Shown piece after piece: positions 1 to 64,000 of a DNA stretch of 64,000 nt (position 1 is the stretch's first letter; each line of letters starts with the position of its first letter). The notes beneath the pieces were generated by a model that did not search any database, had not been told where the DNA came from, and saw only the letters and a list, made by a program, of their open reading frames with translations. The position numbers and the translations under genes are program-made. The stretch lies in the NCBI RefSeq assembly GCF_014803405.1, contig NZ_JACYFG010000006.1:503501-567500 (forward strand), written 5' to 3'. The stretch comes from Pelagicoccus enzymogenes (lineage in GTDB: Bacteria; Verrucomicrobiota; Verrucomicrobiia; Opitutales; Opitutaceae).

Positions 1-311
1 AAACGCAAGAAACGCAGCTGCTCGAAGCGGAAGGTATGCCCCTAGGCATCGCTCCAGACGACCTGTACGAGGAAAACCTGATCCAACTTTCGGATACATC
101 GAAACTTCTTTTCATTACCGACGGATTCTACGAAGCGGAGAACCCGAAAGGAGACATGCTGGGCATGGACCGCCTCCTGCAGGCTATTCCCGATATCTGG
201 AGAGATGGACTCGAGTCCGTACCCAGCAAAGCCTTCGGTATTGTATCCAAATTTGCCAACGGTCGATCCGCAACCGACGACCAAACCATGATGGCACTGG
301 AGATTCTCTAA
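1..311 (+). CDS. SpoIIE/RsbU-type serine phosphatase, C-terminal part
   Basis: The reading frame is open from the first bases of the window, so the 5' end lies outside. The visible 102 or so residues have the end of a PP2C-like SpoIIE fold: a 'EGMPLGI' turn, the 'LLFITDGFYEAENPKG' strand whose TDG carries a metal-binding Asp, and a terminal 'DDQTMMALEI' segment, matching the usual 'DD.T.l.l' end of RsbU-type phosphatases. Such enzymes dephosphorylate anti-anti-sigma proteins in partner-switching pathways; which pathway this one serves cannot be seen. The stop overlaps the convergent gene at 308-958 by four bases. Family assignment is firm; substrate unknown. Confidence 0.85.
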   Translation, partial: TQETQLLEAEGMPLGIAPDDLYEENLIQLSDTSKLLFITDGFYEAENPKGDMLGMDRLLQAIPDIWRDGLESVPSKAFGIVSKFANGRSATDDQTMMALEIL

Positions 312-958
312 CGAATCGAACGATTTGCTCCCAATCGATCTGCCGCTCGCGGCAGATCAAAGCCGAGCTTATCTTGCGAAACGGACTGCGGATCCAGGGA
401 TTGCAGCAAGACTGCCATGAAACGCTTGGCTTCCTCCTCGGAAAAAACCGATCCGCTGAAAGGCAACTGCAGCAAGCCCGCGCAAACGTGGCGCTTCTGC
501 TGGACCAAGGCGTGCATCATTCGATAACAGGCATAATTGGCGAGCGCCATGCCCGCCGAGTGAGATGGGGTCGCCGTAAATTTCGCGGCGGTCAACTTGC
601 TCGCCAGCTCGCGATAGGGCAATGTCGTCCAGTACCCAGGATCACCCGAGGCTTCGATCGTCTTGCCGCGCGGCCGACGGCCCACTGCATCCTTCTGGGA
701 AACATCGGTCTCGTTGATCGCGATCCGTTCGATAGCAATAGAATCGCTCACCTTTTCCGAAAGAATGAGGATCGCATCCCAAGGCTGAGAAATGACGGAC
801 TCTAGCGGATGGAAGCAATCGTCCCATCGAGCGGGCAATTCGACCGACTTCACATGGTGACCTTCGAACTCGAGGGACGCGCAACGCGTAACGCATTGGC
901 AGGCAAGGGACTGCGAAGAGGCATCAATCGTTTCGAGACCAGCGAGCAATAAATTCAT
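308..958 (-). CDS. Pyroglutamyl-peptidase I (C15) homologue lacking catalytic Cys and His
   Basis: A 216-residue protein with the C15 peptidase layout: N-terminal 'MNLLLAGLE' strand, 'ERIAINETD' (family 'ERvAiN.iD'), 'TLPYREL', 'SHSAGMALAN' and 'AGLLQLPFSG'. In working enzymes the last two read 'SAGT.lCN' and 'GF.HvP'; here the nucleophile Cys is Ala140 and the catalytic His is Gln164, while Glu77 is kept. The spacing 77/140/164 parallels the classical 81/144/168 triad. A TTG at 994 would add 12 residues, but the ATG at 958 matches the family N-terminus. It is probably a non-peptidase paralogue with a binding or scaffolding role (inference). It is convergent with the phosphatase gene, overlapping by four bases. 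Confidence 0.75.
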   Translation of the reverse strand: MNLLLAGLETIDASSQSLACQCVTRCASLEFEGHHVKSVELPARWDDCFHPLESVISQPWDAILILSEKVSDSIAIERIAINETDVSQKDAVGRRPRGKTIEASGDPGYWTTLPYRELASKLTAAKFTATPSHSAGMALANYACYRMMHALVQQKRHVCAGLLQLPFSGSVFSEEEAKRFMAVLLQSLDPQSVSQDKLGFDLPRAADRLGANRSIR

Positions 959-1169
959 GAACAAAAGCAATAGCGAGTAAGCAAATGGCGTCAAAGCCAG
1001 TGAAGGAATTATTAACGAATTTACCTCCTTCGACTAGGCTCGGCCTTCGCTAAGTCTGAAAACATAGCTGGCATCGCCGTTGGCATGCTCCCCAAGTCAA
1101 TGGTACACAAAAAGATCCGACAGCTAGCGCACTCCTGAAGTTCGCCCGCCAAGCGGTACAGAGAACCCC

Positions 1170-1460
1170 CTACGCGTCAACTTCCGCCACTTCCGGCATT
1201 TTGCGATAAAAGCTACGCTTCTTGCCAACTCCACCCACACACTGGCTCTCGGTGAGTCGCTCCACCTCCGCGCACAAATTCTCGATTTCCGCTCGTTCCG
1301 CCTTGAAGGCGATCTTGATGAGCTCCTCGCGTTCAAAAGCCTTGCGTAGCTCCGCGACCACCGCCGCCGCCAAACCGTTTTTGCCCACGTGAACCGCGGG
1401 CTTCAAACGCTGGGCGTAACCACGAAGCTCTGACTTTTCCTTGCTGCTAAGCAAATTCAT
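1170..1460 (-). CDS. yhbY: YhbY/CRM-domain RNA-binding protein
   Basis: A 96-residue protein that is almost entirely one CRS1/YhbY (CRM) domain. It starts 'MNLLSSKEKSELRGYAQRLK', followed by 'VHVGKNGLAAAVVAEL' with the GxxG-type loop and 'ELIKIAF', all hallmarks of YhbY, which associates with pre-50S ribosomal particles. The C-terminus ends in 'GKKRSFYRK' (E. coli 'GKTLVLYR') plus a short tail. It lies 31 bp downstream of the hybrid kinase gene on the same strand and may be cotranscribed with it, with no obvious functional link. Confidence 0.9.
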   Translation of the reverse strand: MNLLSSKEKSELRGYAQRLKPAVHVGKNGLAAAVVAELRKAFEREELIKIAFKAERAEIENLCAEVERLTESQCVGGVGKKRSFYRKMPEVAEVDA

Positions 1461-1491
1461 GCAGCTCTCTTGCGTAGCTCCGCCTCGAATG

Positions 1492-3177
1492 TCAATCGAG
1501 AGATAGCTCCGAGCGAGCCCGGTTCAGGCTCTCTTCCAAACGCTCGAGGGTCAAGGGCTTGGAAAGGTAGTCGTTCATTCCGGACTGAATGCAACGCTCC
1601 TTGTCCCCCTGCAAAGCATGGGCCGTAACCGCAATGATGTAAGCGCCCGAACTCCGGTCGCCCGCTTCGCCTTCGCGAATCATGCGCGTCGTCTCCATCC
1701 CGTTGATAGGAGCCATGCGCACGTCCATCAGTACAATGTGGAAGTCCCCGCTCTTCATCTTCTTGAGCGCGTCCACCCCGTTCGTCACGGTTTCAGCATT
1801 GTATCCAAGATGCTGCGACAGTTTAGAAGTGATAAGCAGATTGTTGGGATTGTCGTCTACAACCAAAAGCCGGAGAGGAGCGTTTCGCTTCCTCTCTTTT
1901 GCAGCGGACTTTTCAGAAGTTTTCATAGTGCGATTTTCTTCGGACACCTTTCTCGCGTTCAAGGGGCGAACATCGGGTTCCTTGCGTGGAAGGTGTATTT
2001 CTAAGGCAAATACGCTCCCCTTATCAAGCTCAGTTCTTTCGATCCAAACATCTCCCTTCATGGCTTCGCACAGGCGCTTGCAAATGGCGAGGCCAAGCCC
2101 CGTGCCTTCGTAGTCGTTCTCCTCGCGCGTGTGGGCTTGTGCGAAAGGGCAAAAAAGCGATCGGATCCTCTCGGGGGCAATCCCTATGCCCGTGTCCTCC
2201 ACCCGGACCCTTAGACAAACGTGCCCATCGTACTCGCTCTCCGCAGTGGAGGCTGTCAGGGCGATTCGTCCTCGCCGTGTAAACTTGTATGCATTGCTCA
2301 AGAGGTTGATCAACACCTGCTTAACTCGAGTTGAGTCACCGAGGAGGATCTCGGATCCGATCCGCCGGAGGTCGACCTCAAAGTCGATGGCCTTGTTTCG
2401 AGCCTTGGCTCCCAAGATCGCTTGCACCTCCATGAAAAGGGCTCCCAGCTCGATCTCCTGGCAATCCAAATGAAGGTGTCCCGAATCGATCTTGGAATAA
2501 TCCAGTACCTGCCCAATGAGATCGATGAGCAGCTTCCCGCTGTGGTTGATCGCTTCCACGTACTCGAGCTGCTCCTTCGTCAAGGAAGTGCTGGACAACA
2601 AGTCGCAAAAACCGATCACCGCGTTCATGGGCGTGCGAATCTCGTGCGACATGTTGGCTAGGAAATCGCTTTTGGCCCGGCTCTCCGCCTTGCCGTACTC
2701 GACCTCTTCCCTCGCCCGCTCGAGAGCCTTCTCCAGCTCTCGGTTCGCATGCGCGATGTCCTGAAAGAGGTCTCGCATCTCCGACAGCTTGGAGAGCGAC
2801 TTTTCCGCCTCAGCCGTATCCGGCCCGCTCTCGAAAACGCGCAGCGAGCCGACAACAACTGAGCCGACCGCTCCATTAGCCGCAATCTCCGGCATGAAAA
2901 CCGTCGAACGCTCCGCCAAGTCGAAGCCTCTCAGCCTTACGTTTAAAAAACTCGCAGATCCACGTACCGCAAGGATCCAAGCGTTGAAAAAACCTTCGCT
3001 GTTGTCCGCTGTGAGCTTGAAGAAGTCGCTGGCTTGGCGGGCGCTGCCCATCAAACCGATCGTCGTCCAACGCTCTCGCAAGAGGTCGGAACACGATTCC
3101 AGCCGGCCGTTCGCGTCGAAACGAATCCAATCCTCGTAGAGTAGGTCAAGGTTTTGCTCAGGGGTAGCGGAGCGCAT
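1492..3177 (-). CDS. Hybrid sensor histidine kinase with C-terminal receiver
   Basis: A 561-residue protein. Residues 1-125 form a PAS-like sensory region without membrane segments, and 125-170 a coiled coil. The HisKA dimerisation domain has the H-box 'FLANMSHEIRTPMN' with phospho-acceptor His178. The ATPase domain shows the N-box 'NLLSNAYKFT' (291-300), G1 'DTGIGI' (338-343) and G2 'GTGLGLAI'. A receiver domain follows (about 435-555), with the acidic pair 441-442, phospho-acceptor Asp485 ('IVLMDVRM') and the Lys of 'LSKPL'. All catalytic residues are present. It looks cytosolic, so it should read an internal or diffusible cue. No cognate regulator is adjacent; phosphotransfer to an Hpt protein elsewhere is likely. 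Confidence 0.9.
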   Translation of the reverse strand: MRSATPEQNLDLLYEDWIRFDANGRLESCSDLLRERWTTIGLMGSARQASDFFKLTADNSEGFFNAWILAVRGSASFLNVRLRGFDLAERSTVFMPEIAANGAVGSVVVGSLRVFESGPDTAEAEKSLSKLSEMRDLFQDIAHANRELEKALERAREEVEYGKAESRAKSDFLANMSHEIRTPMNAVIGFCDLLSSTSLTKEQLEYVEAINHSGKLLIDLIGQVLDYSKIDSGHLHLDCQEIELGALFMEVQAILGAKARNKAIDFEVDLRRIGSEILLGDSTRVKQVLINLLSNAYKFTRRGRIALTASTAESEYDGHVCLRVRVEDTGIGIAPERIRSLFCPFAQAHTREENDYEGTGLGLAICKRLCEAMKGDVWIERTELDKGSVFALEIHLPRKEPDVRPLNARKVSEENRTMKTSEKSAAKERKRNAPLRLLVVDDNPNNLLITSKLSQHLGYNAETVTNGVDALKKMKSGDFHIVLMDVRMAPINGMETTRMIREGEAGDRSSGAYIIAVTAHALQGDKERCIQSGMNDYLSKPLTLERLEESLNRARSELSLD

Positions 3178-3529
3178 TTTTCAGATAAATAAGATACAAG
3201 ATGGTCAGAGTGACGAGAACTATGCGCGCAAACGCGGCCCCCCACAAACGCTAGCTTCCTCCAATCTCAACTTTACCAGGATATTTATAAAAGTACCTAA
3301 GGGCACGCTCGGAGAACGGCCGGCTTGGCAAGCCCCTATGAGACCGTCGAACCATGCGCTTTCGAGCGAGCGATAGGCAAATCCGAGCTCAAAATTTCGG
3401 CATTCGATTTAAGGTAGACCCAGAGGGTAAATCGACGCAACGAAGCGAAGATGGCGAAGCAAACGAGAAGACGAGGTTTCGAGCCGAAGCGCCCGAGCCC
3501 CCGAAGGAGTTGGAATCATTGGACAGTCG
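3178..3529. other. Intergenic region without a recognised gene
   Basis: About 350 bp between two minus-strand genes. The part next to 3177 should hold the promoter of the hybrid kinase. No ORF with coding character, tRNA or clear terminator was seen; the short open frames here are shadows. Confidence 0.5.
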
Positions 3530-3820
3530 CTAAGACCGCTTTTTCGCTTTGCCCGCCGTCCAAATCCGCAGGAGGTACTCAGAGAGGTTGAGCATGCTGA
3601 CCTTCCCCGCTCCAGCTCCCACCACGTCCGCAAACTCCGGCTCGTGACGGGAACGCTCCTCGAAGTAATCCCAAAGCTCGCCATTGAGGGCCAAGGCGGC
3701 GGCCTCCCGGCGACGGTTCGTTTCCGCAACCTCGACCACTCGTTCCAGCCAGTAACGACGCTCCTCCGGCAAGGACTCGATGTAGTCGTACAACAGTTGC
3801 TCGTATCGATTCAGGCTCAT
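3530..3820 (-). CDS. Conserved hypothetical protein, 96 residues
   Basis: I do not recognise the family. The protein is charged, mostly helical and soluble, beginning 'MSLNRYEQLLYDYIESLPEE' and ending in a Lys-rich 'TAGKAKKRS'. The ATG at 3820 is preferred over the upstream in-frame start at 3895 because a GGAAG sits directly before it and the protein-like character begins there. The upstream neighbour on the same strand (3897-4799) ends 76 bp away, so the two may form an operon. The small helical character would fit an adaptor protein, but nothing in the sequence fixes a function. Confidence 0.6.
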   Translation of the reverse strand: MSLNRYEQLLYDYIESLPEERRYWLERVVEVAETNRRREAAALALNGELWDYFEERSRHEPEFADVVGAGAGKVSMLNLSEYLLRIWTAGKAKKRS

Positions 3821-3896
3821 CTTCCATACCCGTGGCGAGCTGCGCCCTCGCTTGCAACCCAATAATAAAACCCAGTATCCAAGGCCTCGATACAAT

Positions 3897-4799
3897 CTAG
3901 CGTATTTTCCGCTCGCTCAAGCCGTTGACCGCCCGCATATCGGAGACGAACTGGCGGGTGAAGCTTATCAGCTGCACGGCATCTTCGTCGGAAAGGTAAA
4001 GCCGCTTGAAATCGATCCGCAACAGTTTGCCACGCACCAAGGCGTAAGTCATGGTTTGGATCATGGGCTGGCGAATCTCCTCTCGCCGCGTCTGGAAAAC
4101 AAATTCCGAGACCGCGAAGTAAGTGACCATGTCAGCCTCGTCGATGGCCCGGAACCAATAGCCATTCTGGAACTCCTTTACGCTCTCGTCGTTCCCCTTC
4201 TTGAAGGCGATATAGTCCTCGAACTCCCAAAAGTCATCGCGGTCGAGCTCCTGTCGGCGGGCGTCGACAATGCGTTGCTTGACTGCCTCTTTCACGGGCT
4301 CGAAGGATTCCTCGGTCATCGACGTGAAGGCGTGCTCTTGAGGAACCCAAATGAGACCGAAGTTGTTCACGTACTTCGAACGCGTGGCGCGCACGAAATC
4401 CTGGTTGGCAATCGGCAAAACCAACAGCTCGCCCGGAATTCCCGCTCGCGCTTGGGCATAGTAGAAGTCGGAGGACGGCTTAACCCCTTCCCATCCATGG
4501 TAAGCCGGAACGCGCAGCTTCAAGGCCCCGGCCCTGATCGTCCACTCGTCGAAGTACGCGACCCCATGACGGTAGATGGGGTCGATGGCTCCCAACTGGG
4601 ACCGGCGACGCAAGCGAGTCCCCGGAGTCGGTCCCCTTTCGTTCACTCCCCGCTTTTCCGCATCTTGGGCGACTCGAGCCAAGGCTGCCTCAGCGGCAGC
4701 GCCCATAGGATCCTCTTCATCGGACTCTTGAGCACGGCTTTCGACCAGCATCAGTCCGGCGAGCCCCACCAGTCCCGCCAGCTTCCCCTTCCGCTTCAT
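3897..4799 (-). CDS. Exported hypothetical protein, 300 residues
   Basis: From the ATG at 4799 (GAGGGG four bases upstream) the protein has a clean Sec signal: a basic 'MKRKGK' start, a Leu/Gly-rich core and a probable cleavage after 'ESRAQ'. The next 60 residues are acidic and alanine-rich. The remainder is a mixed alpha/beta domain with many aromatic residues, such as 'YFDEWTIRAGALKLRVPAYH', and several DE-rich segments. No catalytic motif or named domain was recognised. In-frame starts at 4820 and 5018 exist but would bury the signal peptide. It is probably periplasmic and possibly cotranscribed with the small gene at 3530-3820. Confidence 0.65.
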   Translation of the reverse strand: MKRKGKLAGLVGLAGLMLVESRAQESDEEDPMGAAAEAALARVAQDAEKRGVNERGPTPGTRLRRRSQLGAIDPIYRHGVAYFDEWTIRAGALKLRVPAYHGWEGVKPSSDFYYAQARAGIPGELLVLPIANQDFVRATRSKYVNNFGLIWVPQEHAFTSMTEESFEPVKEAVKQRIVDARRQELDRDDFWEFEDYIAFKKGNDESVKEFQNGYWFRAIDEADMVTYFAVSEFVFQTRREEIRQPMIQTMTYALVRGKLLRIDFKRLYLSDEDAVQLISFTRQFVSDMRAVNGLSERKIR

Positions 4800-5050
4800 T
4801 CCCCTCAACCAGTCCCTCATCACGCTGACGCCATGAGACGGCGGAGCCGCACGGTTTGTCAACGCGGAGATTTTATTGATTCGAGGCATCATCCTAAGGG
4901 CTTCCCGTAGAGACGGGCGGGGGCCAAAAAAGCTTGTCCCAATTGCCCCTTTTCTTGATTGTCCAAGCCATGTAAAAAAGCTGTTAGCAAGGCTTTCAGC
5001 GACCCAATTTGGAAGCAATTAGTTCCTATTTTCCTATAGTTGATGTTAGT

Positions 5051-5072
5051 GGCCGGTCCGGGAGGACCGGCC
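5051..5072 (-). repeat. REP-like palindrome
   Basis: Perfect 9-bp inverted repeat GGCCGGTCC / GGACCGGCC with a 4-base loop. Read on the minus strand it starts GTAGGCCGG, the same GTRGG head as the other REP-like elements in this window. Confidence 0.6.
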
Positions 5073-5246
5073 TACTTCGTTTTGGGAAGCGCCAAGTGTC
5101 AAAAACTGGGTAATTCGGAAAAAACCTGCGCATTAGGCATTAGGAGATCGCAGGTTTGCGCCGAATAATAAGGCACAGGCAAAAAGCCGCCGATCGCCAC
5201 CGCGATCGAAGAAAGACTTTAGACTCTTAGTTGGTTGGTTAACTAC

Positions 5247-5292
5247 AAAAGGCGCTCGAACGTAAGTTCGGGCGCCCTTTTCGTTTTTTTTG
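5247..5292. terminator. Rho-independent terminator, possibly bidirectional
   Basis: Stem GGCGCTCGAAC / GTTCGGGCGCC with a GTAA tetraloop, preceded by AAAA and followed by CTTTTCG and a run of eight T. The T run favours the + strand; on the minus strand four T follow the stem, about 100 bp downstream of korB. Confidence 0.7.
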
Positions 5293-5378
5293 GAAACCGC
5301 TTCCCTCGAGCGGACGATCGCAAGCGAGGTGGCGGATCCCGCAAGAGATCCGACCGATAACGAGCCTTCCTCCCTAAG

Positions 5379-6287
5379 CTACCTCATGCTGGCGAAGGTT
5401 TTGCTTAGCAGCTCCTTGTCCGAACGGTGACCCACCTTTTCGCGCGTCGCCTGCACGAGATCGCTCTCGAGCTTGTTCTTGGTCGGCTCCACAGACTGGT
5501 AGTACACGCCAAACTTGCCGGGCCACGGCTCTTCGGCGAGGGCCAAGGCCGCGGCCATGTCGGTGACGTCATGGACCGCCTCGTCTATGATTTCAAAGGC
5601 TCCGCCCTTGCGCGGATTGCCCGCGTCGAAGGCGCCCTTGTTGAACTCCACGCACTCGCTGAGCACCTCAATCACGGAAAAGCCGTCGTGCTTGGCTGCT
5701 CGCTCGTACATTTCCATCATGTGCTTGATCTGGGTCGCATGGGTGCGGGCTACGAAAGTCGCGCCGCTGGAAAGGAGCTTTCGCATGGGATTGGTAGGCC
5801 GGTCGAATACCCCCCAAGGGTCCGTCTTCGACTTAAAGCCCTGCGGAGAGGTAGGCGAAGTCTGCTTCTTGGTCAGCCCGTAAACGAAGTTGTCCATGAT
5901 CACGTAGGTCATGCGGAAGTTCTTGCGTCCCGCGTGATCGAGGTGGTTACCGCCGATCGAGAAACCGTCCCCGTCGCCGCCAAACACGAAAACATGCAAG
6001 TCGTCACGCCCCAGGCTTACCCCAGAGGCGAAGGGCAAGGACCGTCCATGAATGAAGTGCCCGCCATGCGTGTTCACGAAATAGGGGAAACGCGAGGAGC
6101 AGCCGATGCCAGCCAAGGTCACGATGTTTTGCTGCGGCAAGTCGAGCTTCTCCAGCGTCTTGTAATAGGCCGCCAAGACTGCGAAGTCTCCGCAGCCGGG
6201 ACACCAAGTGGGGTGGTCCGCTTGCAGCCCTTTCTTTGTCAGGACGCCGCGTTCGGCCTTGGGAGGGGTGGGGCTAGCTGTACTCAT
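5379..6287 (-). CDS. korB: 2-oxoacid:ferredoxin oxidoreductase, beta subunit
   Basis: A 302-residue TPP-binding subunit. The conserved start 'HPTWCPGCGDFAVL' carries the CxxC near the N-terminus, 'GIGCSSRFPYF' follows, and the TPP/Mg motif is 'GGDGDGFSIGGNH' with 'NFVYGLTKKQTSPTS' after it, typical of KorB/PorB. With the alpha subunit it oxidatively decarboxylates a 2-oxoacid (2-oxoglutarate most likely) to the acyl-CoA while reducing ferredoxin. It starts 18 bp after the alpha gene ends, so the two form one operon. Substrate choice between 2-oxoglutarate and another 2-oxoacid cannot be settled by eye. Confidence 0.9.
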   Translation of the reverse strand: MSTASPTPPKAERGVLTKKGLQADHPTWCPGCGDFAVLAAYYKTLEKLDLPQQNIVTLAGIGCSSRFPYFVNTHGGHFIHGRSLPFASGVSLGRDDLHVFVFGGDGDGFSIGGNHLDHAGRKNFRMTYVIMDNFVYGLTKKQTSPTSPQGFKSKTDPWGVFDRPTNPMRKLLSSGATFVARTHATQIKHMMEMYERAAKHDGFSVIEVLSECVEFNKGAFDAGNPRKGGAFEIIDEAVHDVTDMAAALALAEEPWPGKFGVYYQSVEPTKNKLESDLVQATREKVGHRSDKELLSKTFASMR

Positions 6288-6305
6288 ATCAAAAGGGGTC
6301 GTCCG

Positions 6306-8114
6306 TTAGAGGGTTGCGGTTGGAAACGGGCTGATCGCCTCGATGCCTTGCATGATCTCCTTGATCTTGAAGGTAAGCCCGTCGGTCTTGTTCAAGCTGC
6401 GTATGGCTGGGTTGCAGTAGCGAGCCCGCAGCAGCATAGCGAGCTGGCCGTATCCATAAAGCCCTTCGTCGTTCATCTCGACAACCAGTACCTTGTCGAA
6501 TCGGGCGAAGATGCCTTCCAGGTCGTTGGGAAGCGGATTGATGTAACGAATTTGCAAATGCCCAATCTTGCGGCCCCGATCCCGCTCGCGGATAACCGTT
6601 TCACGAATCGGCCCCCACGTCGACCCCCAGCCAACGACCAGAACTTCGCCTTCCGTGTCTCCAAAAACTTGAGACGCAGGCAGCTCCGCCGCGATTTGCT
6701 GAATCTTAGCCCGACGCTTCTTCATCATCTTCGCATGCATCTGCGGATTCGCGGAGGGGTGGCCGGACTCGTCGTGCTCCAACCCCGTCACTTGAGGGAA
6801 GACGCCGCCCTCCACCCATGAGCCCGGAGGAGCGTGGCGGGTGATTCGTTCCAGGTCGTAGGGCTTGAAATTCTCCGGCCGGTCTTCCGTATCCAAAGTA
6901 GGCTCTACCATCAACGTATCCAAATCTGGCTCGTCGAAAGCTTCGATACGAGAGGCGAGAGACATGTCAGACAAAACGAATACAGGAACGCTGTACTTGC
7001 GGGCGAGCTCGCAAGCCTCTCGGGCAATGTAGAAACAGTCCTCCACATTCTCCGCAGCCAGTACCACGCGGGGACAGTCTCCGTGACTCCCGTGGATCGC
7101 TTGCAAGAGGTCGCTCTGCTCCACGTTGGTCGGCAAGCCCGTGCTGGGACCGCCCCGCTGAATATTCACGACCACCAGCGGGATCTCCGCCATGGTCGCC
7201 CACCCGAGAGCTTCCATCTTCAAGGATATGCCCGGCCCCGAACTGCCCGTCACCGCCAAGCGCCCGGCGTAGGAAAATCCGATAGCCATGGAAACCGCCG
7301 CTAGCTCGTCTTCGGCTTGCACGAATACGCCACCGTACTGGGGGAGCTGCTGGCGCAGCATCTCCATGATAGTCGACCATGGCGTGATGGGATACCCGGC
7401 TCCATGCCGCACGCCTCCCGCAATCAAGCCGAGCGTCAACGCCGTGTTTCCGTCCATCGTCACCTGCTGCGGACCATCGCCCTGCTCTTCGGCCTGGAAG
7501 GAAAAGTAGCGATCCAGGACATTGTCTATCGGATACGAAAAGCCCGCATCGAAAGCTAAATTCACGTTGCGCAAGACATCCTCCGACTTGCCCCCGAATC
7601 GCTCCTTGAAAATCGCTCGCAGCTTGGCCACGTCCAGCTTGAAGATGCGAGCCAGCAGCCCGAGCGCGAAGAGGTTCTTCCCCTTCTCGCGACTGGATCC
7701 GCCGAGGGCTTCCACCGTGAGAGCCGAAATCGGCACGCCTACTAGCACGAATCGATGTTCGCTGTCCTCCGGCTTCACGTGGTCAGAGTCGTAAAGCAAC
7801 ACTCCTCCCTCTTTCAGAAAGCCGATATGGTTGTCGTAGCTGTGCTGGTAGAAAGCTAGCAAGAAGTCCGCCTCGTCCCCCGCCGATAGCACCTCACCGG
7901 TGCCCATGCGAACTTGAAAGATCGACGGCCCTCCCGAGATCGTCGCCGGAATCGTCATGTAGGTCATGACTTCCTGAGCACTCCTCCCCGCGAGCCGGGC
8001 TAGGAATCCTCCAATTGACTGGATGCCGTCTTGCGAATTTCCCGCCAGACGTATGACTGCGTCGCGAATCAACTCTTCGCGAGCAGGGATGGGGTTAACT
8101 GTATCTTGGGGCAT
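6306..8114 (-). CDS. korA: 2-oxoacid:ferredoxin oxidoreductase, fused gamma-alpha subunit
   Basis: A 602-residue protein in which the gamma domain (about residues 15-190, with 'SIGGFLARLAGRSAQEV' and an 'LYDSDH' segment) is fused ahead of the alpha pyrimidine-binding and transketolase-like domains ('GYPITPWSTIMEML', 'AVTGSSGPGISLKMEALG', 'VQRGGPSTGLPTNVEQSDL' spread over about 230-350). The C-terminal third has 'VVGWGSTWGPIRE' and 'NPLPNDLEGIF', the usual CoA-binding domain end. This gamma-alpha fusion is standard for KorA-type enzymes. Together with KorB it would form an oxygen-tolerant style oxidoreductase of central carbon metabolism. A long intergenic region upstream probably holds the promoter. 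Confidence 0.9.
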   Translation of the reverse strand: MPQDTVNPIPAREELIRDAVIRLAGNSQDGIQSIGGFLARLAGRSAQEVMTYMTIPATISGGPSIFQVRMGTGEVLSAGDEADFLLAFYQHSYDNHIGFLKEGGVLLYDSDHVKPEDSEHRFVLVGVPISALTVEALGGSSREKGKNLFALGLLARIFKLDVAKLRAIFKERFGGKSEDVLRNVNLAFDAGFSYPIDNVLDRYFSFQAEEQGDGPQQVTMDGNTALTLGLIAGGVRHGAGYPITPWSTIMEMLRQQLPQYGGVFVQAEDELAAVSMAIGFSYAGRLAVTGSSGPGISLKMEALGWATMAEIPLVVVNIQRGGPSTGLPTNVEQSDLLQAIHGSHGDCPRVVLAAENVEDCFYIAREACELARKYSVPVFVLSDMSLASRIEAFDEPDLDTLMVEPTLDTEDRPENFKPYDLERITRHAPPGSWVEGGVFPQVTGLEHDESGHPSANPQMHAKMMKKRRAKIQQIAAELPASQVFGDTEGEVLVVGWGSTWGPIRETVIRERDRGRKIGHLQIRYINPLPNDLEGIFARFDKVLVVEMNDEGLYGYGQLAMLLRARYCNPAIRSLNKTDGLTFKIKEIMQGIEAISPFPTATL

Positions 8115-8582
8115 TTCCGAGAGTAGCAGAACTAAGTCTTACCCGCCTCATTAGTCAATCCGATGGAGCTCAAAAGAGTCACGATTCCTAGCGGATTTCC
8201 AAGCGCGCCCCACCTATCCTGAAAATCGCACAAAACGAGACTGCCAAGCACGCCCCAAAAAGATGGATACACAGCGACCTCAATGCGCCAAAAAGTGCAC
8301 TGTTTTAGCAGAAGATTGTTGACCTCGGGGCTGTAAACAACTTGTGAATAACTTTACCGTTTCCCTCTAGAAATAGGGAAATGCTCGCCACTTGACATTC
8401 GCGACTCCCCGGTCGCTTCCTGCATTAACCTTGATCCACAGCAAATCCGAGCTTCGCGCTCGAAAATACGACCGCTAACCACCTCTCAACCTATCCACTC
8501 TAGACACCAAAATCTCCCCCACTAGGCACACACGTCCGACGCATCACCCCTCAGCTCCAAGCCGAGGAAGCAGCGTAATTTA
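8115..8582. other. Divergent promoter region with one REP-like element
   Basis: About 470 bp between korA (minus) and the degenerate kinase gene (plus). It should contain both promoters. A REP-like hairpin at 8399-8422 reads on the minus strand GGAAGCGACCGGGGAGTCGC. No ORF of coding character was seen. Confidence 0.5.
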
Positions 8583-10391
8583 ATGCCGCAAATCCAAAGC
8601 CAGCATCCAGATCAGTTGAGCGATCCCATAAGTCCCGAGGCTTCCTCCTCCTCGGAAACGCTGTTCCTTCTCTCCATCTGCCGGGACGAAGACGATGCTG
8701 CCGCCCTCCGCGCCGACCTCAAGCGTTCCGGCTTGGGCGAATACAAGATCCAGCGCTGCGTCAATCTCGACGACGCCCTCCAGCTCATGCAGGTGTGCGG
8801 CTTCGACTTGGCGTTCATTCGTCTCGACGACTTCCAAAACCACCAAGCCGCCATCGAATTGGTGAGGCAGCACGACCCCGAGCTCGCCATCGTCGCGCTC
8901 ACCTCGCACCGACTCCTTAACTCTCGGGAGTTCCAGATGCCCTCCGGAGTCGACGGCAACTGCCGCCTCGAAGACCTTTCCCCCACCCTCGTTTCCAACC
9001 TAGTATCCAACATCCTAGGTCAAAAGCGAGACCGCATCGAACGACAACGCCTGAAGCAGGAACTGAGCTTCGCCCTCGAAGTCGGCGAAATGGGAACCTG
9101 GAGCCTAGACATCGAAACGGGCCGCATCACCCTCAGCAAACAAGCCTACCAAGCGATCGAAGTCGAAGCGTCTACCCCCCTTCCCTTTCTCGACGATCTA
9201 CTCGAAATCGCGTATCCACCCGATCAAGACAGGCTGAAACGCCTCTTCGACCTTTCCATCGAGAGCCAAGGTGATTTCGACGCAAAATTCCGCCTTTCCC
9301 GCAACGGCGAAGCAGGCCCCTCCCTTCACGTTTCAGCCATCTATCGGCCAGGAGGACCAAGAACCCACCCCACTCTCGCCGGCCTTATCAAGCGCGAACA
9401 GGCTTCATCCGAAGACATCCAGTCAAAAATCGAAGCTGCCAACGAAGCCATCCGCAAAGCCCTCGCCCTGCGAGACGAGGCCATCGCGACCGCCAGCAAG
9501 GAGCTCGAATCCCTCGCGCAAACCCTAAAGGCCCAAGAGCAAGGAGCGAAGCAAAGCGCAGTCCCGGCCCTGCCCGCCGAGCCGCTTCCAGCCGCAGCCC
9601 CTCCCCAAATTCCTCCCAAAACCAGCGAAACGACAAAGGGAGACTCCTCGCCTCCTCCCGAAAAAGAGGACGGACCTCCACAATCCGCGAAGGAAAAACC
9701 GCTCCCAGCCTCCCAAGATAAACCGCAATCTCCCCCTCGAAAGACAGGACTGCCACCGCTGGCAAGCGTCCCGTCACCTGAAACGTCAGCCCCGGGTGCG
9801 GAGCCAGTTACGGAGGACCAAACGCTCGGCATCGACAAGTCCCACGCCCTCCAGCAGGTGCTCAAGTCCATCAACAAACAAAAAGGCGAACCCATCGAGG
9901 ACGCCTTCCCTTTCGACTTTTCAACCGAGACCGTTTCCAACTACACCGAGCCCAGCCCGCAAAACGACGGCTTTATCGGGGCCGCAAAGCGGCTGATCGA
10001 CATCACCCAGAACGGGCACGACCTGGCCGTAACCCTCAGCGTCGACAACGACGGAGCCATCGAGAGCGAGCGCGAGCGCGACCTGCTCTTCGAGATTCTC
10101 AAGGAGCTGCTCACCAACGTCGTCAAGCACGCCCGCGCCACCGAATGCATCATCGCCCTCTTCCGCGACGAAGACGACTGGGTGCTGCAGGTCGAGGACG
10201 ACGGCGTCGGCTTGGAAAACAATCTCGTATCCATTTCCACCCCGCTCAACAAGATCGGCCTCTTCCGCATCCGCACCAAGCTCGCCCTCAAAGGCGGCCA
10301 GCTCGACCTCACACCGACCTTCCCCAAAGGGCTCATCGCCCGCGCCCGCCTGCCGGTCTACTTGATCAATAGAGGCGCCGAACGCGCCTAG
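8583..10391 (+). CDS. Degenerate sensor kinase: pseudo-receiver, PAS, Pro-rich linker, ATPase
   Basis: A 602-residue soluble protein. Residues 20-135 resemble a receiver, but the strand that normally carries the phospho-Asp reads 'FDLAFIRLDDF', with Arg where Asp is expected. Residues 160-270 look like a PAS domain ('EVGEMGTWSLDIETGRITLS'). A helical stretch (280-325) is followed by a roughly 100-residue Pro/Ala/Glu-rich linker. The C-terminal 110 residues are an HATPase_c domain of the NarL/LytS sort, with N-box 'LLTNVVKHA' and G1 'VEDDGVGLEN'. I see no HisKA or HisKA_3 H-box. It may be an ATP-binding scaffold, or the phospho-acceptor may lie in an unusual place. It is monocistronic and followed by a REP element. 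Confidence 0.7.
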   Translation: MPQIQSQHPDQLSDPISPEASSSSETLFLLSICRDEDDAAALRADLKRSGLGEYKIQRCVNLDDALQLMQVCGFDLAFIRLDDFQNHQAAIELVRQHDPELAIVALTSHRLLNSREFQMPSGVDGNCRLEDLSPTLVSNLVSNILGQKRDRIERQRLKQELSFALEVGEMGTWSLDIETGRITLSKQAYQAIEVEASTPLPFLDDLLEIAYPPDQDRLKRLFDLSIESQGDFDAKFRLSRNGEAGPSLHVSAIYRPGGPRTHPTLAGLIKREQASSEDIQSKIEAANEAIRKALALRDEAIATASKELESLAQTLKAQEQGAKQSAVPALPAEPLPAAAPPQIPPKTSETTKGDSSPPPEKEDGPPQSAKEKPLPASQDKPQSPPRKTGLPPLASVPSPETSAPGAEPVTEDQTLGIDKSHALQQVLKSINKQKGEPIEDAFPFDFSTETVSNYTEPSPQNDGFIGAAKRLIDITQNGHDLAVTLSVDNDGAIESERERDLLFEILKELLTNVVKHARATECIIALFRDEDDWVLQVEDDGVGLENNLVSISTPLNKIGLFRIRTKLALKGGQLDLTPTFPKGLIARARLPVYLINRGAERA

Positions 10392-10393
10392 CC

Positions 10394-10418
10394 GTGGGAA
10401 GCGGCCTTGCGCCGCGAT
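10394..10418 (+). repeat. REP-like element, GTGGGAAGCGGC type
   Basis: Reads GTGGGAAGCGGCCTTGCG then CCGCGAT; stem GCGGC/GCCGC. Nearly identical to the copy at 38746-38770. It lies between two convergent genes. Confidence 0.75.
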
Positions 10419-10448
10419 AGGTCCCGTCTCACTCCGCGCGAGCGCGCA

Positions 10449-11795
10449 TCAGCGAGCTAACTTTCGCTGCGGGTTGTCAGCCCAAAAGGAAGTCGCCACC
10501 AAGCCCAGCGCCAGCAGAGCCGCCGCCCCGTGCGCGACCGCGTAGCTCCCCGCCATCCCCCGAGCCAGGCTAAAGGCCAAGGGCCCCACCGCGCTCCCGA
10601 TCACAATGATCGACGCGAAAAAACCGCTGATGGCTCCAAGGTGCTTCAAGCCGAAAAAGCGTGGCATGAACACTCCGCTAATCGCTCCGAAACAGCCACC
10701 GCTCACACCAAACCCTACGACCAGTCCCACGGACAAAGCGACGCCTTGCATCCCCACCAAGGCAAATGCCGCCAACGCATTGCCGAGCGCCATAAACGCG
10801 AGCAAGTACTTCAATCGGCAGCGATCGCTCATCCAGCCAACCACCAAGCTCACCGCAGCGTTCAGGATCGCTATTGGTACAAACAGGTCGAGCATCCCGC
10901 TCGCGCCCCGTCCCAAGTCCGCCGCCACGTCGATCACGTGAAACGCATATCCAGTAAAATAGCAGGCCTGCAGAGCGAAAACCAAGCTGAAGGCCCAAAA
11001 GGAAAAGCTGCGCAGCGCCTCCGCCCGCGTGAACTCGCGCACGAGCTTGAATTCCGGGTCATCCGCTCGACCTGCATCCAACGGCTTGGCCGCATCCGCC
11101 TCTAGCTTGCACTCGGCAGGGTTGTCGCGATACAGCAGCCAAGCCACCAAGCAAAAACCGGGAGCCAGGGCTAAGGCCATCAAGCGCCAGGACTCTCGCC
11201 AGCCAAAGCTCTCGATCATTTCGTTGAAAAGCTTCGGAGCCAAGGAGAAGCAAACCGTCACCGCGATGCCGCCAACCGAAAAAATCTTTCCGCGATGGGC
11301 GACCCACCACTTCCCCACCATGTTGCGCGAGGTCATCATCACCAAGCCTTGGCCGAAGAAGCGCAGGAAAAAAAAGCCGAGCACCAAAGCCCCCATACGG
11401 ATCGCAGCGGATAAGCCCGAGCCTACAGACAGTCCCTCGATTCCCGCCGCAACGCGGTCCACCACGCTCATGTAAAGCAGGGATAAGGCGAGAGAGACGC
11501 TCGCGCCCACGATCATGCGACGAGCGCCCAAACGATCGAACAAACTTCCCGCAAAGGGCAACAGGAAGCCACTGGCCGCAGTGCCCACGAAATAAGCCGT
11601 GCTCACGCTCAAGCGACTCAGCCCCAAGGCTTCAATCAGCTTCTCGTTGAAGACGTTCACGCCGATAGTCTGGCCCGGCACGCTCGCCACCATTCCCAAG
11701 GTCCCCACTACCGCAATGACCCATCCGTAGTGCACAGGCCGCCGGCCTGGCTGGAAGGGAGTGCCCACCGCAAACGCTCTTTCCCCAAGTTTCAC
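10449..11795 (-). CDS. Major facilitator superfamily transporter
   Basis: About 448 residues with 12 predicted membrane helices in two halves. The loop between helices 2 and 3 has 'GSLFDRLGARR', the MFS signature 'G.l.DR.GrR', and the second half repeats it as 'VGWMSDRCRLKYLL'. The central loop is charged ('CKLEADAAKPLDAGRADDPE'). It looks like the OFA/monocarboxylate group of MFS carriers, but the substrate is unknown. The GTG at 11795 follows GAGGG and gives a normal N-terminus ('LGERAFAVGTPFQPGRRPVH'); the longer TTG-initiated frame from 11861 has no ribosome site. It is divergent from the metal-efflux permease gene at 11901. Confidence 0.8.
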   Translation of the reverse strand: MKLGERAFAVGTPFQPGRRPVHYGWVIAVVGTLGMVASVPGQTIGVNVFNEKLIEALGLSRLSVSTAYFVGTAASGFLLPFAGSLFDRLGARRMIVGASVSLALSLLYMSVVDRVAAGIEGLSVGSGLSAAIRMGALVLGFFFLRFFGQGLVMMTSRNMVGKWWVAHRGKIFSVGGIAVTVCFSLAPKLFNEMIESFGWRESWRLMALALAPGFCLVAWLLYRDNPAECKLEADAAKPLDAGRADDPEFKLVREFTRAEALRSFSFWAFSLVFALQACYFTGYAFHVIDVAADLGRGASGMLDLFVPIAILNAAVSLVVGWMSDRCRLKYLLAFMALGNALAAFALVGMQGVALSVGLVVGFGVSGGCFGAISGVFMPRFFGLKHLGAISGFFASIIVIGSAVGPLAFSLARGMAGSYAVAHGAAALLALGLVATSFWADNPQRKLAR

Positions 11796-11900
11796 CCACC
11801 CACCCTCTAGCCCTTCGGCCGGCAAATACCATCCCAATTCCCGCAAAAAACATTTCGCCAAAGCCTCTTCCCGTTCGTAGAGCCCGATTGAAAGGATCCT

Positions 11901-13175
11901 ATGGAAATTCTAAACAAAGTCGCCGCGCATACTTGGGCCATGATCGCAGAGATGGGAGTCTACCTCCTGCTTGGACTCGCCATATCCGTGCTGCTGCACC
12001 GTTTTCTCAGCCAAGCATGGGTCGGCCGGCTCATGGGCAAGCGTACCATCGGCTCCGTTGTCTGGGGCAGCGTCGTAGGCGTTCCCATGCCTCTGTGCTC
12101 CTGCGGGGTCATCCCCGTAACCATGAGCCTCCACTCGAAAGGCGCCAGCCGCGGGGCCACCGTGTCCTTCCTCACATCCACCCCCCAAACCGGAGTCGAC
12201 TCCTTCCTCGCCACCTACGGCATGCTCGGCCCCGTGTTCGCCCTCTACAAGATCGTCGTCGCCTTCGTCTCCGGCATCCTCGTCGGCCTCACAACCGACT
12301 TGCTCGACAAAGCCAAACCTTCAAAGGTAGCGCCCGCTAGCTCCGGGGCCCCAGAACCAGAATCCCGATCCCTCAAGGAATCCCTCCGCTACGGCTTCTA
12401 CACCATGCCGGGCGACCTCGCCTCCGCTCTCATCATCGGCTTCATCCTCGCCGGCATCATCAGCGCCCTCGCCCCCGCCGACCTGCTCGCCAACATCCCC
12501 GGAGGCGCCCTTTCCGCCATCCTGCTAGCCACCCTCATCTCCGTCCCGTTCTACATTTGCTCCACCGGCTCCATTCCACTCGCGCTCGCGCTCGTGCACA
12601 GCGGACTCCCCATCAGCGCCGCCCTCGTCCTTCTCATCGCCGGCCCCGCCACCAACATCGCCACCATCACCACCATGCGCAAAGTGCTCGGCGGCCGCAG
12701 CACTCTGATCTACGTGATCGGAGTCGTGCTCACAACTTGGATCGCCGCCGCCATCTACCACTTTTTCCTCGATACCGGGACCCTCGGCACCCACGCCATG
12801 TCGCACGAGATGGACCTTGCCTGGTGGAAACACCTCGGCGGAGCCGTCCTGCTCTTATTGCTCGTCTTTCCCCATCTGAAACAAAAACTCACGCCTGCCG
12901 CCGCACAGCCAAGTTGCTGCGCCGACAGCTCTTGCGAATCCGCCGCGAACCAGAATTCTGTAAACATGAGCACTCACACCCTCTCCATCCAAGGCATGAA
13001 CTGCAGCCACTGCGAAGGCTCCGTGCGCAACGGACTGGCCAGCCTCCCCGGCATCCAGGTAAAGTCGGTCGACAAAAACAGCGCCACCGCCACCGTCGAA
13101 ACCGAGACCCTCGACGAAGCCGCCATCCGCGAAAAGATCGCCTCACTCGGCTTCGACTACCAAGGCACCAAGTAA
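11901..13175 (+). CDS. Cu/Zn-type efflux permease fused to HMA metal-binding domain (SO_0444 type)
   Basis: A 424-residue inner-membrane protein. Residues 10-290 form the permease of the DUF318/SO_0444 family, with the conserved 'GVPMPLCSCGVIPV' Cys pair and a second copy of the fold ('ISVPFYICSTGSIPLALALV'). After the last helix comes a Cys-rich linker ('QPSCCADSSCESAAN'). The C-terminal 65 residues are a ferredoxin-like HMA domain with 'GMNCSHCEGSV' (Cys368, Cys371). HMA domains pass Cu(I)/Zn(II) to transporters, which supports a metal-efflux role. An in-frame ATG at 12966 just before the HMA domain could also give a free metallochaperone. Gene 13188-13619 follows after 12 bp. Confidence 0.8.
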   Translation: MEILNKVAAHTWAMIAEMGVYLLLGLAISVLLHRFLSQAWVGRLMGKRTIGSVVWGSVVGVPMPLCSCGVIPVTMSLHSKGASRGATVSFLTSTPQTGVDSFLATYGMLGPVFALYKIVVAFVSGILVGLTTDLLDKAKPSKVAPASSGAPEPESRSLKESLRYGFYTMPGDLASALIIGFILAGIISALAPADLLANIPGGALSAILLATLISVPFYICSTGSIPLALALVHSGLPISAALVLLIAGPATNIATITTMRKVLGGRSTLIYVIGVVLTTWIAAAIYHFFLDTGTLGTHAMSHEMDLAWWKHLGGAVLLLLLVFPHLKQKLTPAAAQPSCCADSSCESAANQNSVNMSTHTLSIQGMNCSHCEGSVRNGLASLPGIQVKSVDKNSATATVETETLDEAAIREKIASLGFDYQGTK

Positions 13176-13187
13176 GCGGCAACCGCG

Positions 13188-13619
13188 ATGCGCATTCTAC
13201 CGCTAGTTCTCTCCCTGCTAAGCTTCAACGCTTCCCTTTCCGCAACTCCCATAACTTCCATCGACGGGCAAGAGCAAGAGCTCACCGAGCTCCTGCTTCC
13301 ACCCGCGACCCTGCTGCTTACCGTTCGCGACCATGACGATCTACCCGATGCCCAGCGACTTCTCACGCTCGCTGCGGCAAACGACCAGACGACGATCATT
13401 CTGATAGAACTTCCAGGAAGAACTCTTGACGCAATCGCAATTCGCCGGGCAGCCAAACGCTACTTCCAGTCTGACCTAACCCGTCCGCATACCTATTTCA
13501 TCGAAGCAGATAACCACCCGTATCCAGAATTCAAAACACTATTGCTTTCGCCTGTGGAACCGTCTCCCCTATTCGCTTCAAAGAGCTACCCAGAGGAGCT
13601 GCCATCCGTCGAAAAGTAA
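13188..13619 (+). CDS. Small exported hypothetical protein (DUF4174-like)
   Basis: A 143-residue protein with a Sec signal ('MRILPLVLSLLSFNASLSA', cleavage after about residue 19). The mature part has a thioredoxin-fold-like pattern resembling DUF4174 ('TLLLTVRDHDDLPDAQRLL', then 'RPHTYFIEADNHPYPEF') but no CxxC. The DUF4174 match is by eye and tentative. It lies 12 bp after the permease gene and is probably cotranscribed with it, so a role in the periplasmic metal or oxidative response is conceivable; nothing in the sequence proves it. Confidence 0.5.
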   Translation: MRILPLVLSLLSFNASLSATPITSIDGQEQELTELLLPPATLLLTVRDHDDLPDAQRLLTLAAANDQTTIILIELPGRTLDAIAIRRAAKRYFQSDLTRPHTYFIEADNHPYPEFKTLLLSPVEPSPLFASKSYPEELPSVEK

Positions 13620-13661
13620 CCCTCCGCTGATTTCCTCCATCAGCGCCAATCCACGTCCTCG

Positions 13662-16600
13662 GTGGTGCATAAAGACAAGCAACCTCATCCTTTCTCCTCC
13701 ATCCAATACCCGCCGGAACTCCCTATTTCCCAGCGGAGGGACGAGATAGTATCCGCGATCCAAGCACACCAAACCATCGTTCTGACCGGCGAAACGGGAT
13801 CCGGCAAAACGACCCAAATCCCCAAAATGTGCCTCGACGCCGGCCTAGGCCTAAAAGGCCGCATCGCTTGCACCCAACCCCGCCGCGTCGCCGCTCTCTC
13901 CGTCGCCAAACGCGTCGCCGAAGAGCTTCAGGTCGACTTCGGCAAAGAGGTCGGAGCCAAGATCCGCTTCACCGACCAGACCTCCAAGCAAACTCGCGTC
14001 AAGTTCATGACCGACGGCATGCTGCTCACCGAAATCCACGGCGACCCGCTCATGCGCGACTACGAGGCAGTCATCATCGACGAGGCCCACGAACGCTCCC
14101 TCAACATCGACTTCCTGCTCGGACATCTCAACCAGCTCCGCTCCCGCCGGCCCGACCTCAAGATCATCATCACCTCGGCAACCATCGACACCGAGAAGTT
14201 TTCCGCCGCTTTCGACAACGCCCCCATTATCGAAGTTTCCGGCCGCGTCTACCCAGTCGACATCATCTACGCCCCGCTCGACGAGCTACTGGAAGACTCA
14301 GGCGACTTCACCTACATCGAAGGAATCGCTGAATCCGCTAAACGGATACAAGACGAATTCGGACACGGAGACATCCTTGCCTTCCTCCCTACCGAAAAGG
14401 ATATTCGCGACGCGATGGACCTCTTGGAATCCCGCTTCCGGAGGCACATGGAAATCATCCCCTGCTTCGGACGTCTCTCCAACGCCGACCAGCAACGCAT
14501 ATTCCAATCGTCCCCCAAGCGAAAGCTGATCCTCGCCACCAACATTGCCGAAACGTCCCTCACCATCCCCGGAATCCGTTTCGTCATCGACACCGGCCTC
14601 GCCCGCATCTCCCGCTACAACCCACGCGGCCGCACCAAACGCCTTCCCATCACCAAAGTATCGCAATCCTCCGCCAACCAGCGCTCCGGCCGTTGCGGAC
14701 GCGTCGCCGACGGAATTTGTATTCGCCTGTATTCAGAAAAAGACTACATTTCTCGCCCCATCTACTCCGTCCCCGAAATCCAACGTTCGAACCTAGCCGA
14801 CGTCATCCTTCGCATGACCGCATCCCAACTCGGTAACGTCGAAACCTTCCCTTTCATCGATCCCCCCAGCCCTGCCGCCATCACCGCCGGCTACCAACTC
14901 CTGCAAGAACTCGGCGCCTTGAAAGCAAGTGGAGGGACCGGTTCCACCCGGTCCGCGTCAAGCAGCGCCCCCTTCTCCCTCACCCCTCTCGGGCGCAAAC
15001 TCTCCCGTCTCCCCGCCGATCCCACCGTCGGCCGCATGCTGCTGGAAGCCGACAGGCACGGGGTCACCCACGAGGTCCTCGTCATCGCCGCAGCCCTCTC
15101 TATCCAAGACCCACGCGAGCGCCCCATGGACAAAGAAGCCGCCGCTCGCCAAGCCCACGCCCAGTTCGAGCACAAGCAATCCGACTTCCTCGCCCTGTTA
15201 AACATCTGGGAAACGCTGCACGACAACTTCGAAAAACTCTCCCAGTCGCGCCTACGAAAGTTCTGCAAACAGAACTTTCTCAACTACCTGCGCATCCGCG
15301 AGTGGCGCGACATCTACCACCAACTCGAACGCTCCTTGCCCAAAGGTGGGCCGGCCGCTCCGCGGGCGGCAACCCCTCCCAGCTCAGGCCTCGAACGCGA
15401 CAGCGCCCTCTACCACGCCATCCACTCCTGCCTCCTTACCGGCCTGCTCGCCAACGTGGGGCGCCGCGAGGAAACCAACCTCTACCGCTGCTCCGCCAAC
15501 CGCAAACCACTCGTTTTCCCGGGATCCTCCCTCTTCATCCGACAGCCTCGAGACAAGAAAACCGGCAAACGCAAAGACCCCGGCACCGAAACCGGCAAAA
15601 AGAATCGGAAAAGCCCCGAATGGATTCTCTCCGCCGAGATCGTCGAAACCAACCGACTCTACGCCCGCACCGTGGCCTCCATCGATCCCCGATGGATTCT
15701 CGACGTCGGCCGCCATATCCTCAGCCATAGCTACAGCGACCCCGAATTTATTCCCGACCAAGGACGCGTCGTCGCCCGCGAGTCCATCCGCATCCACGGA
15801 CTGGAAATCCAAAACAAGCAAGTCAGCTATCTCAAAGTCGACGCTGACAAAGCGACAGAAATCTTCATCCGCGAAGCCCTCCTCAACGAAGACTATCCCG
15901 CCCCCGCCAACTGGACCTTCCTCGAGCAAAACCGACGCCTTATATCCCGTATCCAAAACGCCCAGACAGTTATCTCCGTCGCCCATTGGATGGGCGTCGA
16001 AGAAGCCGCCTTCACCTTCTACCAGAAGCGCCTAAAAAACGTCGCCTCCATCCACGACCTAAATCGCTTCCTGAAAACAAGTAGGAGCGACCTTGGTCGC
16101 GATTCCAATGCAGGAGAGTCTTGCCTCCTCATGACCGAGGGCGACCTCACCGCCTCCGAGGAAGCCGCCATCGACCTCTCCCTCTTCCCGGAAACCGTGG
16201 AGCTCGGCAACTCAGCCCTGCCCATCGAATACCAATACAAGCACGGCCACGCCAAGGACGGCGTCACCCTCAAGCTCCCCTACGGCAAAGCCAAGTCCGT
16301 CAACAACGCCCTGCTCGACTGGCTCATCCCCGGCCACCTTGAGCCCAAAATCCACGCCCTCCTCAAAGCGCTCCCCAAAGACATCCGCCAACGCCTCATC
16401 CCCTTGGCCGAGACCGCGAAAAAAATCGCCGCAGACATTCGCCCCACCGGCGACACCCTTGTTGCGTCTCTGCGCGACTATCTTCAGCGAACGTATTCAA
16501 TCGAAACCTACGCTAGCGACTGGGACGAAGCTGCCATTCCCGACCACCTACGGGCCCGCATCGAGGTTCACGACAAGAAAGGCAAGACCATCGCCGAAGC

Positions 16601-17735
16601 CCGCGACGCCCAAACCCTGCACCAAAAGCTTGAAGCCAAGCAAGCAGAGCTCAGCACCACCAAGGCCAACGACACGAGCGGCCTTTGGAAAAAAGCCCGC
16701 GAAAAATACGAACGCGAAATCAGCTCCATTTCCGATCTTAGAGGTGGATCGGCCGCTCCGCGGTCAACCAGCAATCGTATCCAAATCGGCGCTCCCAACG
16801 GCATCCCCCTTTACGCATATCCCGCCCTCCGTGCCTCATCATCCGCTTCGCAGCTGTCCATCCACCTCTCCCTCTTCCGATCCGAGAGCGACGCAAAAGC
16901 AGCCAACGCCAATGGCATATCTGCCCTTCTGGAGCACGAGCTACGACGCGAGCTTGCCTGGATCCAAACCGACCTCAAAGACGTTCAACGCGTAGGGCCC
17001 GCCGGAGTCGCCTTCCGCCCCATCCATCAGCTGAAAGAAGACGTCTACGAACACATCCGCCAAACCCTTCGTACCCACGACCTCGATACACTCGATCCAG
17101 ACTCCCTGCACGCCGCCCGCGAAAAAGCCTACGAAAAATCGAAAGGCATCCTCTACAAAGTGGTAGACCAGCTGAAACTCATCCTCGAGAGGCGCCAAAC
17201 GCTGATCGTCCAACCCCTCATCGCAAAAAGCTACACTCACGACATCGACCGCATTCTCCCCCCAGACTTCCTGCGCCACACGCCCCATCACATCCTTCCC
17301 CGCATCCCCGTTTACCTCGAGGCCATCGCTCACCGAGCCAAAACCGCTGCCCAGAACCCCGCCCGCGACAGCCAACGCCAAAACCAACTCGATCACTACC
17401 GCCGCCGCCTCGCCCAAGTAGGAACGACCTCGGCCGCGAATACACAGGCCAAGAACCAAAACCAAATTACCACCCTCCGCTGGATGATAGAGGAGTTCGC
17501 CATCTCCCTCTTCGCCCAACACCTCGGCACCGCTCACCCCATTTCTCCCAAAAAACTCGACCAAGCCTTTGCCCAGGCAGGTTCCGAACAAAGCCCAATC
17601 TCCGCAACGACTTCCCCCGATCGGCCTTCCCCTTCCCCAGGCCCAAGCGCCACCCCTAAACCGCAACGAAACACAGCAAAGCCCGACCGCCCCACCCAAG
17701 CCGACCTCGACTCGCTAAAAAAACTCTTCGGCTAA
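13662..17735 (+). CDS. hrpA: ATP-dependent RNA helicase HrpA with five in-frame REP-like inserts
   Basis: A 1357-residue DEAH-box helicase starting at GTG. Motif I 'GETGSGKT' is at 43-50, motif II 'DEAH' at 140-143, motif III 'SAT' at 172-174, motif V 'ATNIAETSLTIPG' and motif VI 'QRSGRCGR' follow, then the ratchet/OB region and the long HrpA-specific C-terminus (DUF3418, from about residue 770), which separates HrpA from shorter DEAH proteins. E. coli HrpA (1300 residues) acts on stalled ribosomes and mRNA. The extra length partly reflects five short inserts translated from REP-like palindromes at residues about 423, 562, 807, 1028 and 1253. All keep the frame, so the gene looks functional. 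Confidence 0.9.
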   Translation: MVHKDKQPHPFSSIQYPPELPISQRRDEIVSAIQAHQTIVLTGETGSGKTTQIPKMCLDAGLGLKGRIACTQPRRVAALSVAKRVAEELQVDFGKEVGAKIRFTDQTSKQTRVKFMTDGMLLTEIHGDPLMRDYEAVIIDEAHERSLNIDFLLGHLNQLRSRRPDLKIIITSATIDTEKFSAAFDNAPIIEVSGRVYPVDIIYAPLDELLEDSGDFTYIEGIAESAKRIQDEFGHGDILAFLPTEKDIRDAMDLLESRFRRHMEIIPCFGRLSNADQQRIFQSSPKRKLILATNIAETSLTIPGIRFVIDTGLARISRYNPRGRTKRLPITKVSQSSANQRSGRCGRVADGICIRLYSEKDYISRPIYSVPEIQRSNLADVILRMTASQLGNVETFPFIDPPSPAAITAGYQLLQELGALKASGGTGSTRSASSSAPFSLTPLGRKLSRLPADPTVGRMLLEADRHGVTHEVLVIAAALSIQDPRERPMDKEAAARQAHAQFEHKQSDFLALLNIWETLHDNFEKLSQSRLRKFCKQNFLNYLRIREWRDIYHQLERSLPKGGPAAPRAATPPSSGLERDSALYHAIHSCLLTGLLANVGRREETNLYRCSANRKPLVFPGSSLFIRQPRDKKTGKRKDPGTETGKKNRKSPEWILSAEIVETNRLYARTVASIDPRWILDVGRHILSHSYSDPEFIPDQGRVVARESIRIHGLEIQNKQVSYLKVDADKATEIFIREALLNEDYPAPANWTFLEQNRRLISRIQNAQTVISVAHWMGVEEAAFTFYQKRLKNVASIHDLNRFLKTSRSDLGRDSNAGESCLLMTEGDLTASEEAAIDLSLFPETVELGNSALPIEYQYKHGHAKDGVTLKLPYGKAKSVNNALLDWLIPGHLEPKIHALLKALPKDIRQRLIPLAETAKKIAADIRPTGDTLVASLRDYLQRTYSIETYASDWDEAAIPDHLRARIEVHDKKGKTIAEARDAQTLHQKLEAKQAELSTTKANDTSGLWKKAREKYEREISSISDLRGGSAAPRSTSNRIQIGAPNGIPLYAYPALRASSSASQLSIHLSLFRSESDAKAANANGISALLEHELRRELAWIQTDLKDVQRVGPAGVAFRPIHQLKEDVYEHIRQTLRTHDLDTLDPDSLHAAREKAYEKSKGILYKVVDQLKLILERRQTLIVQPLIAKSYTHDIDRILPPDFLRHTPHHILPRIPVYLEAIAHRAKTAAQNPARDSQRQNQLDHYRRRLAQVGTTSAANTQAKNQNQITTLRWMIEEFAISLFAQHLGTAHPISPKKLDQAFAQAGSEQSPISATTSPDRPSPSPGPSATPKPQRNTAKPDRPTQADLDSLKKLFG
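14929..14957 (+). repeat. REP-like element inside hrpA (1)
   Basis: GTGGAGGGACCGGTTCCACC then CGGTCCGCG; stem GGACCGG/CCGGTCC. Same sequence class as the repeats flanking the RAYT gene at 36.5-37.2 kb. Translated as SGGTGSTRSAS. Confidence 0.8.
15346..15367 (+). repeat. REP-like element inside hrpA (2)
   Basis: GTGGGCCGGCCGCTCCGCGG followed by GC; translated as GGPAAPRAAT. Same type as the copy at 16744. Confidence 0.7.
16081..16104 (+). repeat. REP-like element inside hrpA (3)
   Basis: GTAGGAGCGACCTTGGTCGC followed by GATT; stem GCGACC/GGTCGC. A classical GTAGGAGCG-type REP. Read as SRSDLGRDSN; in the third codon phase the GTAG head would create a stop. Confidence 0.8.
16744..16765 (+). 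repeat. REP-like element inside hrpA (4)
   Basis: GTGGATCGGCCGCTCCGCGG followed by TC; 20 of 22 positions agree with the copy at 15346. Translated as GGSAAPRST. Confidence 0.7.
17418..17441 (+). repeat. REP-like element inside hrpA (5)
   Basis: GTAGGAACGACCTCGGCCGC followed by GAAT; related to the 16081 copy with a mutated stem. Translated as VGTTSAANT. Confidence 0.65.
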
Positions 17736-17785
17736 GCTCGGAACTTCCCCTAAAAAGAATTCAACTCTCATCCCACCCATAGCCT

Positions 17786-18964
17786 ATGCCCGACAACGAC
17801 TCCCCACAAAAACGATTCACCACGAACCAGTGGCGCCTGATTGGCGTGGCCGCGGCGATGCTTAGCCTCACCGTCATCGCCTTTTTCCTGCTCGGAGTCT
17901 TCAACCTGCTCCGCACCTTCGTGCAAACCTTCTACGGCGTGCTCTGGCCGCTCGCCGCCGCCGGAATTCTCGCCCTCATCTTTCGGCCCGTGGTGGAGTT
18001 TCTGCAGACGCGAGCTCGATTCAATCGCACCTGGTCCATCATCACCCTCTTTATCGTGGCAGCCCTTGCCCTCTCTGGAATTCTGGTCCTGGTCATCCCC
18101 GTCCTCGTCGACCAGATCCTCCTCTTCATCGAATACCTTCCTGACATCGTGGGACGCATCAGCAAGAGCCTGGCCGAGACCTATCCCAAGGTGGTCGACT
18201 TCATCTCCACGCGCCTGGGCGAAGAGAATTTAGCCCGTATCCAAGATTCCGTTTCAAACGGCATCACCACTCTCCTGCAACGCTCCGAGCCAGCCCTCAA
18301 CAACATCGTCGGTTTCGCAAGCCGTACCATCGCCATCGGGACCGGACTCGCCATCATTCCCGTCTACCTCTTCTTCATGCTGGAGAGCCGCCGCAATCTT
18401 GGCAACGACTTGCGCAGCCAGCTCTCCTTCGTTCGCGAGGACTGGCGAGAGGACATCATCTTCCTCATCAACGAATTCATTGGAAGCGTCGTATCCTTTT
18501 TTCGAGGGCAAATCGTCATCGCCTTCATCATGGGAGTTTTATTGGCAATCGGATTTCTCATCGTCGGCCTGAAATTTGCCATCATCCTCGGGCTGACCAT
18601 CGGATTCCTGAACGTGATTCCTTACCTCGGCAGCATTATCGGCCTAAGCATCGCTCTGCCGCTCGCCTATTTCCAAAAAGACGGTGGCGGCCTCAACCTG
18701 TTGATTCTCGCTACGGTCGTATTCGCCGTCGTGCAAGTCATCGAAGGATATCTTCTCACCCCGCGTATCATGGGAAAGACGACCGGCTTGCACCCCATGG
18801 TCATCATCATCGCAATTTTCTTCTGGGGCACCGCCCTTGACGGAATCCTCGGCATGATCCTCGCGATCCCGCTAACCGCTTTCTTCGTCGTCGCATGGCG
18901 CCTCGCCAAACGAAAGTACCTTGATCGTATCCAAAAGGAAAACACAGCGAGCTCGCAGTCCTAG
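17786..18964 (+). CDS. AI-2E family (PerM/TqsA-type) transporter
   Basis: A 392-residue membrane protein with about eight helices. The N-terminus is charged ('MPDNDSPQKRFTTNQWR'), followed by three tightly packed helices, then a periplasmic or peripheral helical domain (about 120-190). The C-terminal half holds the family core: 'GFLNVIPYLGSIIGL' with the conserved P-YLG motif and 'GYLLTPRIMGKTTGLHPM'. Members export AI-2 or act as Na+/H+ antiporters, and the sequence does not distinguish these. It lies 50 bp after hrpA on the same strand with no terminator visible between. Confidence 0.9.
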   Translation: MPDNDSPQKRFTTNQWRLIGVAAAMLSLTVIAFFLLGVFNLLRTFVQTFYGVLWPLAAAGILALIFRPVVEFLQTRARFNRTWSIITLFIVAALALSGILVLVIPVLVDQILLFIEYLPDIVGRISKSLAETYPKVVDFISTRLGEENLARIQDSVSNGITTLLQRSEPALNNIVGFASRTIAIGTGLAIIPVYLFFMLESRRNLGNDLRSQLSFVREDWREDIIFLINEFIGSVVSFFRGQIVIAFIMGVLLAIGFLIVGLKFAIILGLTIGFLNVIPYLGSIIGLSIALPLAYFQKDGGGLNLLILATVVFAVVQVIEGYLLTPRIMGKTTGLHPMVIIIAIFFWGTALDGILGMILAIPLTAFFVVAWRLAKRKYLDRIQKENTASSQS

Positions 18965-18990
18965 AGGAACCCCACTCCGGCATGAATGAA

Positions 18991-19020
18991 AAAAAGCGGA
19001 ACGCTACGCGCGTTCCGCTC
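18991..19020 (-). terminator. Rho-independent terminator for the gene at 19058-19600
   Basis: Stem AGCGGAACGC / GCGTTCCGCT with a 5-base loop; on the minus strand it is followed directly by seven T. It sits between two convergent genes and may serve both. Confidence 0.8.
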
Positions 19021-19057
19021 TCGTTCGGCAATCCGGGAATCCTCCCATCCCGATCGC

Positions 19058-19600
19058 CTAAGATTCTATCGTTTTCTTCTTGAGCTTGCGAAGAGCGTCA
19101 CGAAACGCGTCCTCGGCGCTGCCGGCGAACTGCTTGCCCACATCCCAACCGTTGAAGACTGCGATGCTGCTTCGCATACCGTGAAAAGTCCCCAGGGCAG
19201 TCTTTTCCCCGTCGGCATTCCAATAATTGGCGGCAACTGTGAACTGGTACATTCCCGCAGCCCCGCGACGCCAGTCGATGACTTTCAATTCTATTCCCGA
19301 CTGACCCGCTTCCCGGGCTGCTCCGTTGTATTCAAACTCGTAGTCGCCCAGCCACTTTTCGCGGCGAGCTGCGTCTGCGAACGCTTCTCGCAAGAGATCC
19401 TCGCGAATGTCTTCCGCATCGAAGTCGCCGATTGCATGGATGTCGTCGACCCAAATCGTTACTTCCTGATTCACTTTCGAATCCTTAACGCTCGGTCCCG
19501 CGAAGCTGCTTCCAACCATAGCGAAAAACATCCCCGTAAGGGCAGCCAAGCGAAGCGTCTTCGTTAAGCCGTTACTGTTCTTTGAGTTATGGTTCCTCAT
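19058..19600 (-). CDS. Exported hypothetical protein, 180 residues
   Basis: The start is placed at the ATG at 19600, which has GAGGAA about nine bases upstream; the open frame extends to 19792 without coding character. The N-terminus is a long signal peptide with a polar n-region ('MRNHNSKNSNGLTKTLR') and a hydrophobic core ending 'MVGSSFAGP'. The mature protein has acidic and basic segments, 'EVTIWVDDIHAIGDFDAEDIREDLLREAF' in two halves, and a Lys-rich end 'LRKLKKK'. No family was recognised. It is divergently arranged with the pqiA-like gene and ends at a strong terminator. Confidence 0.65.
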   Translation of the reverse strand: MRNHNSKNSNGLTKTLRLAALTGMFFAMVGSSFAGPSVKDSKVNQEVTIWVDDIHAIGDFDAEDIREDLLREAFADAARREKWLGDYEFEYNGAAREAGQSGIELKVIDWRRGAAGMYQFTVAANYWNADGEKTALGTFHGMRSSIAVFNGWDVGKQFAGSAEDAFRDALRKLKKKTIES

Positions 19601-19708
19601 CTTTGTATTCCTCTTTCTAATCTTGGTTACTGAAGTCGGAAGCTCCTCCCATCGGACACCTCCTTTTGCAGATGTATACGCGCCCTTCCAAACATTGGTT
19701 TCAAACGT

Positions 19709-20779
19709 TTGTTTTATTTTTTTGCCCACCTTGGAAGTTTCACGCGGATTGCAATTGCCTCCGGGCGCCGAAAGCGAAGCATTCTCTACCACCTCGAAAC
19801 AAAGAGCTTCGCAACCTCCCCCCGAAAGCTCGGGTACGCCTATTCATCCGTGCTAAGACCAAGACCATCCTCTGCGCTGCCCCTCTCTATTGGAGCCCTC
19901 ATCTGCTGGGCCTTCGCCCTATACTTTCCCCTCGCCACCGTCGAAAAGCTAGGCATCAGCGTTTCGAACAATCTCCTATCGATCGGCCAGACTTTCCGCG
20001 AAGAGGGTCAGTGGCTGCTTGGGCTCTGCGTCGACGTTTTAACGGTAGCGATTCCGAGCCTCATGTTCCTTCTCCTGCCCCTGACCGCAAACGGTAGTGC
20101 GGCTAAGTGCGAAAGCCAGGCTGGCACCCTTCTATCCTTCGCCAAAGCGTGGGCCATGCCGGAGGTGTTCTGCTTGTCGATACTGGTCGCTTTCATAAAG
20201 CTGGGCGACTTGGCGGAAGCGAAGCTTTCCCCCGGGTTCTATTTCCTTCTCGCGGCCGCCTTGCTGCTCACCTACCTGCTGCAGCAAATCAAGCTGCCGC
20301 AAGCGACGCACCGCAAAAACGCCAGATCTTCAATCGCCTACCTTATCGCCGCTACGCTCCTGCTGATCCCTGCGAATGTGCTTCCTATCATGACCGTATC
20401 CACGGCGCACGGAAGCCGAAGCAGCACCTTGATCTCAGGCGTAGCAGACCTTGCGAGTCATGGACTGTGGGGAATCGCCGCCATCGTATTCATCGCCTCG
20501 ATCCTCGTTCCCTTCGGAAAGGTTGGCGGACTTGCCTGGCTCCTTACCCTGAGGCCCCCAAACGCCTCGGGCGCCTTTCCAGCTAAATGGTATCGCGTCA
20601 TCGATTTCATCGGCCGTTGGTCGATGCTAGACATCTTCCTCATCGGAGCCCTCGCCGGACTCGTGGAATTCGGCAGTCTGGCCACTATCGCGCCCGGGCC
20701 CGCCGCTCCCCTCTTCGCCGCAGCGGTTATTCTGACCATCATCGCTGTCGAACGTTTCCCGAACGACTCAAGACCATGA
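19709..20779 (+). CDS. pqiA: PqiA-like membrane protein without zinc-finger motifs
   Basis: Two PqiA domains, each of about four helices: 'ALYFPLATVEKLGISVSNNLL' in the first and 'ANVLPIMTVSTAHGSRSSTL' in the second, the latter matching the PqiA signature. E. coli PqiA/YebS works with an MCE protein to move lipids between the membranes. The CxxC ribbons that usually precede each PqiA domain are absent here. The frame opens at a TTG at 19709, but the first 45 residues look non-native; the GTG at 19847 is an alternative. Its stop overlaps the start of the MCE gene (ATGA), so the two are translationally coupled. Confidence 0.8.
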   Translation: MFYFFAHLGSFTRIAIASGRRKRSILYHLETKSFATSPRKLGYAYSSVLRPRPSSALPLSIGALICWAFALYFPLATVEKLGISVSNNLLSIGQTFREEGQWLLGLCVDVLTVAIPSLMFLLLPLTANGSAAKCESQAGTLLSFAKAWAMPEVFCLSILVAFIKLGDLAEAKLSPGFYFLLAAALLLTYLLQQIKLPQATHRKNARSSIAYLIAATLLLIPANVLPIMTVSTAHGSRSSTLISGVADLASHGLWGIAAIVFIASILVPFGKVGGLAWLLTLRPPNASGAFPAKWYRVIDFIGRWSMLDIFLIGALAGLVEFGSLATIAPGPAAPLFAAAVILTIIAVERFPNDSRP

Positions 20780-21645
20780 ATCAAGCTCAAGAAAGCTCAC
20801 AACATAACCCTACTCCCAACCCAAACTCGCTCCTCGTTTGGATCGTGCCCCTGGTCGCCTTGCTGGTGGGCGGCTACATGATCGTGAAGGAAGTGTCGCA
20901 GCAAGGGCCACAGATCACCATCCTGTTCGAGAACGGAGAAGGGATCGAAGCGGGCAAAACCGTGCTGCAGCACAAAGGGGTCAAGGTGGGGCTGGTGGAG
21001 TCCGTGCGACTCAGCGCCGACCTCGAACATGTCGAGGCCACCGTTAAGCTTCAAAAATCTGCCAAAGGGCTCGCAAGAGAGAGCTCCAAATTCTGGATAC
21101 TGAGGCCAGAAATCGGCATCGAAGGCATCCGCGGACTCGGAACGCTTATTAGCGGCCCGACCATTCAAGTGCAGCCTGGAGTGGGACCTTTACAGAAGCA
21201 ATTTACCGCCGAGAAACGTCCCCCGCTCAAGGGCAGCGAACTCGGCTACCACTACTACTTAAGCGTCTCCCAACTCGGATCCCTCAAGCCAGGCTCCCCA
21301 GTCCTATACCGCCAATACAAAGTGGGAGAAGTGCTGGAAACCGAGCTTGCCGCTGACGCGACAGCGATTCGAGTCAAGATTCTCGTCAACTCTCCCTACG
21401 ACAAGCTGGTACGAACCGACAGCGTTTTTTGGAACGCGAGCGGCATCGCCATGAGCGTCGGTCTGCTGGGCGCAAAAATCCAAACCGACTCCCTGCAATC
21501 CGTGCTGGCGGGAGGAATCATGTTCGCCACTCCGGAAAACAAGGGAGAGCTGGCCGAACTCGCCCCCGAGAATTTAGAATTCGAGCTGCATACCGAGCTA
21601 GACGAAGATTGGCTCAAGTGGAGCCCAAAGATCTCCTTGCAATAG
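20776..21645 (+). CDS. pqiB: MlaD/PqiB-type MCE-domain protein
   Basis: A 289-residue protein. One N-terminal helix ('LLVWIVPLVALLVGGYMIV') anchors it in the inner membrane, followed by two MCE domains: 'ITILFENGEGIEAGKTVLQHKG' split over residues 45-70 and a second around 'YHYYLSVSQLGSLKPGSPVLYR' (about 155-250). MCE proteins form hexameric rings or tubes that shuttle lipids across the periplasm. E. coli PqiB has three MCE domains, so this is a short version. The ATG at 20776 overlaps the pqiA-like stop, and a terminator follows 13 bp after its own stop. Confidence 0.88.
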   Translation: MNQAQESSQHNPTPNPNSLLVWIVPLVALLVGGYMIVKEVSQQGPQITILFENGEGIEAGKTVLQHKGVKVGLVESVRLSADLEHVEATVKLQKSAKGLARESSKFWILRPEIGIEGIRGLGTLISGPTIQVQPGVGPLQKQFTAEKRPPLKGSELGYHYYLSVSQLGSLKPGSPVLYRQYKVGEVLETELAADATAIRVKILVNSPYDKLVRTDSVFWNASGIAMSVGLLGAKIQTDSLQSVLAGGIMFATPENKGELAELAPENLEFELHTELDEDWLKWSPKISLQ

Positions 21646-21654
21646 CGTATTCAC

Positions 21655-21690
21655 AAAAAAAGGACAGGCATCTCCGCCTGTCCTTTCGCT
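21655..21690. terminator. Bidirectional rho-independent terminator
   Basis: AAAGGACAGGC / GCCTGTCCTTT around ATCTCC, flanked by an A run on the left and a T-rich run on the right, between the convergent pqiB and pntB genes. Confidence 0.85.
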
Positions 21691-21709
21691 TTGAATGTAA
21701 ATCGCTTGA

Positions 21710-23125
21710 TCAGGATCCCTTCAGCTCATTGACGAGCGAGGAAATCGTCGCCTTCGCGTCGCCGTAAATCATACAGGTGTTCTCCATAAGGAAGAGCTTG
21801 TTCACCAAACCGGAGAAGCCCTTGCCTTGGCCGCGCTTGAGCACGAAGACCGTCTTCGCGTTGTGCGCTTCGATGATCGGCATTCCGTAGATCGGACTCT
21901 CTGGATCGTTGGCGGCAGCCGGATTGACCACGTCGTTGGCCCCGATTACGATGGCGACGTCAACGGTCGGCATCATGGGATTAACCGTGTCCATTTCCAG
22001 CAGCTTCTCGTACTCCACGTCCGCTTCAGCAAGCAAGACGTTCATGTGGCCCGGCATGCGCCCCGCCACTGGGTGAATCGCGAAGTTCGCCTCGCAACCG
22101 TTCTCTTCCAGCAACTCGGCAAGCTCTTTCACCACGTGCTGAGCTTGAGCAACCGCCATACCGTATCCAGGTATGAATACAACGGAACTCGCCGCTTCTA
22201 GCACGTAGAATGCGTCTTCCACGCTGATGGCCTTCGGTTCGCGATCGTCGTCGTCGCCTCCACCACCGCTCGCCGCGCCGAAGCCGCTGAAGAGCACGTT
22301 GCCGAGCGAACGGTTCATGGCCTTACACATGATGACCGTAAGGATCAAACCACTGGCTCCCACCAAACAGCCGGCTACGATCAATACGTTATTGTAGATC
22401 ACAAAGCCCGCCGCCGAAGCCGCGACCCCCGACAAACTGTTGAGCAAGGAAATCACCACCGGCATGTCGCCGCCACCGATCGGCATTACTCCCATAATTC
22501 CGAAAAGGAGAGCGAGAGCGATACCTGTGAGGAAGAGCTTGTAGGCAAGTTCCAAATCCGTGCTCCAAGTGAATACCGCGCCCACCGCGAGAATCGCGAT
22601 CAACAGCAGGATATTGAGAGCCTTTTGCCCAGCGAAAACCATAGCGCTTCCACTCAGTTTCCCAGACAGCTTTCCGTAAGCGAACAAGGAACCAGTAAAG
22701 GTTACCCCACCGATCAGCATCGCCGCGTAAATAACGAAACCGCTGAAAACAGTGTTGGCCTGCATCTCGAGTTCGTAAGCCACCCAACCAATTTCGCGCA
22801 CCTTTTCAAACTCCGCCCAAGCGACCAGCAAACTCGCCAAACCGCCGAAGCCATTGAAGAGAGCCACCAGCTCCGGCATCGCCGTCATCTTGACCATGCG
22901 AGCCGCGGCGAGACCGATCGCGCTACCGACCACCAAACCGCCGATTATCCAGGTGTAGTCCAAGCCGTCCGCCAGCAGCGTCACCACCACGGCAAGCAAC
23001 ATGCCCAGACCGGAAACCATATTGCCGCGGCGGGCCGTATCGGCCGAACCCAGCATCTTGATACCAAATACGAAGAGCGTAGCCGCCGCAACGTACGCCA
23101 AATTAATAAGATCGTTCGCATCCAT
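21710..23125 (-). CDS. pntB: NAD(P) transhydrogenase subunit beta
   Basis: A 471-residue protein with eight to nine membrane helices in the first 270 residues and the NADP(H)-binding dIII domain at the end. dIII shows 'VVFIPGYGMAVAQAQHVVKEL', 'HPVAGRMPGHMNVLLAEADV' and 'VAIVIGANDVVNPAA', all diagnostic. It couples proton entry to hydride transfer from NADH to NADP+, supplying NADPH. It is the last gene of a three-gene operon; the pntAB stop is 6 bp from its ATG. Confidence 0.95.
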   Translation of the reverse strand: MDANDLINLAYVAAATLFVFGIKMLGSADTARRGNMVSGLGMLLAVVVTLLADGLDYTWIIGGLVVGSAIGLAAARMVKMTAMPELVALFNGFGGLASLLVAWAEFEKVREIGWVAYELEMQANTVFSGFVIYAAMLIGGVTFTGSLFAYGKLSGKLSGSAMVFAGQKALNILLLIAILAVGAVFTWSTDLELAYKLFLTGIALALLFGIMGVMPIGGGDMPVVISLLNSLSGVAASAAGFVIYNNVLIVAGCLVGASGLILTVIMCKAMNRSLGNVLFSGFGAASGGGGDDDDREPKAISVEDAFYVLEAASSVVFIPGYGMAVAQAQHVVKELAELLEENGCEANFAIHPVAGRMPGHMNVLLAEADVEYEKLLEMDTVNPMMPTVDVAIVIGANDVVNPAAANDPESPIYGMPIIEAHNAKTVFVLKRGQGKGFSGLVNKLFLMENTCMIYGDAKATISSLVNELKGS

Positions 23126-23131
23126 GACAGC

Positions 23132-23416
23132 TTACTTCCCCTTCTTCTTGAACATCTGCAGCATGCGATCGGTAACCGCATACCCCCCAACCACGTTCAC
23201 CGTGGCGAAGACGAGAGCGGCCACTCCCAAGATCATGCCGATCGTTCCTTCCGCTTCCGAACGGATCGCGAGCAATGCGCCCACCACCGTGATTCCCGAG
23301 ATCGCGTTCGATCCCGACATCAACGGCGTGTGCAACTGCGAAGGCACCTTGCTGATCAGCTCCAAGCCGAGAAAGGCCGCGAGCACGAATATGAAAAATA
23401 GTAGTACAAGATCCAT
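23132..23416 (-). CDS. pntAB: NAD(P) transhydrogenase subunit alpha 2 (membrane part)
   Basis: A 94-residue protein with three membrane helices: 'LVLLFFIFVLAAFLGLELI', a middle helix after 'VPSQLHTPLMSGSNAISGI', and 'MILGVAALVFATVNVVGGY'. The 'TPLMSG.NAISG' loop is the family signature. The alpha subunit is split into two genes here, as in Rhodospirillum and Thermus, whereas E. coli has a single fused pntA. Confidence 0.95.
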   Translation of the reverse strand: MDLVLLFFIFVLAAFLGLELISKVPSQLHTPLMSGSNAISGITVVGALLAIRSEAEGTIGMILGVAALVFATVNVVGGYAVTDRMLQMFKKKGK

Positions 23417-23451
23417 AGTGTATCCAGTTTTTGCTTATTGCCGATTTGAGG

Positions 23452-24606
23452 TTATTTGGCGAATCGCTCGTGGACGATGGAACCGCCCTGCGTAATGACG
23501 CAGCCTTTCAGGATTTCGTCGGAGAGATCGCTCTTGATCGTCTTCGACTCAGCATCCCAGAAATGCTCGATGAAGTTGTATAGGTTTGCCGAATACATCT
23601 GGCTCGCATGGGCAGCGACCCCGCACTCGAGCTTGCCAATCCCAAGGATGCGAACGCCATTGGAAGTTACCACTTCCTCGTCCAGCTTGGAGCCTTCCAC
23701 GTTTCCACCCGACTCCACGGCGAGGTCCACTACCACGCTACCGTGCTTCATGCCGCTGAGCATGCGCTCGTCGACAATCATGGGAGCCTTGCGACCGAAA
23801 AGCTTCGCCGTAGTGATTACGATATCGGACTGGGCGCAAACCTTGGCCATGCCCGCCTTTTGCATTTCCTTCTGCTCCTCGGTCAGCTCCTTGGCATAAC
23901 CCTGATCGGTCTGGCCCACTTCGCCGAGATCGATCTTCACGAACTTGGCCCCGAGCGACTTGACCTGCTCTTCGACCACCGGACGCGTGTCGAAGGCGTC
24001 TACTCGCGCCCCAAGACGCTTGGCGGTAGCGATCGCCTGCAAACCAGCGACTCCCACACCAATGACAAACACCCGAGCCGGAGATATCGTGCCGGCCGGC
24101 GTCATCATCATCGGCAGAATCCGATTGAGCCGCTCCGCAGCCTTCAAGACGGCAAAGTAGCCGGCAAGGTTCGCCTGCGAGCTCAGGCCGTCCATCTTCT
24201 GGGCCAGAGTCGTGCGCGGGATCATCTCCATGCTGACCGCCGTCACGCCGCTCTCGGCAAGCTTGCCGATCAACTCGCCTTCATTGAAAGGATCTAGAAA
24301 TCCGACCGACCAAGACCCGCTTTTCTGGGCCGTCGCTTCTTCCATACTCGGCTTGCTCAAACGCAAAACCATGTCGGCAGCCGCGATTTCACCCGCCCGA
24401 TCGCTCGAGATCCGAGCGCCCGCAGCAGTGTAGTCATCGTCGAGATAGTAGCTGGCCGCGCCAGCTCCCGATTCCACCACGATCTCGAGACCAAGGCCTA
24501 CGAGACGCTTTACAGATTCTGGAATGAGAGCGACGCGCTTTTCCGATTCGGAGGTTTCAGAGGGAACGAATACACGCATGGGAGCAACCTTGCCCATAAG
24601 ATTCAT
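23452..24606 (-). CDS. pntAA: NAD(P) transhydrogenase subunit alpha 1 (NAD-binding part)
   Basis: A 384-residue soluble dI subunit homologous to alanine dehydrogenase. The core opens 'MRVFVPSETSESEKRVALIP' and includes 'GVGVAGLQAIATAKRLGARV' (the Rossmann Gly motif near residue 180), 'QTDQGYAKELT' with the mobile-loop region after it, and 'GSVVVDLAVESGGN'. The ATG at 24579 matches the usual family N-terminus better than the listed ATG at 24606, which adds 9 residues. It is first in the operon; a 480-bp gene-free region upstream should hold the promoter. Confidence 0.93.
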   Translation of the reverse strand: MNLMGKVAPMRVFVPSETSESEKRVALIPESVKRLVGLGLEIVVESGAGAASYYLDDDYTAAGARISSDRAGEIAAADMVLRLSKPSMEEATAQKSGSWSVGFLDPFNEGELIGKLAESGVTAVSMEMIPRTTLAQKMDGLSSQANLAGYFAVLKAAERLNRILPMMMTPAGTISPARVFVIGVGVAGLQAIATAKRLGARVDAFDTRPVVEEQVKSLGAKFVKIDLGEVGQTDQGYAKELTEEQKEMQKAGMAKVCAQSDIVITTAKLFGRKAPMIVDERMLSGMKHGSVVVDLAVESGGNVEGSKLDEEVVTSNGVRILGIGKLECGVAAHASQMYSANLYNFIEHFWDAESKTIKSDLSDEILKGCVITQGGSIVHERFAK

Positions 24607-25086
24607 GAAATCAATTCAATCTAGATATGAGCAAATGTGATAGTTGCAGATCTTAGCTGAGGCTATATCTCATATAACCTGTTCTAATTCTCCCAAACGC
24701 TAAATTTATAGCCGTTTCTTAGCGCCCTCCGACACAAGCGGGAGAAAATCGAAAAGGAACGGCCAAGCTCGCGCAAATTGCGTTCGCTTGGCCGCGTATC
24801 ATCACCCCTGTAAAGATAGCGCCCCTGTACGCTGCTGCTCTAAATTGCGAAGCTACTTGAACAAACTACTACTGAAAAAACGCGGGCTGAGACGGGCGAG
24901 TACCAGCACGGAAATTCGCAAACAAGAGTGGAAGCGTTCCTGCGGAGCGAACGGGGAAGTTCGCGACCACGCGGGGCAGCCAGCCAAACCCCAGCCTGCC
25001 ATGGGACCCTTCAAGAATCCTCGCAATTTTATCGTCTCTCAACCGCGCCCCTTCCTGAACGGCCGCGGTTCGAATGAAAGCCCCAC
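24607..25086. other. Intergenic region upstream of pntAA, with one strong hairpin
   Basis: 480 bp without a coding frame. The end near 24607 should carry the pnt promoter; an AT-rich stretch lies at 24640-24720. The hairpin at 24770-24794 is listed separately. A CTGAGA box near 24889 recalls thiamine riboswitches, but the rest of that structure is absent. Confidence 0.5.
24770..24794 (-). terminator. Hairpin, probable terminator of the symporter gene
   Basis: Nine-bp stem CGGCCAAGC / GCTTGGCCG enclosing an inner CGCAA/TTGCG stem. On the minus strand it is followed by TTCCTTTTCGATTTTC. It is about 290 bp past the symporter stop, so the assignment is moderate. Confidence 0.5.
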
Positions 25087-26889
25087 TCAGCTTGGGTCTT
25101 TTTCCCGGTTCAAGGGATCAAGCCAGCTGCGCTTCAGCACGCAGCTGGTGAACAGGAAGATCCCCACGCAGATCCACATCGACTTGAATTCCCGTATCAC
25201 CAGGAACAGCGGGGTGATCACCAACATGAAGTGCCAGACGATGCCCACCACGATGTTGAAGATGTGCCGCGGCCAATCCTTGTTGGCTTCGATCTCCGGC
25301 TTCCTATTGCGCACCTCCTCGATGACGGGGCCCCAAAGCCCCCAAGGGTGCACTTTACGGTAGAAGGAGCAAAGCGTATCCATATCCTCGTGACGAGAGC
25401 ACAAGCTTCCGACCACCGCAGCAACGAGGGAGATCAGGAACACTGCCGGAAACAGCTGGATGAAGGAATACTGCGGAAAGAGCTCCGGCAAGCTCACCGA
25501 GCTCGCGATCCCGCCTAGCATGCCACAAAAATAGCCCACTCCGTTGAAACGCCACCAATGCCACTTCAAGATGTTGGGCGCCGCATAGCCGCCCCACAGG
25601 CCGCCTACGATCCAGCCCATGATATCGTTGATGCTGTCCATGAAGATGCTGATGCCCACTCCCAGAGCCACCACGAGGATGGAGGCGAGGTAGCAGAGCT
25701 TCACGTAGCTCTCGGGCGACTGGTTCGGACGCAAGTAGCGCTTATAGACGTCGTTTACGAGGTAGGCCGCTCCCGCGTTGATCGTGGAGTCGAAAGTGGA
25801 CATGAAGGCCGCCAAGAAGCCGACGATGATCAAGCCCTTGAGGCCGATAGGCACAAACTCGCTCACCACGTGCGGCAATACCAGTTCGTAGTCGAAGGCC
25901 GGGTCCTGCAGCCTCAGGTCGCTCGAGTAGTAAACCAGACCGAGCACCACGATTCCCGTCACGAGAATCCAGCGGGGAAACAATGCCAGCGATACCAAGC
26001 TGCTCATCAAGGCCGCTTCCCTCGGGTTGCGGGTCGCCAGCAATCGCTGCATGTCGAAGTTCGGGGCCGGCCCCGCTACGCTCACCAGCACACCCTTGAA
26101 CATCATCATCATGAAAAACGGGAAGAACAGCTCGTAACCTTGCAGCTGGATAATGTCGTTGAGCTGCGGCAGCAGGCCGCTCCAGTCCAAGTCCAACTCC
26201 CGCCCGAACCAAACGCTGCCCCACCCTTCCGGCGTGACCGCCGCGATCGATTCCGCCGAGGTGAATACCATCGCGTAGTAGCCGATCACCACCGAGATAG
26301 CGATGAGCAGGGCAAACTGGACGATATCGGTGAAGATCACGCTGCGAATCCCTCCCAAGGTCGCGTAAAGCAGGGAAATGCTTATCAACAAAAAGGCATA
26401 GGTCGTGGGCTCCAAGGTATCCGGCAAGAAAATCGAGGCGAAGCCCGCCAAGCCCTTGAAGGCGTAAGCCGAGAAGCTCACGACGCTGAGCAGGGCGAAA
26501 ACCACCAGGACCATACGAGCCATCTCCAGGCCCACCGCGTTCTTGAAACGGGTCGTCATCCAGTCCGCCCCCGTCAAGGCGCCCGAGCGACGCACCCATT
26601 GCGAGAGATAGACCATCAGGAAAACCTGGTTGTAGGTCGGCCACAGCCACGGCAACCACGCCCCTTTCGCCCCGTAGATGAAGACCACCGAGACCAACCA
26701 CATGGTGCCCGCGATATCGAACATGGAGGACGCGTTGGAAATCCCCAGCAGGTACCAGGGCACCTTGCGGCTCCCTAAGAAATAGGACTCCAGGCTCACC
26801 CTCGCCTTGCGGCGCATCACCACCCCGAACGCCAGGACCGCCGCCAGGTACAATGCGATCAGAGACAGGTCTAGGGCATGGAGATCCAT
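25087..26889 (-). CDS. Sodium:solute symporter (SSS family)
   Basis: A 600-residue protein with about 13 membrane helices. The N-terminus has the SSS pattern 'LALYLAAVLAFGVVMRRKA'-like first helix, 'SLESYFLGSRKVPWYLLGIS' and the unwound helix region 'SSMFDIAGTMWLV'. 'FLAAFMSTFDSTINAGAAYLVND' is the core signature, with the conserved Ser/Thr that bind Na+. The solute (sugar, amino acid or other) is not readable from the sequence. It stands alone, and downstream lies the hairpin at 24770-24794. Confidence 0.88.
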   Translation of the reverse strand: MDLHALDLSLIALYLAAVLAFGVVMRRKARVSLESYFLGSRKVPWYLLGISNASSMFDIAGTMWLVSVVFIYGAKGAWLPWLWPTYNQVFLMVYLSQWVRRSGALTGADWMTTRFKNAVGLEMARMVLVVFALLSVVSFSAYAFKGLAGFASIFLPDTLEPTTYAFLLISISLLYATLGGIRSVIFTDIVQFALLIAISVVIGYYAMVFTSAESIAAVTPEGWGSVWFGRELDLDWSGLLPQLNDIIQLQGYELFFPFFMMMMFKGVLVSVAGPAPNFDMQRLLATRNPREAALMSSLVSLALFPRWILVTGIVVLGLVYYSSDLRLQDPAFDYELVLPHVVSEFVPIGLKGLIIVGFLAAFMSTFDSTINAGAAYLVNDVYKRYLRPNQSPESYVKLCYLASILVVALGVGISIFMDSINDIMGWIVGGLWGGYAAPNILKWHWWRFNGVGYFCGMLGGIASSVSLPELFPQYSFIQLFPAVFLISLVAAVVGSLCSRHEDMDTLCSFYRKVHPWGLWGPVIEEVRNRKPEIEANKDWPRHIFNIVVGIVWHFMLVITPLFLVIREFKSMWICVGIFLFTSCVLKRSWLDPLNREKDPS

Positions 26890-26940
26890 CGATTAAAACA
26901 GGGAGGGCAGAGGGAGGTACGGGAGGGACAAGGACCTCAA

Positions 26941-26960
26941 TAAAACGAGGCCAGCCTCGC
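26941..26960 (-). terminator. Short rho-independent terminator
   Basis: On the minus strand, stem CGAGG/CCTCG with loop CTGG is followed by TTTTATT, about 90 bp past the stop of the gene at 27047-27466. Confidence 0.6.
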
Positions 26961-27046
26961 AGAACACAAGGCTACAAAGGAGCAAACACCGTTAAATCTC
27001 TAAGTCCTACAAGTTTATGCCCACAAACCTGAAAAACCGAGGGCGC

Positions 27047-27466
27047 CTACTCGGACGCTTCTTCCTCAGATCCGTAGTGGAGCTGGACCTCTTTCACGTT
27101 GGCGGGCACGTCACGGATGAACACCCTCACGAACTGGCTGCGCCCCCCTCCGTAGGCCGCTTCGAAATCCTTGCGGCGAATCGTATGGCTCTTTTCCCAG
27201 ACAACTTCCTCCTCCGCGTCCACCCCCTTGAACTCGATTTTCGAGATATGCGGAATCAGGTTGAGGGATTTTACGCGCATGCGGCAGGTGAACAACCACG
27301 CGTCTTCCTTAGGGTGCAGCTGCGGGGCTTCGAACATGGCTAGCTTGCTTTCCATCACGTTCAGCTCCCAGTCCGGCTGCTCCTCCGCCGTCAGCAAGGC
27401 CGCTCCACCGATGGCCAACAGCCCTGCCAATAGCCTAAAAGTTCTCCAAACTCCCAAATTTCTCAT
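27047..27466 (-). CDS. Small exported hypothetical protein, 139 residues
   Basis: The ATG at 27466 has AAGGAAGGAA about ten bases upstream and begins a signal peptide ('MRNLGVWRTFRLLAGLLAIG' then 'GAALLTA'). The mature part is a beta-rich domain with charged loops ('EFKGVDAEEEVVWEKSHTIRRKDF') and an acidic tail 'YGSEEEASE'. The family is not recognised. A start at 27487 would overlap the upstream gcvR-like stop. The two genes are 17 bp apart and are probably cotranscribed. Confidence 0.6.
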   Translation of the reverse strand: MRNLGVWRTFRLLAGLLAIGGAALLTAEEQPDWELNVMESKLAMFEAPQLHPKEDAWLFTCRMRVKSLNLIPHISKIEFKGVDAEEEVVWEKSHTIRRKDFEAAYGGGRSQFVRVFIRDVPANVKEVQLHYGSEEEASE

Positions 27467-27483
27467 AGCTGCATTCCTTCCTT

Positions 27484-28017
27484 TCAATCGGATCCAAAGC
27501 TCACATCGACCATTAGGTCCGCCGCTATAAGCTCTAAATCGTTTCGCAAGTCCGCCACGTCACAGTCCTCGGGGATACAAACTCGAGCCTTGGCCTCGAA
27601 AAGGGCTTCGCCCGTCATCGGAGCGCTGCGGCACTCGGTGCTCAGCTCCTCCACATTCACGCCACGCTTGGCGAAAGCCGTGGAAATCTGGCTGACGATG
27701 CCCGGACGATCGTTGCCCACGATCTCCACGATCGCCACCTCATGGCAAGCGCCCCCCGCAGGAGCATCGGCATCCTTGATCACCAAGCTCAATCCCTTCG
27801 CCTCCAAGGCGGACACTGCCGCCAGCAGCTCGTCGCGACGCCCTTCCGCCGCCCGGACCCGCAAGATGCCGGCGAACTGGCCGCCCAGATTGCACATGCG
27901 GCTCTCGAGCCAGTTGCCTCCGGCCGCCTTCACGGTCGAAGCGATCAGTTCCACCAAGCCCGGGCGATCCGGACCGATTACAGACATGACGATGGGGCTT
28001 TCCATTTGCTCCATCAC
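27484..28017 (-). CDS. gcvR: GcvR-like protein with two ACT domains
   Basis: A 177-residue protein made of two ACT domains: 'MSVIGPDRPGLVELIASTVK' (residues 11-30) and 'IVEIVGNDRPGIVSQISTAF' (about 95-115). In both, the G-D-R-P-G turn that binds small ligands is present. This layout is that of GcvR, the glycine-cleavage regulator that titrates GcvA in enterobacteria; no gcvA or gcv genes are near, so the exact role here is open. The start has a second Met four residues on. It is divergent from the ABC transporter operon. Confidence 0.8.
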   Translation of the reverse strand: MMEQMESPIVMSVIGPDRPGLVELIASTVKAAGGNWLESRMCNLGGQFAGILRVRAAEGRRDELLAAVSALEAKGLSLVIKDADAPAGGACHEVAIVEIVGNDRPGIVSQISTAFAKRGVNVEELSTECRSAPMTGEALFEAKARVCIPEDCDVADLRNDLELIAADLMVDVSFGSD

Positions 28018-28167
28018 AGCCTTCCTGCGCTTTTATTCAAATCCTAAAAACGCTGCGACACCTATCCTCCATTCCAGTCCGGAAGAAAAGTTTGCAAGCC
28101 GCCGTCCAAGCCGAGCCCGCCCTCAACTCCCTCACGCAGAAGCCTTAAGCAGGCAAAAAGCGCATCA

Positions 28168-29352
28168 TTGATATTGCGACGGGAGAAAACCCCGTCTTTC
28201 AATGTCCCTCTTCGTAGCACCACGAACCAGCCCATAGAATTGACCACTCCAAAGCACACCATCGAAGTCGAGCAACTGCACAAGCGCTTCGGCAAGATCG
28301 ACGCCGTCGACGGCATCAGCTTCAAAGTTGAAAAAGGGCAAATCGTCGGATTTCTCGGCCCCAACGGAGCCGGCAAGTCCACCACCATGCGCATCCTCAC
28401 CGGCTTTAACCGAGCCACCTCCGGAGTCGCCAAAATCTGCGGCGTATCCGTCGCCGCCGACCCCCATTTCATCAAGCGGCGCATCGGCTACATGCCGGAA
28501 AACAACCCGCTTCCACTCGACCTGCGGGTGCGCGAGTACCTCAAGTACCGAGCCAAGGTGAAGGAGATCCCCTTCGGCAAGCGCCGCCGGGCCATCGAGC
28601 AAGCACTCGAAAGCTGCGACCTCACTCGGGCCCAAGACCGCATCATCGGCAAGCTCTCCAAAGGCTTCCGCCAGCGCGTAGGCATCGCCGATGCCATCCT
28701 GGCCAACCCCGACGTCATCATCATGGACGAGCCCACGATCGGACTCGACCCCCACCAAGTCATCCTCATCCGCGACCTTATCGCCTCCTTGCGCGGACGC
28801 ATGACCGTCATCATCTCCTCCCACATCCTGCCCGAGATCGAGATGACCTGCGACCAGATCATCATCATCAACCACGGCAAGATCGTAGGCCAAGGCTCCC
28901 CCGCCCAGCTCCGCGACACCTTCATCGACCACACCACCTACGAAGTGGAAATCGCCGGCACCACCAAGGAACTGGAAACCGCCCTCGCCACCATCGCATC
29001 CGAGCTGCAAGTCGAGCGCATCTCCGAGCGCGGCGAAGACGGCTACGCCACCGCGGAAATCCAAATCAAGGGCAAACGCGACTACGGCGAGCGCCTCTTC
29101 AAAACCCTCGCCGCGCACCCCCACCTGCGCACCCGCTCCCTCCGCAGCAAGATGGCCCCGCTGGAGGACGTCTTCCTCGCGGCCACCCGCCGCTCCTGGG
29201 AAGAAGTCGACTCCAATCTCCTTGAGGGACCGGTTCCACCCGCTCCGCAACAGCCCGATCAGCCCCAAGCCAATCAAACACCTGCCACTCCAATTCCCAA
29301 CGAGCCCGCCCAGCCTCCATCCCCCGAAACCCCGAAACCGGAACCCAAATAA
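28168..29352 (+). CDS. ABC transporter ATPase, GldA-like
   Basis: A 394-residue nucleotide-binding subunit. Walker A 'GPNGAGKS' is at about 64-71, the signature loop is 'LSKGFRQRVGIA', Walker B 'VIIMDEPTIGLD', and the H-loop His is in 'ISSHIL'. The C-terminal DUF4162-type domain ends near residue 350. The last 42 residues are a Pro/Gln-rich tail that reads out a degenerate REP doublet. The frame starts at a TTG (28168); a TTG at 28240 is an alternative and neither has a convincing ribosome site. It heads the operon with the GldF- and GldG-like genes. The transported substrate is unknown; this Gld-like set is common in non-gliding bacteria. Confidence 0.88.
   Translation: MILRREKTPSFNVPLRSTTNQPIELTTPKHTIEVEQLHKRFGKIDAVDGISFKVEKGQIVGFLGPNGAGKSTTMRILTGFNRATSGVAKICGVSVAADPHFIKRRIGYMPENNPLPLDLRVREYLKYRAKVKEIPFGKRRRAIEQALESCDLTRAQDRIIGKLSKGFRQRVGIADAILANPDVIIMDEPTIGLDPHQVILIRDLIASLRGRMTVIISSHILPEIEMTCDQIIIINHGKIVGQGSPAQLRDTFIDHTTYEVEIAGTTKELETALATIASELQVERISERGEDGYATAEIQIKGKRDYGERLFKTLAAHPHLRTRSLRSKMAPLEDVFLAATRRSWEEVDSNLLEGPVPPAPQQPDQPQANQTPATPIPNEPAQPPSPETPKPEPK
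29224..29349 (+). repeat. Degenerate REP doublet forming the ATPase C-terminal tail
   Basis: GAGGGACCGGTTCCACCC then GCTCCGC matches the left arm of the elements flanking the RAYT gene, and the following spacer shares CCAATCAAACAC with the element at 37092. The right arm is decayed. All of it is translated, from residue 353 on. Confidence 0.6.
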
Positions 29353-30113
29353 TGCGCCACTTCCTGACACTTCTGCGCAACGAAGTCTGGCGGCTGCTCA
29401 TCAGTCCCAGCACCTACATCGCCGGCTTCCTCTTTCTCCTCGTGATGGGATTCCTCTTCCAATGGATGCTGCGCATCTACACCTCCGACCCGCAGGACGA
29501 GACGCCCAGCGTGCTCTTCTTCCGCATCTTCTTCATTCCCGTCTTCTTCATGGTGCCCCTGCTCACCATGCGCTCCGTCGCCGAAGAGCGCCGCTCCGGC
29601 ACCATCGAGACCCTGCTCACCACCCCCGTCACCATTGCGGAGATCGTGCTCTCCAAATTCGCCGCCAGCTACCTCTACTACTGTAGCCTGTGGCTCATAA
29701 CCGCCTCCTTTCACATCATCTTCTTCGCATACGCACAACGCGATACCATCATCGACCCCTATCCGCTCATCGGCGGCTACGCCTACATCTTCCTCAGCGG
29801 GACCCTCTTCCTTTCGCTCGGCATCTTCGCCAGCTCCCTCACCAAAAGCCAACTGGTCGCCGGCATCCTCGGCTTCACCCTGGTCTTCGGTTTCATCGTG
29901 ATCGGCAGCAATATTGAGGACCTCTCCGTCCTTACCGGGGAACAAAGCCTCTGGGTCCGCCAGTTCTCCGACCATACCGACGCCCTTCAGCACATGAGCG
30001 ATTTCTCCTCTGGCATCATCGACACCCGCGCCATCGTGCTCTACCTCAGCGCCGCTCTCACTTTTCTCTTTCTCAGCGTACTCGCCATCGAATACCGCGA
30101 CGGCACCACCTAA
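29352..30113 (+). CDS. ABC-2 type permease, GldF-like
   Basis: A 253-residue protein with six membrane helices. It begins 'MRHFLTLLRNEVWRLLISPS', the usual start of ABC-2 permeases, with a re-entrant 'TMRSVAEERRSGTIETLLTTPVT' loop that contacts the ATPase. It matches GldF-type permeases. Its ATG overlaps the ATPase stop by one base (TAATG), so translation is coupled. Confidence 0.88.
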   Translation: MRHFLTLLRNEVWRLLISPSTYIAGFLFLLVMGFLFQWMLRIYTSDPQDETPSVLFFRIFFIPVFFMVPLLTMRSVAEERRSGTIETLLTTPVTIAEIVLSKFAASYLYYCSLWLITASFHIIFFAYAQRDTIIDPYPLIGGYAYIFLSGTLFLSLGIFASSLTKSQLVAGILGFTLVFGFIVIGSNIEDLSVLTGEQSLWVRQFSDHTDALQHMSDFSSGIIDTRAIVLYLSAALTFLFLSVLAIEYRDGTT

Positions 30114-30145
30114 TATCCATAGCCGCGCTCCCAGCACCCAATCCC

Positions 30146-31606
30146 GTGTCAGAATCTTTCCAGTCCAACCGCATCTCCGATCGCTTCCAGGCGCTCCTGC
30201 AGATCGTACTCGTTTTCCTGATACTCGTAGCGGTCAACTACATCGGCATGCGCACCTACCAGCGCTATGACCTCACGGAGGGAAACATCTATTCCCTCTC
30301 CCCCGAAACCAAAGCCTACCTCGCCCAACTCCAGCAGCCCATCGAGGCCATCGTCACGATCTCCGAAAGCAGCGACGAGCCCGGCCTCACCGACATACTC
30401 AAAGACGTAAAACTCCTTCTTCGCGAATACGAATACGCCACTCGCGACCAAGGCAAGAACCGCGTCACCGTCGAATACCTCAACGTCTATTCCCAAACCA
30501 GCCGCGCCCGCTCCCTCGGCATCGACTCCCCCAACGTCATCGTCTTCAAGTCCGGCACCCGCCAACGCCAAGTCCGCATCGACGAACTCTACAAAATCCA
30601 AAACTCCGAACTACGAGAATTCCTCGGAGAAAACGTATTCACGCGATCAATACTCGAAATTGTCGAAACCTCCGAGCCCGTCCTCTACTTCACGACCGGC
30701 CATGGCGAATTCTCTGCCAGCAACGTCACCGCTTCTACCGGCGCTTCCGCTCTTTTCAACGAACTCAAGTCCCGCAGCTTCACGACCCGCTCCATCGACC
30801 TCAGCACTGCCGAACGCATCCCCGAAGACGCATCGCTCATCGTCATCGCCGCTCCCAAGGCCCGCCTGCTGCCACAAGAGCGCCTGCTCCTTGAAACCTA
30901 TCTCAACAAAAGAGCTGGACGCGTGCTTGTCCTCCTCGAGCCCGGCCGCGACCACGGACTGGACGACCTTTTCTTCGAATGGGGTATCCTCTCAGAGGAT
31001 ACACTCGTCATCGAGCGCGACCCCAATTACATCATCAACGGAGGCGACCTCATGATCCGCCGCTTCTCCGAGCACGCCCTCACCAGCTCCCTTTTCCAAC
31101 AAGGCATCCCCGTCATCACCGACCGAGCCGCTTCCGTCCGCGAAGATCCCGGCCGCCCTATCGACGACTCGCTCAAAGTCAGCGAATTGCTCGCCACCTC
31201 CGACCAAAGCTGGGCAGAACGCCAGTACCGCCAGAGCACCCGACCTACCTACGATCCGACCATCGACGTCCCCGGTCCCGTCAAGATAGCCGCCATCTCC
31301 GAACGCCAAGTCGACTCCTCCCTCGGCATATCGCTCCCCGGCGGAAAGCTCACCGTGATCGGAACATCCAATTTTATATCCAACCAACGGATACAAGCCT
31401 CCGGAAACCTGTACCTCATCCTCAACGCGATCAACTATTCAGTCGATCGTTACACGCGGCTCAACATTCCGCCGCGCCCCATCAAGAAGGTAAAGCTCGA
31501 CCTCAGCCTCGAGCAGCTCCACCTCGCCCGCTACCTGATCTGGTTCGCTCCACCCGCCGTTCTCGGCTTGCTCGGCCTCCTCGTCTACATCTCCCGCAGA
31601 AACTAA
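30146..31606 (+). CDS. GldG-like ABC transporter auxiliary protein
   Basis: A 486-residue protein starting at GTG, with one N-terminal helix ('IVLVFLILVAVNYIGMRTYQ'), a large periplasmic domain and a C-terminal helix ('WFAPPAVLGLLGLLVYISRR'). The segment 'RYDLTEGNIYSLSPETKAYL' is the hallmark of GldG/ABC_transp_aux proteins, as are 'YLNVYSQTSRARSLGI' and 'TGHGEFS'. The periplasmic part probably binds or presents the transporter's substrate. It is third in the operon, 32 bp after the permease. Confidence 0.87.
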   Translation: MSESFQSNRISDRFQALLQIVLVFLILVAVNYIGMRTYQRYDLTEGNIYSLSPETKAYLAQLQQPIEAIVTISESSDEPGLTDILKDVKLLLREYEYATRDQGKNRVTVEYLNVYSQTSRARSLGIDSPNVIVFKSGTRQRQVRIDELYKIQNSELREFLGENVFTRSILEIVETSEPVLYFTTGHGEFSASNVTASTGASALFNELKSRSFTTRSIDLSTAERIPEDASLIVIAAPKARLLPQERLLLETYLNKRAGRVLVLLEPGRDHGLDDLFFEWGILSEDTLVIERDPNYIINGGDLMIRRFSEHALTSSLFQQGIPVITDRAASVREDPGRPIDDSLKVSELLATSDQSWAERQYRQSTRPTYDPTIDVPGPVKIAAISERQVDSSLGISLPGGKLTVIGTSNFISNQRIQASGNLYLILNAINYSVDRYTRLNIPPRPIKKVKLDLSLEQLHLARYLIWFAPPAVLGLLGLLVYISRRN

Positions 31607-31653
31607 TTTTGAAACCGAGAATGTACGCTGATAGCTACAAATCCAAATTCCTA

Positions 31654-31679
31654 ATCCATTGGCGTCCATTCGCGGTTCC
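31654..31679 (+). repeat. Phased TCC-type leader repeat
   Basis: TCCATTGGCGTCCATTCGCG followed by GTTCC; it ends about 20 bases upstream of the DUF4340 gene. It shares its layout and GGTTCC end with the repeat at 54329-54361. Confidence 0.45.
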
Positions 31680-31699
31680 GAACAACTAGCACATAACAA

Positions 31700-33673
31700 A
31701 TGCGCTTAAAACTTACGCTCACCCTGCTCGCCATCTTGCTCGGCTTGCTCACCTACATCTTCTACATCGACAACCGCACCGACAGCGGCGAGTACGAAGA
31801 CCAACGCTCCAGCGTGCTAGGAGACCTCGCGGTCGGCATCGACTACCTCAGTATCCAAAATAACGCTACCGGACAAAACATCACTCTCCAGCAATCCAAC
31901 AACCGTTGGATGCTTCGCGAACCCTACCTGTGGCCCGCCAACGAATTCGCCGTCCAACGTATCCTCACCGAACTCCGATTCCTCGAACGCATCTCCTCCT
32001 TCGAAACCAATATCGTCTCCAACTCTGGCGTCTCCCTGCCCGACTACGGACTCAAGCCCTCCCAGTTCGCCATCATGATTGGGCGCGGCGACAAGCGCTC
32101 CACCCTTCACATCGGCAAACCCACCGAGATCGGCAACAACCTCTACATCCTATCCACCGACCAGAGCCACGTCCACGTCGTCAACCGCTCGCTGCTCGAC
32201 TCCATTTCCGTAAACCTAGACGACCTGCGCTCCTCCAGACTCTTCGACATCGCCGTCTTCGAGGCAACCTCCTGGAACATCCAAGTACGCGAAGACGGAC
32301 GCAACCTGCGGGCCTGGTTCGCCCGCAATGGAGACAGCTGGGTATTCGAAACTCCCATACGGGCCCGAGCCGACTCCGAGGCGGTCAATGTGCTGCTGAA
32401 CCGCTGCCTCAGCCTCGAGGCCGACTCCATCGTCGCTTCCAACCCCACTGACCTCTCTCCCTACGGCCTGCAAAATCCGCTCTACCGCATCGCCATCGAG
32501 TCCGACCAAGACCGAGAAGTACTTGAAATTGGCGAGAAAATTTCGCCCGACTCCGAGTTCCGCTACGCCAAGCGCGAAAGCCGCCCAACCGTCTTCCAGC
32601 TACGCATCGAATTCCTCGAACTGCTCGCCAACTCCCAAACCATGCTCCGCGAACGCCGTATCTTCGAAGTCGACGTCACCGCAGCCACCACCGTCACCAT
32701 CGAGCGACGCGACGAGCTACCGCTCACCTTGCAAAAGCTCGAGGACGGCACCTGGGAACTCGTCGTGCGCGACGAAAACCAAGGCATCCAAACGATGGAT
32801 GGCGACGCCAACGCCATCACCGAAATCCTTCAGTGGCTCGACGAACTAAAAGCCGTCCCTGACGACGGTTTCGTCAACGATGCCCCCTCCGCCCCTGACC
32901 TCGAATCCTACGGACTGGAGGTTCCAGAGTACACGATCACCGTCACTTCGAATCGATTGTACGGCAAAGCCGAGCCCCTGCCCGAGCTACGCACCGAAAC
33001 CCTGCTCATTGGCGACCGCACTCCCGACGATCGCCACGAAAGCTTCATCAAGATCGCGAGCAAAGACTTCGTGTATTCCAGCTACAACGACATCTTCTCG
33101 CAGATCGACAACGACCCGCTGCGCTACAAGAACCGGAACATCATCTCTCTCCCGGACAGCACACGTATCCAAAAGATCACTATCGAACGACTATCAGACA
33201 GGACCATCATCGCCGAGCAAACCATCGATCCCGCCGCCGAAACACCCAGCCCTGAAGCGAAGCTCGCAGCCGTCGTCTCACAACTCACCGTACACAGCTT
33301 CCACCCAGAGGGATTCACTCGCACCGTTGAAATCGCCGGTCGCAGGCGCCCTTGGGCATACAAGCTCGTCGCCACCGTAGGGACTGAGGACACCGAAAAC
33401 GCAATTACCCAACTGATCGAAATCTACGTCTCGGAAACCACCGGAGGACCGCTGCTCTGGGGAGGAATATCCCAGACGAACCAAGGATTCCGCTTCGGAA
33501 CCGAATTCATCGACAGCTTCTCCGACATCGTCTTCGACCGCGTCGCTCGAGAAGCGCCCGAACAGCCCTTCAGCACCAAGCCCCTGCCTGACGGGCAATC
33601 CACCGGCCGCCCCTCTAGCGAAAACCAGTTCGAAGCCGCTACCCCCGTCCAGCCCAGCGAAACGACCGAGTAG
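31700..33673 (+). CDS. DUF4340 domain protein
   Basis: A 657-residue protein with one N-terminal helix ('LTLTLLAILLGLLTYIFYID') and a long periplasmic part of repeated beta-sandwich DUF4340 units. The typical 'WMLREPYLWPANEFAVQRIL' unit (residues about 70-95) is followed by 'LPDYGLKPSQFAIMI' and 'DLSPYGLQNPLYRIAIESD', which are the repeated 'YGL.p' motifs of the family; a third is 'LESYGLEVPEYTITV'. DUF4340 proteins regularly follow Gld-like ABC genes and probably work with them in the periplasm. The C-terminal 40 residues are low complexity. Confidence 0.85.
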   Translation: MRLKLTLTLLAILLGLLTYIFYIDNRTDSGEYEDQRSSVLGDLAVGIDYLSIQNNATGQNITLQQSNNRWMLREPYLWPANEFAVQRILTELRFLERISSFETNIVSNSGVSLPDYGLKPSQFAIMIGRGDKRSTLHIGKPTEIGNNLYILSTDQSHVHVVNRSLLDSISVNLDDLRSSRLFDIAVFEATSWNIQVREDGRNLRAWFARNGDSWVFETPIRARADSEAVNVLLNRCLSLEADSIVASNPTDLSPYGLQNPLYRIAIESDQDREVLEIGEKISPDSEFRYAKRESRPTVFQLRIEFLELLANSQTMLRERRIFEVDVTAATTVTIERRDELPLTLQKLEDGTWELVVRDENQGIQTMDGDANAITEILQWLDELKAVPDDGFVNDAPSAPDLESYGLEVPEYTITVTSNRLYGKAEPLPELRTETLLIGDRTPDDRHESFIKIASKDFVYSSYNDIFSQIDNDPLRYKNRNIISLPDSTRIQKITIERLSDRTIIAEQTIDPAAETPSPEAKLAAVVSQLTVHSFHPEGFTRTVEIAGRRRPWAYKLVATVGTEDTENAITQLIEIYVSETTGGPLLWGGISQTNQGFRFGTEFIDSFSDIVFDRVAREAPEQPFSTKPLPDGQSTGRPSSENQFEAATPVQPSETTE

Positions 33674-33679
33674 GGCCGC

Positions 33680-36463
33680 ATGAGCAAACCGCGCAAAAGC
33701 CCGATCCGCTTCGCTTGGAGAAGCGCCTGCAAATCCTGCAGCGCCCTGTTCCAATGGTGCTACTCGGTTATCGTGCTGCTGCTGGTGAGCGCTACCATCT
33801 TCGCAGCCTACGTCGCGACCCTCGACGACATCCCAGTACCCAACTTTATAATACGGGAGCTTCAGTCCCAACTCCGAAACAAAGGCATCGACCTACGCAT
33901 GAGCGGCGTGCGGTTCCAGCCAAACGGACGCATCATATTCCAACAGCCGGAACTCTACTCCCCCGAACTCGGCTCCACCATCGTCGCCGCTAGGTCCGCC
34001 GTAGCGAAACTCAAGCTCAGCCACCTCGCCTTCGGCAGCGTCGCCGTCGACGAAGTCCGCCTCTCCTCCGGCCGCTTCGTCATCCCCGCCATGCTCACCC
34101 CTAGTGGCGAACCGGCCACCGCCATCCGCTCCATCAACTTCGAAGCCACCCACCGCGGACAACGCTGGAACATCGACTACGCCAACTGCGCCATCGGCAA
34201 CCTGAAAGTCTCCTTCGCCGGACAAGTCGACGACTCCCTGCTCGCTTTGCCGCCCCCCAACCCAGACGCCCCCAAGCCCTCCATCAGTCAAGCCGTACTC
34301 AAGTTTGCCCCCAAAATCACGGAGCTGCAGCAGGAGCTGAAACGCTTGGAAGCACCCTTCTGCACAGTCGACCTCAGCGTGCTCAACAAGCAGCAGTCCG
34401 CCGACATCCATGTCGGAGCCAAGCGAGTCAGAATCAATCCGGAAACCCTCGTCCACGACCTAGTGGTCCGCGCCCAGTACACCCTTGGTGCCCGACTCCA
34501 CGCCAAAGTTTACGCCCACAAAGCGGAACTGCCGCAGGGCACCATAGTCGAAAAAATTCACCTAGACGCCAATTGGCCAGAGAACACCCCACCCCAACAG
34601 ATCCTCCCTGAAAGTATCCACTTCTCCGCGACAAACGCCACACTCCGAGGGATCACCCTCCCCTCCCTCTATGCAGTTGCCCACCCCGGCAGCGAGACTC
34701 ACTCCGCTATCGTACAGTTCTCCTTTCCCCAGAGCCCGATCGTCGCCCGCATCGAACATCAGGTCGCCAGCAAGACCAGCTCCGTCGACCTCACGGCCCA
34801 GCTCGATTCCGCGACCCTAGAAGCCCTCAACCCCATCGCCCTCGAACTCGCCAAGCAAGACATCACCCAGCTGGCCAGCCTCGAGAAGGCAATTGACCTG
34901 CACGCCATCGCCCAGCTCGACGAAGCCTTCAAGCCCAGTCGCCTCGAAGCCTTCGCCCAAGCCGGACCGACCTCCATCCAAGGAGCAAACATCGACTACG
35001 CCTCGACCCACGCCACTTTGCGCGGCCCCCAAATCGACTTGCACGCCATCCGGCTCCAATCCGGCAAACAAAAAGGCGTCATAAAAATTGGATACAACCT
35101 CGACACCCTACTACGCCGCATCCTCGTGGAGGGTAGCTTCGACCCCACCATGATCAACGGCTGGTTCAAGCCCTGGTGGTCCGCCATGTGGGACGGCATG
35201 ACCTTCCCCGAGGAAGGCATGCTCACCTACCTCGACTCCCAAGCCACCTTCAAACGTCCCGACACCGTCTTCGTCACCGGCACCGGCTACGTGCGCGACC
35301 TCGACCTGCGTGGCATGCCCGTGGACGAGCTGCGCACTCGCCTCTTCTCGCTCTTCCACTACGTCGACCTCTACGACATGGAACTCGCAACCGCGGACGG
35401 ACAACAAGCCATCGGCGAAATCCAGTTCCACATGGATCGCGACGTGCGCGACGAGAAAGACAAGCTTACTGGAATTTGGATACAGGCCCAATCCACCCTC
35501 GACGTCAAAAACGCCCCCAACATCCTCTGGGAAATTGCCGACGAATCCGCGGCCATCCTCGAGCCCTACTGCTACGACCTCCCGCCCTACATCTCCGCCC
35601 GCTCCGCCTCCGTGAGGCACCTCGACGAATACCTCAACGATATCGACCTCGAGCTGCAGACCGAAACCGCTTTTACCTTCTACGGCTTCCCCTTCGAGTC
35701 GCTCGACGCCTTCGTGCACATCGACGACGACGTGATCGACATCCCGCGAGCCGAAGCCCGACTCGGCGACGGGCTCGTCAAGGCGACCGCTTTCATCATC
35801 GGCGACGGGCTGGAGGTCGACGCCCAACTCGACCAAGTCGGCTTCGGCCAAGCCCTCAACGCCAGCAACACCTACTTCGCCAACGACGGCAGCGAAACCG
35901 CCCAAGCCATGGACCCCGAGCGCCTCCTCGGATTCGGCGGCAAAATGGACGCCCAATTCCGCGGCAACGGCATCGTTGGCAATCCCGTCTCCTTCCGCGG
36001 CGACGGCAGCTTCTCCATCGCCGACGCCGACCTCGGCTCCTTCCGTCTCTTCGGCCTGCTCTCCAGCACCATAAACGCCCTCAACCTCCCCATTCTCAAA
36101 CACCTCACCACCCTCGAGTTCTCTCGTGCCAAATCCCCCTTCCTCGTCGAGGAGGAGATCGTGCGCTTCACTGCTGGAGAGATCGACGGCCCCGGAGCCA
36201 GCATCAAAACAAACGGCACCTATAACATAGAGACGGACGCGCTCAACTTCTCCGCCCGCCTATTCCCCCTGCGCAACAACAAGGTGCCCGTTATCACCCC
36301 AATCCTGAATCTCCCCCTCGACCTCTTTTCCAACATCTTCGAAATCTCCGTCGGCGGCACCTTCGACCAGCCCAAGCTCAGCCTCTTCAACTCCAACACC
36401 CGCGAGAAGATCGAAGTCGAGTCCACCGCCCCCAACCGCGAACACCGCCCCACGAGACGGTAA
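33680..36463 (+). CDS. AsmA-like (DUF3971/YhdP-type) bridge-like protein
   Basis: A 927-residue protein with an N-terminal membrane helix ('VIVLLLVSATIFAAYVATLD') and a long beta-strand-rich periplasmic region. The C-terminal 150 residues carry the AsmA_2-like ending, with 'GDGSFSIADADLGSFRLFGL' and 'ALNFSARLFPLRNNKVPVIT', then 'LFSNIFEISVGGTFDQPKL'. Such proteins are thought to span the envelope and conduct lipids between membranes. It is last in the operon, 6 bp after the DUF4340 stop, which hints that the exporter set deals with the envelope. Confidence 0.8.
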   Translation: MSKPRKSPIRFAWRSACKSCSALFQWCYSVIVLLLVSATIFAAYVATLDDIPVPNFIIRELQSQLRNKGIDLRMSGVRFQPNGRIIFQQPELYSPELGSTIVAARSAVAKLKLSHLAFGSVAVDEVRLSSGRFVIPAMLTPSGEPATAIRSINFEATHRGQRWNIDYANCAIGNLKVSFAGQVDDSLLALPPPNPDAPKPSISQAVLKFAPKITELQQELKRLEAPFCTVDLSVLNKQQSADIHVGAKRVRINPETLVHDLVVRAQYTLGARLHAKVYAHKAELPQGTIVEKIHLDANWPENTPPQQILPESIHFSATNATLRGITLPSLYAVAHPGSETHSAIVQFSFPQSPIVARIEHQVASKTSSVDLTAQLDSATLEALNPIALELAKQDITQLASLEKAIDLHAIAQLDEAFKPSRLEAFAQAGPTSIQGANIDYASTHATLRGPQIDLHAIRLQSGKQKGVIKIGYNLDTLLRRILVEGSFDPTMINGWFKPWWSAMWDGMTFPEEGMLTYLDSQATFKRPDTVFVTGTGYVRDLDLRGMPVDELRTRLFSLFHYVDLYDMELATADGQQAIGEIQFHMDRDVRDEKDKLTGIWIQAQSTLDVKNAPNILWEIADESAAILEPYCYDLPPYISARSASVRHLDEYLNDIDLELQTETAFTFYGFPFESLDAFVHIDDDVIDIPRAEARLGDGLVKATAFIIGDGLEVDAQLDQVGFGQALNASNTYFANDGSETAQAMDPERLLGFGGKMDAQFRGNGIVGNPVSFRGDGSFSIADADLGSFRLFGLLSSTINALNLPILKHLTTLEFSRAKSPFLVEEEIVRFTAGEIDGPGASIKTNGTYNIETDALNFSARLFPLRNNKVPVITPILNLPLDLFSNIFEISVGGTFDQPKLSLFNSNTREKIEVESTAPNREHRPTRR

Positions 36464-36466
36464 TAA

Positions 36467-36576
36467 GTGGAGGGACGGGTTCCACCCCGTCCGCGCCAAC
36501 CCGATTAAAGTCAACCCGATCCCATCACCCAATCCCCCCCCCACCACCACGGACGAGGTGAAACTCGTCCCTCCAG
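36467..36576 (+). repeat. REP doublet (REPIN) at the 3' side of the RAYT gene
   Basis: Left arm GTGGAGGGACGGGTTCCACC then CCGTCCGCG; right arm GGACGAGGTGAAACTCGTCC then CTCCAG, in inverse orientation. The spacer is pyrimidine-rich. The right arm ends one base before the RAYT stop codon. Confidence 0.85.
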
Positions 36577-36577
36577 T

Positions 36578-37054
36578 TCACTCTTTCCATAACAGAACGT
36601 TCTCCTCGCCCTGCCATCTCCACCAATCCGGGCTCTCCACCAATCCCGCCCGCACCGGATTCATTTCCACGTAGGCCCACTTTTCTGAATACGAATCCCC
36701 GCTACGCAGCTGCGTATCCCAAAAATCCCGCTGCCAGGCGAAGCCCTCAAGCTTCCCCTCCCGCAGCGAACGACTCACCACCGACTTCCAGTAGCGTATC
36801 CATTTTCCAACAGGCGGAGCATCCACCACCCCCGGAGCGCAAAACAAATGAACATGGTCCGGCATCACCAGCCATCGACCCACCTGCCAATGATCAGCCT
36901 CCCTCCACGCTGAGCGAAGCGCTTCCACAAACAAGTCGTTGGCCATCACCGGAGCACGCCCCTTCGAGCAAACCGTCAGAAAAACGATCCGCGGCCGCTT
37001 GCCCTGATCGAAAAGCGGCATATGCGCCCGACGATTCCTATCAGGCAACAGCAT
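36578..37054 (-). CDS. REP-associated tyrosine transposase (RAYT)
   Basis: A 158-residue Y1 transposase. The HUH pair sits in 'LVMPDHVHLFCAP' (His67, His69) and the catalytic Tyr128 in 'WAYVEMNPVRAGLV', which is the RAYT signature. 'LWQRDFWD'-like spacing is kept ('FAWQRDFWDTQLRSGDSY'). RAYTs cut and paste REP sequences through single-stranded intermediates. All catalytic residues are present, so the protein is probably active. The ATG at 37054 is used; 37021 is an alternative, and the frame upstream of 37054 only reads through a REP. REP doublets flank it closely on both sides. Confidence 0.9.
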   Translation of the reverse strand: MLLPDRNRRAHMPLFDQGKRPRIVFLTVCSKGRAPVMANDLFVEALRSAWREADHWQVGRWLVMPDHVHLFCAPGVVDAPPVGKWIRYWKSVVSRSLREGKLEGFAWQRDFWDTQLRSGDSYSEKWAYVEMNPVRAGLVESPDWWRWQGEENVLLWKE

Positions 37055-37091
37055 GGACCGAAAATCCACCAAGCCACCCACAAACGCAACC

Positions 37092-37236
37092 CTGGAGGGA
37101 CGGGTTCCACCCGGTCCGCGCCAACCCAATCAAACACAACCCGATCAATCGCCCACCGATCCCCCTCCAACCCGATCCCAACATCACGGACGAGGTGGCA
37201 CTCGTCCCTCCAGCCCGTCGCCCCTCGTCCCTCCAA
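37092..37236 (+). repeat. REP doublet plus single arm at the 5' side of the RAYT gene
   Basis: Left arm CTGGAGGGACGGGTTCCACC then CGGTCCGCG; right arm GGACGAGGTGGCACTCGTCC then CTCCAG in inverse orientation, and an extra CCCCTCGTCCCTCCA at 37221. Left and right arms match the doublet at 36467 almost base for base. Confidence 0.85.
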
Positions 37237-37460
37237 TCCATCTTTCCCCCAAAACCACCCCTCACAAATCCCTACATCCGTGGTCTTCGGCTTGTAAAAA
37301 ACACCGGTAAAAACGGGGTAAACTCAACGTGACAAATCGGCGCCGGAGCTAAGTCACTGATTTAGAATTTCTTATTGATTTCCGGCCGACGACGCGGGGC
37401 AAAAGCCTCGTAAATCAAGTCCAAAAAAAAATTATTCACACGTTGACGACGCGGAAAAGC

Positions 37461-37507
37461 TCCCAATATCTTGTGGTCTTTCCAGAGTGGACCACACCAT
37501 ATTGTGG
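37461..37507 (+). promoter_or_regulatory. Pair of NrdR boxes upstream of nrdB
   Basis: Box 1 TCCCAATATCTTGTGG (37461-37476) and box 2 CCACACCATATTGTGG (37492-37507) each match the NrdR consensus ACACWATATATWGTGT at 12 of 16 positions. Their centres are 31 bp apart, the three-turn spacing known for cooperative NrdR binding. They lie 145-190 bp before the nrdB ATG and should overlap its promoter, giving dATP-sensitive repression. Confidence 0.8.
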
Positions 37508-37652
37508 TTAATACGAAGTGGATAAGTCGGAATAACTCCCGCTCGTCAGGGCGCAGGAGCTATGTTCTCTTTCCCACCCTCCCCATTCGGAATCCTCCCA
37601 CAACACACCTTAAACAAAGCCAAAACTGTCTCTACAGAGCTCGAATCAAACC

Positions 37653-38738
<1,086 letters not shown>

Positions 38739-38745
38739 TCGCCCC

Positions 38746-38770
38746 GTGGGAAGCGGCCTCGCGCCGCGAT
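38746..38770 (+). repeat. REP-like element, GTGGGAAGCGGC type
   Basis: GTGGGAAGCGGCCTCGCGCC then GCGAT; stem GCGGC/GCCGC. It differs by one base from the copy at 10394-10418, 28 kb away. Confidence 0.75.
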
Positions 38771-38783
38771 TCTCCCTCACACC

Positions 38784-38808
38784 AAGGCCCGCTTCAGGGC
38801 CTTTTTCC
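38784..38808 (+). terminator. Terminator or attenuator between nrdB and nrdA
   Basis: Stem AAGGCCC/GGGCCTT with loop GCTTCA, followed by TTTCCCGTTTCCC. It would cap nrdB transcripts and lower nrdA readthrough. Confidence 0.65.
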
Positions 38809-38840
38809 CGTTTCCCCACCCCATCATTTTCCAAAACCAC

Positions 38841-38868
38841 TTCGTGACTCTTCGTGCCCTTCGTGGGC
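38841..38868 (+). repeat. Phased TTCGTG leader repeat
   Basis: TTCGTG occurs three times, at 38841, 38851 and 38860 (10- and 9-bp steps), about 45-70 bases before the nrdA start. Confidence 0.45.
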
Positions 38869-38908
38869 AAAAACCTTCCACCACTCGCCAACCAACCTTC
38901 TCCACAAC

Positions 38909-41900
38909 ATGATCAATCCAAATCTCCAAGAAGACCTCGCCCTCAAACGAATCGTAGCCGCCTCCCGCGAGAAGTCCCACGGCTTCGACTGGCGCTCCGG
39001 CTTGGGCGACACCGACACCCAACGCGCCGCCATCAACGTCGTCACCCACGAGGGCGAAGCCACCTTCAACCTTTCCGAAATCGTCGACACCATCGGCAAC
39101 GCCCTTGCCAACGTCCTCCTCTCCAAGAACGAGACCAACGTCTTCAACGAAGAAAACCGCGAGTGGGTCTGCTCCGTCGCCCGCCAAGTCTGCGACAAGC
39201 TCGAATCCAAGTCCCCTGAAACACTCGAGTCCCGCGTCGGTCTCAGCGAACTCTACGACCTCATCGAAAACACGCTCGTAGACAACAACGCCTACGACGT
39301 CGCCAAGTCGATGCTCATCAACCGTCAGCGCAAGCTCGTCGCCGACAAAACCGCAGGACTCAAACACGTGCGCCTCATCCGCCGCGACCGCAAGGTCGTC
39401 CCCTGGAAGCAAGAGAAGATCGAAATCGCCGTCCGCCGCGCCTTCCTCTCCCTCGAGCTCAACTCCGACCCCGCCGTCCAAGTCGCCGAGGCCGTCACCG
39501 AGCGCGTGCAAGCCTCCGCCCACGCCTTCGTCGAGATCGAAGAAGTCCAGGACATCGTCCAGGAAGAGCTCATGCGCCAAGGCCACTTCAAGGTAGCCGC
39601 CCACTACGTGCTCTACCGCGAAGAGCGCCGCCAGATGCGCGAGCAAGAAGCCCTCCAGCTCGCCAACGCCACCGAGCAAGACTCCATGGTCGTGGTCAAG
39701 AAGGCCGACGGCACCACCTACTTCTGGGACGGCATCGACCTCAAGAAGCGCATCGAGTTCGCCTCCATCGGCCTCGACCTCTGCCTCGACGCCGAACAAA
39801 TCGAGACCGAGCTCCGCCGCGCCATCTTCGACGAGATCTCCGAAGCCGACCTCGAGAAGACCATCACCCTCAACGCTCGCACCCTCATCGAGCAAGACGC
39901 CGACTTCGCCAAGTTCGCCGCCCGCATCAAGCTTTCCTACATGTACGAGGAGACCCTCGGCTGGGACATCGTCCGCGACGGCATCGCCGCCATCAAGAGC
40001 TTCCACCAAAAGAAGTTCAAGGAGTACGTCCGTCACGGCATCATGATCGGCCGCCTTAATCCCAAGCTCAAGGAGTACGACATCGCCAAGCTAGCCCGTA
40101 CCCTCGACCCCTCCGCCGACCTCGAGTTCGACTACCTCGGCATCCAGACCCTCTACGACCGCTACCTCATCGTCGACAAGACCCAGAAGAAGCAGCGTCG
40201 CATCGAGACGCCCCAGTTCTTCTGGATGCGCGTCGCCATGGGCCTATTCCACGCCGAAGAAGACTCCAACGAAAAGGCCAAGACCCTCTACCGTCTCTAC
40301 AAGTCCCGCCGCTTCTGCAGCTCCACTCCCACCCTCTTCAACTCCGGCACCTGCCACAGCCAGCTCTCCAGCTGCTACCTCTACTACGTTGAAGACTCCA
40401 TCGAAGGCATCATGCAGCGCGGCATCGCCGACAACGCCTACCTCTCCAAGTGGGCAGGCGGCCTCGGCGGATCCTGGACCGCAGTCCGCGGTACCGGCTC
40501 CTACATCGGCGGCACCAACGGCGAGTCCCAAGGCATCGTCCCCTTCCTCAAGCTGCACAACGACCAGCTCATCGCCGTCAACCAAGGCGGCAAGCGCCGC
40601 GGCTCCGGCTGCGCCTACCTGGAAACCTGGCACAACGACCTCTACGACTTCCTCGAGCTGCGCAAGAACACCGGCGACGACCGTCGTCGCTGCCACGACA
40701 TGAACACCGCCAACTGGATTCCAGACCTCTTCATGAAGCGCATGGAAGCCCGCCAGTCCTGGTCCTTCTTCCGCTCCTCCGAAGTCCCCGAGCTGCACGA
40801 CCTCTACGGCGAAGCCTTCGAAAAGAAGTACATCGAGTACGAAGCCAAGGCCGCCAAGGGCGAGATCTGGTCCAAGGAAGTTCCCGCCATCGAAGTTTGG
40901 AAAAACATGCTCCGGATGATCTTCGAAACCGGCCACCCATGGATCACCTTCAAGGACCCCTGCAACGTGCGCTCCCCCCAGGACCACGTCGGCGTCGTGC
41001 ACAGCTCCAACCTCTGCACCGAGATCACCCTCAACACTTCCCAGGAAGAAACCGCCGTCTGTAACCTCGGTTCCGTCGTGCTCGACCAGCACCTCGACAA
41101 GGACGGCAAGATCGACCACAAGAAGCTCCGCGAGACCGTCCAGACCGCCATCCGCGCCCTCGACAACGTCATCGACATCAACTTCTACCCAACCGAAGCG
41201 GCCCGCCTCTCCAACTCCCGCCACCGCCCCATCGGCCTCGGCATCATGGGACTGCAGAACTGCCTCTACCAGCGCAACACGCCCTTCGCCTCCCAAGAAG
41301 CCGTCGAGTTCAACGACGAGATCATGGAAGCCGTGGCCTACTACGCCATCGAAGCCTCCTCCGATCTCGCCGCCGAACGCGGCACCTACCAGAGCTACAA
41401 AGGCTCCAAGTGGGATCGCGGCCTCCTCCCGCAGGACACCATTGACCTGCTCGAGAAAGAACGCGGCACCGAAGTCGACGTCCCCCGCGGCGGCAAGATG
41501 GACTGGACTCCCGTCCGCGAGAAGATCGCCAAGCACGGCATGCGCAACTCCAACGTCATGGCCATCGCTCCCACCGCGACCATCTCGAACATCACCGGCA
41601 CCTCCCCCTGTATCGAGCCCGGCTACAAGAACCTCTTCGTCAAGAGCAACCTCTCCGGCGAGTTCATCATCCTCAACCAGCACCTCGTCCGCGACCTCAA
41701 GGAACGCGGCCTCTGGGACGCTGAGATGCGCGACAACCTCAAGTACTTCGACGGCGAGCTCGACGAGATCGAAAACATCCCCGACGACCTCAAGGCCAAG
41801 TACAAGACCGCCTTCTCCATCGACTACAGCTGGCTCGTACTGGCAGCCGCCCGCCGCCAAAAGTGGATCGACCAATCGCAGAGCGTGAACCTCTTCATCG

Positions 41901-42097
41901 CCAGCCCGGACATGAAGACCCTGTCTCACATGTACCGTGCCGCTTGGCGCCACGGCCTCAAGACTACCTACTACCTCCGCAGCCTCGGCGCCTCCACCAT
42001 CGAGAAAGCCACGGTAGGAGCGAAGAAGGAAGTCCGCGGCATCGTCGGCGGCAAAGCCACCGCGGCTGAGCCTGAAATCTGCGAATCGTGTCAATGA
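38909..42097 (+). CDS. nrdA: Ribonucleotide reductase alpha subunit with multiple ATP cones
   Basis: A 1062-residue class I catalytic subunit. The frame is open far upstream inside nrdB, but coding similarity starts at the ATG at 38909. Residues about 45-345 hold three consecutive ATP-cone-like domains, the first degenerate; multiple cones are typical of the chlamydial class Ic partner. Active-site residues are present: 'NSGTCHSQLSSC', 'SSNLCTEI', 'AVCNLGSV', and the radical-path Tyr pair in 'KTTYYLRS'. The C-terminal redox pair is 'ICESCQ' at the very end. It reduces NDPs to dNDPs with NrdB. A 34-codon ORF overlaps its stop (ATGA) and repeats ICESCQ. Confidence 0.93.
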   Translation: MINPNLQEDLALKRIVAASREKSHGFDWRSGLGDTDTQRAAINVVTHEGEATFNLSEIVDTIGNALANVLLSKNETNVFNEENREWVCSVARQVCDKLESKSPETLESRVGLSELYDLIENTLVDNNAYDVAKSMLINRQRKLVADKTAGLKHVRLIRRDRKVVPWKQEKIEIAVRRAFLSLELNSDPAVQVAEAVTERVQASAHAFVEIEEVQDIVQEELMRQGHFKVAAHYVLYREERRQMREQEALQLANATEQDSMVVVKKADGTTYFWDGIDLKKRIEFASIGLDLCLDAEQIETELRRAIFDEISEADLEKTITLNARTLIEQDADFAKFAARIKLSYMYEETLGWDIVRDGIAAIKSFHQKKFKEYVRHGIMIGRLNPKLKEYDIAKLARTLDPSADLEFDYLGIQTLYDRYLIVDKTQKKQRRIETPQFFWMRVAMGLFHAEEDSNEKAKTLYRLYKSRRFCSSTPTLFNSGTCHSQLSSCYLYYVEDSIEGIMQRGIADNAYLSKWAGGLGGSWTAVRGTGSYIGGTNGESQGIVPFLKLHNDQLIAVNQGGKRRGSGCAYLETWHNDLYDFLELRKNTGDDRRRCHDMNTANWIPDLFMKRMEARQSWSFFRSSEVPELHDLYGEAFEKKYIEYEAKAAKGEIWSKEVPAIEVWKNMLRMIFETGHPWITFKDPCNVRSPQDHVGVVHSSNLCTEITLNTSQEETAVCNLGSVVLDQHLDKDGKIDHKKLRETVQTAIRALDNVIDINFYPTEAARLSNSRHRPIGLGIMGLQNCLYQRNTPFASQEAVEFNDEIMEAVAYYAIEASSDLAAERGTYQSYKGSKWDRGLLPQDTIDLLEKERGTEVDVPRGGKMDWTPVREKIAKHGMRNSNVMAIAPTATISNITGTSPCIEPGYKNLFVKSNLSGEFIILNQHLVRDLKERGLWDAEMRDNLKYFDGELDEIENIPDDLKAKYKTAFSIDYSWLVLAAARRQKWIDQSQSVNLFIASPDMKTLSHMYRAAWRHGLKTTYYLRSLGASTIEKATVGAKKEVRGIVGGKATAAEPEICESCQ

Positions 42098-42195
42098 TTC
42101 ACAGAGTTCAGGGAACCTGTACCGAGGAGCTCCGCGACGACACCCGACTTCGAGTGAACACGAGAACAAAGGCAATTTGCGAGAGCTGCCAGTAG
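42094..42195 (+). CDS. 33-residue ORF overlapping nrdA stop, ending in a second ICESCQ
   Basis: The ATG lies inside the nrdA stop region (ATGA), in the -1 frame relative to nrdA. The peptide is basic in its second half ('TRLRVNTRTK') and ends AICESCQ, the same six residues as NrdA, but written ATT TGC GAG AGC TGC CAG against ATC TGC GAA TCG TGT CAA. The Ser codons AGC and TCG cannot interconvert by one substitution, so the match is at protein level, not a fresh DNA duplication. A terminator follows at 42218. It could be a coupled small protein, the end of a -1 frameshifted NrdA, or a relic of an older gene end. Confidence 0.55.
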   Translation: MIHRVQGTCTEELRDDTRLRVNTRTKAICESCQ

Positions 42196-42217
42196 GCGGG
42201 CCTAAATCAACTCTTCC

Positions 42218-42253
42218 AAAGCCTCGCACCCTAATCCAGTGCGGGGCTTTTTT
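42218..42253 (+). terminator. Rho-independent terminator after nrdA
   Basis: Stem AAAGCC.CGCAC / GTGCG.GGCTTT with a mismatch and a 9-base loop, followed by six T in all. It lies after the small overlapping ORF, not directly after nrdA, so the ORF is inside the transcript. Confidence 0.85.
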
Positions 42254-42287
42254 CCAAACTCCTGTATCGAGCAAACAACTCACAACC

Positions 42288-42809
42288 ATGCCCGAAACCC
42301 AGTACGTTATAGTGCCCTTAGATCCCAGAAGGCACGACCGAGAATCATTCATTTGCGAAGAGCTCGAACTCAACGAATACCTCAAAAAGCGGGCCCGCAA
42401 AGAAGCAGAGGCAAAAACCTCAACTTGCTTTGTCATCACAACCGAATCCGCTCCATCTAGCATTCTTGGTTACTACACCCTCTCAAACGCCAGTATCGCC
42501 TCAACGGACCTTCCCCAGAAATTCCTAAAACGCCTGCCAAGATACGAACGAATTCCCGTCACCTTACTGGGGCGAATCGCTAGAGACGTGGGCACCAAAG
42601 GAACTGACGTCGGTAAAATGCTGATGATGAGTGCCCTTGAGCAGTCCCTAAAAGCCTCTAAGTCAGCAGGATCTGCCGCACTCGTTCTCGATCCCAAAAA
42701 CGACAAAGTAGCGAGTATCTACAAAAGCTGGGGCTTCGAACGACTTGAAAACAAACAGATGTTCCTACCAATGAAAGACATCGAAAAATTCATCGAAGTC
42801 GCGACCTAA
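42288..42809 (+). CDS. GNAT acetyltransferase, TacT-like toxin
   Basis: A 173-residue GNAT protein. Its start 'MPETQYVIVPLDPRRHDRES' precedes 'FICEELELNEYLKKRARKEA', which resembles the 'fdCG...LN.yL..A.q' opening of TacT-type toxins. The acetyl-CoA region is 'LLGRIARDVGTKGTDVGKML', and the last strand has 'YKSWGFERLENKQMFLPM'. TacT enzymes acetylate charged tRNAs and stop translation. Its partner would be the DUF1778 protein on the other strand: the two stops overlap by four bases in a tail-to-tail arrangement, unlike the usual co-directional antitoxin-toxin order. Confidence 0.8.
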   Translation: MPETQYVIVPLDPRRHDRESFICEELELNEYLKKRARKEAEAKTSTCFVITTESAPSSILGYYTLSNASIASTDLPQKFLKRLPRYERIPVTLLGRIARDVGTKGTDVGKMLMMSALEQSLKASKSAGSAALVLDPKNDKVASIYKSWGFERLENKQMFLPMKDIEKFIEVAT

Positions 42810-43102
42810 GCTTCTTTCACGTTTTCTTTGTAAGCCTTCCAAGCAGCAACAAACTCGGGCGTAGGCTCCCTCGGCGGAGCCAACAATGCCTCTGCAAACC
42901 TCAAAGAATCCTCGGCGTTAAGCTGGATAACACGCTCTTGCTCAATCACCTCCAACGCCGCCTCTCGGAGGCGCATCTTAACGAAAGCCGAAACCGAAAT
43001 ACCCGACAGCGCCGCAGCCTTCTCAATCAACTGCTTATCCTCCGGACGAATCCGAGTCGCCAACCTTTCAGTTTCAGCTTTCACGACTGATTTGTACGTC
43101 AT
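42806..43102 (-). CDS. DUF1778 ribbon-helix-helix antitoxin, TacA-like
   Basis: A 98-residue protein. Residues 10-50 form the RHH region: 'ERLATRIRPEDKQLIEKAAA' then 'LSGISVSAFVKMRLREAALE', the standard DUF1778/TacA pattern. The C-terminus ('LLAPPREPTPEFVAAWKAYK') matches the tail that wraps and blocks the TacT toxin. It is convergent with the GNAT gene with overlapping stops. Normally one promoter repressed by TacA drives both genes; here each must have its own. Confidence 0.82.
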   Translation of the reverse strand: MTYKSVVKAETERLATRIRPEDKQLIEKAAALSGISVSAFVKMRLREAALEVIEQERVIQLNAEDSLRFAEALLAPPREPTPEFVAAWKAYKENVKEA

Positions 43103-43142
43103 TTAGACACACAAACTCAAGCCTAAATTCCGACCTCGAGAA

Positions 43143-44048
43143 ATGAATCCGCCTCTCCCTCCCGAAAAACTCATCCACTATACCAACGCCAAAGTAGCTG
43201 CTTCGATTCTGCTGAACAAAGAGCTATGGCTTTCAAATGCCCGCGACATGAACGACATCTCAGAAATCGAGCATGGATGGAGAATCCTCGAGACTAACAG
43301 TGGTATCGCGAGAGCGATCGACAAATTCGGTCTACGCGAGAATCTCGAAAGCTGGGAGAATGATTTCATGCAAAACACCTTTTTCTCCTGTTTCTCCCAA
43401 TTCAAAGGCGACCATGAGGAGCGTGACGGACGCCTCTCAATGTGGAGGGGCTACGGAGGTGAGCATCCAGTAGGAATCATTTTCAATACACAAGTACTGC
43501 AAGGCTTACTGGGGCATTCGGTTCACAGCTTCCGGCTAGACAAGGTCTCCTACGATCAAAACGAACAACGAGATAAGGTGCTAGCAGCCGTCGATGTACA
43601 TGCCCCAACAACAGAGAAAGACCCGATCAAGATAATGGACGCGCTTCAGCCCATTTTCTACCAGCTCCCCTTCTTCACCAAACACCCCGGATTCGAAGAA
43701 GAACAAGAGTGGCGACTTCTATACAATACGTATCACGATACAGATAAGGTAGCCCCCTTCGAACCCACAATAACAAATGAGTGGATGCTCGATGATGAAG
43801 CTAATCCGATCCGGAGAGTCGCAAAGCTAAAACTAACCAAAATACGAGATCCGGAAGCGGCGAATCCTATCAACGATGGGGACTCCCGCGACCTAATACC
43901 TGAAATCATAATTGGCCCCATGCCCGAATATAATCAGTGTAAAATCGCAAAAACCCTTCAGAATATCGCCGACGACTCAGTTTTTAATAATATAATAATC
44001 AATCGCTCCCAGATACCTTATAGAAACAGATCCAATAGAGCACGATGA
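43143..44048 (+). CDS. DUF2971 family protein
   Basis: A 301-residue soluble protein with the DUF2971 pattern: 'LIHYTNAKVAASILLNKELW' near the start, 'SNARDMNDISEIEHGW', 'FFSCFSQFKGDHEERDGRLS' and 'MWRGYGGEHPVGIIFN'. DUF2971 genes are frequent in bacterial defence islands, but the biochemical role is not established. The gene starts 40 bp upstream of, and divergent from, the TacA-like gene. It is followed by the first copy of the 30-bp direct repeat. Confidence 0.8.
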   Translation: MNPPLPPEKLIHYTNAKVAASILLNKELWLSNARDMNDISEIEHGWRILETNSGIARAIDKFGLRENLESWENDFMQNTFFSCFSQFKGDHEERDGRLSMWRGYGGEHPVGIIFNTQVLQGLLGHSVHSFRLDKVSYDQNEQRDKVLAAVDVHAPTTEKDPIKIMDALQPIFYQLPFFTKHPGFEEEQEWRLLYNTYHDTDKVAPFEPTITNEWMLDDEANPIRRVAKLKLTKIRDPEAANPINDGDSRDLIPEIIIGPMPEYNQCKIAKTLQNIADDSVFNNIIINRSQIPYRNRSNRAR

Positions 44049-44074
44049 ACCTAAACACGAGGAAAGCAAAATGA

Positions 44075-44104
44075 GGTCAGCTCTTAAATCTTGATATACG
44101 CCCC
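44075..44104 (+). repeat. 30-bp direct repeat, copy 1
   Basis: GGTCAG, then CTCTTAAATCTTGAT, then ATACGCCCC. 26 of 30 positions equal the copy at 46978-47007. It contains the presumed TTG start of the RES gene. Confidence 0.75.
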
Positions 44105-44759
44105 GACCTACTCTCCTAAGCACCAACGCGAGCTGTTACCTCGCCCCACCAAAAAAACTAACTCTTGCCCCTTATGTCCACACCCCGAATTCGAGGCTTT
44201 CTGCCGCCGCCTCCAAGGCCGCCCCAAAGGATCTAGCGAACAGTTCCAAGGAACGCTCTTTAGATTCGTTCATCCTCGCTACTCCTCGGGAATGGACGCA
44301 ACGAGCGGAATGGGAGCACTCAAGGTCTCTGGTCGCTGGCATCCCCAAGGCAGGTTCCCCTGCCTCTACACCTCAACAACACCGGAAACCGCCCTGCAAG
44401 AGATGTTGGCAGCCAATCGCTACAACCGCCTTCAGGACCATCGCTCGCTTCCGTCGACCCTTGTCGACATACGAGCCGAACTCTTTCACCTCCTGGACCT
44501 CACCAACGGAAAGCTTCGCCAACGCCTGAGATTATCCAACATCGCGATCCAAAACTGCGACTGGCGCAATACGAACCGCTTTGACAGGGCGGAAGCCATC
44601 ACCCAAGCCTTAGGCAGGGCCGCATTCGATCTCGGATACGAAGGCATCATTGCTCCATCAACTACGAGTAATCCAAACGGGCGAAACGTAGTGATCTTTC
44701 CAGGCAAGCTCCTGCGTTCCGAAAGTATCAAATTGCTCACTCCCATTCCCAACACCTAA
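44091..44759 (+). CDS. RES-domain toxin
   Basis: A 222-residue protein. The RES domain has 'GTLFRFVHPRYSS' and 'GALKVSGRWHPQG', the Arg- and Trp-containing signature, then 'CLYTSTTPETALQEML' and the terminal 'NPNGRNVVIFPGKLL'. RES toxins degrade NAD+ and are neutralised by an Xre-type antitoxin. The only in-frame start is a TTG at 44091 lying inside the direct repeat, so the true start or the effect of the repeat on expression is uncertain. The antitoxin follows, which is the reverse of the usual Xre-then-RES order. Confidence 0.82.
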   Translation: MIYAPTYSPKHQRELLPRPTKKTNSCPLCPHPEFEAFCRRLQGRPKGSSEQFQGTLFRFVHPRYSSGMDATSGMGALKVSGRWHPQGRFPCLYTSTTPETALQEMLAANRYNRLQDHRSLPSTLVDIRAELFHLLDLTNGKLRQRLRLSNIAIQNCDWRNTNRFDRAEAITQALGRAAFDLGYEGIIAPSTTSNPNGRNVVIFPGKLLRSESIKLLTPIPNT

Positions 44760-44779
44760 AAGTGGAATTTTCCACTTTT
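44758..44779. promoter_or_regulatory. 22-bp inverted repeat between RES and Xre genes
   Basis: AAAAGTGGAA-TT-TTCCACTTTT, ten perfect base pairs with a two-base centre, overlapping the RES stop codon. It is AT-rich and not a good terminator; more likely an operator for the Xre protein or an internal promoter element. Confidence 0.55.
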
Positions 44780-44834
44780 CTTTCAAACAAGCTGATGCTA
44801 GGGTCGTTGATCAAAGAAGAAGGACCGAAACAAG

Positions 44835-45188
44835 ATGATCAGCGAACTCGACACTAAGCCCCTCAACGCGGCGACACTTAAGGAGCTGAGAAAGACCGTC
44901 CAGCTCAACCAGCAAAAGTTCGCCAAGCTGAGCAACAACTCCCGTGAGACGCTCATCACCTTCGAAAAGACCGGTCGCGTATCGAAAGGTGCGAAGCGCG
45001 GGATAACAGAGGCGGTCAGACTCATCGAGGCCCTCAGCGAGATCATCGAACCCAAGAACATCGCAAGTTGGCTAACCACGACCAATCCCAATCTCCGAAA
45101 CAAGTCCCCTTTAGACCTGATCGAAGAAGGCCGCGTCGACATCATCTGGTCCATAATCGAAGAAACCCGCCAAGGCACCTTCGCCTAA
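44835..45188 (+). CDS. Xre/MbcA-type antitoxin of the RES pair
   Basis: A 117-residue protein with an N-terminal helix-turn-helix ('LKELRKTVQLNQQKFAKLSN' then 'NSRETLITFEKTGRVSKGAK') and a C-terminal toxin-binding (DUF2384-like) part, 'SPLDLIEEGRVDIIWSIIEE'. The latter ends in a short 'TRQGTFA' tail that would insert into the RES active site. A ribosome site GAAGAAGGA precedes the ATG. It is probably able to repress its own expression at the palindrome upstream. Confidence 0.82.
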   Translation: MISELDTKPLNAATLKELRKTVQLNQQKFAKLSNNSRETLITFEKTGRVSKGAKRGITEAVRLIEALSEIIEPKNIASWLTTTNPNLRNKSPLDLIEEGRVDIIWSIIEETRQGTFA

Positions 45189-45335
45189 AACAAGCGAGGC
45201 CAACTCCCGGACGCTTCAGGAGTATTGGCATTCAGAAAAGACGACATGGGAGGCGTTGCTATCTTAAGGGCCCGTTCCTAGAGGGTGACCTCGGTCTTGA
45301 ACTCCGAGGGCGGCTCCCCTTTTGTGACTCACAAA

Positions 45336-46499
45336 ATGGACACAAAACGCATCAGCTCGCCGCAAAGCGGATCCTATCCGATGGAGATAAAGAAGGCCCT
45401 TGCCGCTCCGGGCGAATTCTTGCGAGCCGGGCAAGCCATCTACGAAATCCAGGATGCGCAAAAAAGACGCTTGCAGGTCAGGTGCCCGCTCGACGGAATC
45501 GTGAGCGGTCCCGTTTTAGCCCCTGGTTCAATCCTGCCTTCCGCTCAAATTATCCTCGAAATCGATCCCTCTGCAAAAGAAGAAACCGTGGAAGCATGGA
45601 CGGAACCCGCCGCTGTGCCCGCTCCAGAATCCCCTCAGCCCCCAAGGCAGAGCAAACGGAAGCAAGCCAACGCCAAAGAAGCCGTCTGGCTACCCTTGCT
45701 CGGACTTTTCATCAGCCCTTTCCTGGTCTGGATCGCGCTGCACCTGACGCACTCCCTCGCTCCCGCTAGCTACCGCTACGGCGCTCCCGCTCTCGCGCTT
45801 TTCCTTCCATGGCTCCTCTACTTCGCGCTTCCGGGGAAGAGCCTGAAGAAGTCACCCGCTGTCGACTACGGAGCGGGGCTTCTGCTTGGCAGCCTTGTCA
45901 GCCTCATCTTCTTCTTCGCCACCTTGTTTTTGCCAGCTCGACTCCTCGCCGCTGGCGATAGCCAGACCATTCACCGTCTCTTCGAGCCGATTACCTCCGC
46001 TCCCTTACGCATCGAAAACGAACGTCTCTACTTTCTCGGCCAAGACATGGGGCAAGCGCAGTTCGACGATTCGATCCCCCTGTCCAATGGCGGCGCACTA
46101 GGCTGGGATTTTTCTCTCGAATCCGGGTCGGGACAAACGGGGCAAATATGGTTTCCCGACGGAACGCTCGGCCCCAAACTCGAGGACTTCATTATCCAAG
46201 TCTTCGCCAACACAAATGGAGAGACAAGCATCGCAACCTACGCCACTCCGGTTAGCCAGAGTTCGAGCAACCAGCCAGAGTGGAAATGGACACGTGCGAT
46301 CTACAGCAACGAAGGACGCTTGCTGGAGCGCAAAGAGAACCTTCCCAATCGACCCGCAAGCGACGCTTCTTCCCCAATCGATCGCGGCTACTTTCGCTAT
46401 CCGGTACCCGAAGGGGCCGTCCGCATCGTCGGGAGCTATAAAGCCGCCGAACCGATTACACTGGACGTATTTCCCTATGGTTGGTCTGAGGAAAACTAG
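45336..46499 (+). CDS. Membrane protein with N-terminal biotinyl/lipoyl-like domain
   Basis: A 387-residue protein. Residues 5-75 have a barrel-sandwich pattern: 'KKALAAPGEFLRAGQAIYEI' and 'VRCPLDGIVSGPVLAPGSIL', like half-motifs of RND adaptors or lipoyl domains, with no modifiable Lys-Met pair. A Pro/Ala linker follows, then three to four membrane helices (about 115-210), then a beta-rich domain facing the periplasm. I do not recognise the full architecture. The ATG at 45336 was chosen over a GTG at 45285 because similarity begins there. It sits inside the segment bounded by the 30-bp direct repeat. Confidence 0.55.
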   Translation: MDTKRISSPQSGSYPMEIKKALAAPGEFLRAGQAIYEIQDAQKRRLQVRCPLDGIVSGPVLAPGSILPSAQIILEIDPSAKEETVEAWTEPAAVPAPESPQPPRQSKRKQANAKEAVWLPLLGLFISPFLVWIALHLTHSLAPASYRYGAPALALFLPWLLYFALPGKSLKKSPAVDYGAGLLLGSLVSLIFFFATLFLPARLLAAGDSQTIHRLFEPITSAPLRIENERLYFLGQDMGQAQFDDSIPLSNGGALGWDFSLESGSGQTGQIWFPDGTLGPKLEDFIIQVFANTNGETSIATYATPVSQSSSNQPEWKWTRAIYSNEGRLLERKENLPNRPASDASSPIDRGYFRYPVPEGAVRIVGSYKAAEPITLDVFPYGWSEEN

Positions 46500-46799
46500 C
46501 TCTACTCGGAACATTGAAAACAAGGGGGAGCCAGAAAGATGACATAGGAGCAGTTGTCATCTATCTGGATGTCCCCAACTGAAGTAAACACCCTGTGCAG
46601 CGACAACATTCCTCGCTCTACCTTTGATCAAATTGCGGAGAGCAACCTCCACGAGTCCAGCATAGCTAGAGGAGCGACTGGTGAAGCCCCGCAACCAAGC
46701 AGGATTAATCGTGCCGCAAGGGCACTTCCTACTATTGAATTTCGCCTTCTCGTCAAACGGGCGAAAACCGCTCTCTACCAAACACCTTAGACGGACAAG

Positions 46800-46967
46800 G
46801 TCGTAGGCCACAACCTTGTACCAAAGATGTGAATACTTATCCACGAACCCCTTGAGCAAGGGATGGTCTTGGTAGGCGTCTTGCCCTTCCACGCTCTCGC
46901 AAAAGAGGATTTCCAAAACGCTAATGATAATGTCGACGACCTCGAGCTTCTCCGCACTCGCCGGCAA
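46800..46967 (-). pseudogene. Remnant of a Dabb-domain gene
   Basis: About 56 codons ('PASAEKLEVVDIIISVLEIL', 'ESVEGQDAYQDHPLL') are clearly homologous in protein and DNA (roughly 80 percent by eye) to the C-terminal half of the Dabb gene at 48246-48653. The N-terminal half, signal peptide and start are missing, and past the match the frame runs on into unrelated sequence to 46557. It is a partial duplicate 1.4 kb from its parent. Confidence 0.7.
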
Positions 46968-46977
46968 GAGGAGATAG

Positions 46978-47007
46978 GGTCAGGGCTTAAATCTTGATGT
47001 TCGCCCC
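46978..47007 (+). repeat. 30-bp direct repeat, copy 2
   Basis: GGTCAG, then GGCTTAAATCTTGAT, then GTTCGCCCC. Pairs with copy 1 at 44075-44104, framing 2.9 kb with the RES-Xre pair and the membrane protein. Confidence 0.75.
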
Positions 47008-47135
47008 CCCTTTACTCGTATCCAACAATCCTACACAAAAGCACGACCGAGCCCGAACACAAATCAGTGCTCCTTTAAACCGAGAGACAAGCGAATCACG
47101 AGACTCGTCGAGATGAAAGCCCGATGAGCCTTGGA

Positions 47136-47705
47136 CTACCTCGTACCTTCTTCCACCTTCCAAGAGTATTCGACATTTCCCAACCGTTGGCCTTCGTCGT
47201 CGAACTCGGTATAAGTGACCTTAACTTCCTCAAAACTACAAGCGACGACCACGACCTGCGGTCCCTCGTCATATCCAGAAGCGCTCATCGAGTAGCTGGT
47301 GATCCTGACATTCTTGAATTCGTGCTTGAGGTAGGTCTGGCGACTGCCGCCATAATTTGCGGTCTGCTCAATCTCAAGCTTGGGTATCACCTTGCCTTGC
47401 AGGCAAGCTTCCTGGAGCTTGGGCGAGGACTTTTCGTATTCGATCGTTAGCACAACGTCTTCCACGACGGCGGCGCCACGACGGCGACTTTGCCCCGTCG
47501 CTCCCCCTCCCGGCTTGTTCATTCCCCAATCAACGCTGAGAACGTCGATCCAATTTTCGTGCGACGCGTCCTTCGACTCTCCATCAATGCCATCATACTT
47601 AGCAAAAATGGCCGCTTGGGAGGTGTTTACAGATGCTAGAAAAAGTACGCTTGCGAGGGCCGCAAAAACCGTGTGAGTCAGGTGATAGTTGATGGCAGTT
47701 TTCAT
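47136..47705 (-). CDS. Hcp-family protein with a Sec signal peptide
   Basis: A 189-residue protein. After a clear signal ('TVFAALASVLFLASVNTSQA', cleavage after 'SQA') comes the Hcp/DUF796 fold: 'IFAKYDGIDGESKDASHENW', 'VLSVDWGMNKPGG', then 'EDVVLTIEYEKSSPKLQEAC' and 'VKVTYTEFD' near the end. Hcp normally forms the type VI secretion tube and has no signal peptide. No other T6SS gene is near. This exported Hcp-like group is seen in Planctomycetes/Verrucomicrobia-type genomes and its role is unknown to me. Confidence 0.8.
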   Translation of the reverse strand: MKTAINYHLTHTVFAALASVLFLASVNTSQAAIFAKYDGIDGESKDASHENWIDVLSVDWGMNKPGGGATGQSRRRGAAVVEDVVLTIEYEKSSPKLQEACLQGKVIPKLEIEQTANYGGSRQTYLKHEFKNVRITSYSMSASGYDEGPQVVVVACSFEEVKVTYTEFDDEGQRLGNVEYSWKVEEGTR

Positions 47706-48245
47706 TGTTGTATTGATTGGCGTCGACGTTGGGCCAAGAGCTTTTTTCCAGAGCAGCAGTCCTTGAGTTTACTCCAAAGCGGTATCGATGTCAAATTCCC
47801 CCAATGATAGAAGCGCAGCATCCCACCCTTGCGTTTCCCCTTAATGGTATAGATCCAAAAAACACAGGACAGGCAATCTAGTGGTATCAAAACTGACCTT
47901 ATATACACTTACCCTAGAGAAACAGAGACAAAGCTCTTGCGCGTCGAACAAGCGACCCGCCTTTCTTCCGATTCCACCCTTCGATGCACCGAAAAAAACT
48001 ACAACGGCGTCAGCGAGCAACCTTAACTCCACACGCTAGAGCCGATCCAAAAAACCGAGGCCAACCGCAATGCCCAACGAGTGAAACCCCGATTTTCTCT
48101 GTATCCATCTTTTCTATACTCCTAATCAGCCCCCTCCGCCGAACACCGCTCGCTGCAGACCGCAGTGCAAACCCGCCCCGGCGCTACGCAGTCCGGACCA
48201 AGGTCCCAACCGCCAAAAAAAAAAACTCGCACTATTGGAGGCTTC
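47706..48245. other. 540-bp gene-free region
   Basis: It lies between the Hcp-like gene and the Dabb gene. It should hold the hcp promoter. A copy of the GCTGCAGAC.GCAGTGCAAAC motif occurs at about 48151-48172, in inverse relation to the element at 60624. The short open frames here show no coding character. Confidence 0.45.
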
Positions 48246-48653
48246 TTAAACCGAGATTGCGTCATACACCACGACCTTGTCCCAAAGATGGGAATACTTC
48301 TCCACGAACTCTTTGTGCAAAGGATGGACTTGGTAGGCGTCCTGTCCTTCCACGCTATCGAAAAAGAGGATTTCCGAGGCGCTGAAGCTGTTGTCCACTA
48401 CCTCGCGCTTCTCCGTGCTCGCCGGCACTCCAACATGAAGGCCCTTGACCGAAGGAACACGAGCCAGGCCGCGAATCCCCTCCAGCAGCAGCTGCAAGTC
48501 CTCCTGAGAGTCAGGACGCTTCAACCAGAAAAAGACGTGATGCACGAGCTTGTGGCTAGAGTCTAGCTCCTTGCCAGAGAGAGCAGGAAGCGCGGAAGCA
48601 GCACCCAACGCAGCTGCCCCCACAAGAAATTTTCTTCGGTTCGGTTGATTCAT
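48246..48653 (-). CDS. Exported Dabb (stress-response A/B barrel) protein
   Basis: A 135-residue protein starting at the ATG at 48653. The N-terminus 'MNQPNRRKFLVGAAALGAAS' is a probable twin-arginine signal, cleaved near 'PALSGKE'. The mature part is one Dabb domain: 'LVHHVFFWLKRPDSQEDLQL', 'VGVPASTEKREVVDNSFSAS', 'DAYQVHPLHKEFVEKYSHLW'. Dabb proteins are small dimeric alpha/beta barrels with varied roles. A partial copy of this gene lies at 46800-46967. Confidence 0.8.
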   Translation of the reverse strand: MNQPNRRKFLVGAAALGAASALPALSGKELDSSHKLVHHVFFWLKRPDSQEDLQLLLEGIRGLARVPSVKGLHVGVPASTEKREVVDNSFSASEILFFDSVEGQDAYQVHPLHKEFVEKYSHLWDKVVVYDAISV

Positions 48654-49146
48654 AGAACTGTGATGATTCAAGCACGAAAACAGAGCAACTCGAATCATCT
48701 TCCGAACAACTGAGGTCGACCGACGTATCCTCTCAAAAGAACAAGTCCAAGAAACGATCGGAATTCCAACTCAAGCTCGAAAGCGACCCCAACGGAATCG
48801 GGCTCAAATCTCCGTACCAAACATTCCGTTACACTGTCCAATCGAGACAAGCGAGAAGCTCATCGCTGCAGCGTCCCTTTAACTGGACAGCCAGTTTCGC
48901 TATTTTGATGCAAAGTTTTGATATCCCTGTTGAGAGGCGAGGTAGTGCAGCGACTAGAGGGGTATCCAGGCACTGCATTTGCGTATCCAATCGCCGATCA
49001 CGGTCTTCGCGAAAGAGCCCGCTTCCAGCTCAACCGTACCCTGAATTTACAGCTTGCCCTTGACACTTGGAAACAAGAGCAGGTCCCCCCCAAAAAACTA
49101 CCAAACCCTCAGTCGCCTCAACGTCGTTACTCCGAACAATCCACTC
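48654..49146. other. 490-bp gene-free region
   Basis: Between the Dabb gene and the membrane-protein gene. Two GTATCCA motifs occur 20 bp apart (48962 and 48982). No terminator or coding frame was recognised. Confidence 0.4.
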
Positions 49147-50031
49147 TCATACGAGCTTGAAAAGAAGTACCGCGAGAAAAGAGAGCAAATAGGCAAACCT
49201 CATTTTCTCTTGCGATGGCTCGCACTGAGCAACTCCCAACACTGCTAGTATCCACCCGAACCCTACAACATTCGCAATAGGATAGGTCGTAAAAATAAAG
49301 ATCAATAGAGCTATATTCCCTATCTTCGTCACAACCCGGCAGGCCGGAATCAAGAAGCACGCTCCCACTAAAACGTCGATTACGAGACCCCACCAGGTCA
49401 TGAAGGAAGCGAGAGCTCGAACCTCTTCGACACCATTCAACGGAAGTTCCCTTGACAGACTCGAAGACTCCCTGAAAGCCATCCACCTTTCAAAATTGCG
49501 GCTCAGATCAGATAGTTCGAGACCGGTCACAAATGTAGCTAGATCATGAAATCTCGGATCCAATAGCAAATGATAGCTAAACATATCTCCGCTCATGTAT
49601 TGCGGAGAGAGCAATTTGTTCAAAGCCGCAAGCGACATTGCCAAGCCTATCAACGCACGAGCGTTCCACTCGAAATTGAATTCCCCAATCCAAGCAAGGC
49701 ACGCTATCGAGAAGACCCAATACATTATCAGGTAATCGTGATTATCAATTATGTCCCAATTTAGATAGTTCGCATAGAATACGAAAATAGAGGTGAAAAC
49801 CCAATACAACCAATCCCGCAAACACGCTTTCCACAGAAAGCCGACAATCACCAACAGCTTAATCGGAATATTAACCGGGCTCCCGTCCCCAGCGTGCAGA
49901 AACAGCACGAAAAGGGTCAGTGTGAGAACCAGCTGAACTTGATTTTCGGGCCTAGCCACCTGCTGGGGGACTCGAAACAGCTCCGAGATGGCCTCTGCAA
50001 TTCTCGATCCCCTACTCACTGCCCCTGCCAT
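49147..50031 (-). CDS. HTTM-like polytopic membrane protein
   Basis: A 294-residue protein with seven or so membrane helices, e.g. 'QLVLTLTLFVLFLHAGDG', 'LYWVFTSIFVFYANYLNW' and 'IGNIALLIFIFTTYPIANVV'. The loop 'NWDIIDNHDYLIMYWVFSIA' and the region 'QYMSGDMFSYHLLLDPR' recall HTTM/DoxX-like proteins of the gamma-carboxylase group, but the match is by eye. It overlaps the upstream gene by 16 bases, so the two are coupled. Lower GC than the window average. Confidence 0.5.
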   Translation of the reverse strand: MAGAVSRGSRIAEAISELFRVPQQVARPENQVQLVLTLTLFVLFLHAGDGSPVNIPIKLLVIVGFLWKACLRDWLYWVFTSIFVFYANYLNWDIIDNHDYLIMYWVFSIACLAWIGEFNFEWNARALIGLAMSLAALNKLLSPQYMSGDMFSYHLLLDPRFHDLATFVTGLELSDLSRNFERWMAFRESSSLSRELPLNGVEEVRALASFMTWWGLVIDVLVGACFLIPACRVVTKIGNIALLIFIFTTYPIANVVGFGWILAVLGVAQCEPSQEKMRFAYLLSFLAVLLFKLV

Positions 50032-50534
50032 TTTATGGTCTCTTCAATAACGGGCACCAACTTCAGAGTGCCTCTGGATCGGTCGAACCTAACTCTATTC
50101 AACTCAACTTCGATCATCTCGACTCCTAGCTCCTTCGCCATCTTCGCGCTAAGACCCGATGAAACATTTTTATAAATCGCAGAGAACGAACGCTGCACGA
50201 GCTCTTCGTCCCGGCTCAGATCGTGGTCGATCGGCAACCACTCCGCCGTAGAGAACTGTTCCATGACTCTCCGCAATCGCTGCCTCGACGGCATTGTTCT
50301 GAGCTTTGCATCCTGTCCTCTAGGAAGCGACACCGCAGCAGGAAACCGCTCTCCCGACTCCGTCACCAGCGTTACTCTCAACAGACGATTTCCAGGGTCA
50401 TCGTAGCTAGAGAACATTCCGAAGCCCCCTCCCTTCCAAACCGAGAGCTCACCCGTCCTGGAGAAGTAGAACTGGGTAAGAGCGACACCCAACAACAAAA
50501 GTATTGGTGCCCACTTCAACCGTCTCTGATCCAT
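50016..50534 (-). CDS. Membrane-anchored hypothetical protein, 172 residues
   Basis: One N-terminal helix ('WAPILLLLGVALTQFYFS') precedes 'SVWKGGGFGMFSSYDDPGNR', a Gly-rich motif that I have seen associated with HTTM-like partners. The rest is a soluble alpha/beta domain with charged segments and an end 'LVPVIEETIKWQGQ'. No catalytic motif is recognisable. It is the first gene of a two-gene operon with the polytopic protein at 49147-50031. Confidence 0.5.
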   Translation of the reverse strand: MDQRRLKWAPILLLLGVALTQFYFSRTGELSVWKGGGFGMFSSYDDPGNRLLRVTLVTESGERFPAAVSLPRGQDAKLRTMPSRQRLRRVMEQFSTAEWLPIDHDLSRDEELVQRSFSAIYKNVSSGLSAKMAKELGVEMIEVELNRVRFDRSRGTLKLVPVIEETIKWQGQ

Positions 50535-50864
50535 GAGCTAGATCATTAGAAAGGTTTCTCCAAATTCCAACAACTTGATTTCGAATGCCACACTTTCTTA
50601 GCACAGCGTCCCCGGCCCCGAACAGGGCTTCGACACCGCAGAACCTAGTTCCGAGGGGTGCGAAGGCTCTTCATGGAGAAATTGGAAAAGAAGGCTAGAG
50701 CTTGCCCGCCCTCTAGCCACAACGTAGGGACAGGAGCGACGGTAACCGTTCCAGAGCCCAAGAAGCGAGAGGGCTTTCGAAAAACAGCTCGGTCCTTGGA
50801 AGATGCTTCCTGATGCTACTACTTCCCGCCTAACAATCGCCGCTAAGTAAGTCCAATCCGGATT
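50535..50864. other. 330-bp gene-free region with a degenerate REP-like element
   Basis: At about 50731-50752 the run AGGAGCGACGGTAACCGTTC contains the palindrome ACGGT-A-ACCGT after a GTAGGGACA head, resembling a decayed GTAGGAGCG-type REP. Nothing else was recognised. Confidence 0.4.
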
Positions 50865-51110
50865 CTAGTCTCTTGCAGAGCGACGAGCCCAACGGCCTGC
50901 TCCCGCGACAGCAGCGATACCCATAAGGACAAGTACTGCAGTGCTACCCGAATCAGGCACCGGCTCAAGCGGATTGGTTTCGCCCGTTTCATCGGTCGGA
51001 TAATAATCTTCGTCCGCGTTCAATGATTGAGCACTTAGAACAATGCCGAGGAACAGCAGGCTGAATTTGAGAGAACTGAGAAGCTTTGGGGTATTAAGAA
51101 CAGTTTTCAT
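50865..51110 (-). CDS. Small VPDSG-CTERM sorting-signal protein
   Basis: An 81-residue protein: signal peptide ('SLKFSLLFLGIVLSAQSLNA'), an acidic stretch of about 20 residues ('EDYYPTDETGETN'), then 'VPDSGSTAVLVLMGIAAVAG' and a basic end 'RWARRSARD'. The VPDSG motif, membrane helix and Arg cluster together are the VPDSG-CTERM signal, a PEP-CTERM-like sorting tag known in Verrucomicrobia/Lentisphaerae. The mature part is very short, so it may be a cell-surface peptide or a remnant of a larger protein. Confidence 0.85.
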   Translation of the reverse strand: MKTVLNTPKLLSSLKFSLLFLGIVLSAQSLNADEDYYPTDETGETNPLEPVPDSGSTAVLVLMGIAAVAGAGRWARRSARD

Positions 51111-51668
51111 GAGTATCAGACAACTTAAACCGGGCCAAATCGATTCTCAACGAGAACAAAAACCGCCAATAACAGCTAATCCCCTCATCTTTATACACTT
51201 AAAGCCAAATCAAGAACCAGCAAGCGAGCCATACAAATCAGAAAGCGTAAAGTTTACCGACAAAACCATCTCGACTTTACAGATCCTAACTTAGCTCGCG
51301 AGCGCGGCGTCCGGAAGGTGACGCCCAAAGCACCGAGCCCCCTGCAGCCCCGCTCCCCTCAACACTGACTATCCAACCGACAACCCGCTAGACACTATCA
51401 GCCTGGTCCCGCCCCATGCAGGACAACCTAGGTCAAGAAAACAATCCCTAACTATGGACATTGAAGGTGCAGCAATCAGGACTCACCATCTGCAGTATAC
51501 CAGCCAACCTGACAAATGTTCTCTGCAACCAATCACTAACGTCTGAGTTTTGATTCAGAAAAATCTGCCTCTGGCATTGCTTAAAAACGAAGCCTGACTC
51601 TTTGTCACCAAGCTTCATCTTAGCCTACCAAAGAGAAACCAAACTTTCACTGTCTAAAGCTGTGGAGA
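51111..51668. other. 560-bp gene-free, AT-richer region
   Basis: It lies between the VPDSG-CTERM gene and the end of the lipoprotein operon. The promoter of the VPDSG gene is expected next to 51111. No clear coding frame, hairpin or RNA gene was seen. Confidence 0.4.
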
Positions 51669-51926
51669 TTATAGCTGACGGAAACCGACACAAGACATCG
51701 GTATCGAATACACGTCACCGCTAAAATTTCCGTCGATCACTTCCACTAAAACATTCGTCATACCGTCATAATTTTCGACGAGTTCAACAAGATGCATTTC
51801 GATGGACATCGGGGCGTTTGAACAATCGAATGGTCCGTCAAACTCCTCCCCCATGGCTTCAGCCTTACCTCTAGCAAAAACAACATGCCCTACGCACCGG
51901 ACAATATAAACTGTTACATAGCACAT
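51669..51926 (-). CDS. Hypothetical protein, 85 residues
   Basis: The ATG at 51926 lies one base after the stop of the lipoprotein gene, with GGAG 13 bases before it; the longer frame to 52043 overlaps that gene and is less likely. The product begins 'MCYVTVYIVRCVGHVVFARG' and has mixed charged and hydrophobic stretches ('MTNVLVEVIDGNFSGDVYSI') with no recognised motif. It is last in a three-gene operon of lower GC content. Confidence 0.5.
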   Translation of the reverse strand: MCYVTVYIVRCVGHVVFARGKAEAMGEEFDGPFDCSNAPMSIEMHLVELVENYDGMTNVLVEVIDGNFSGDVYSIPMSCVGFRQL

Positions 51927-51927
51927 A

Positions 51928-52938
51928 CTAAAAGGTCTCCATTCTCTTCTTCCATTTCCCGAGTATATCCCTACCCAGTCCCTGCAGCCAAATCTCCAAC
52001 TCTGCTTTGTTATTCTTTCCTGCACCAAGGCCCAACTGTGCATCAGACGGCTTGGCGTCGGGGCCTCGAAGAGTTTTCAAAGCACTAAGTTTTTCACCAA
52101 TATCAATGCTCCCATCAGAATCACTATCTTGATCATAAATCCAACCAGACAGTTCACTACTTAAAGTAACAATTTGTTCCCCCTCTTTAAACCCCTCTGC
52201 AAAAACCTTTTCCTCATTTAATTCAGAAGGGGTTTCAGCAGCCGGATTAACAGATGCTGCGCCCCCTTTCCATGCAAGGATCTGCGCTGCCGCCCCTGTC
52301 ACAAAATACTGGCTAATAGATGAACTACCTTCGTCACCTCCCTTTGACTTCCCCTTCCCACTTCCGGCAAAAGTACCCATAACAGAAAGCGAATCAGAAA
52401 TAACATACCCGGACTCACTCATCTCAAAAGTTCCTGCAAACTTCCCATCCTCGTAAAACTCCTTGAATGAGGCTGCCTTACTCATTTCGGCGCTAATGAG
52501 GCTTTTGGCAGTAGACCTATTTTGAGCGGTCAAAACTCCACCCGCAGACGGAGTCAGTACTTTTTTTATCTGTTCCAGCAAAACCAACGACTTTCCATCA
52601 TCTCGTTTACCAACCTCGAGAACCTGCTCCATTAAGTCCAGAGATTGAGCATCATCTCCATTTTCGATAGACAACAACACCTGCCTTAAAATCGCATTAG
52701 TTGTCGGCTGAGAAGCCGAAAAATTATCCTCTGTCTCTTTCTGTTCCCAGTATACGGGAACTTTAGCTCCCTCTTGACGAGCGTATCCGATATTTATTTC
52801 AGGAACTGACTGAGCATTTGTACCAACTTTCACCCCTAGCTGGGTACTTGTAGCAAACGTAACTGCATTACCGTGCTTACATCCATAAAAAACACAGCCC
52901 CCAAGGCCAACCAATATGAGAATAATTATTTTTTTCAT
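51928..52938 (-). CDS. Predicted lipoprotein, 336 residues
   Basis: The start 'MKKIIILILVGLGGCVFYGC' offers a lipobox with Cys15 (LGGC) and a second Cys20. The mature protein has no named domain. It includes a Ser/Gly-rich segment 'GSGKGKSKGGDEGSSSISQY' and, near the C-terminus, a calcium-loop-like run 'DQDSDSDGSIDIGEKL' (dockerin/EF-hand-like). It starts inside the stop of the upstream lipoprotein gene (TAATG), so translation is coupled. GC is visibly lower than in the window core, which may mean acquisition. Confidence 0.6.
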   Translation of the reverse strand: MKKIIILILVGLGGCVFYGCKHGNAVTFATSTQLGVKVGTNAQSVPEINIGYARQEGAKVPVYWEQKETEDNFSASQPTTNAILRQVLLSIENGDDAQSLDLMEQVLEVGKRDDGKSLVLLEQIKKVLTPSAGGVLTAQNRSTAKSLISAEMSKAASFKEFYEDGKFAGTFEMSESGYVISDSLSVMGTFAGSGKGKSKGGDEGSSSISQYFVTGAAAQILAWKGGAASVNPAAETPSELNEEKVFAEGFKEGEQIVTLSSELSGWIYDQDSDSDGSIDIGEKLSALKTLRGPDAKPSDAQLGLGAGKNNKAELEIWLQGLGRDILGKWKKRMETF

Positions 52939-53303
52939 TACTTAACTAGATATACAACCGAAACCCCCGCTTCTTTCGCAGCAGCCACAAAAATTTCTGC
53001 CGTTAAATCGTTTTCAATTTCCGCTACCAACACAGATCCACCGTCAATCGAGTATTCTCTCAATTTGCTGATACCAACGACAAGATTAGAGTCTTCAACA
53101 GCAACTCCAAAATTGGTACTCCCAACATAGCTCACACCCGGGTCCTGACCTTGAAGCTCATCTACTAGAATCCTTGTAATCCCTATAAATAACTTTGGCT
53201 CACCGGACTTAATCCGGAGAGTGCAACCAGAAAGGAACAAGCAAACAAACGTTATAAAAACCCAGTAAATTGGCAGTCTATAGTTTAGCATATCTTGTGT
53301 CAA
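52938..53303 (-). CDS. Predicted small lipoprotein, 121 residues
   Basis: A signal helix ends in the lipobox 'LFLSGC' (Cys near residue 27). The mature part is an alpha/beta domain ('GSTNFGVAVEDSNLVVGISK') with a repeated hydrophobic pattern, ending 'EAGVSVVYLVK'. The family is unknown to me. It is first in the operon with the 336-residue lipoprotein. The ATG at 53303 or at 53291 could start it. Confidence 0.55.
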   Translation of the reverse strand: MTQDMLNYRLPIYWVFITFVCLFLSGCTLRIKSGEPKLFIGITRILVDELQGQDPGVSYVGSTNFGVAVEDSNLVVGISKLREYSIDGGSVLVAEIENDLTAEIFVAAAKEAGVSVVYLVK

Positions 53304-53425
53304 AAAGGTACATCATCGACAGGACGCTCCCCACCCCACGAACTACGTATTTCCTGAATTAATTCATTGAATTAGGGGGCGTGATCGGCCATATTCGCTG
53401 GCGAATCCTCCTCTAGTTTAATCCA

Positions 53426-54241
53426 ATGTCCTACGAAATACGGGAATCCGATTTCAGGGTGCTGCGGGACTTCGGGCGCCACCTCTCGTTGCTGTTACAT
53501 CGAGACGAGCTCTCCGAGTGCACCTTGCTCTACCTGAATCGACTCATCCCCAGCGACTGCGTTTGCTGGAACGAGTGGACCCCAGCGTTCACTTTTCTTA
53601 AGGAAAGCCACGTCACGGAAAGCCATCGCTCCCGCATCGGCAGGCTAATTCCCTCCCTGGTGGAGAACCTGAAGCACCATCCCGTGATCACCCATGTGGG
53701 CTGGCATCGACTGCTGCCACATCCCTATCGGCTCTCCGACTACCAATGCGACGCCTTCTTTCGCGACAACCCGCTCTACCAAGAGGTCTATCGCCACCTA
53801 GAGGCCCGCTACCAGCTGGCTTTCCCCTTCTGCACTACCTCTACCACCGAATTCCTCCTCATCCTCAATCGACGCTACCGCGACTTCACGGAGCACGAGC
53901 GACAACTTCTACAGACTGCCGGACAGATCGTCGCCCCCTTCCTGCACCGCATGCACGCCAAAGAGATTGCCCAACGCAAGGCCGAGATCGTGGCCGTCAT
54001 CATGGAACAGACCTACGGCTTGCTCCACCTCGACACCCTCAGCCCCGGCGAGCTGCTGCTGCTCAAAGCCCTTGCCGCCGGCCAAAGCGTCAGCGAAGTA
54101 GCCACCGCACGCCACATCCGCCGTGACACCCTCAGCCGCCAGCTTTCCGCTGCCCGCGAGAAACTGAAGCTCACCTCCAACAAGGAACTCCTCGCCACCC
54201 TCCGCTCCGACAGCCCACTCAATACAACTGATCCGAAGTAG
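53426..54241 (+). CDS. LuxR-type transcription regulator, 271 residues
   Basis: The first 190 residues form a GAF/PAS-like sensory domain that I cannot name further. The C-terminal 65 residues are a LuxR helix-turn-helix: 'TLSPGELLLLKALAAGQSVS' followed by 'EVATARHIRRDTLSRQLSAA' and 'REKLKLTSNKELLATL'. The recognition helix is unusual ('RRDTLSRQLSAAREKL'). It is followed 145 bp later by a second, smaller LuxR-type gene in the same orientation, so the two may act in one circuit. Confidence 0.8.
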   Translation: MSYEIRESDFRVLRDFGRHLSLLLHRDELSECTLLYLNRLIPSDCVCWNEWTPAFTFLKESHVTESHRSRIGRLIPSLVENLKHHPVITHVGWHRLLPHPYRLSDYQCDAFFRDNPLYQEVYRHLEARYQLAFPFCTTSTTEFLLILNRRYRDFTEHERQLLQTAGQIVAPFLHRMHAKEIAQRKAEIVAVIMEQTYGLLHLDTLSPGELLLLKALAAGQSVSEVATARHIRRDTLSRQLSAAREKLKLTSNKELLATLRSDSPLNTTDPK

Positions 54242-54261
54242 TCAGAGGAGCTTCAACGAGC

Positions 54262-54296
54262 CAAGACCGCCGAGTCAACGCCCCGGCCTACAAAAT
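54262..54296 (-). repeat. Degenerate REP-like element
   Basis: On the minus strand it reads GTAGGCCGGGGCGTTGACTC then GGCGG; it shares the GTAGGCCGG head with the element at 5051-5072. The stem has one mismatch. Confidence 0.4.
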
Positions 54297-54328
54297 GACG
54301 GGGCCCCATACTCACCAAACAAATCCAA

Positions 54329-54361
54329 TCCGTGTTTCTCCGTGTATATCCGTGGTTCCAA
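54329..54361 (+). repeat. Phased TCCGTG leader repeat
   Basis: TCCGTG occurs at 54329, 54339 and 54349, exactly 10 bp apart, ending in GGTTCC, 26 bases before the next gene. Similar triplets are at 38841 and 31654. Confidence 0.5.
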
Positions 54362-54386
54362 ATAATAACAACATCCTCCGCCCTCC

Positions 54387-54878
54387 ATGTCCGAGAACGA
54401 GATAGCCGAGCAAATCCTTCAGGAGTTCCGCAGCAGCGAAACCCTCGCCCTCGACATTCGCCGACTCACCTCCCTCTTCGCTCTGCTAGGCCAGCTCGGC
54501 TGGTCTATCGCGTCCCAAGACTCCCGCTACCGCAATCGCTATCACCTGCACGGCCAAGCCCGCCTGCAATTCGACACAGCGCACATCACCCGCAAGCAAC
54601 TCTTGGCCCACCTCAAAATCCAGCCCGAAAAGCGCTACTTGCACGAAAGCAGCCAACTCGTCATCTGGCGTAACCAAGAAAGCGATACACTTCAAAAAGC
54701 TGAAATTCCCCTCACCAAACGCGAAAGCGAAATCCACGCCCTCCTGCTCGACGGCCTCACCCTCCCGCAAATCGCCCAAGAGCTCGGCATCAGCAAGCGC
54801 ACCGCCGAAAAGCACGCTCAAAACCTCTACAAGAAGAAAGGCGTGCACACCTACAACGAACTGCTCTTCCAAAGCTAA
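54387..54878 (+). CDS. LuxR-type transcription regulator, 163 residues
   Basis: The first 95 residues have no recognised fold; they contain 'LALDIRRLTSLFALLGQLGW' and a basic segment. Residues 105-163 form a LuxR HTH: 'LTKRESEIHALLLDGLTLPQ' then 'IAQELGISKRTAEKHAQNLY', a good match to the NarL-type consensus. It is small and lacks a receiver, so its signal input is unclear. The promoter region holds the phased TCCGTG repeat. Confidence 0.8.
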   Translation: MSENEIAEQILQEFRSSETLALDIRRLTSLFALLGQLGWSIASQDSRYRNRYHLHGQARLQFDTAHITRKQLLAHLKIQPEKRYLHESSQLVIWRNQESDTLQKAEIPLTKRESEIHALLLDGLTLPQIAQELGISKRTAEKHAQNLYKKKGVHTYNELLFQS

Positions 54879-55570
54879 GTTCCTAGACAAAAGACACGAA
54901 GCCAGAAGCGCCCGCCTCACTTAAGCATCGAGCAAAAACCATGACGCCTACACTTTCTCGAAACGCAGGACACTACGCTCGTGGACAGCGCCACCGATAA
55001 GCTCAGCTTCCAGTGCGCATCACTTGAACTACACGAGGAAGCGACAGGCACATACTGGATGGCCTGAAGGTATTAAATTTACGAAGTAAGATCCAAATCT
55101 TGCAGTTCTTCCTAGGGGAAAGGATTAGAGTCTCGAATCCAAGGTCCGTATAATTGACATATCTAAACCTAGGGTTCTACCTCGTTTTCGTGAATCCTCT
55201 CAAATCCCTAGCGATTTCTCCCATTCGAGCGAGAAAGGCGCTCCCCACGGAAAAACAGTCACGACTGCAACTAGCGACTACGGCAGTACTGGTCATGCAT
55301 TAAAGAAATGCAAACAAGGTCCCTTCTCGATTTTTGACCCGAACCCGTGTCTCAAGATTCCCAATACGCGATGTGAAGCGTATCAAGCCTAGGGAGAGAT
55401 CGCCCTCATCCCTAGTTAACGAACAGTCCGCACCCATCCCTAGACCTCAACCACCCGAACACATCCCATCACGACTCCGAAAAACTCTGTTCCCTCAGCC
55501 GCAGTCGTTTGCGCTCTCGCCAGCACGACAGTCGCTAAGACACAAATTCAAAAGCTTCTCCTCAAATAAG
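54879..55570. other. 690-bp region upstream of the HAF-repeat gene
   Basis: The frame of the following gene stays open back to 55334, but coding features start only at 55571. Nothing else was recognised: no tRNA, no terminator and no REP element. Promoter signals for the large gene are expected near its 3' end. Confidence 0.45.
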
Positions 55571-58500
55571 ATGATCACAAGATTCCGACTCCTCTTTTTA
55601 ACATTAACAATCCTCTCAAGCTGCGGGCTACGGGCTGGGGTAGTGAGCTTTGAGCTTCTCAGGGACCAATCTGGTCGTGTCCAAAGATTCAACCCACTAG
55701 ACTCAAACTCCGTTGGGAGCGTTGCCGTCGGAAATGGCATATTCGGTGAGGGTTTGTATATTTGGAGTGAAGAATACGGACACGTGACCCTAGTCCGTAC
55801 GGCGAGAGAATACGAATCTAGCCAAGGTTGGGCGGTCTCAGAAGATGGCAAGACAGTTGCAGGCCGCTTACGGTCGGAAAACGGGGCTCAAGCCTTTCGC
55901 TGGACCAAGGAGGAAGGGTTCCGAGTGCTTGGAAGAATAGACACAACTAGACCTTATGACTTGGCGCTCGATATATCTGCCGATGGCTCAGTGGTTGTGG
56001 GCTACGCTGAAAGCTCAAAAGGCACTCAAGCATTCCGCTGGTCGGAATCCGAAGGCTTGATAGGCCTAGGCTTTCTAGGTGGATTTCCGCACAGCGAAGC
56101 ACGAATCGTTTCCGAGGATGGAGAGACTATTTGGGGATTTTCGGATACCGCGAGGGGCGAGGAGATCTTTAAATGGACATACGATTCCGGCATGGAAGGC
56201 CTAGGCATTTTTGGTGAACCAGAAGATGCCAATTCAGAGGGAACTGTCTTAGTTGGGAGATTTAATAGAGATTCTAATGATCGATATAATGGACACGACG
56301 CATTTAGGTGGGAAAAGGGGAAAGGCAGCATACGCCTAGCTGGACCGAATGAGAACGAACGGAGTAACTCTCTCGCCAAAGCCGTTTCGGAAAACGGGCA
56401 AATGGTTGTGGGGTATGCTCAAGAATACCGGCACGGTCCCAAATTGGGTGTTTTTTGGCATGAGGCAGTAAACTGGAGGGCGACGACTCTTAATGAATAT
56501 TTTGACTCAAACGGGTTCAATCGTAATGGACTCTCATTTACTACTATTACAGACGCTTCAGCAGACGGGTTAACGTTATTCGGATATTGCCAATATAATG
56601 GAAGAGGTTCAAACTATCCATTCCGGGTTCAGCTAGACCTGGGGACACCTCCTCCTCCTACAGATTTGTTCAGCGAAGTTCTCGAAGCTCCAATTTTCGG
56701 ATACACTATTTATTCCTATCCAGAATTCAATCTAGCTACCAGGCTTTCATGGGGGGCATCGGAAGGCGCAGACGTTTCAGAGTATTTGATATATCGCGAC
56801 GGAGTTTTAATCGGTTCTACCAGCAAAAGTGAATTTGTCGATTCATTTGTTCTTCCCGGGGAGGGCTATTCCTATCATCTGGTCGCTGTAAACACCAAAG
56901 GATTTGCCTCGGAGAGATCAGAGAAAATTAACCTCAGGATTCCCAAGGTAGTGAATAGCATTAGAGACGGGGAGTTTCAAAACGACCCCACTCGCAGTGG
57001 ACCCTGGTCTGTAGTGAAGACTGGCGATGTAGATATCGTGCACTCATCAAAACTCCCCGAGGAAGTAACGGAGGACCCGCTTTCCGATACAAACTACCTG
57101 ACAATAAAATCCGAAACGTCGGATGACGAGTGGACCCTGGGTCAGCTCATCAGAGATGTTAACGAATTTGGCGAGTATCAATTGTCGTTCTCCGCCAGAT
57201 CGAAGGAGGGGTCAGATCTTGTCGTAGCCCTAAAAGGAGAGGGCTATGGCGACGTTGAGGATCCATTCTTCCTAACTCCTACCACCTTTAATCTCACTCC
57301 GAAATGGCAAGTGTTCACGGTTAATTTCAACATAGACGATAGGTTCAAAAGACTTGACCATCTCTTGATCGCGATCGGGAACAACGAGGACCTGAAGGAA
57401 AATGAGTCCATCGATATCGACCATATAGTACTTTGGAATCGACTGGGGGCTGAAACACCCATGCCGCAGAAGCCGACCGAGCTAAACGCTCGATTCGTTT
57501 CCCGTTCAGCAGTATTGCTCGAGTGGGATCTTCCCATTGGGACCGCAGGGGTTGTTGAATACGAAATCATACGCGACGGTAAGATCGTCGGCTCTAGCAA
57601 CAACCGCAGTTACATCGACCAAAAGTTAGCCACACCCGGGCCCTACCTGTACGAGATTGTCGCCATTGACAGCCAAGGCAATCGATCCGCTCCCTCGCCA
57701 GCAAGAAAGGTCTTCAACGGCCCGAATGTTCAAGCATCTGATATCGTACCTTACCTTACTTTAGGAAATATGTCCCCAGACGGGAAGGCATTCCTTTGGG
57801 CTGTCAGATCTGAACTGACAGGGAATATGCAGATCAAGAAATGGACAGAGGCAGGTGAAGTCGTTGTAAGTGAGCAAGAAGAGCCTTATTCTTTAGCGAT
57901 CTGGTCCGTAGCAAATGAAGGTCGTGCCGCTGCTGGCATGGCCAGTCATCCCGAGTTGGACTATTCCGTTCCATTTCATTGGTCAGAGTGTGATGGTCTG
58001 AAATACATTGATTTAGGTCCATTGGAAGGCATTCGTGGAAGTTTTGCTGTTGAATCAATATCAGCCACCGGAAATGCGATCGTGGGTTCCTTTTGGGAAC
58101 GTTTCGCTCCCGAGGCATTCAGATGGACCGAGGCAGAGGGGTTGCAGTTGTTAGGAAAGCTTCCGGGTGATTACACCTCATCGTATGGAATCGCAGTTTC
58201 TGGGGATGGAAGTGTCGTCGTCGGCCATCACGAGGGCTACCCCTTTAATTATGCCGGTTTCGTTTGGACAGAACGCGGCGGGAGAGAAGAATTCGGACCG
58301 TTCCATGTGGAAGGCTCTGAAGGACTCATTGCGGATGTTTCGAGCGACGGTAAGACCTTGATCGGAGAAGCTCGGGTTAGACCGAATAAACCCTTTCAAT
58401 ACCGTTGGTCAGAAGCAGATGGTGTTATCGAATTATCAGGGTTGGACCGCCAGAAACCGTATTATTCGTATGCCGTTTCTGGCGACGGTTCTATGGTTGT

Positions 58501-59206
58501 TGGAACTGCGAAGGATGCAGAAGACACTTCAAATGCTATCTTTTGGTATCGGAGATACAACTGGTCTCCTATAAATATAAACGAGTTCATGCTATCAGTA
58601 GGGCATGACACCAAGGGTGAATTTTATAGTACTATCTCAAATGTGTCAGATGATGGCCGGACGTTACTCTTGGGCGCTGGTGGTTCTAACACAAGAATTC
58701 GCCTCAATCTCTCGACCAGAGATTCAGAAAACAATCTAGTCCACAACAGTGGTTTCGAAGAGTCATGGCGATTTTGGGGACTTTCACGTTGGGACCGGAG
58801 TCTGAGCAAAGAGAAGAAACTCATTGAAACTCCAGGCTTCATGGAAGAACGCGCAGCTCGCATTCGCATGGGCAACTTGGCTGGCGACCCCAAGACGCTT
58901 CACCTGCGCCAAAACGGAATCGAACTGGAACCTAACACTGACTACTACCTCTCCTTCTCTGTTAAGGCTTCCATGCCAGGGAAAGCGATGGTACGTCTCT
59001 TCAAGGACGACAACCCAAGCAACAACTATGGCGTTGATGAGGAATTCGAGCTCACTACCGAGTGGCAAACCCATGTCATCGAATTCCGCACCGACGCTCT
59101 AGGCGAGTACGTATCCAATGGAAGACTACAGTTCACATTCCTCCGCGGCGGCTTCAAACGCGTGCTCGAGTTCTTTGTAGACGAAGTAGCCATCCACGAA
59201 AAGTAG
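55571..59206 (+). CDS. Large exported HAF-repeat protein with FN3-like and CBM-like domains
   Basis: A 1211-residue protein starting at the ATG at 55571 with a signal peptide ('FRLLFLTLTILSSCGLRAG'). Residues about 25-350 and 723-1046 are two beta-propellers of HAF-type repeats: 'WAVSEDGKTVAGRL', 'ISADGSVVVGYAES' and 'AFRWSESEGLIGLGFLGG', with 'VSGDGSVVVGHHEG' in the second set. Between them lie an FN3-like domain (365-455), a CBM_4_9-like jelly roll (460-620) and another FN3-like domain (636-716); a second jelly roll closes the protein. No autotransporter barrel or sorting signal is visible at the end. GC is lower than in neighbouring genes. Confidence 0.85.
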   Translation: MITRFRLLFLTLTILSSCGLRAGVVSFELLRDQSGRVQRFNPLDSNSVGSVAVGNGIFGEGLYIWSEEYGHVTLVRTAREYESSQGWAVSEDGKTVAGRLRSENGAQAFRWTKEEGFRVLGRIDTTRPYDLALDISADGSVVVGYAESSKGTQAFRWSESEGLIGLGFLGGFPHSEARIVSEDGETIWGFSDTARGEEIFKWTYDSGMEGLGIFGEPEDANSEGTVLVGRFNRDSNDRYNGHDAFRWEKGKGSIRLAGPNENERSNSLAKAVSENGQMVVGYAQEYRHGPKLGVFWHEAVNWRATTLNEYFDSNGFNRNGLSFTTITDASADGLTLFGYCQYNGRGSNYPFRVQLDLGTPPPPTDLFSEVLEAPIFGYTIYSYPEFNLATRLSWGASEGADVSEYLIYRDGVLIGSTSKSEFVDSFVLPGEGYSYHLVAVNTKGFASERSEKINLRIPKVVNSIRDGEFQNDPTRSGPWSVVKTGDVDIVHSSKLPEEVTEDPLSDTNYLTIKSETSDDEWTLGQLIRDVNEFGEYQLSFSARSKEGSDLVVALKGEGYGDVEDPFFLTPTTFNLTPKWQVFTVNFNIDDRFKRLDHLLIAIGNNEDLKENESIDIDHIVLWNRLGAETPMPQKPTELNARFVSRSAVLLEWDLPIGTAGVVEYEIIRDGKIVGSSNNRSYIDQKLATPGPYLYEIVAIDSQGNRSAPSPARKVFNGPNVQASDIVPYLTLGNMSPDGKAFLWAVRSELTGNMQIKKWTEAGEVVVSEQEEPYSLAIWSVANEGRAAAGMASHPELDYSVPFHWSECDGLKYIDLGPLEGIRGSFAVESISATGNAIVGSFWERFAPEAFRWTEAEGLQLLGKLPGDYTSSYGIAVSGDGSVVVGHHEGYPFNYAGFVWTERGGREEFGPFHVEGSEGLIADVSSDGKTLIGEARVRPNKPFQYRWSEADGVIELSGLDRQKPYYSYAVSGDGSMVVGTAKDAEDTSNAIFWYRRYNWSPININEFMLSVGHDTKGEFYSTISNVSDDGRTLLLGAGGSNTRIRLNLSTRDSENNLVHNSGFEESWRFWGLSRWDRSLSKEKKLIETPGFMEERAARIRMGNLAGDPKTLHLRQNGIELEPNTDYYLSFSVKASMPGKAMVRLFKDDNPSNNYGVDEEFELTTEWQTHVIEFRTDALGEYVSNGRLQFTFLRGGFKRVLEFFVDEVAIHEK

Positions 59207-59226
59207 AGCCAGCGGCGACTGGCTTC

Positions 59227-59267
59227 GGCCTTGATCTCAGAGCGGTCCTCCGCTTGACATCAAGGCC
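59227..59267. terminator. Long two-stem palindrome between convergent genes
   Basis: GGCCTTGAT ... ATCAAGGCC (9 bp) encloses AGCGG-TCCT-CCGCT (5 bp). It has no T run, so it may be a REP-like or bidirectional structure rather than a classical terminator. Confidence 0.5.
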
Positions 59268-59291
59268 ACTCCTCCTCGCCGATCGGCACCC

Positions 59292-60479
59292 TCACTCCGT
59301 TCGCTCGATCACAACCCTCATCTTCTCTGGGCTTCCGCTTTTCACAGCTGCGCAGAGACTGCGGAACCGTTCGCCGTTGGCCGCTTGCAAGTCCGCCTTC
59401 ATGGAGAAGCTGCGGCGAAACTGGACCGTTTTTCGAGATCCATCCTTAGCGCAGAGCTGGCCGAGAAAGATGAGGAATTTTTCGAGGGCAGTTCGGTCGA
59501 GCCCACCCGCTTCGTCTGCGAGCAGCGCCAGCAGCGGAGCAAACACATAGGCCCCATGATCGAATTGCGTGAGAGCGAATGACTGCAAGTCCAACAAGGA
59601 TCGCTCTATCACCGCTTCGAGAGCGCGAGAGACTTCACTGGACCGCGTATGCAAGCGATTCTCAGCCGTCACCATTCTCCTGATACGCACCACTGTGCGC
59701 TCGAAGCACGCAGCGTTCTCCAAGAGGGCCAGAGAGGCTGATTTCGCATCGCTGCCAGCAAAGGTTTCTGCGATATCGAAAAGCTCATCGGCGATCTCCG
59801 TGTAAAAGACGATGCGACTCTCATCGAGATAGAAGGTGCCTGTATCGAAATTCCCGCTCGCTCCCGCATCGCAGCAGGTCATCACCACCAGAAAGTCGAG
59901 AAACAAGCGCTTGCGACGCGTATCCATCCTTAAGAGTTCCAAGAGGACAGGCTCAAGAAAGACGTTGGAAACCTCCCCTAAGCGAGCAATGCCGAGATGA
60001 CTGTGAAAACGGCTCAAGTGCACCAGCAAGGCTGCATTTTCCTCGCTCCATCCTAGCTCATCCGCCAATCGACCAGCCTTAGCCAAGACATAGTCACCCG
60101 AACGCTCCTCATGCCCGCTGCCATCGTAGCGGAGGGTTTTCAGATCGCACTTTCCAATGTCGTGTACGCGCATGATCCACGCCAAGAACTGGGAGGGGCC
60201 CCGCAATTCCTCCGCCTCTTCCGAAGCGAGCGCTGCCGCGAGGCGATTCGCGACCCGATCAAAGAGGGCAACCCCTCTGTCCCCCAAAAGCCTACCGATC
60301 TCATTACCCGCATTCGAGCCGCTCCAAACCACTTCGCCAGCGAGTTCCATGCATCGCTCAAGGTGGGCCTGCTCCGTCGGGATTGAGGAAGTGGCAATGC
60401 GCAAACCGCTAATCTCCTCTGCAAAAACGTCTTCAAAAGATCTCATAGGATAGCGAAAGCTAGAGGCAAAAGGGACCAT
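59292..60479 (-). CDS. HD-domain-like protein
   Basis: A 395-residue soluble, mostly helical protein. 'AWIMRVHDIGKCDLKTLRYD' (about residues 104-123) has an HD motif, and 'AALLVHLSRFHSHLGIARLG' supplies further His residues, so a metal-dependent phosphohydrolase fold is plausible. I cannot name a substrate, and the usual HD-GYP or RelA features are absent. The ATG at 60446 gives a cleaner N-terminus than 60479, but neither has a ribosome site. It is convergent with the HAF-repeat gene. Confidence 0.5.
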   Translation of the reverse strand: MVPFASSFRYPMRSFEDVFAEEISGLRIATSSIPTEQAHLERCMELAGEVVWSGSNAGNEIGRLLGDRGVALFDRVANRLAAALASEEAEELRGPSQFLAWIMRVHDIGKCDLKTLRYDGSGHEERSGDYVLAKAGRLADELGWSEENAALLVHLSRFHSHLGIARLGEVSNVFLEPVLLELLRMDTRRKRLFLDFLVVMTCCDAGASGNFDTGTFYLDESRIVFYTEIADELFDIAETFAGSDAKSASLALLENAACFERTVVRIRRMVTAENRLHTRSSEVSRALEAVIERSLLDLQSFALTQFDHGAYVFAPLLALLADEAGGLDRTALEKFLIFLGQLCAKDGSRKTVQFRRSFSMKADLQAANGERFRSLCAAVKSGSPEKMRVVIERTE

Positions 60480-60623
60480 TGTTCAAAGCTCAAGTAGCAC
60501 CTCTAACATTCGCTTCCAGAGCTGGCCCCATGAATCCGAATCCAAGAGACTGTCCCATAAGTCGCGTATTCGTAGGGTTGGACCTTGGTCCAGACCGCTT
60601 CGCGCTATGAAATGCGTTTGCAC

Positions 60624-60654
60624 TGCAGTCTGCAGCAAGCTGCACCCCTGCTAC
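60624..60654 (-). repeat. REP-like element, GCAGC type
   Basis: On the minus strand: GTAGCAGGGGTGCAGCTTGC then TGCAGACTGC; stem TGCAGC/GCTGCA. A partly matching run lies at about 48151-48172. Confidence 0.5.
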
Positions 60655-60672
60655 GCGGATGAGCCTACAGTC

Positions 60673-62196
60673 TTATGGGACCGTCTCTAAGATTGCCGGC
60701 AAGCTGGCGTTTCCAGCTCGATCGATCGCGAAGAGAGCGATCGCTTCGGGCTTCCTCGCGAAAGTGAAAGAGGCTTCGGAGCTTAGGAGGATTTGGGTCT
60801 GCCATTCGCCCGACTCGAGCGACTGGATCGCCCATTTCCACGGCGGCTCGTTTTTGACTGTGGAAAACGACAAGACGAGGCTCCCGCTTTCGTCGAGGCT
60901 GGCGGCGAGCGATGGGGCGATGGCTTCGCCCTCGGCGAGCCAAGGAAAGGCGGGCGCCAGGGCTGGTTCAGAAAAAGAGCGATCCGCAAGCTCCTGAACA
61001 AGCTCGGGGACTGCAGCGAGCACCGCAGCGCTCCAGAAGATCTGCCCCTCCGCCTTCGATTGCGCTCGAGTCAATTCTACTTGTCTCACGATTTCGGATA
61101 CTTCCCAATCGCTCGCCGTCTTGATCGCGTTCATGCCCGGAAAAATATGACGCCCCTTCGGATTCTCGGAACACCACCAGTCCAGCAAAACAGGAAAGCT
61201 AGTGGGCGGATGGTCTACGGGCCAATACAACTGCGGAGCAAGGTAGTCGCACCAACCTTCCCGCAGCCACTTTCGGGCGTCAGCATAGAGCATGGCGTAG
61301 GCATCGAGGCCTTGAATCGTTGAAGGATTATTCGGCCGCCAAATCCCGAAAGGGCTTATACCAAATTTCAGCTGCGGCTTCTTGTCACGTATTTCCTGAC
61401 ACACGAGCTGAATAAACTGATCCACGTTGCGCCTTCGCCAATCATATCGGCTAAGTCCGGAATCCTTTCCGAAACGTTCCCAACTCTCATTGTCAGGAAA
61501 TTCCAAATACTTACCCGAGGCATCCGTTTCCGGGTAAGGATAAAAATAGTCATCGAAGTGAACGGCATCAATGTCGTAGCGCTCGACCACGTCAAGCAAC
61601 ACGCTGAGCGTATGAGCCTGGACTTCCGGCTCACCTGGATCGAGCCACAGGTAACGACCGTAGCGGCGAACCAGATCCGGGCGACGCTCGGTGATATGGT
61701 CCGGGGCGCTCTTGATCTTGGCATTGAGGCTTCGGGCTCGGTAAGGATTAAACCACGCGTGCAGCTCCAGGCCCCGCCTATGGGCTTCTTCAACTGCGAA
61801 TGCCAATGGATCGTACTCCGGCGAGGGCGCCTGGCCTTCCACGCCTGTGAGATAAGCGGACCACGGCTCAATCTCCGAAGGGTAAAACGCGTCGCACATG
61901 GACCTCACCTGCAGGACAACTGCGTTAAGGTTGAGTGACGCCGACTGGTCCAAGAGAGCGATCAGCTCGGCCTTCTGCTGAGCGACGCTGAGCCCGGATG
62001 CGCTCGGCCAACAGATGTTGCTCACGGTCGGGATCCAAATCCCACGGAACTCCCGCGGCAAGGGCGGCAGGTCAAGCTCGGGAGGCTCTGTCTCGATCGA
62101 TTTCTGCCCACAACCCACCAGCCCGAAAGCCACGACGAGGATAGCCATCAAGCGAACAGCCCACTGCTTCAACGTTGACGGGTTCAATGCGACCAT
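60673..62196 (-). CDS. GHL10-family lipoprotein (glycoside-hydrolase-like)
   Basis: A 507-residue lipoprotein: the signal ends in 'FGLVGCGQ' with the lipid-modified Cys near residue 29. The catalytic-like barrel has 'LPREFRGIWIPTVSNICWPS', 'LNAVVLQVRSMCDAFYPSEI', 'HAWFNPYRAR' and 'YDIDAVHFDDYFYPYPETD', all typical of the GHL10/DUF187 family. An immunoglobulin-like C-terminal part follows from about residue 410. It probably acts on a cell-wall or surface glycan at the outer membrane. The upstream region is short. Confidence 0.85.
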   Translation of the reverse strand: MVALNPSTLKQWAVRLMAILVVAFGLVGCGQKSIETEPPELDLPPLPREFRGIWIPTVSNICWPSASGLSVAQQKAELIALLDQSASLNLNAVVLQVRSMCDAFYPSEIEPWSAYLTGVEGQAPSPEYDPLAFAVEEAHRRGLELHAWFNPYRARSLNAKIKSAPDHITERRPDLVRRYGRYLWLDPGEPEVQAHTLSVLLDVVERYDIDAVHFDDYFYPYPETDASGKYLEFPDNESWERFGKDSGLSRYDWRRRNVDQFIQLVCQEIRDKKPQLKFGISPFGIWRPNNPSTIQGLDAYAMLYADARKWLREGWCDYLAPQLYWPVDHPPTSFPVLLDWWCSENPKGRHIFPGMNAIKTASDWEVSEIVRQVELTRAQSKAEGQIFWSAAVLAAVPELVQELADRSFSEPALAPAFPWLAEGEAIAPSLAASLDESGSLVLSFSTVKNEPPWKWAIQSLESGEWQTQILLSSEASFTFARKPEAIALFAIDRAGNASLPAILETVP

Positions 62197-62452
62197 AGCC
62201 CATCAACTAGAAAACGCCCGACGAAGTCAAAGGCGATCAGCTTGTCGATGCAGGCCTCAGCCGAAGAAAGGCAGGAGGGCCCTGAGCGCCGCCAAGCACA
62301 AACCCGACAACAAACCTCGCCACGGCGATTAGCCACTGCAGCTCCCGCCCATGCCCTCCTGCCTGCCTGCAAAGATATTCCACGAAATGAGTCGGCGAGA
62401 AGAGCCCCTGTATCCAAAATCCACAACAATCAGCGCATGAGGTGCAACGATC

Positions 62453-63196
62453 CTAACCTGCGTCGGCCTCCCCAGATGCAACGTTGTAGACAACCGGGGT
62501 CCTGCCTTGCCAAGTTTCCCAAAGGCTTTGCTCGCATAGCAAGCTGGCCATAAAGTGAGCGACATTGATCCGGCTCGTCTTGCCCGAGTCGAAGATCGCG
62601 CTTCGGATTGGCGACGGATGTATCTCGTATTTAGATACCCGCTCGGCGTCCACCAAACCGTCGGGACGGACCACCACCCACTCTAGTCCTTCATCCCCTT
62701 GTCCTACTTCCCTGCGCAGGTAAGCGGACGCCAGCTCGTTGTCCCGATGCGGCGGCACCAGCAAACGGATCAACCCGACCACGCAGCGTTCCGGCAGCGA
62801 CACGCTCTCACCGATATCGTGGTTCCGACAGCCGGTGGAATTCATCAACACAAACTTCGCCGGCCTCTCGGCCCGAATCGCCTTCAAGGCCTCGCACAAA
62901 CGCCGGGTCGTCTCCGCGACCAAGCGGCGCGGGCTTCCGTATACGCCCTTAAAACTGAGCGTATGCCCGAGGCAAGAGGCCACTGCCTGGCAGCCACCGA
63001 CACACTGCTCGAGCTGCTCCTGGCTAAGGTCCAGGACAGCTGCCTCCAAAACGCTCAAGCGATCGTGATTCCCCACCGCCTGCAAAAAGCGCTGCGCCGA
63101 GCGCACGATCGCCAAGACCGACAGGCCTCGCGCCAGCAATTCCTTCACAAGCAAACGGCCCGTTGCACCGCTCGCGCCCACTACCAAAACCTTCAT
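62453..63196 (-). CDS. NAD(P)-binding (SDR/NmrA-type) oxidoreductase-like protein
   Basis: A 247-residue Rossmann protein. 'MKVLVVGASGATGRLLVKEL' holds the GxxGxxG dinucleotide motif, and 'VLAIVRSAQRF' puts Arg at the adenosine-phosphate site, suggesting NADPH. 'KFVLMNSTGC' and 'WVVVRPDGLVD' follow. It lacks a clear YxxxK catalytic pair, so it is closer to the atypical 'NAD(P)H-binding' SDR group. The stop lies in a 250-bp gap before the lipoprotein gene. Confidence 0.75.
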   Translation of the reverse strand: MKVLVVGASGATGRLLVKELLARGLSVLAIVRSAQRFLQAVGNHDRLSVLEAAVLDLSQEQLEQCVGGCQAVASCLGHTLSFKGVYGSPRRLVAETTRRLCEALKAIRAERPAKFVLMNSTGCRNHDIGESVSLPERCVVGLIRLLVPPHRDNELASAYLRREVGQGDEGLEWVVVRPDGLVDAERVSKYEIHPSPIRSAIFDSGKTSRINVAHFMASLLCEQSLWETWQGRTPVVYNVASGEADAG

Positions 63197-63299
63197 AAGC
63201 TGAATTCCTTTTTCATCCGCCTCATCGGTAAGCGAACAGCCGGAACCCTTTCACGAGCGAGCAGGCAGGTCAACTCGCGACAAGCGCAATTCGCTGGGT

Positions 63300-63372
63300 G
63301 TAGGAGCGTGCTTGTCACGCGAAAACACTGCCTTGATCCGGTAACGCAATCGCGTGACAAGCACGCTCCCAC
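63300..63372. repeat. REP doublet (REPIN), GTAGGAGCG type
   Basis: GTAGGAGCGTGCTTGTCACG then CGA at 63300-63322, and its inverse TCGCGTGACAAGCACGCTCC then CAC at 63350-63372, with a 27-bp spacer. The arms are near-perfect mirror copies, so the doublet can fold into one long hairpin. Confidence 0.85.
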
Positions 63373-63549
63373 CTTCGTTGGACAGTCACCATGATGCCGT
63401 AGTTGAATCTGCTCTCAGAGATGAACGAGCAAGGTTCAATCAATGCGCTTTAGCGCCTTACGGAAGGCGCTCCGCTTGAGCGTATCCGCAACACAAAACT
63501 CGCCCCTTTTGCCGCCATACGCACCCCATCCCTTACCCTACTCATCCTA

Positions 63550-63891
63550 TTGGCCACGAGCTGGCTTCCCTTCGCGAAAGCTAAGCAGAACCTAGCCAAC
63601 TTGATGAACCTCATGCGGGCCGCCTTCCACGACAATTCCCTGCCCATTGTCATCGGACGCATCACCGACTCACGCAGCGGCCAAGAAGAACCGGTCATGA
63701 AATACGCCGACACGGTGCGGCGGACTCAACAAGCCTTCACCGAGCAAGACCCCTTCGCCACGCTCTCAACCGTTACCGAAGAACTCGCATACGGCGAGCA
63801 CGACGCCTGGCACTACCTGTCGGAAGGCTAGGTGCTCATGGGCAGGGACTTCGCCCAGAAAGTCCATTTGCTCAGCAACAAGACACGATGA
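63550..63891 (+). pseudogene. Remnant of a SASA-type (sialate O-acetylesterase-like) esterase gene
   Basis: The frame reads the C-terminal third of a SASA/DUF303 esterase: 'LPIVIGRITDSRSGQEEPVM', then the Asp-His part 'EHDAWHYLSEG'. A TAG at 63829 interrupts it where the family has Tyr ('G-Y-vlmG'), after which the same frame continues 'VLMGRDFAQKVH' to a TGA at 63889. Upstream, the frame is open back to 63454 and gives a signal-like stretch ('PSLTLLILLATSWLPFAKA') joined straight to the C-terminal part, so the middle of the gene seems deleted. Confidence 0.7.
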
Positions 63892-63952
63892 AACTGCCCA
63901 ACTCGGACTTTGGGAAAGTTCGACAGCGGTGGGCAGTTTCGAATCGTTTTTT
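63890..63952 (+). terminator. Rho-independent terminator after the esterase remnant
   Basis: Eleven perfect base pairs GAAACTGCCCA / TGGGCAGTTTC around a 29-base loop, followed by GAATCG and six T. Confidence 0.75.
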
Positions 63953-64000
63953 GGGGCAAGGCCCAAATCGAAGATCAAGAGGTCGCCTCTACTTCTTGAC

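Follow-up and report, generated by a model that had tools for sequence, protein, structure and literature searches.

Why is the end of a ribonucleotide reductase gene followed, a short distance downstream, by a second stretch encoding its own last six residues, and which of the two copies is the native end? The question was raised by the nrdA gene of Pelagicoccus enzymogenes, located in a 64,000-nt stretch of DNA, the whole of which is called here the window. This gene, the single nrdA match in a search of its own genome, encodes a class I large subunit, in which the ATP-cone, all-alpha and barrel domains (Pfam PF02867, PF00317 and PF03477, all above cut-off) are combined with the C-terminal C-x-x-C (tail CESC). 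A preliminary description of the locus had pointed out that NrdA ends in ICESCQ and that a 33-codon ORF, starting in the −1 frame at an ATGA overlap with the nrdA stop codon, ends with the same six residues, and the sequence read-out agreed (Table 1). The second ICESCQ is encoded at 42175–42192, with a stop-to-stop distance of 98 nt, and a GTG two codons upstream of the ATG at 42094 gives a 35-codon version of the ORF. Five of the six codons differ between the copies, TCG versus AGC included, and all these differences are synonymous, changing 7 of 18 nt. The terminator noted after the second copy (42221–42253) was also recognised by eye as a 9-bp stem (42221–42229/42239–42247) with a loop of 9 nt and six T; the terminator scan, which was restricted to loops of 3–8 nt, listed none. 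A chance origin of the duplicate is excluded: after shuffling the 200 nt past the nrdA stop, ICESCQ with a stop was obtained in none of 200,000 shuffles and five or more of the six residues in one.

Table 1. Features at the 3′-end of nrdA in the window (positions of the whole 64,000-nt stretch)
Feature	Position	Strand	Remarks
nrdA, class I ribonucleotide reductase large subunit, 1062 aa	38909..42097	+	Tail ...AEPEICESCQ, stop TGA; closing codons GAA ATC TGC GAA TCG TGT CAA TGA
Active tail, probably incoming	42077..42097	+	ATC TGC GAA TCG TGT CAA TGA
33-codon ORF, ATGA overlap with nrdA	42094..42195	+	Stop TAG 42193–42195
Left spacer of the putative inserted unit	42098..42119	+	60 nt from 42098 unlike unit-free nrdA flanks
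Dispersed-repeat core, consensus TACCGAGGAGCGNAGCGACGACACTCGAGGAGCNNAGCGACGANACA	42120..42160	+	Model R1, 30.7 bits
Echo, most likely the displaced native nrdA end	42175..42195	+	ATT TGC GAG AGC TGC CAG TAG; following flank of unit-free type
Native nrdA 3′ flank (probable) and intrinsic terminator	42196..42253	+	Stem 42221–42247, T run 42248–42253

The native end of nrdA in the genus

The reading we prefer, to which we assign a probability of about three in four, is that nrdA originally ended at the second ICESCQ, and that this end was left behind when a short repeat unit inserted, bringing with it a working tail as a replacement. The nrdA gene was found in all eight genomes of the genus that were searched. 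Three of them carry the unit at nrdA (the window genome G000, G063 and G121), while reading of the sequence after the stop codon in the other five (G019, G110, G120, G122 and G089) revealed nrdA without it, and the model of the repeat core described below gave no match at these five loci. The closest relative, G089 (96% identity across the last 198 residues of NrdA, compared with 94% for G122), is one of the unit-free genomes; its tail resembles the active tail of the window, and by eye a flank of the unit-free type begins within a few bases.

To assign the ends, the 60 nt after each stop codon were aligned to the nrdA flanks of G110, G122, G120 and G019. The sequence after the second stop of the window gave z values of 3.2, 10.1, 5.3 and 11.2, respectively, and that after the first stop −1.7, −1.2, 2.7 and 0.0. 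The flank of the second copy thus matches the unit-free relatives and that of the first does not, which points to the second as the probable native end. In G063, where three nrdA ends are stacked, the third gave z values of 9.8, 13.2, 9.4 and −0.1 in the same order and the first two did not exceed 1.5. On these alignments, nrdA of both genomes most likely ended at the last tail before any insertion. A new end upstream and the native end downstream is the arrangement expected of an integrase-mediated element at a gene 3′-end; it was recognised in the window and G063, and weakly in G048 (best z of the last flank to unit-free sites 3.2) and EAC85 (2.5). The silent second tail of G063, TCGTGTCAATGATTCAC, is of the type that is active in the window, and by eye G048 and G008 have the first and second unit types in common: the units stack, apparently with the newest adjoining the gene. 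The gene adjoining nrdA varies among the relatives (by eye). GC3 is lower in the final 90 nt of nrdA both with and without the unit, and was therefore excluded from the argument.

A dispersed repeat family and its placement behind tRNA genes

A motif from the central part of the insert is present eight times in the window genome with up to three mismatches (reversed control, none) and was detected in 12 of 120 genomes of the family, the reversed control appearing in 3 of 120, once each. A core model built from 22 copies, with 150 candidates scored per genome, produced 133 matches (E up to 0.01) distributed over all eight genomes of the genus. The unit core is about 47 bp long and has two tiny hairpins of 2 bp each, which find some support in the alignment: 94.2% of the cells were paired and 11 cells had a two-sided change, neither value being reached in 500 shuffles of an alignment from which the structure had itself been drawn, and with a sliding hairpin partner two-sided changes were confined to two cells at most. 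On the other side, 184 of 500 shuffles had at least as many pairs with two-sided change (3), and the number of further pair types (7) was not above the shuffles. When folded as DNA, the window unit did no better than its shuffles (z −0.32), and two tRNA units gave z values of −1.83 and −1.39. No Rfam family matched the region 41500–43000 of the window up to an E value of 1. The core family shares with REP elements the character of a short, dispersed, hairpin-capable repeat. No description of it was found in the titles and abstract openings searched.

For the genomic placement, 94 distinct core copies were examined as loci, mainly from the genus and some from neighbouring genera. Twenty-nine of them are located on the 3′ side of a Ser (with three anticodons), Thr, Asn, Phe or Gln tRNA gene, at a distance of at most 700 nt. 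If a genome of about 6 Mb has a few dozen tRNA genes, the expected share would presumably be well under one in ten copies. These tRNA-adjacent cores are mostly opposite to the tRNA (21 opposite, 8 in the same orientation), and the core at nrdA, being oriented as the gene, has the minority orientation. Direct repeats of at least 15 bp spanning the core were detected in 23 of the 29 tRNA-adjacent copies versus 7 of the 65 others, and in none of the shuffled flanks (20 per copy). In the window genome, a 104-bp unit is present twice behind a tRNA-Thr gene and a 241-bp unit behind a tRNA-Ser gene; the repeated gene ends, or echoes, of the Thr and Phe tRNAs start past the T-loop, as judged by reading.

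An ORF of at least 80 codons ends no more than 250 nt before the core in 78 of the 94 copies. Among these 78, echoes of a protein gene were accepted only at the two nrdA loci present, those of the window and G063; the remaining matches belonged to tRNA arrays (L077, which includes a 467-codon ORF, L250 and L251) or lay beside a 98-codon ORF (L209).

Several further copies deserve mention. One core copy of G110 (L172, G110:C6:1945811–1945850) lies between two integrase matches, which are pieces of an integrase pseudogene. A short copy at G000:C23:302–324 (L052), flanked by a 27-bp direct repeat, seems to interrupt a tRNA-like D-arm. The cores at L196, L209, L229, L254 and L190 have no tRNA gene within 700 nt in the sequence available, yet direct repeats of 15–60 bp span them. 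In G090, which belongs to a different genus, four copies of a related dispersed motif were seen, for example ACCGAGGAGCGATGCGACGACACCTCA (L160, L171, L175 and L179).

The identity of the insert also bears on the possibility that an assembly or frameshift error has split a long gene with a single end. The preliminary description had considered that the old gene end was displaced by a frameshift; a displaced end is indeed indicated by the flanks of the relatives, while the frameshift is contradicted by the insertion of a dispersed repeat. No point in favour of an error was found: nrdA of the relatives stops after the first tail, the inserted DNA is a repeat with further copies in the same genome, and similar structures are present in independent assemblies, which makes the chance of such an error practically negligible.

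Tail echoes at other nrdA loci

Besides the genus, nrdA ends were compared more widely. From 142 distinct 3′-ends (16 loci had been dropped because the nrdA end was not recognised), 136 had at least 200 nt of downstream sequence, and an echo was defined as at least six of seven tail residues followed by a stop codon on the same strand within 350 nt. Eight of the 136 ends have one: the window, G063, G048, EAC85, G085, G036, G071 and Rubritalea marina. Antisense echoes, or echoes more than 350 nt away, were not found in the few hundred nt to several kb available downstream of each locus.

If the second ICESCQ were maintained as a peptide, its start and reading frame should recur in relatives. 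The stop-to-stop distance of the main echo and its frame relative to nrdA vary, being 98 nt (−1) in the window, 93 nt (0) in G063, 75 nt (0) in G121, 182 nt (−1) in G048, 142 nt (+1) in EAC85, 98 nt (−1) in G085 and 73 nt (+1) in Rubritalea, and a truncated echo stands at 82 nt (+1) in G008. The echo of G121 has decayed to ICEKC-stop, which keeps the C-x-x-C and has lost S and Q, and the truncated echoes of G063 (the third), G048 (the second) and G008 have no C-x-x-C. Only G085, from a different genus, has the layout of the window, with CAATGA and a 33-codon ATGA ORF ending in GECEACQ; its intervening sequence looks unrelated to that of the window, and since there are just two such cases we read the common layout as a coincidence.

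These data weigh against two readings of the overlapping ORF put forward in the preliminary description. A translationally coupled small protein, offering NrdA a second C-x-x-C tail in trans, would suit the ATGA overlap, the open 33-codon frame, the six residues kept despite the codon differences and the similar ORF of G085. It is nevertheless very improbable, as the unit is missing at nrdA in five of eight genomes of the genus, start and frame vary among the genomes with echoes, decayed and truncated echoes exist, six residues outside CESCQ differ from G048 in the stretch common to both, and no Shine–Dalgarno-like sequence was seen by eye ahead of the ATG at 42094. The 35-residue form had no Pfam match. 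A long NrdA with two redox tails, made by −1 frameshifting or by stop readthrough, is slightly more improbable still: the window is open into the −1 frame and G063 and G121 are open, with the echo in the nrdA frame past one stop, but the recoding needed would differ by genome (−1, 0 or +1), and a stop codon lies between the ends in the echo frame of G008, Rubritalea and the full echo of G048. Selection for the peptide, which had been taken as the simplest explanation, loses its ground with the missing units and the varying frame, spacing and start, and the absence of the ORF in close relatives, which the preliminary description had named as refuting its reading, was observed in G089, G122, G019, G110 and G120. 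On these comparisons, the 33-residue ORF is judged to be incidental to the insertion.

The length of the echoes ranges from about 9 to about 230 nt. The displaced ends are long in EAC85 (about 20 codons) and G071 (about 230 nt, by eye), and in G071 a terminator-like stem was seen by eye at each end. G036, from another genus, has a 146-bp tandem unit consisting of the nrdA end and a repeat, in 2.2 copies with 97% match, and a core-like motif directly ahead of each echo (E 0.003 and 0.005). The core model found no match at the echoes of EAC85, G085, Rubritalea, G071, G048 and G008; the likeness of G048 and G008 to the core was seen by eye alone. In EAC85 and G071 (L085 and L317), the displaced nrdA end is preceded, by eye, by a similar GTAGCNNNNNNGAAGGC motif, which may perhaps represent a second repeat family. 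A decayed lone copy of the last 55 NrdA residues, CDSCQ included, was noticed in G110, 1.08 Mb from nrdA (L033, about 9825–9989, minus strand).

The origin of the active tail was approached through the codon differences between paired tails, which in the window, G063, G048, G085 and Rubritalea taken together comprise 19 synonymous and 2 nonsynonymous differences; elsewhere they were 7 and 9 (EAC85, ungapped) and 1 and 2 (G121). Mostly synonymous differences are expected if both tails were working gene ends while they diverged and were brought together later. This comparison favours an incoming tail, probably already diverged from another nrdA allele on arrival, over a recent duplication. G036 and perhaps also G048 are exceptions, since their copies hardly differ. 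Slippage, that is, tandem duplication of the gene end with the repeat and later divergence of both copies, would account for the G036 tandem at 97% match, the G048 tails that differ at 1 of 18 nt, and the tRNA arrays. Slippage has a low probability as a general reading; in the window, the 7 differences in 18 nt, TCG versus AGC included, have left the silent copy free of nonsynonymous change.

Ordinary recombination has to be weighed more seriously, even if it too is unlikely. A foreign nrdA may have crossed over within the gene and been joined illegitimately downstream with the old end left in place, the repeat being a bystander or the joining point. The variable length of the echoes, illustrated by EAC85 (about 20 codons) and G071 (about 230 nt, with terminator-like stems by eye), agrees with this, as do the mostly synonymous differences in five genomes. 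Such gene replacement leaves unexplained why several tRNA genes have 3′-end echoes associated with this very repeat, and likewise the tandem unit of G036. The insertion of a repeat unit, in turn, has the variable echo length against it, which is unlike one strict recombinase site. Further points against it are the layout that G085 has in common with the window, the in-frame echoes of G063 and G121 (the latter with its C-x-x-C kept), the nonsynonymous differences in EAC85 and G121, the echoes at which the core model found no match, the weak flank matches of G048 and EAC85, the minority orientation of the nrdA core, and the failure to find a full-size element, a nearby integrase or a free carrier.

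Comparison with known elements, candidate enzymes and significance

Integrative elements use the 3′-ends of tRNA and protein genes as targets, restoring the gene end and displacing the old one. The preferred reading may be an integrative element in miniature: a short repeat unit carrying its own gene end would insert at a 3′-end target, the native tail would be shifted downstream, and the active new tail would leave the protein intact. Selection would preserve the active tail, as it keeps NrdA intact, and the displaced tail would be untranslated DNA between the stop codon and the original terminator, free to decay. Insertion at gene 3′-ends would be site-specific or homology-guided. The likeness consists in nrdA staying whole, the old 3′-end lying downstream and tRNA 3′-ends being common sites; unlike integrative elements, the units have only about 50–110 nt from the end to the next echo, no integrase or cargo, a variable echo and nrdA as a target. 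The titles and abstract openings searched yielded no instance of nrdA as attB. Passages of PMC3826726 deal with nrdB on an ICE, not with nrdA as a site.

Other short repeats share single features with the family. Downstream of the Escherichia coli tyrT gene, the rtT repeats form tandem units, each with a tRNA 3′-end. The units described here resemble them in holding a tRNA 3′-end in tandem behind a tRNA gene and differ in that one core is found behind several tRNAs and behind a protein gene, as well as at other genomic sites; nothing on rtT repeats was found in titles and abstract openings. REP/BIME elements, which RAYT (Y1) transposases mobilise, are likewise short, dispersed and hairpin-bearing, and Y1 domains occur in all eight genomes of the genus, but two 2-bp mini-hairpins take the place of the REP stem, and to our knowledge gene-end echoes are no trait of REPs. 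Rickettsia palindromic elements are small repeats whose insertion into or next to a gene does not destroy it. Small size and an undamaged gene are common to both; in nrdA there is no in-frame insertion within the gene, and the gene end is duplicated.

The search for an enzyme or carrier gave no candidate linked to the unit. With 77 nt between the two nrdA ends, the insert of the window is too short for a gene and thus contains no integrase gene. No integrase match was seen by eye within 100 kb of nrdA on the shared contigs of 10 genomes, several of these contigs being short (in G089 and G008 the contig breaks off a few kb from nrdA). Insertion by Cas1 in the manner of casposons, with target-site duplication, was rejected, since Cas1, present in five of eight genomes, is absent from two that are rich in copies, G120 (31 core matches) and G089 (15). 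Y1_Tnp domains are present in all eight genomes, with 1–8 matches each versus 3–31 core matches, and a RAYT-type transposase is kept as a candidate. The survey of integrases, Cas1 and Y1 transposases revealed no link to the unit, the unit had no match in plasmids or phages, and neither a full-size element nor a free carrier was found; 32 viral NrdA relatives were listed.

Two neighbouring regions of the window are recorded here as separate observations. A RAYT-like Y1 transposase ORF (36578–37129, minus strand; 21.5 bits for Y1_Tnp, which has a cut-off of 23) lies upstream of nrdB, with G/C-rich repeats nearby (about 36976–37332, by eye). Directly after nrdA, a toxin–antitoxin-like cluster (42288–45188) contains a TacA-type antitoxin (42806–43102, minus strand) and a facing ORF, GNAT by eye, without a Pfam match over cut-off, as well as a DUF2971 protein and a RES-domain protein, whose Xre/MbcA-like partner falls slightly short of its cut-off.

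We conclude that the second tail is real and best explained as a displaced gene end, and that a small protein or a frameshift is unlikely; what makes the locus interesting is the repeat family together with the recurrent displacement of nrdA ends. Mobility of DNA can generate a repeated peptide without any selection for a new protein, which is a trap for the discovery of small ORFs. The family marks the 3′-ends of genes, and nrdA is a recurrent site of gene-end displacement (8 of 136 ends, one of them in Rubritalea marina). A wider proposal is that in Verrucomicrobiota units of about 100 bp, each joining a core to a functional 3′-end of a tRNA gene or of nrdA, install themselves at the matching gene and displace their predecessor; we offer it tentatively and consider it more doubtful than probable. 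If units did travel with gene ends in this way, the final codons of an essential gene would have been swapped repeatedly.
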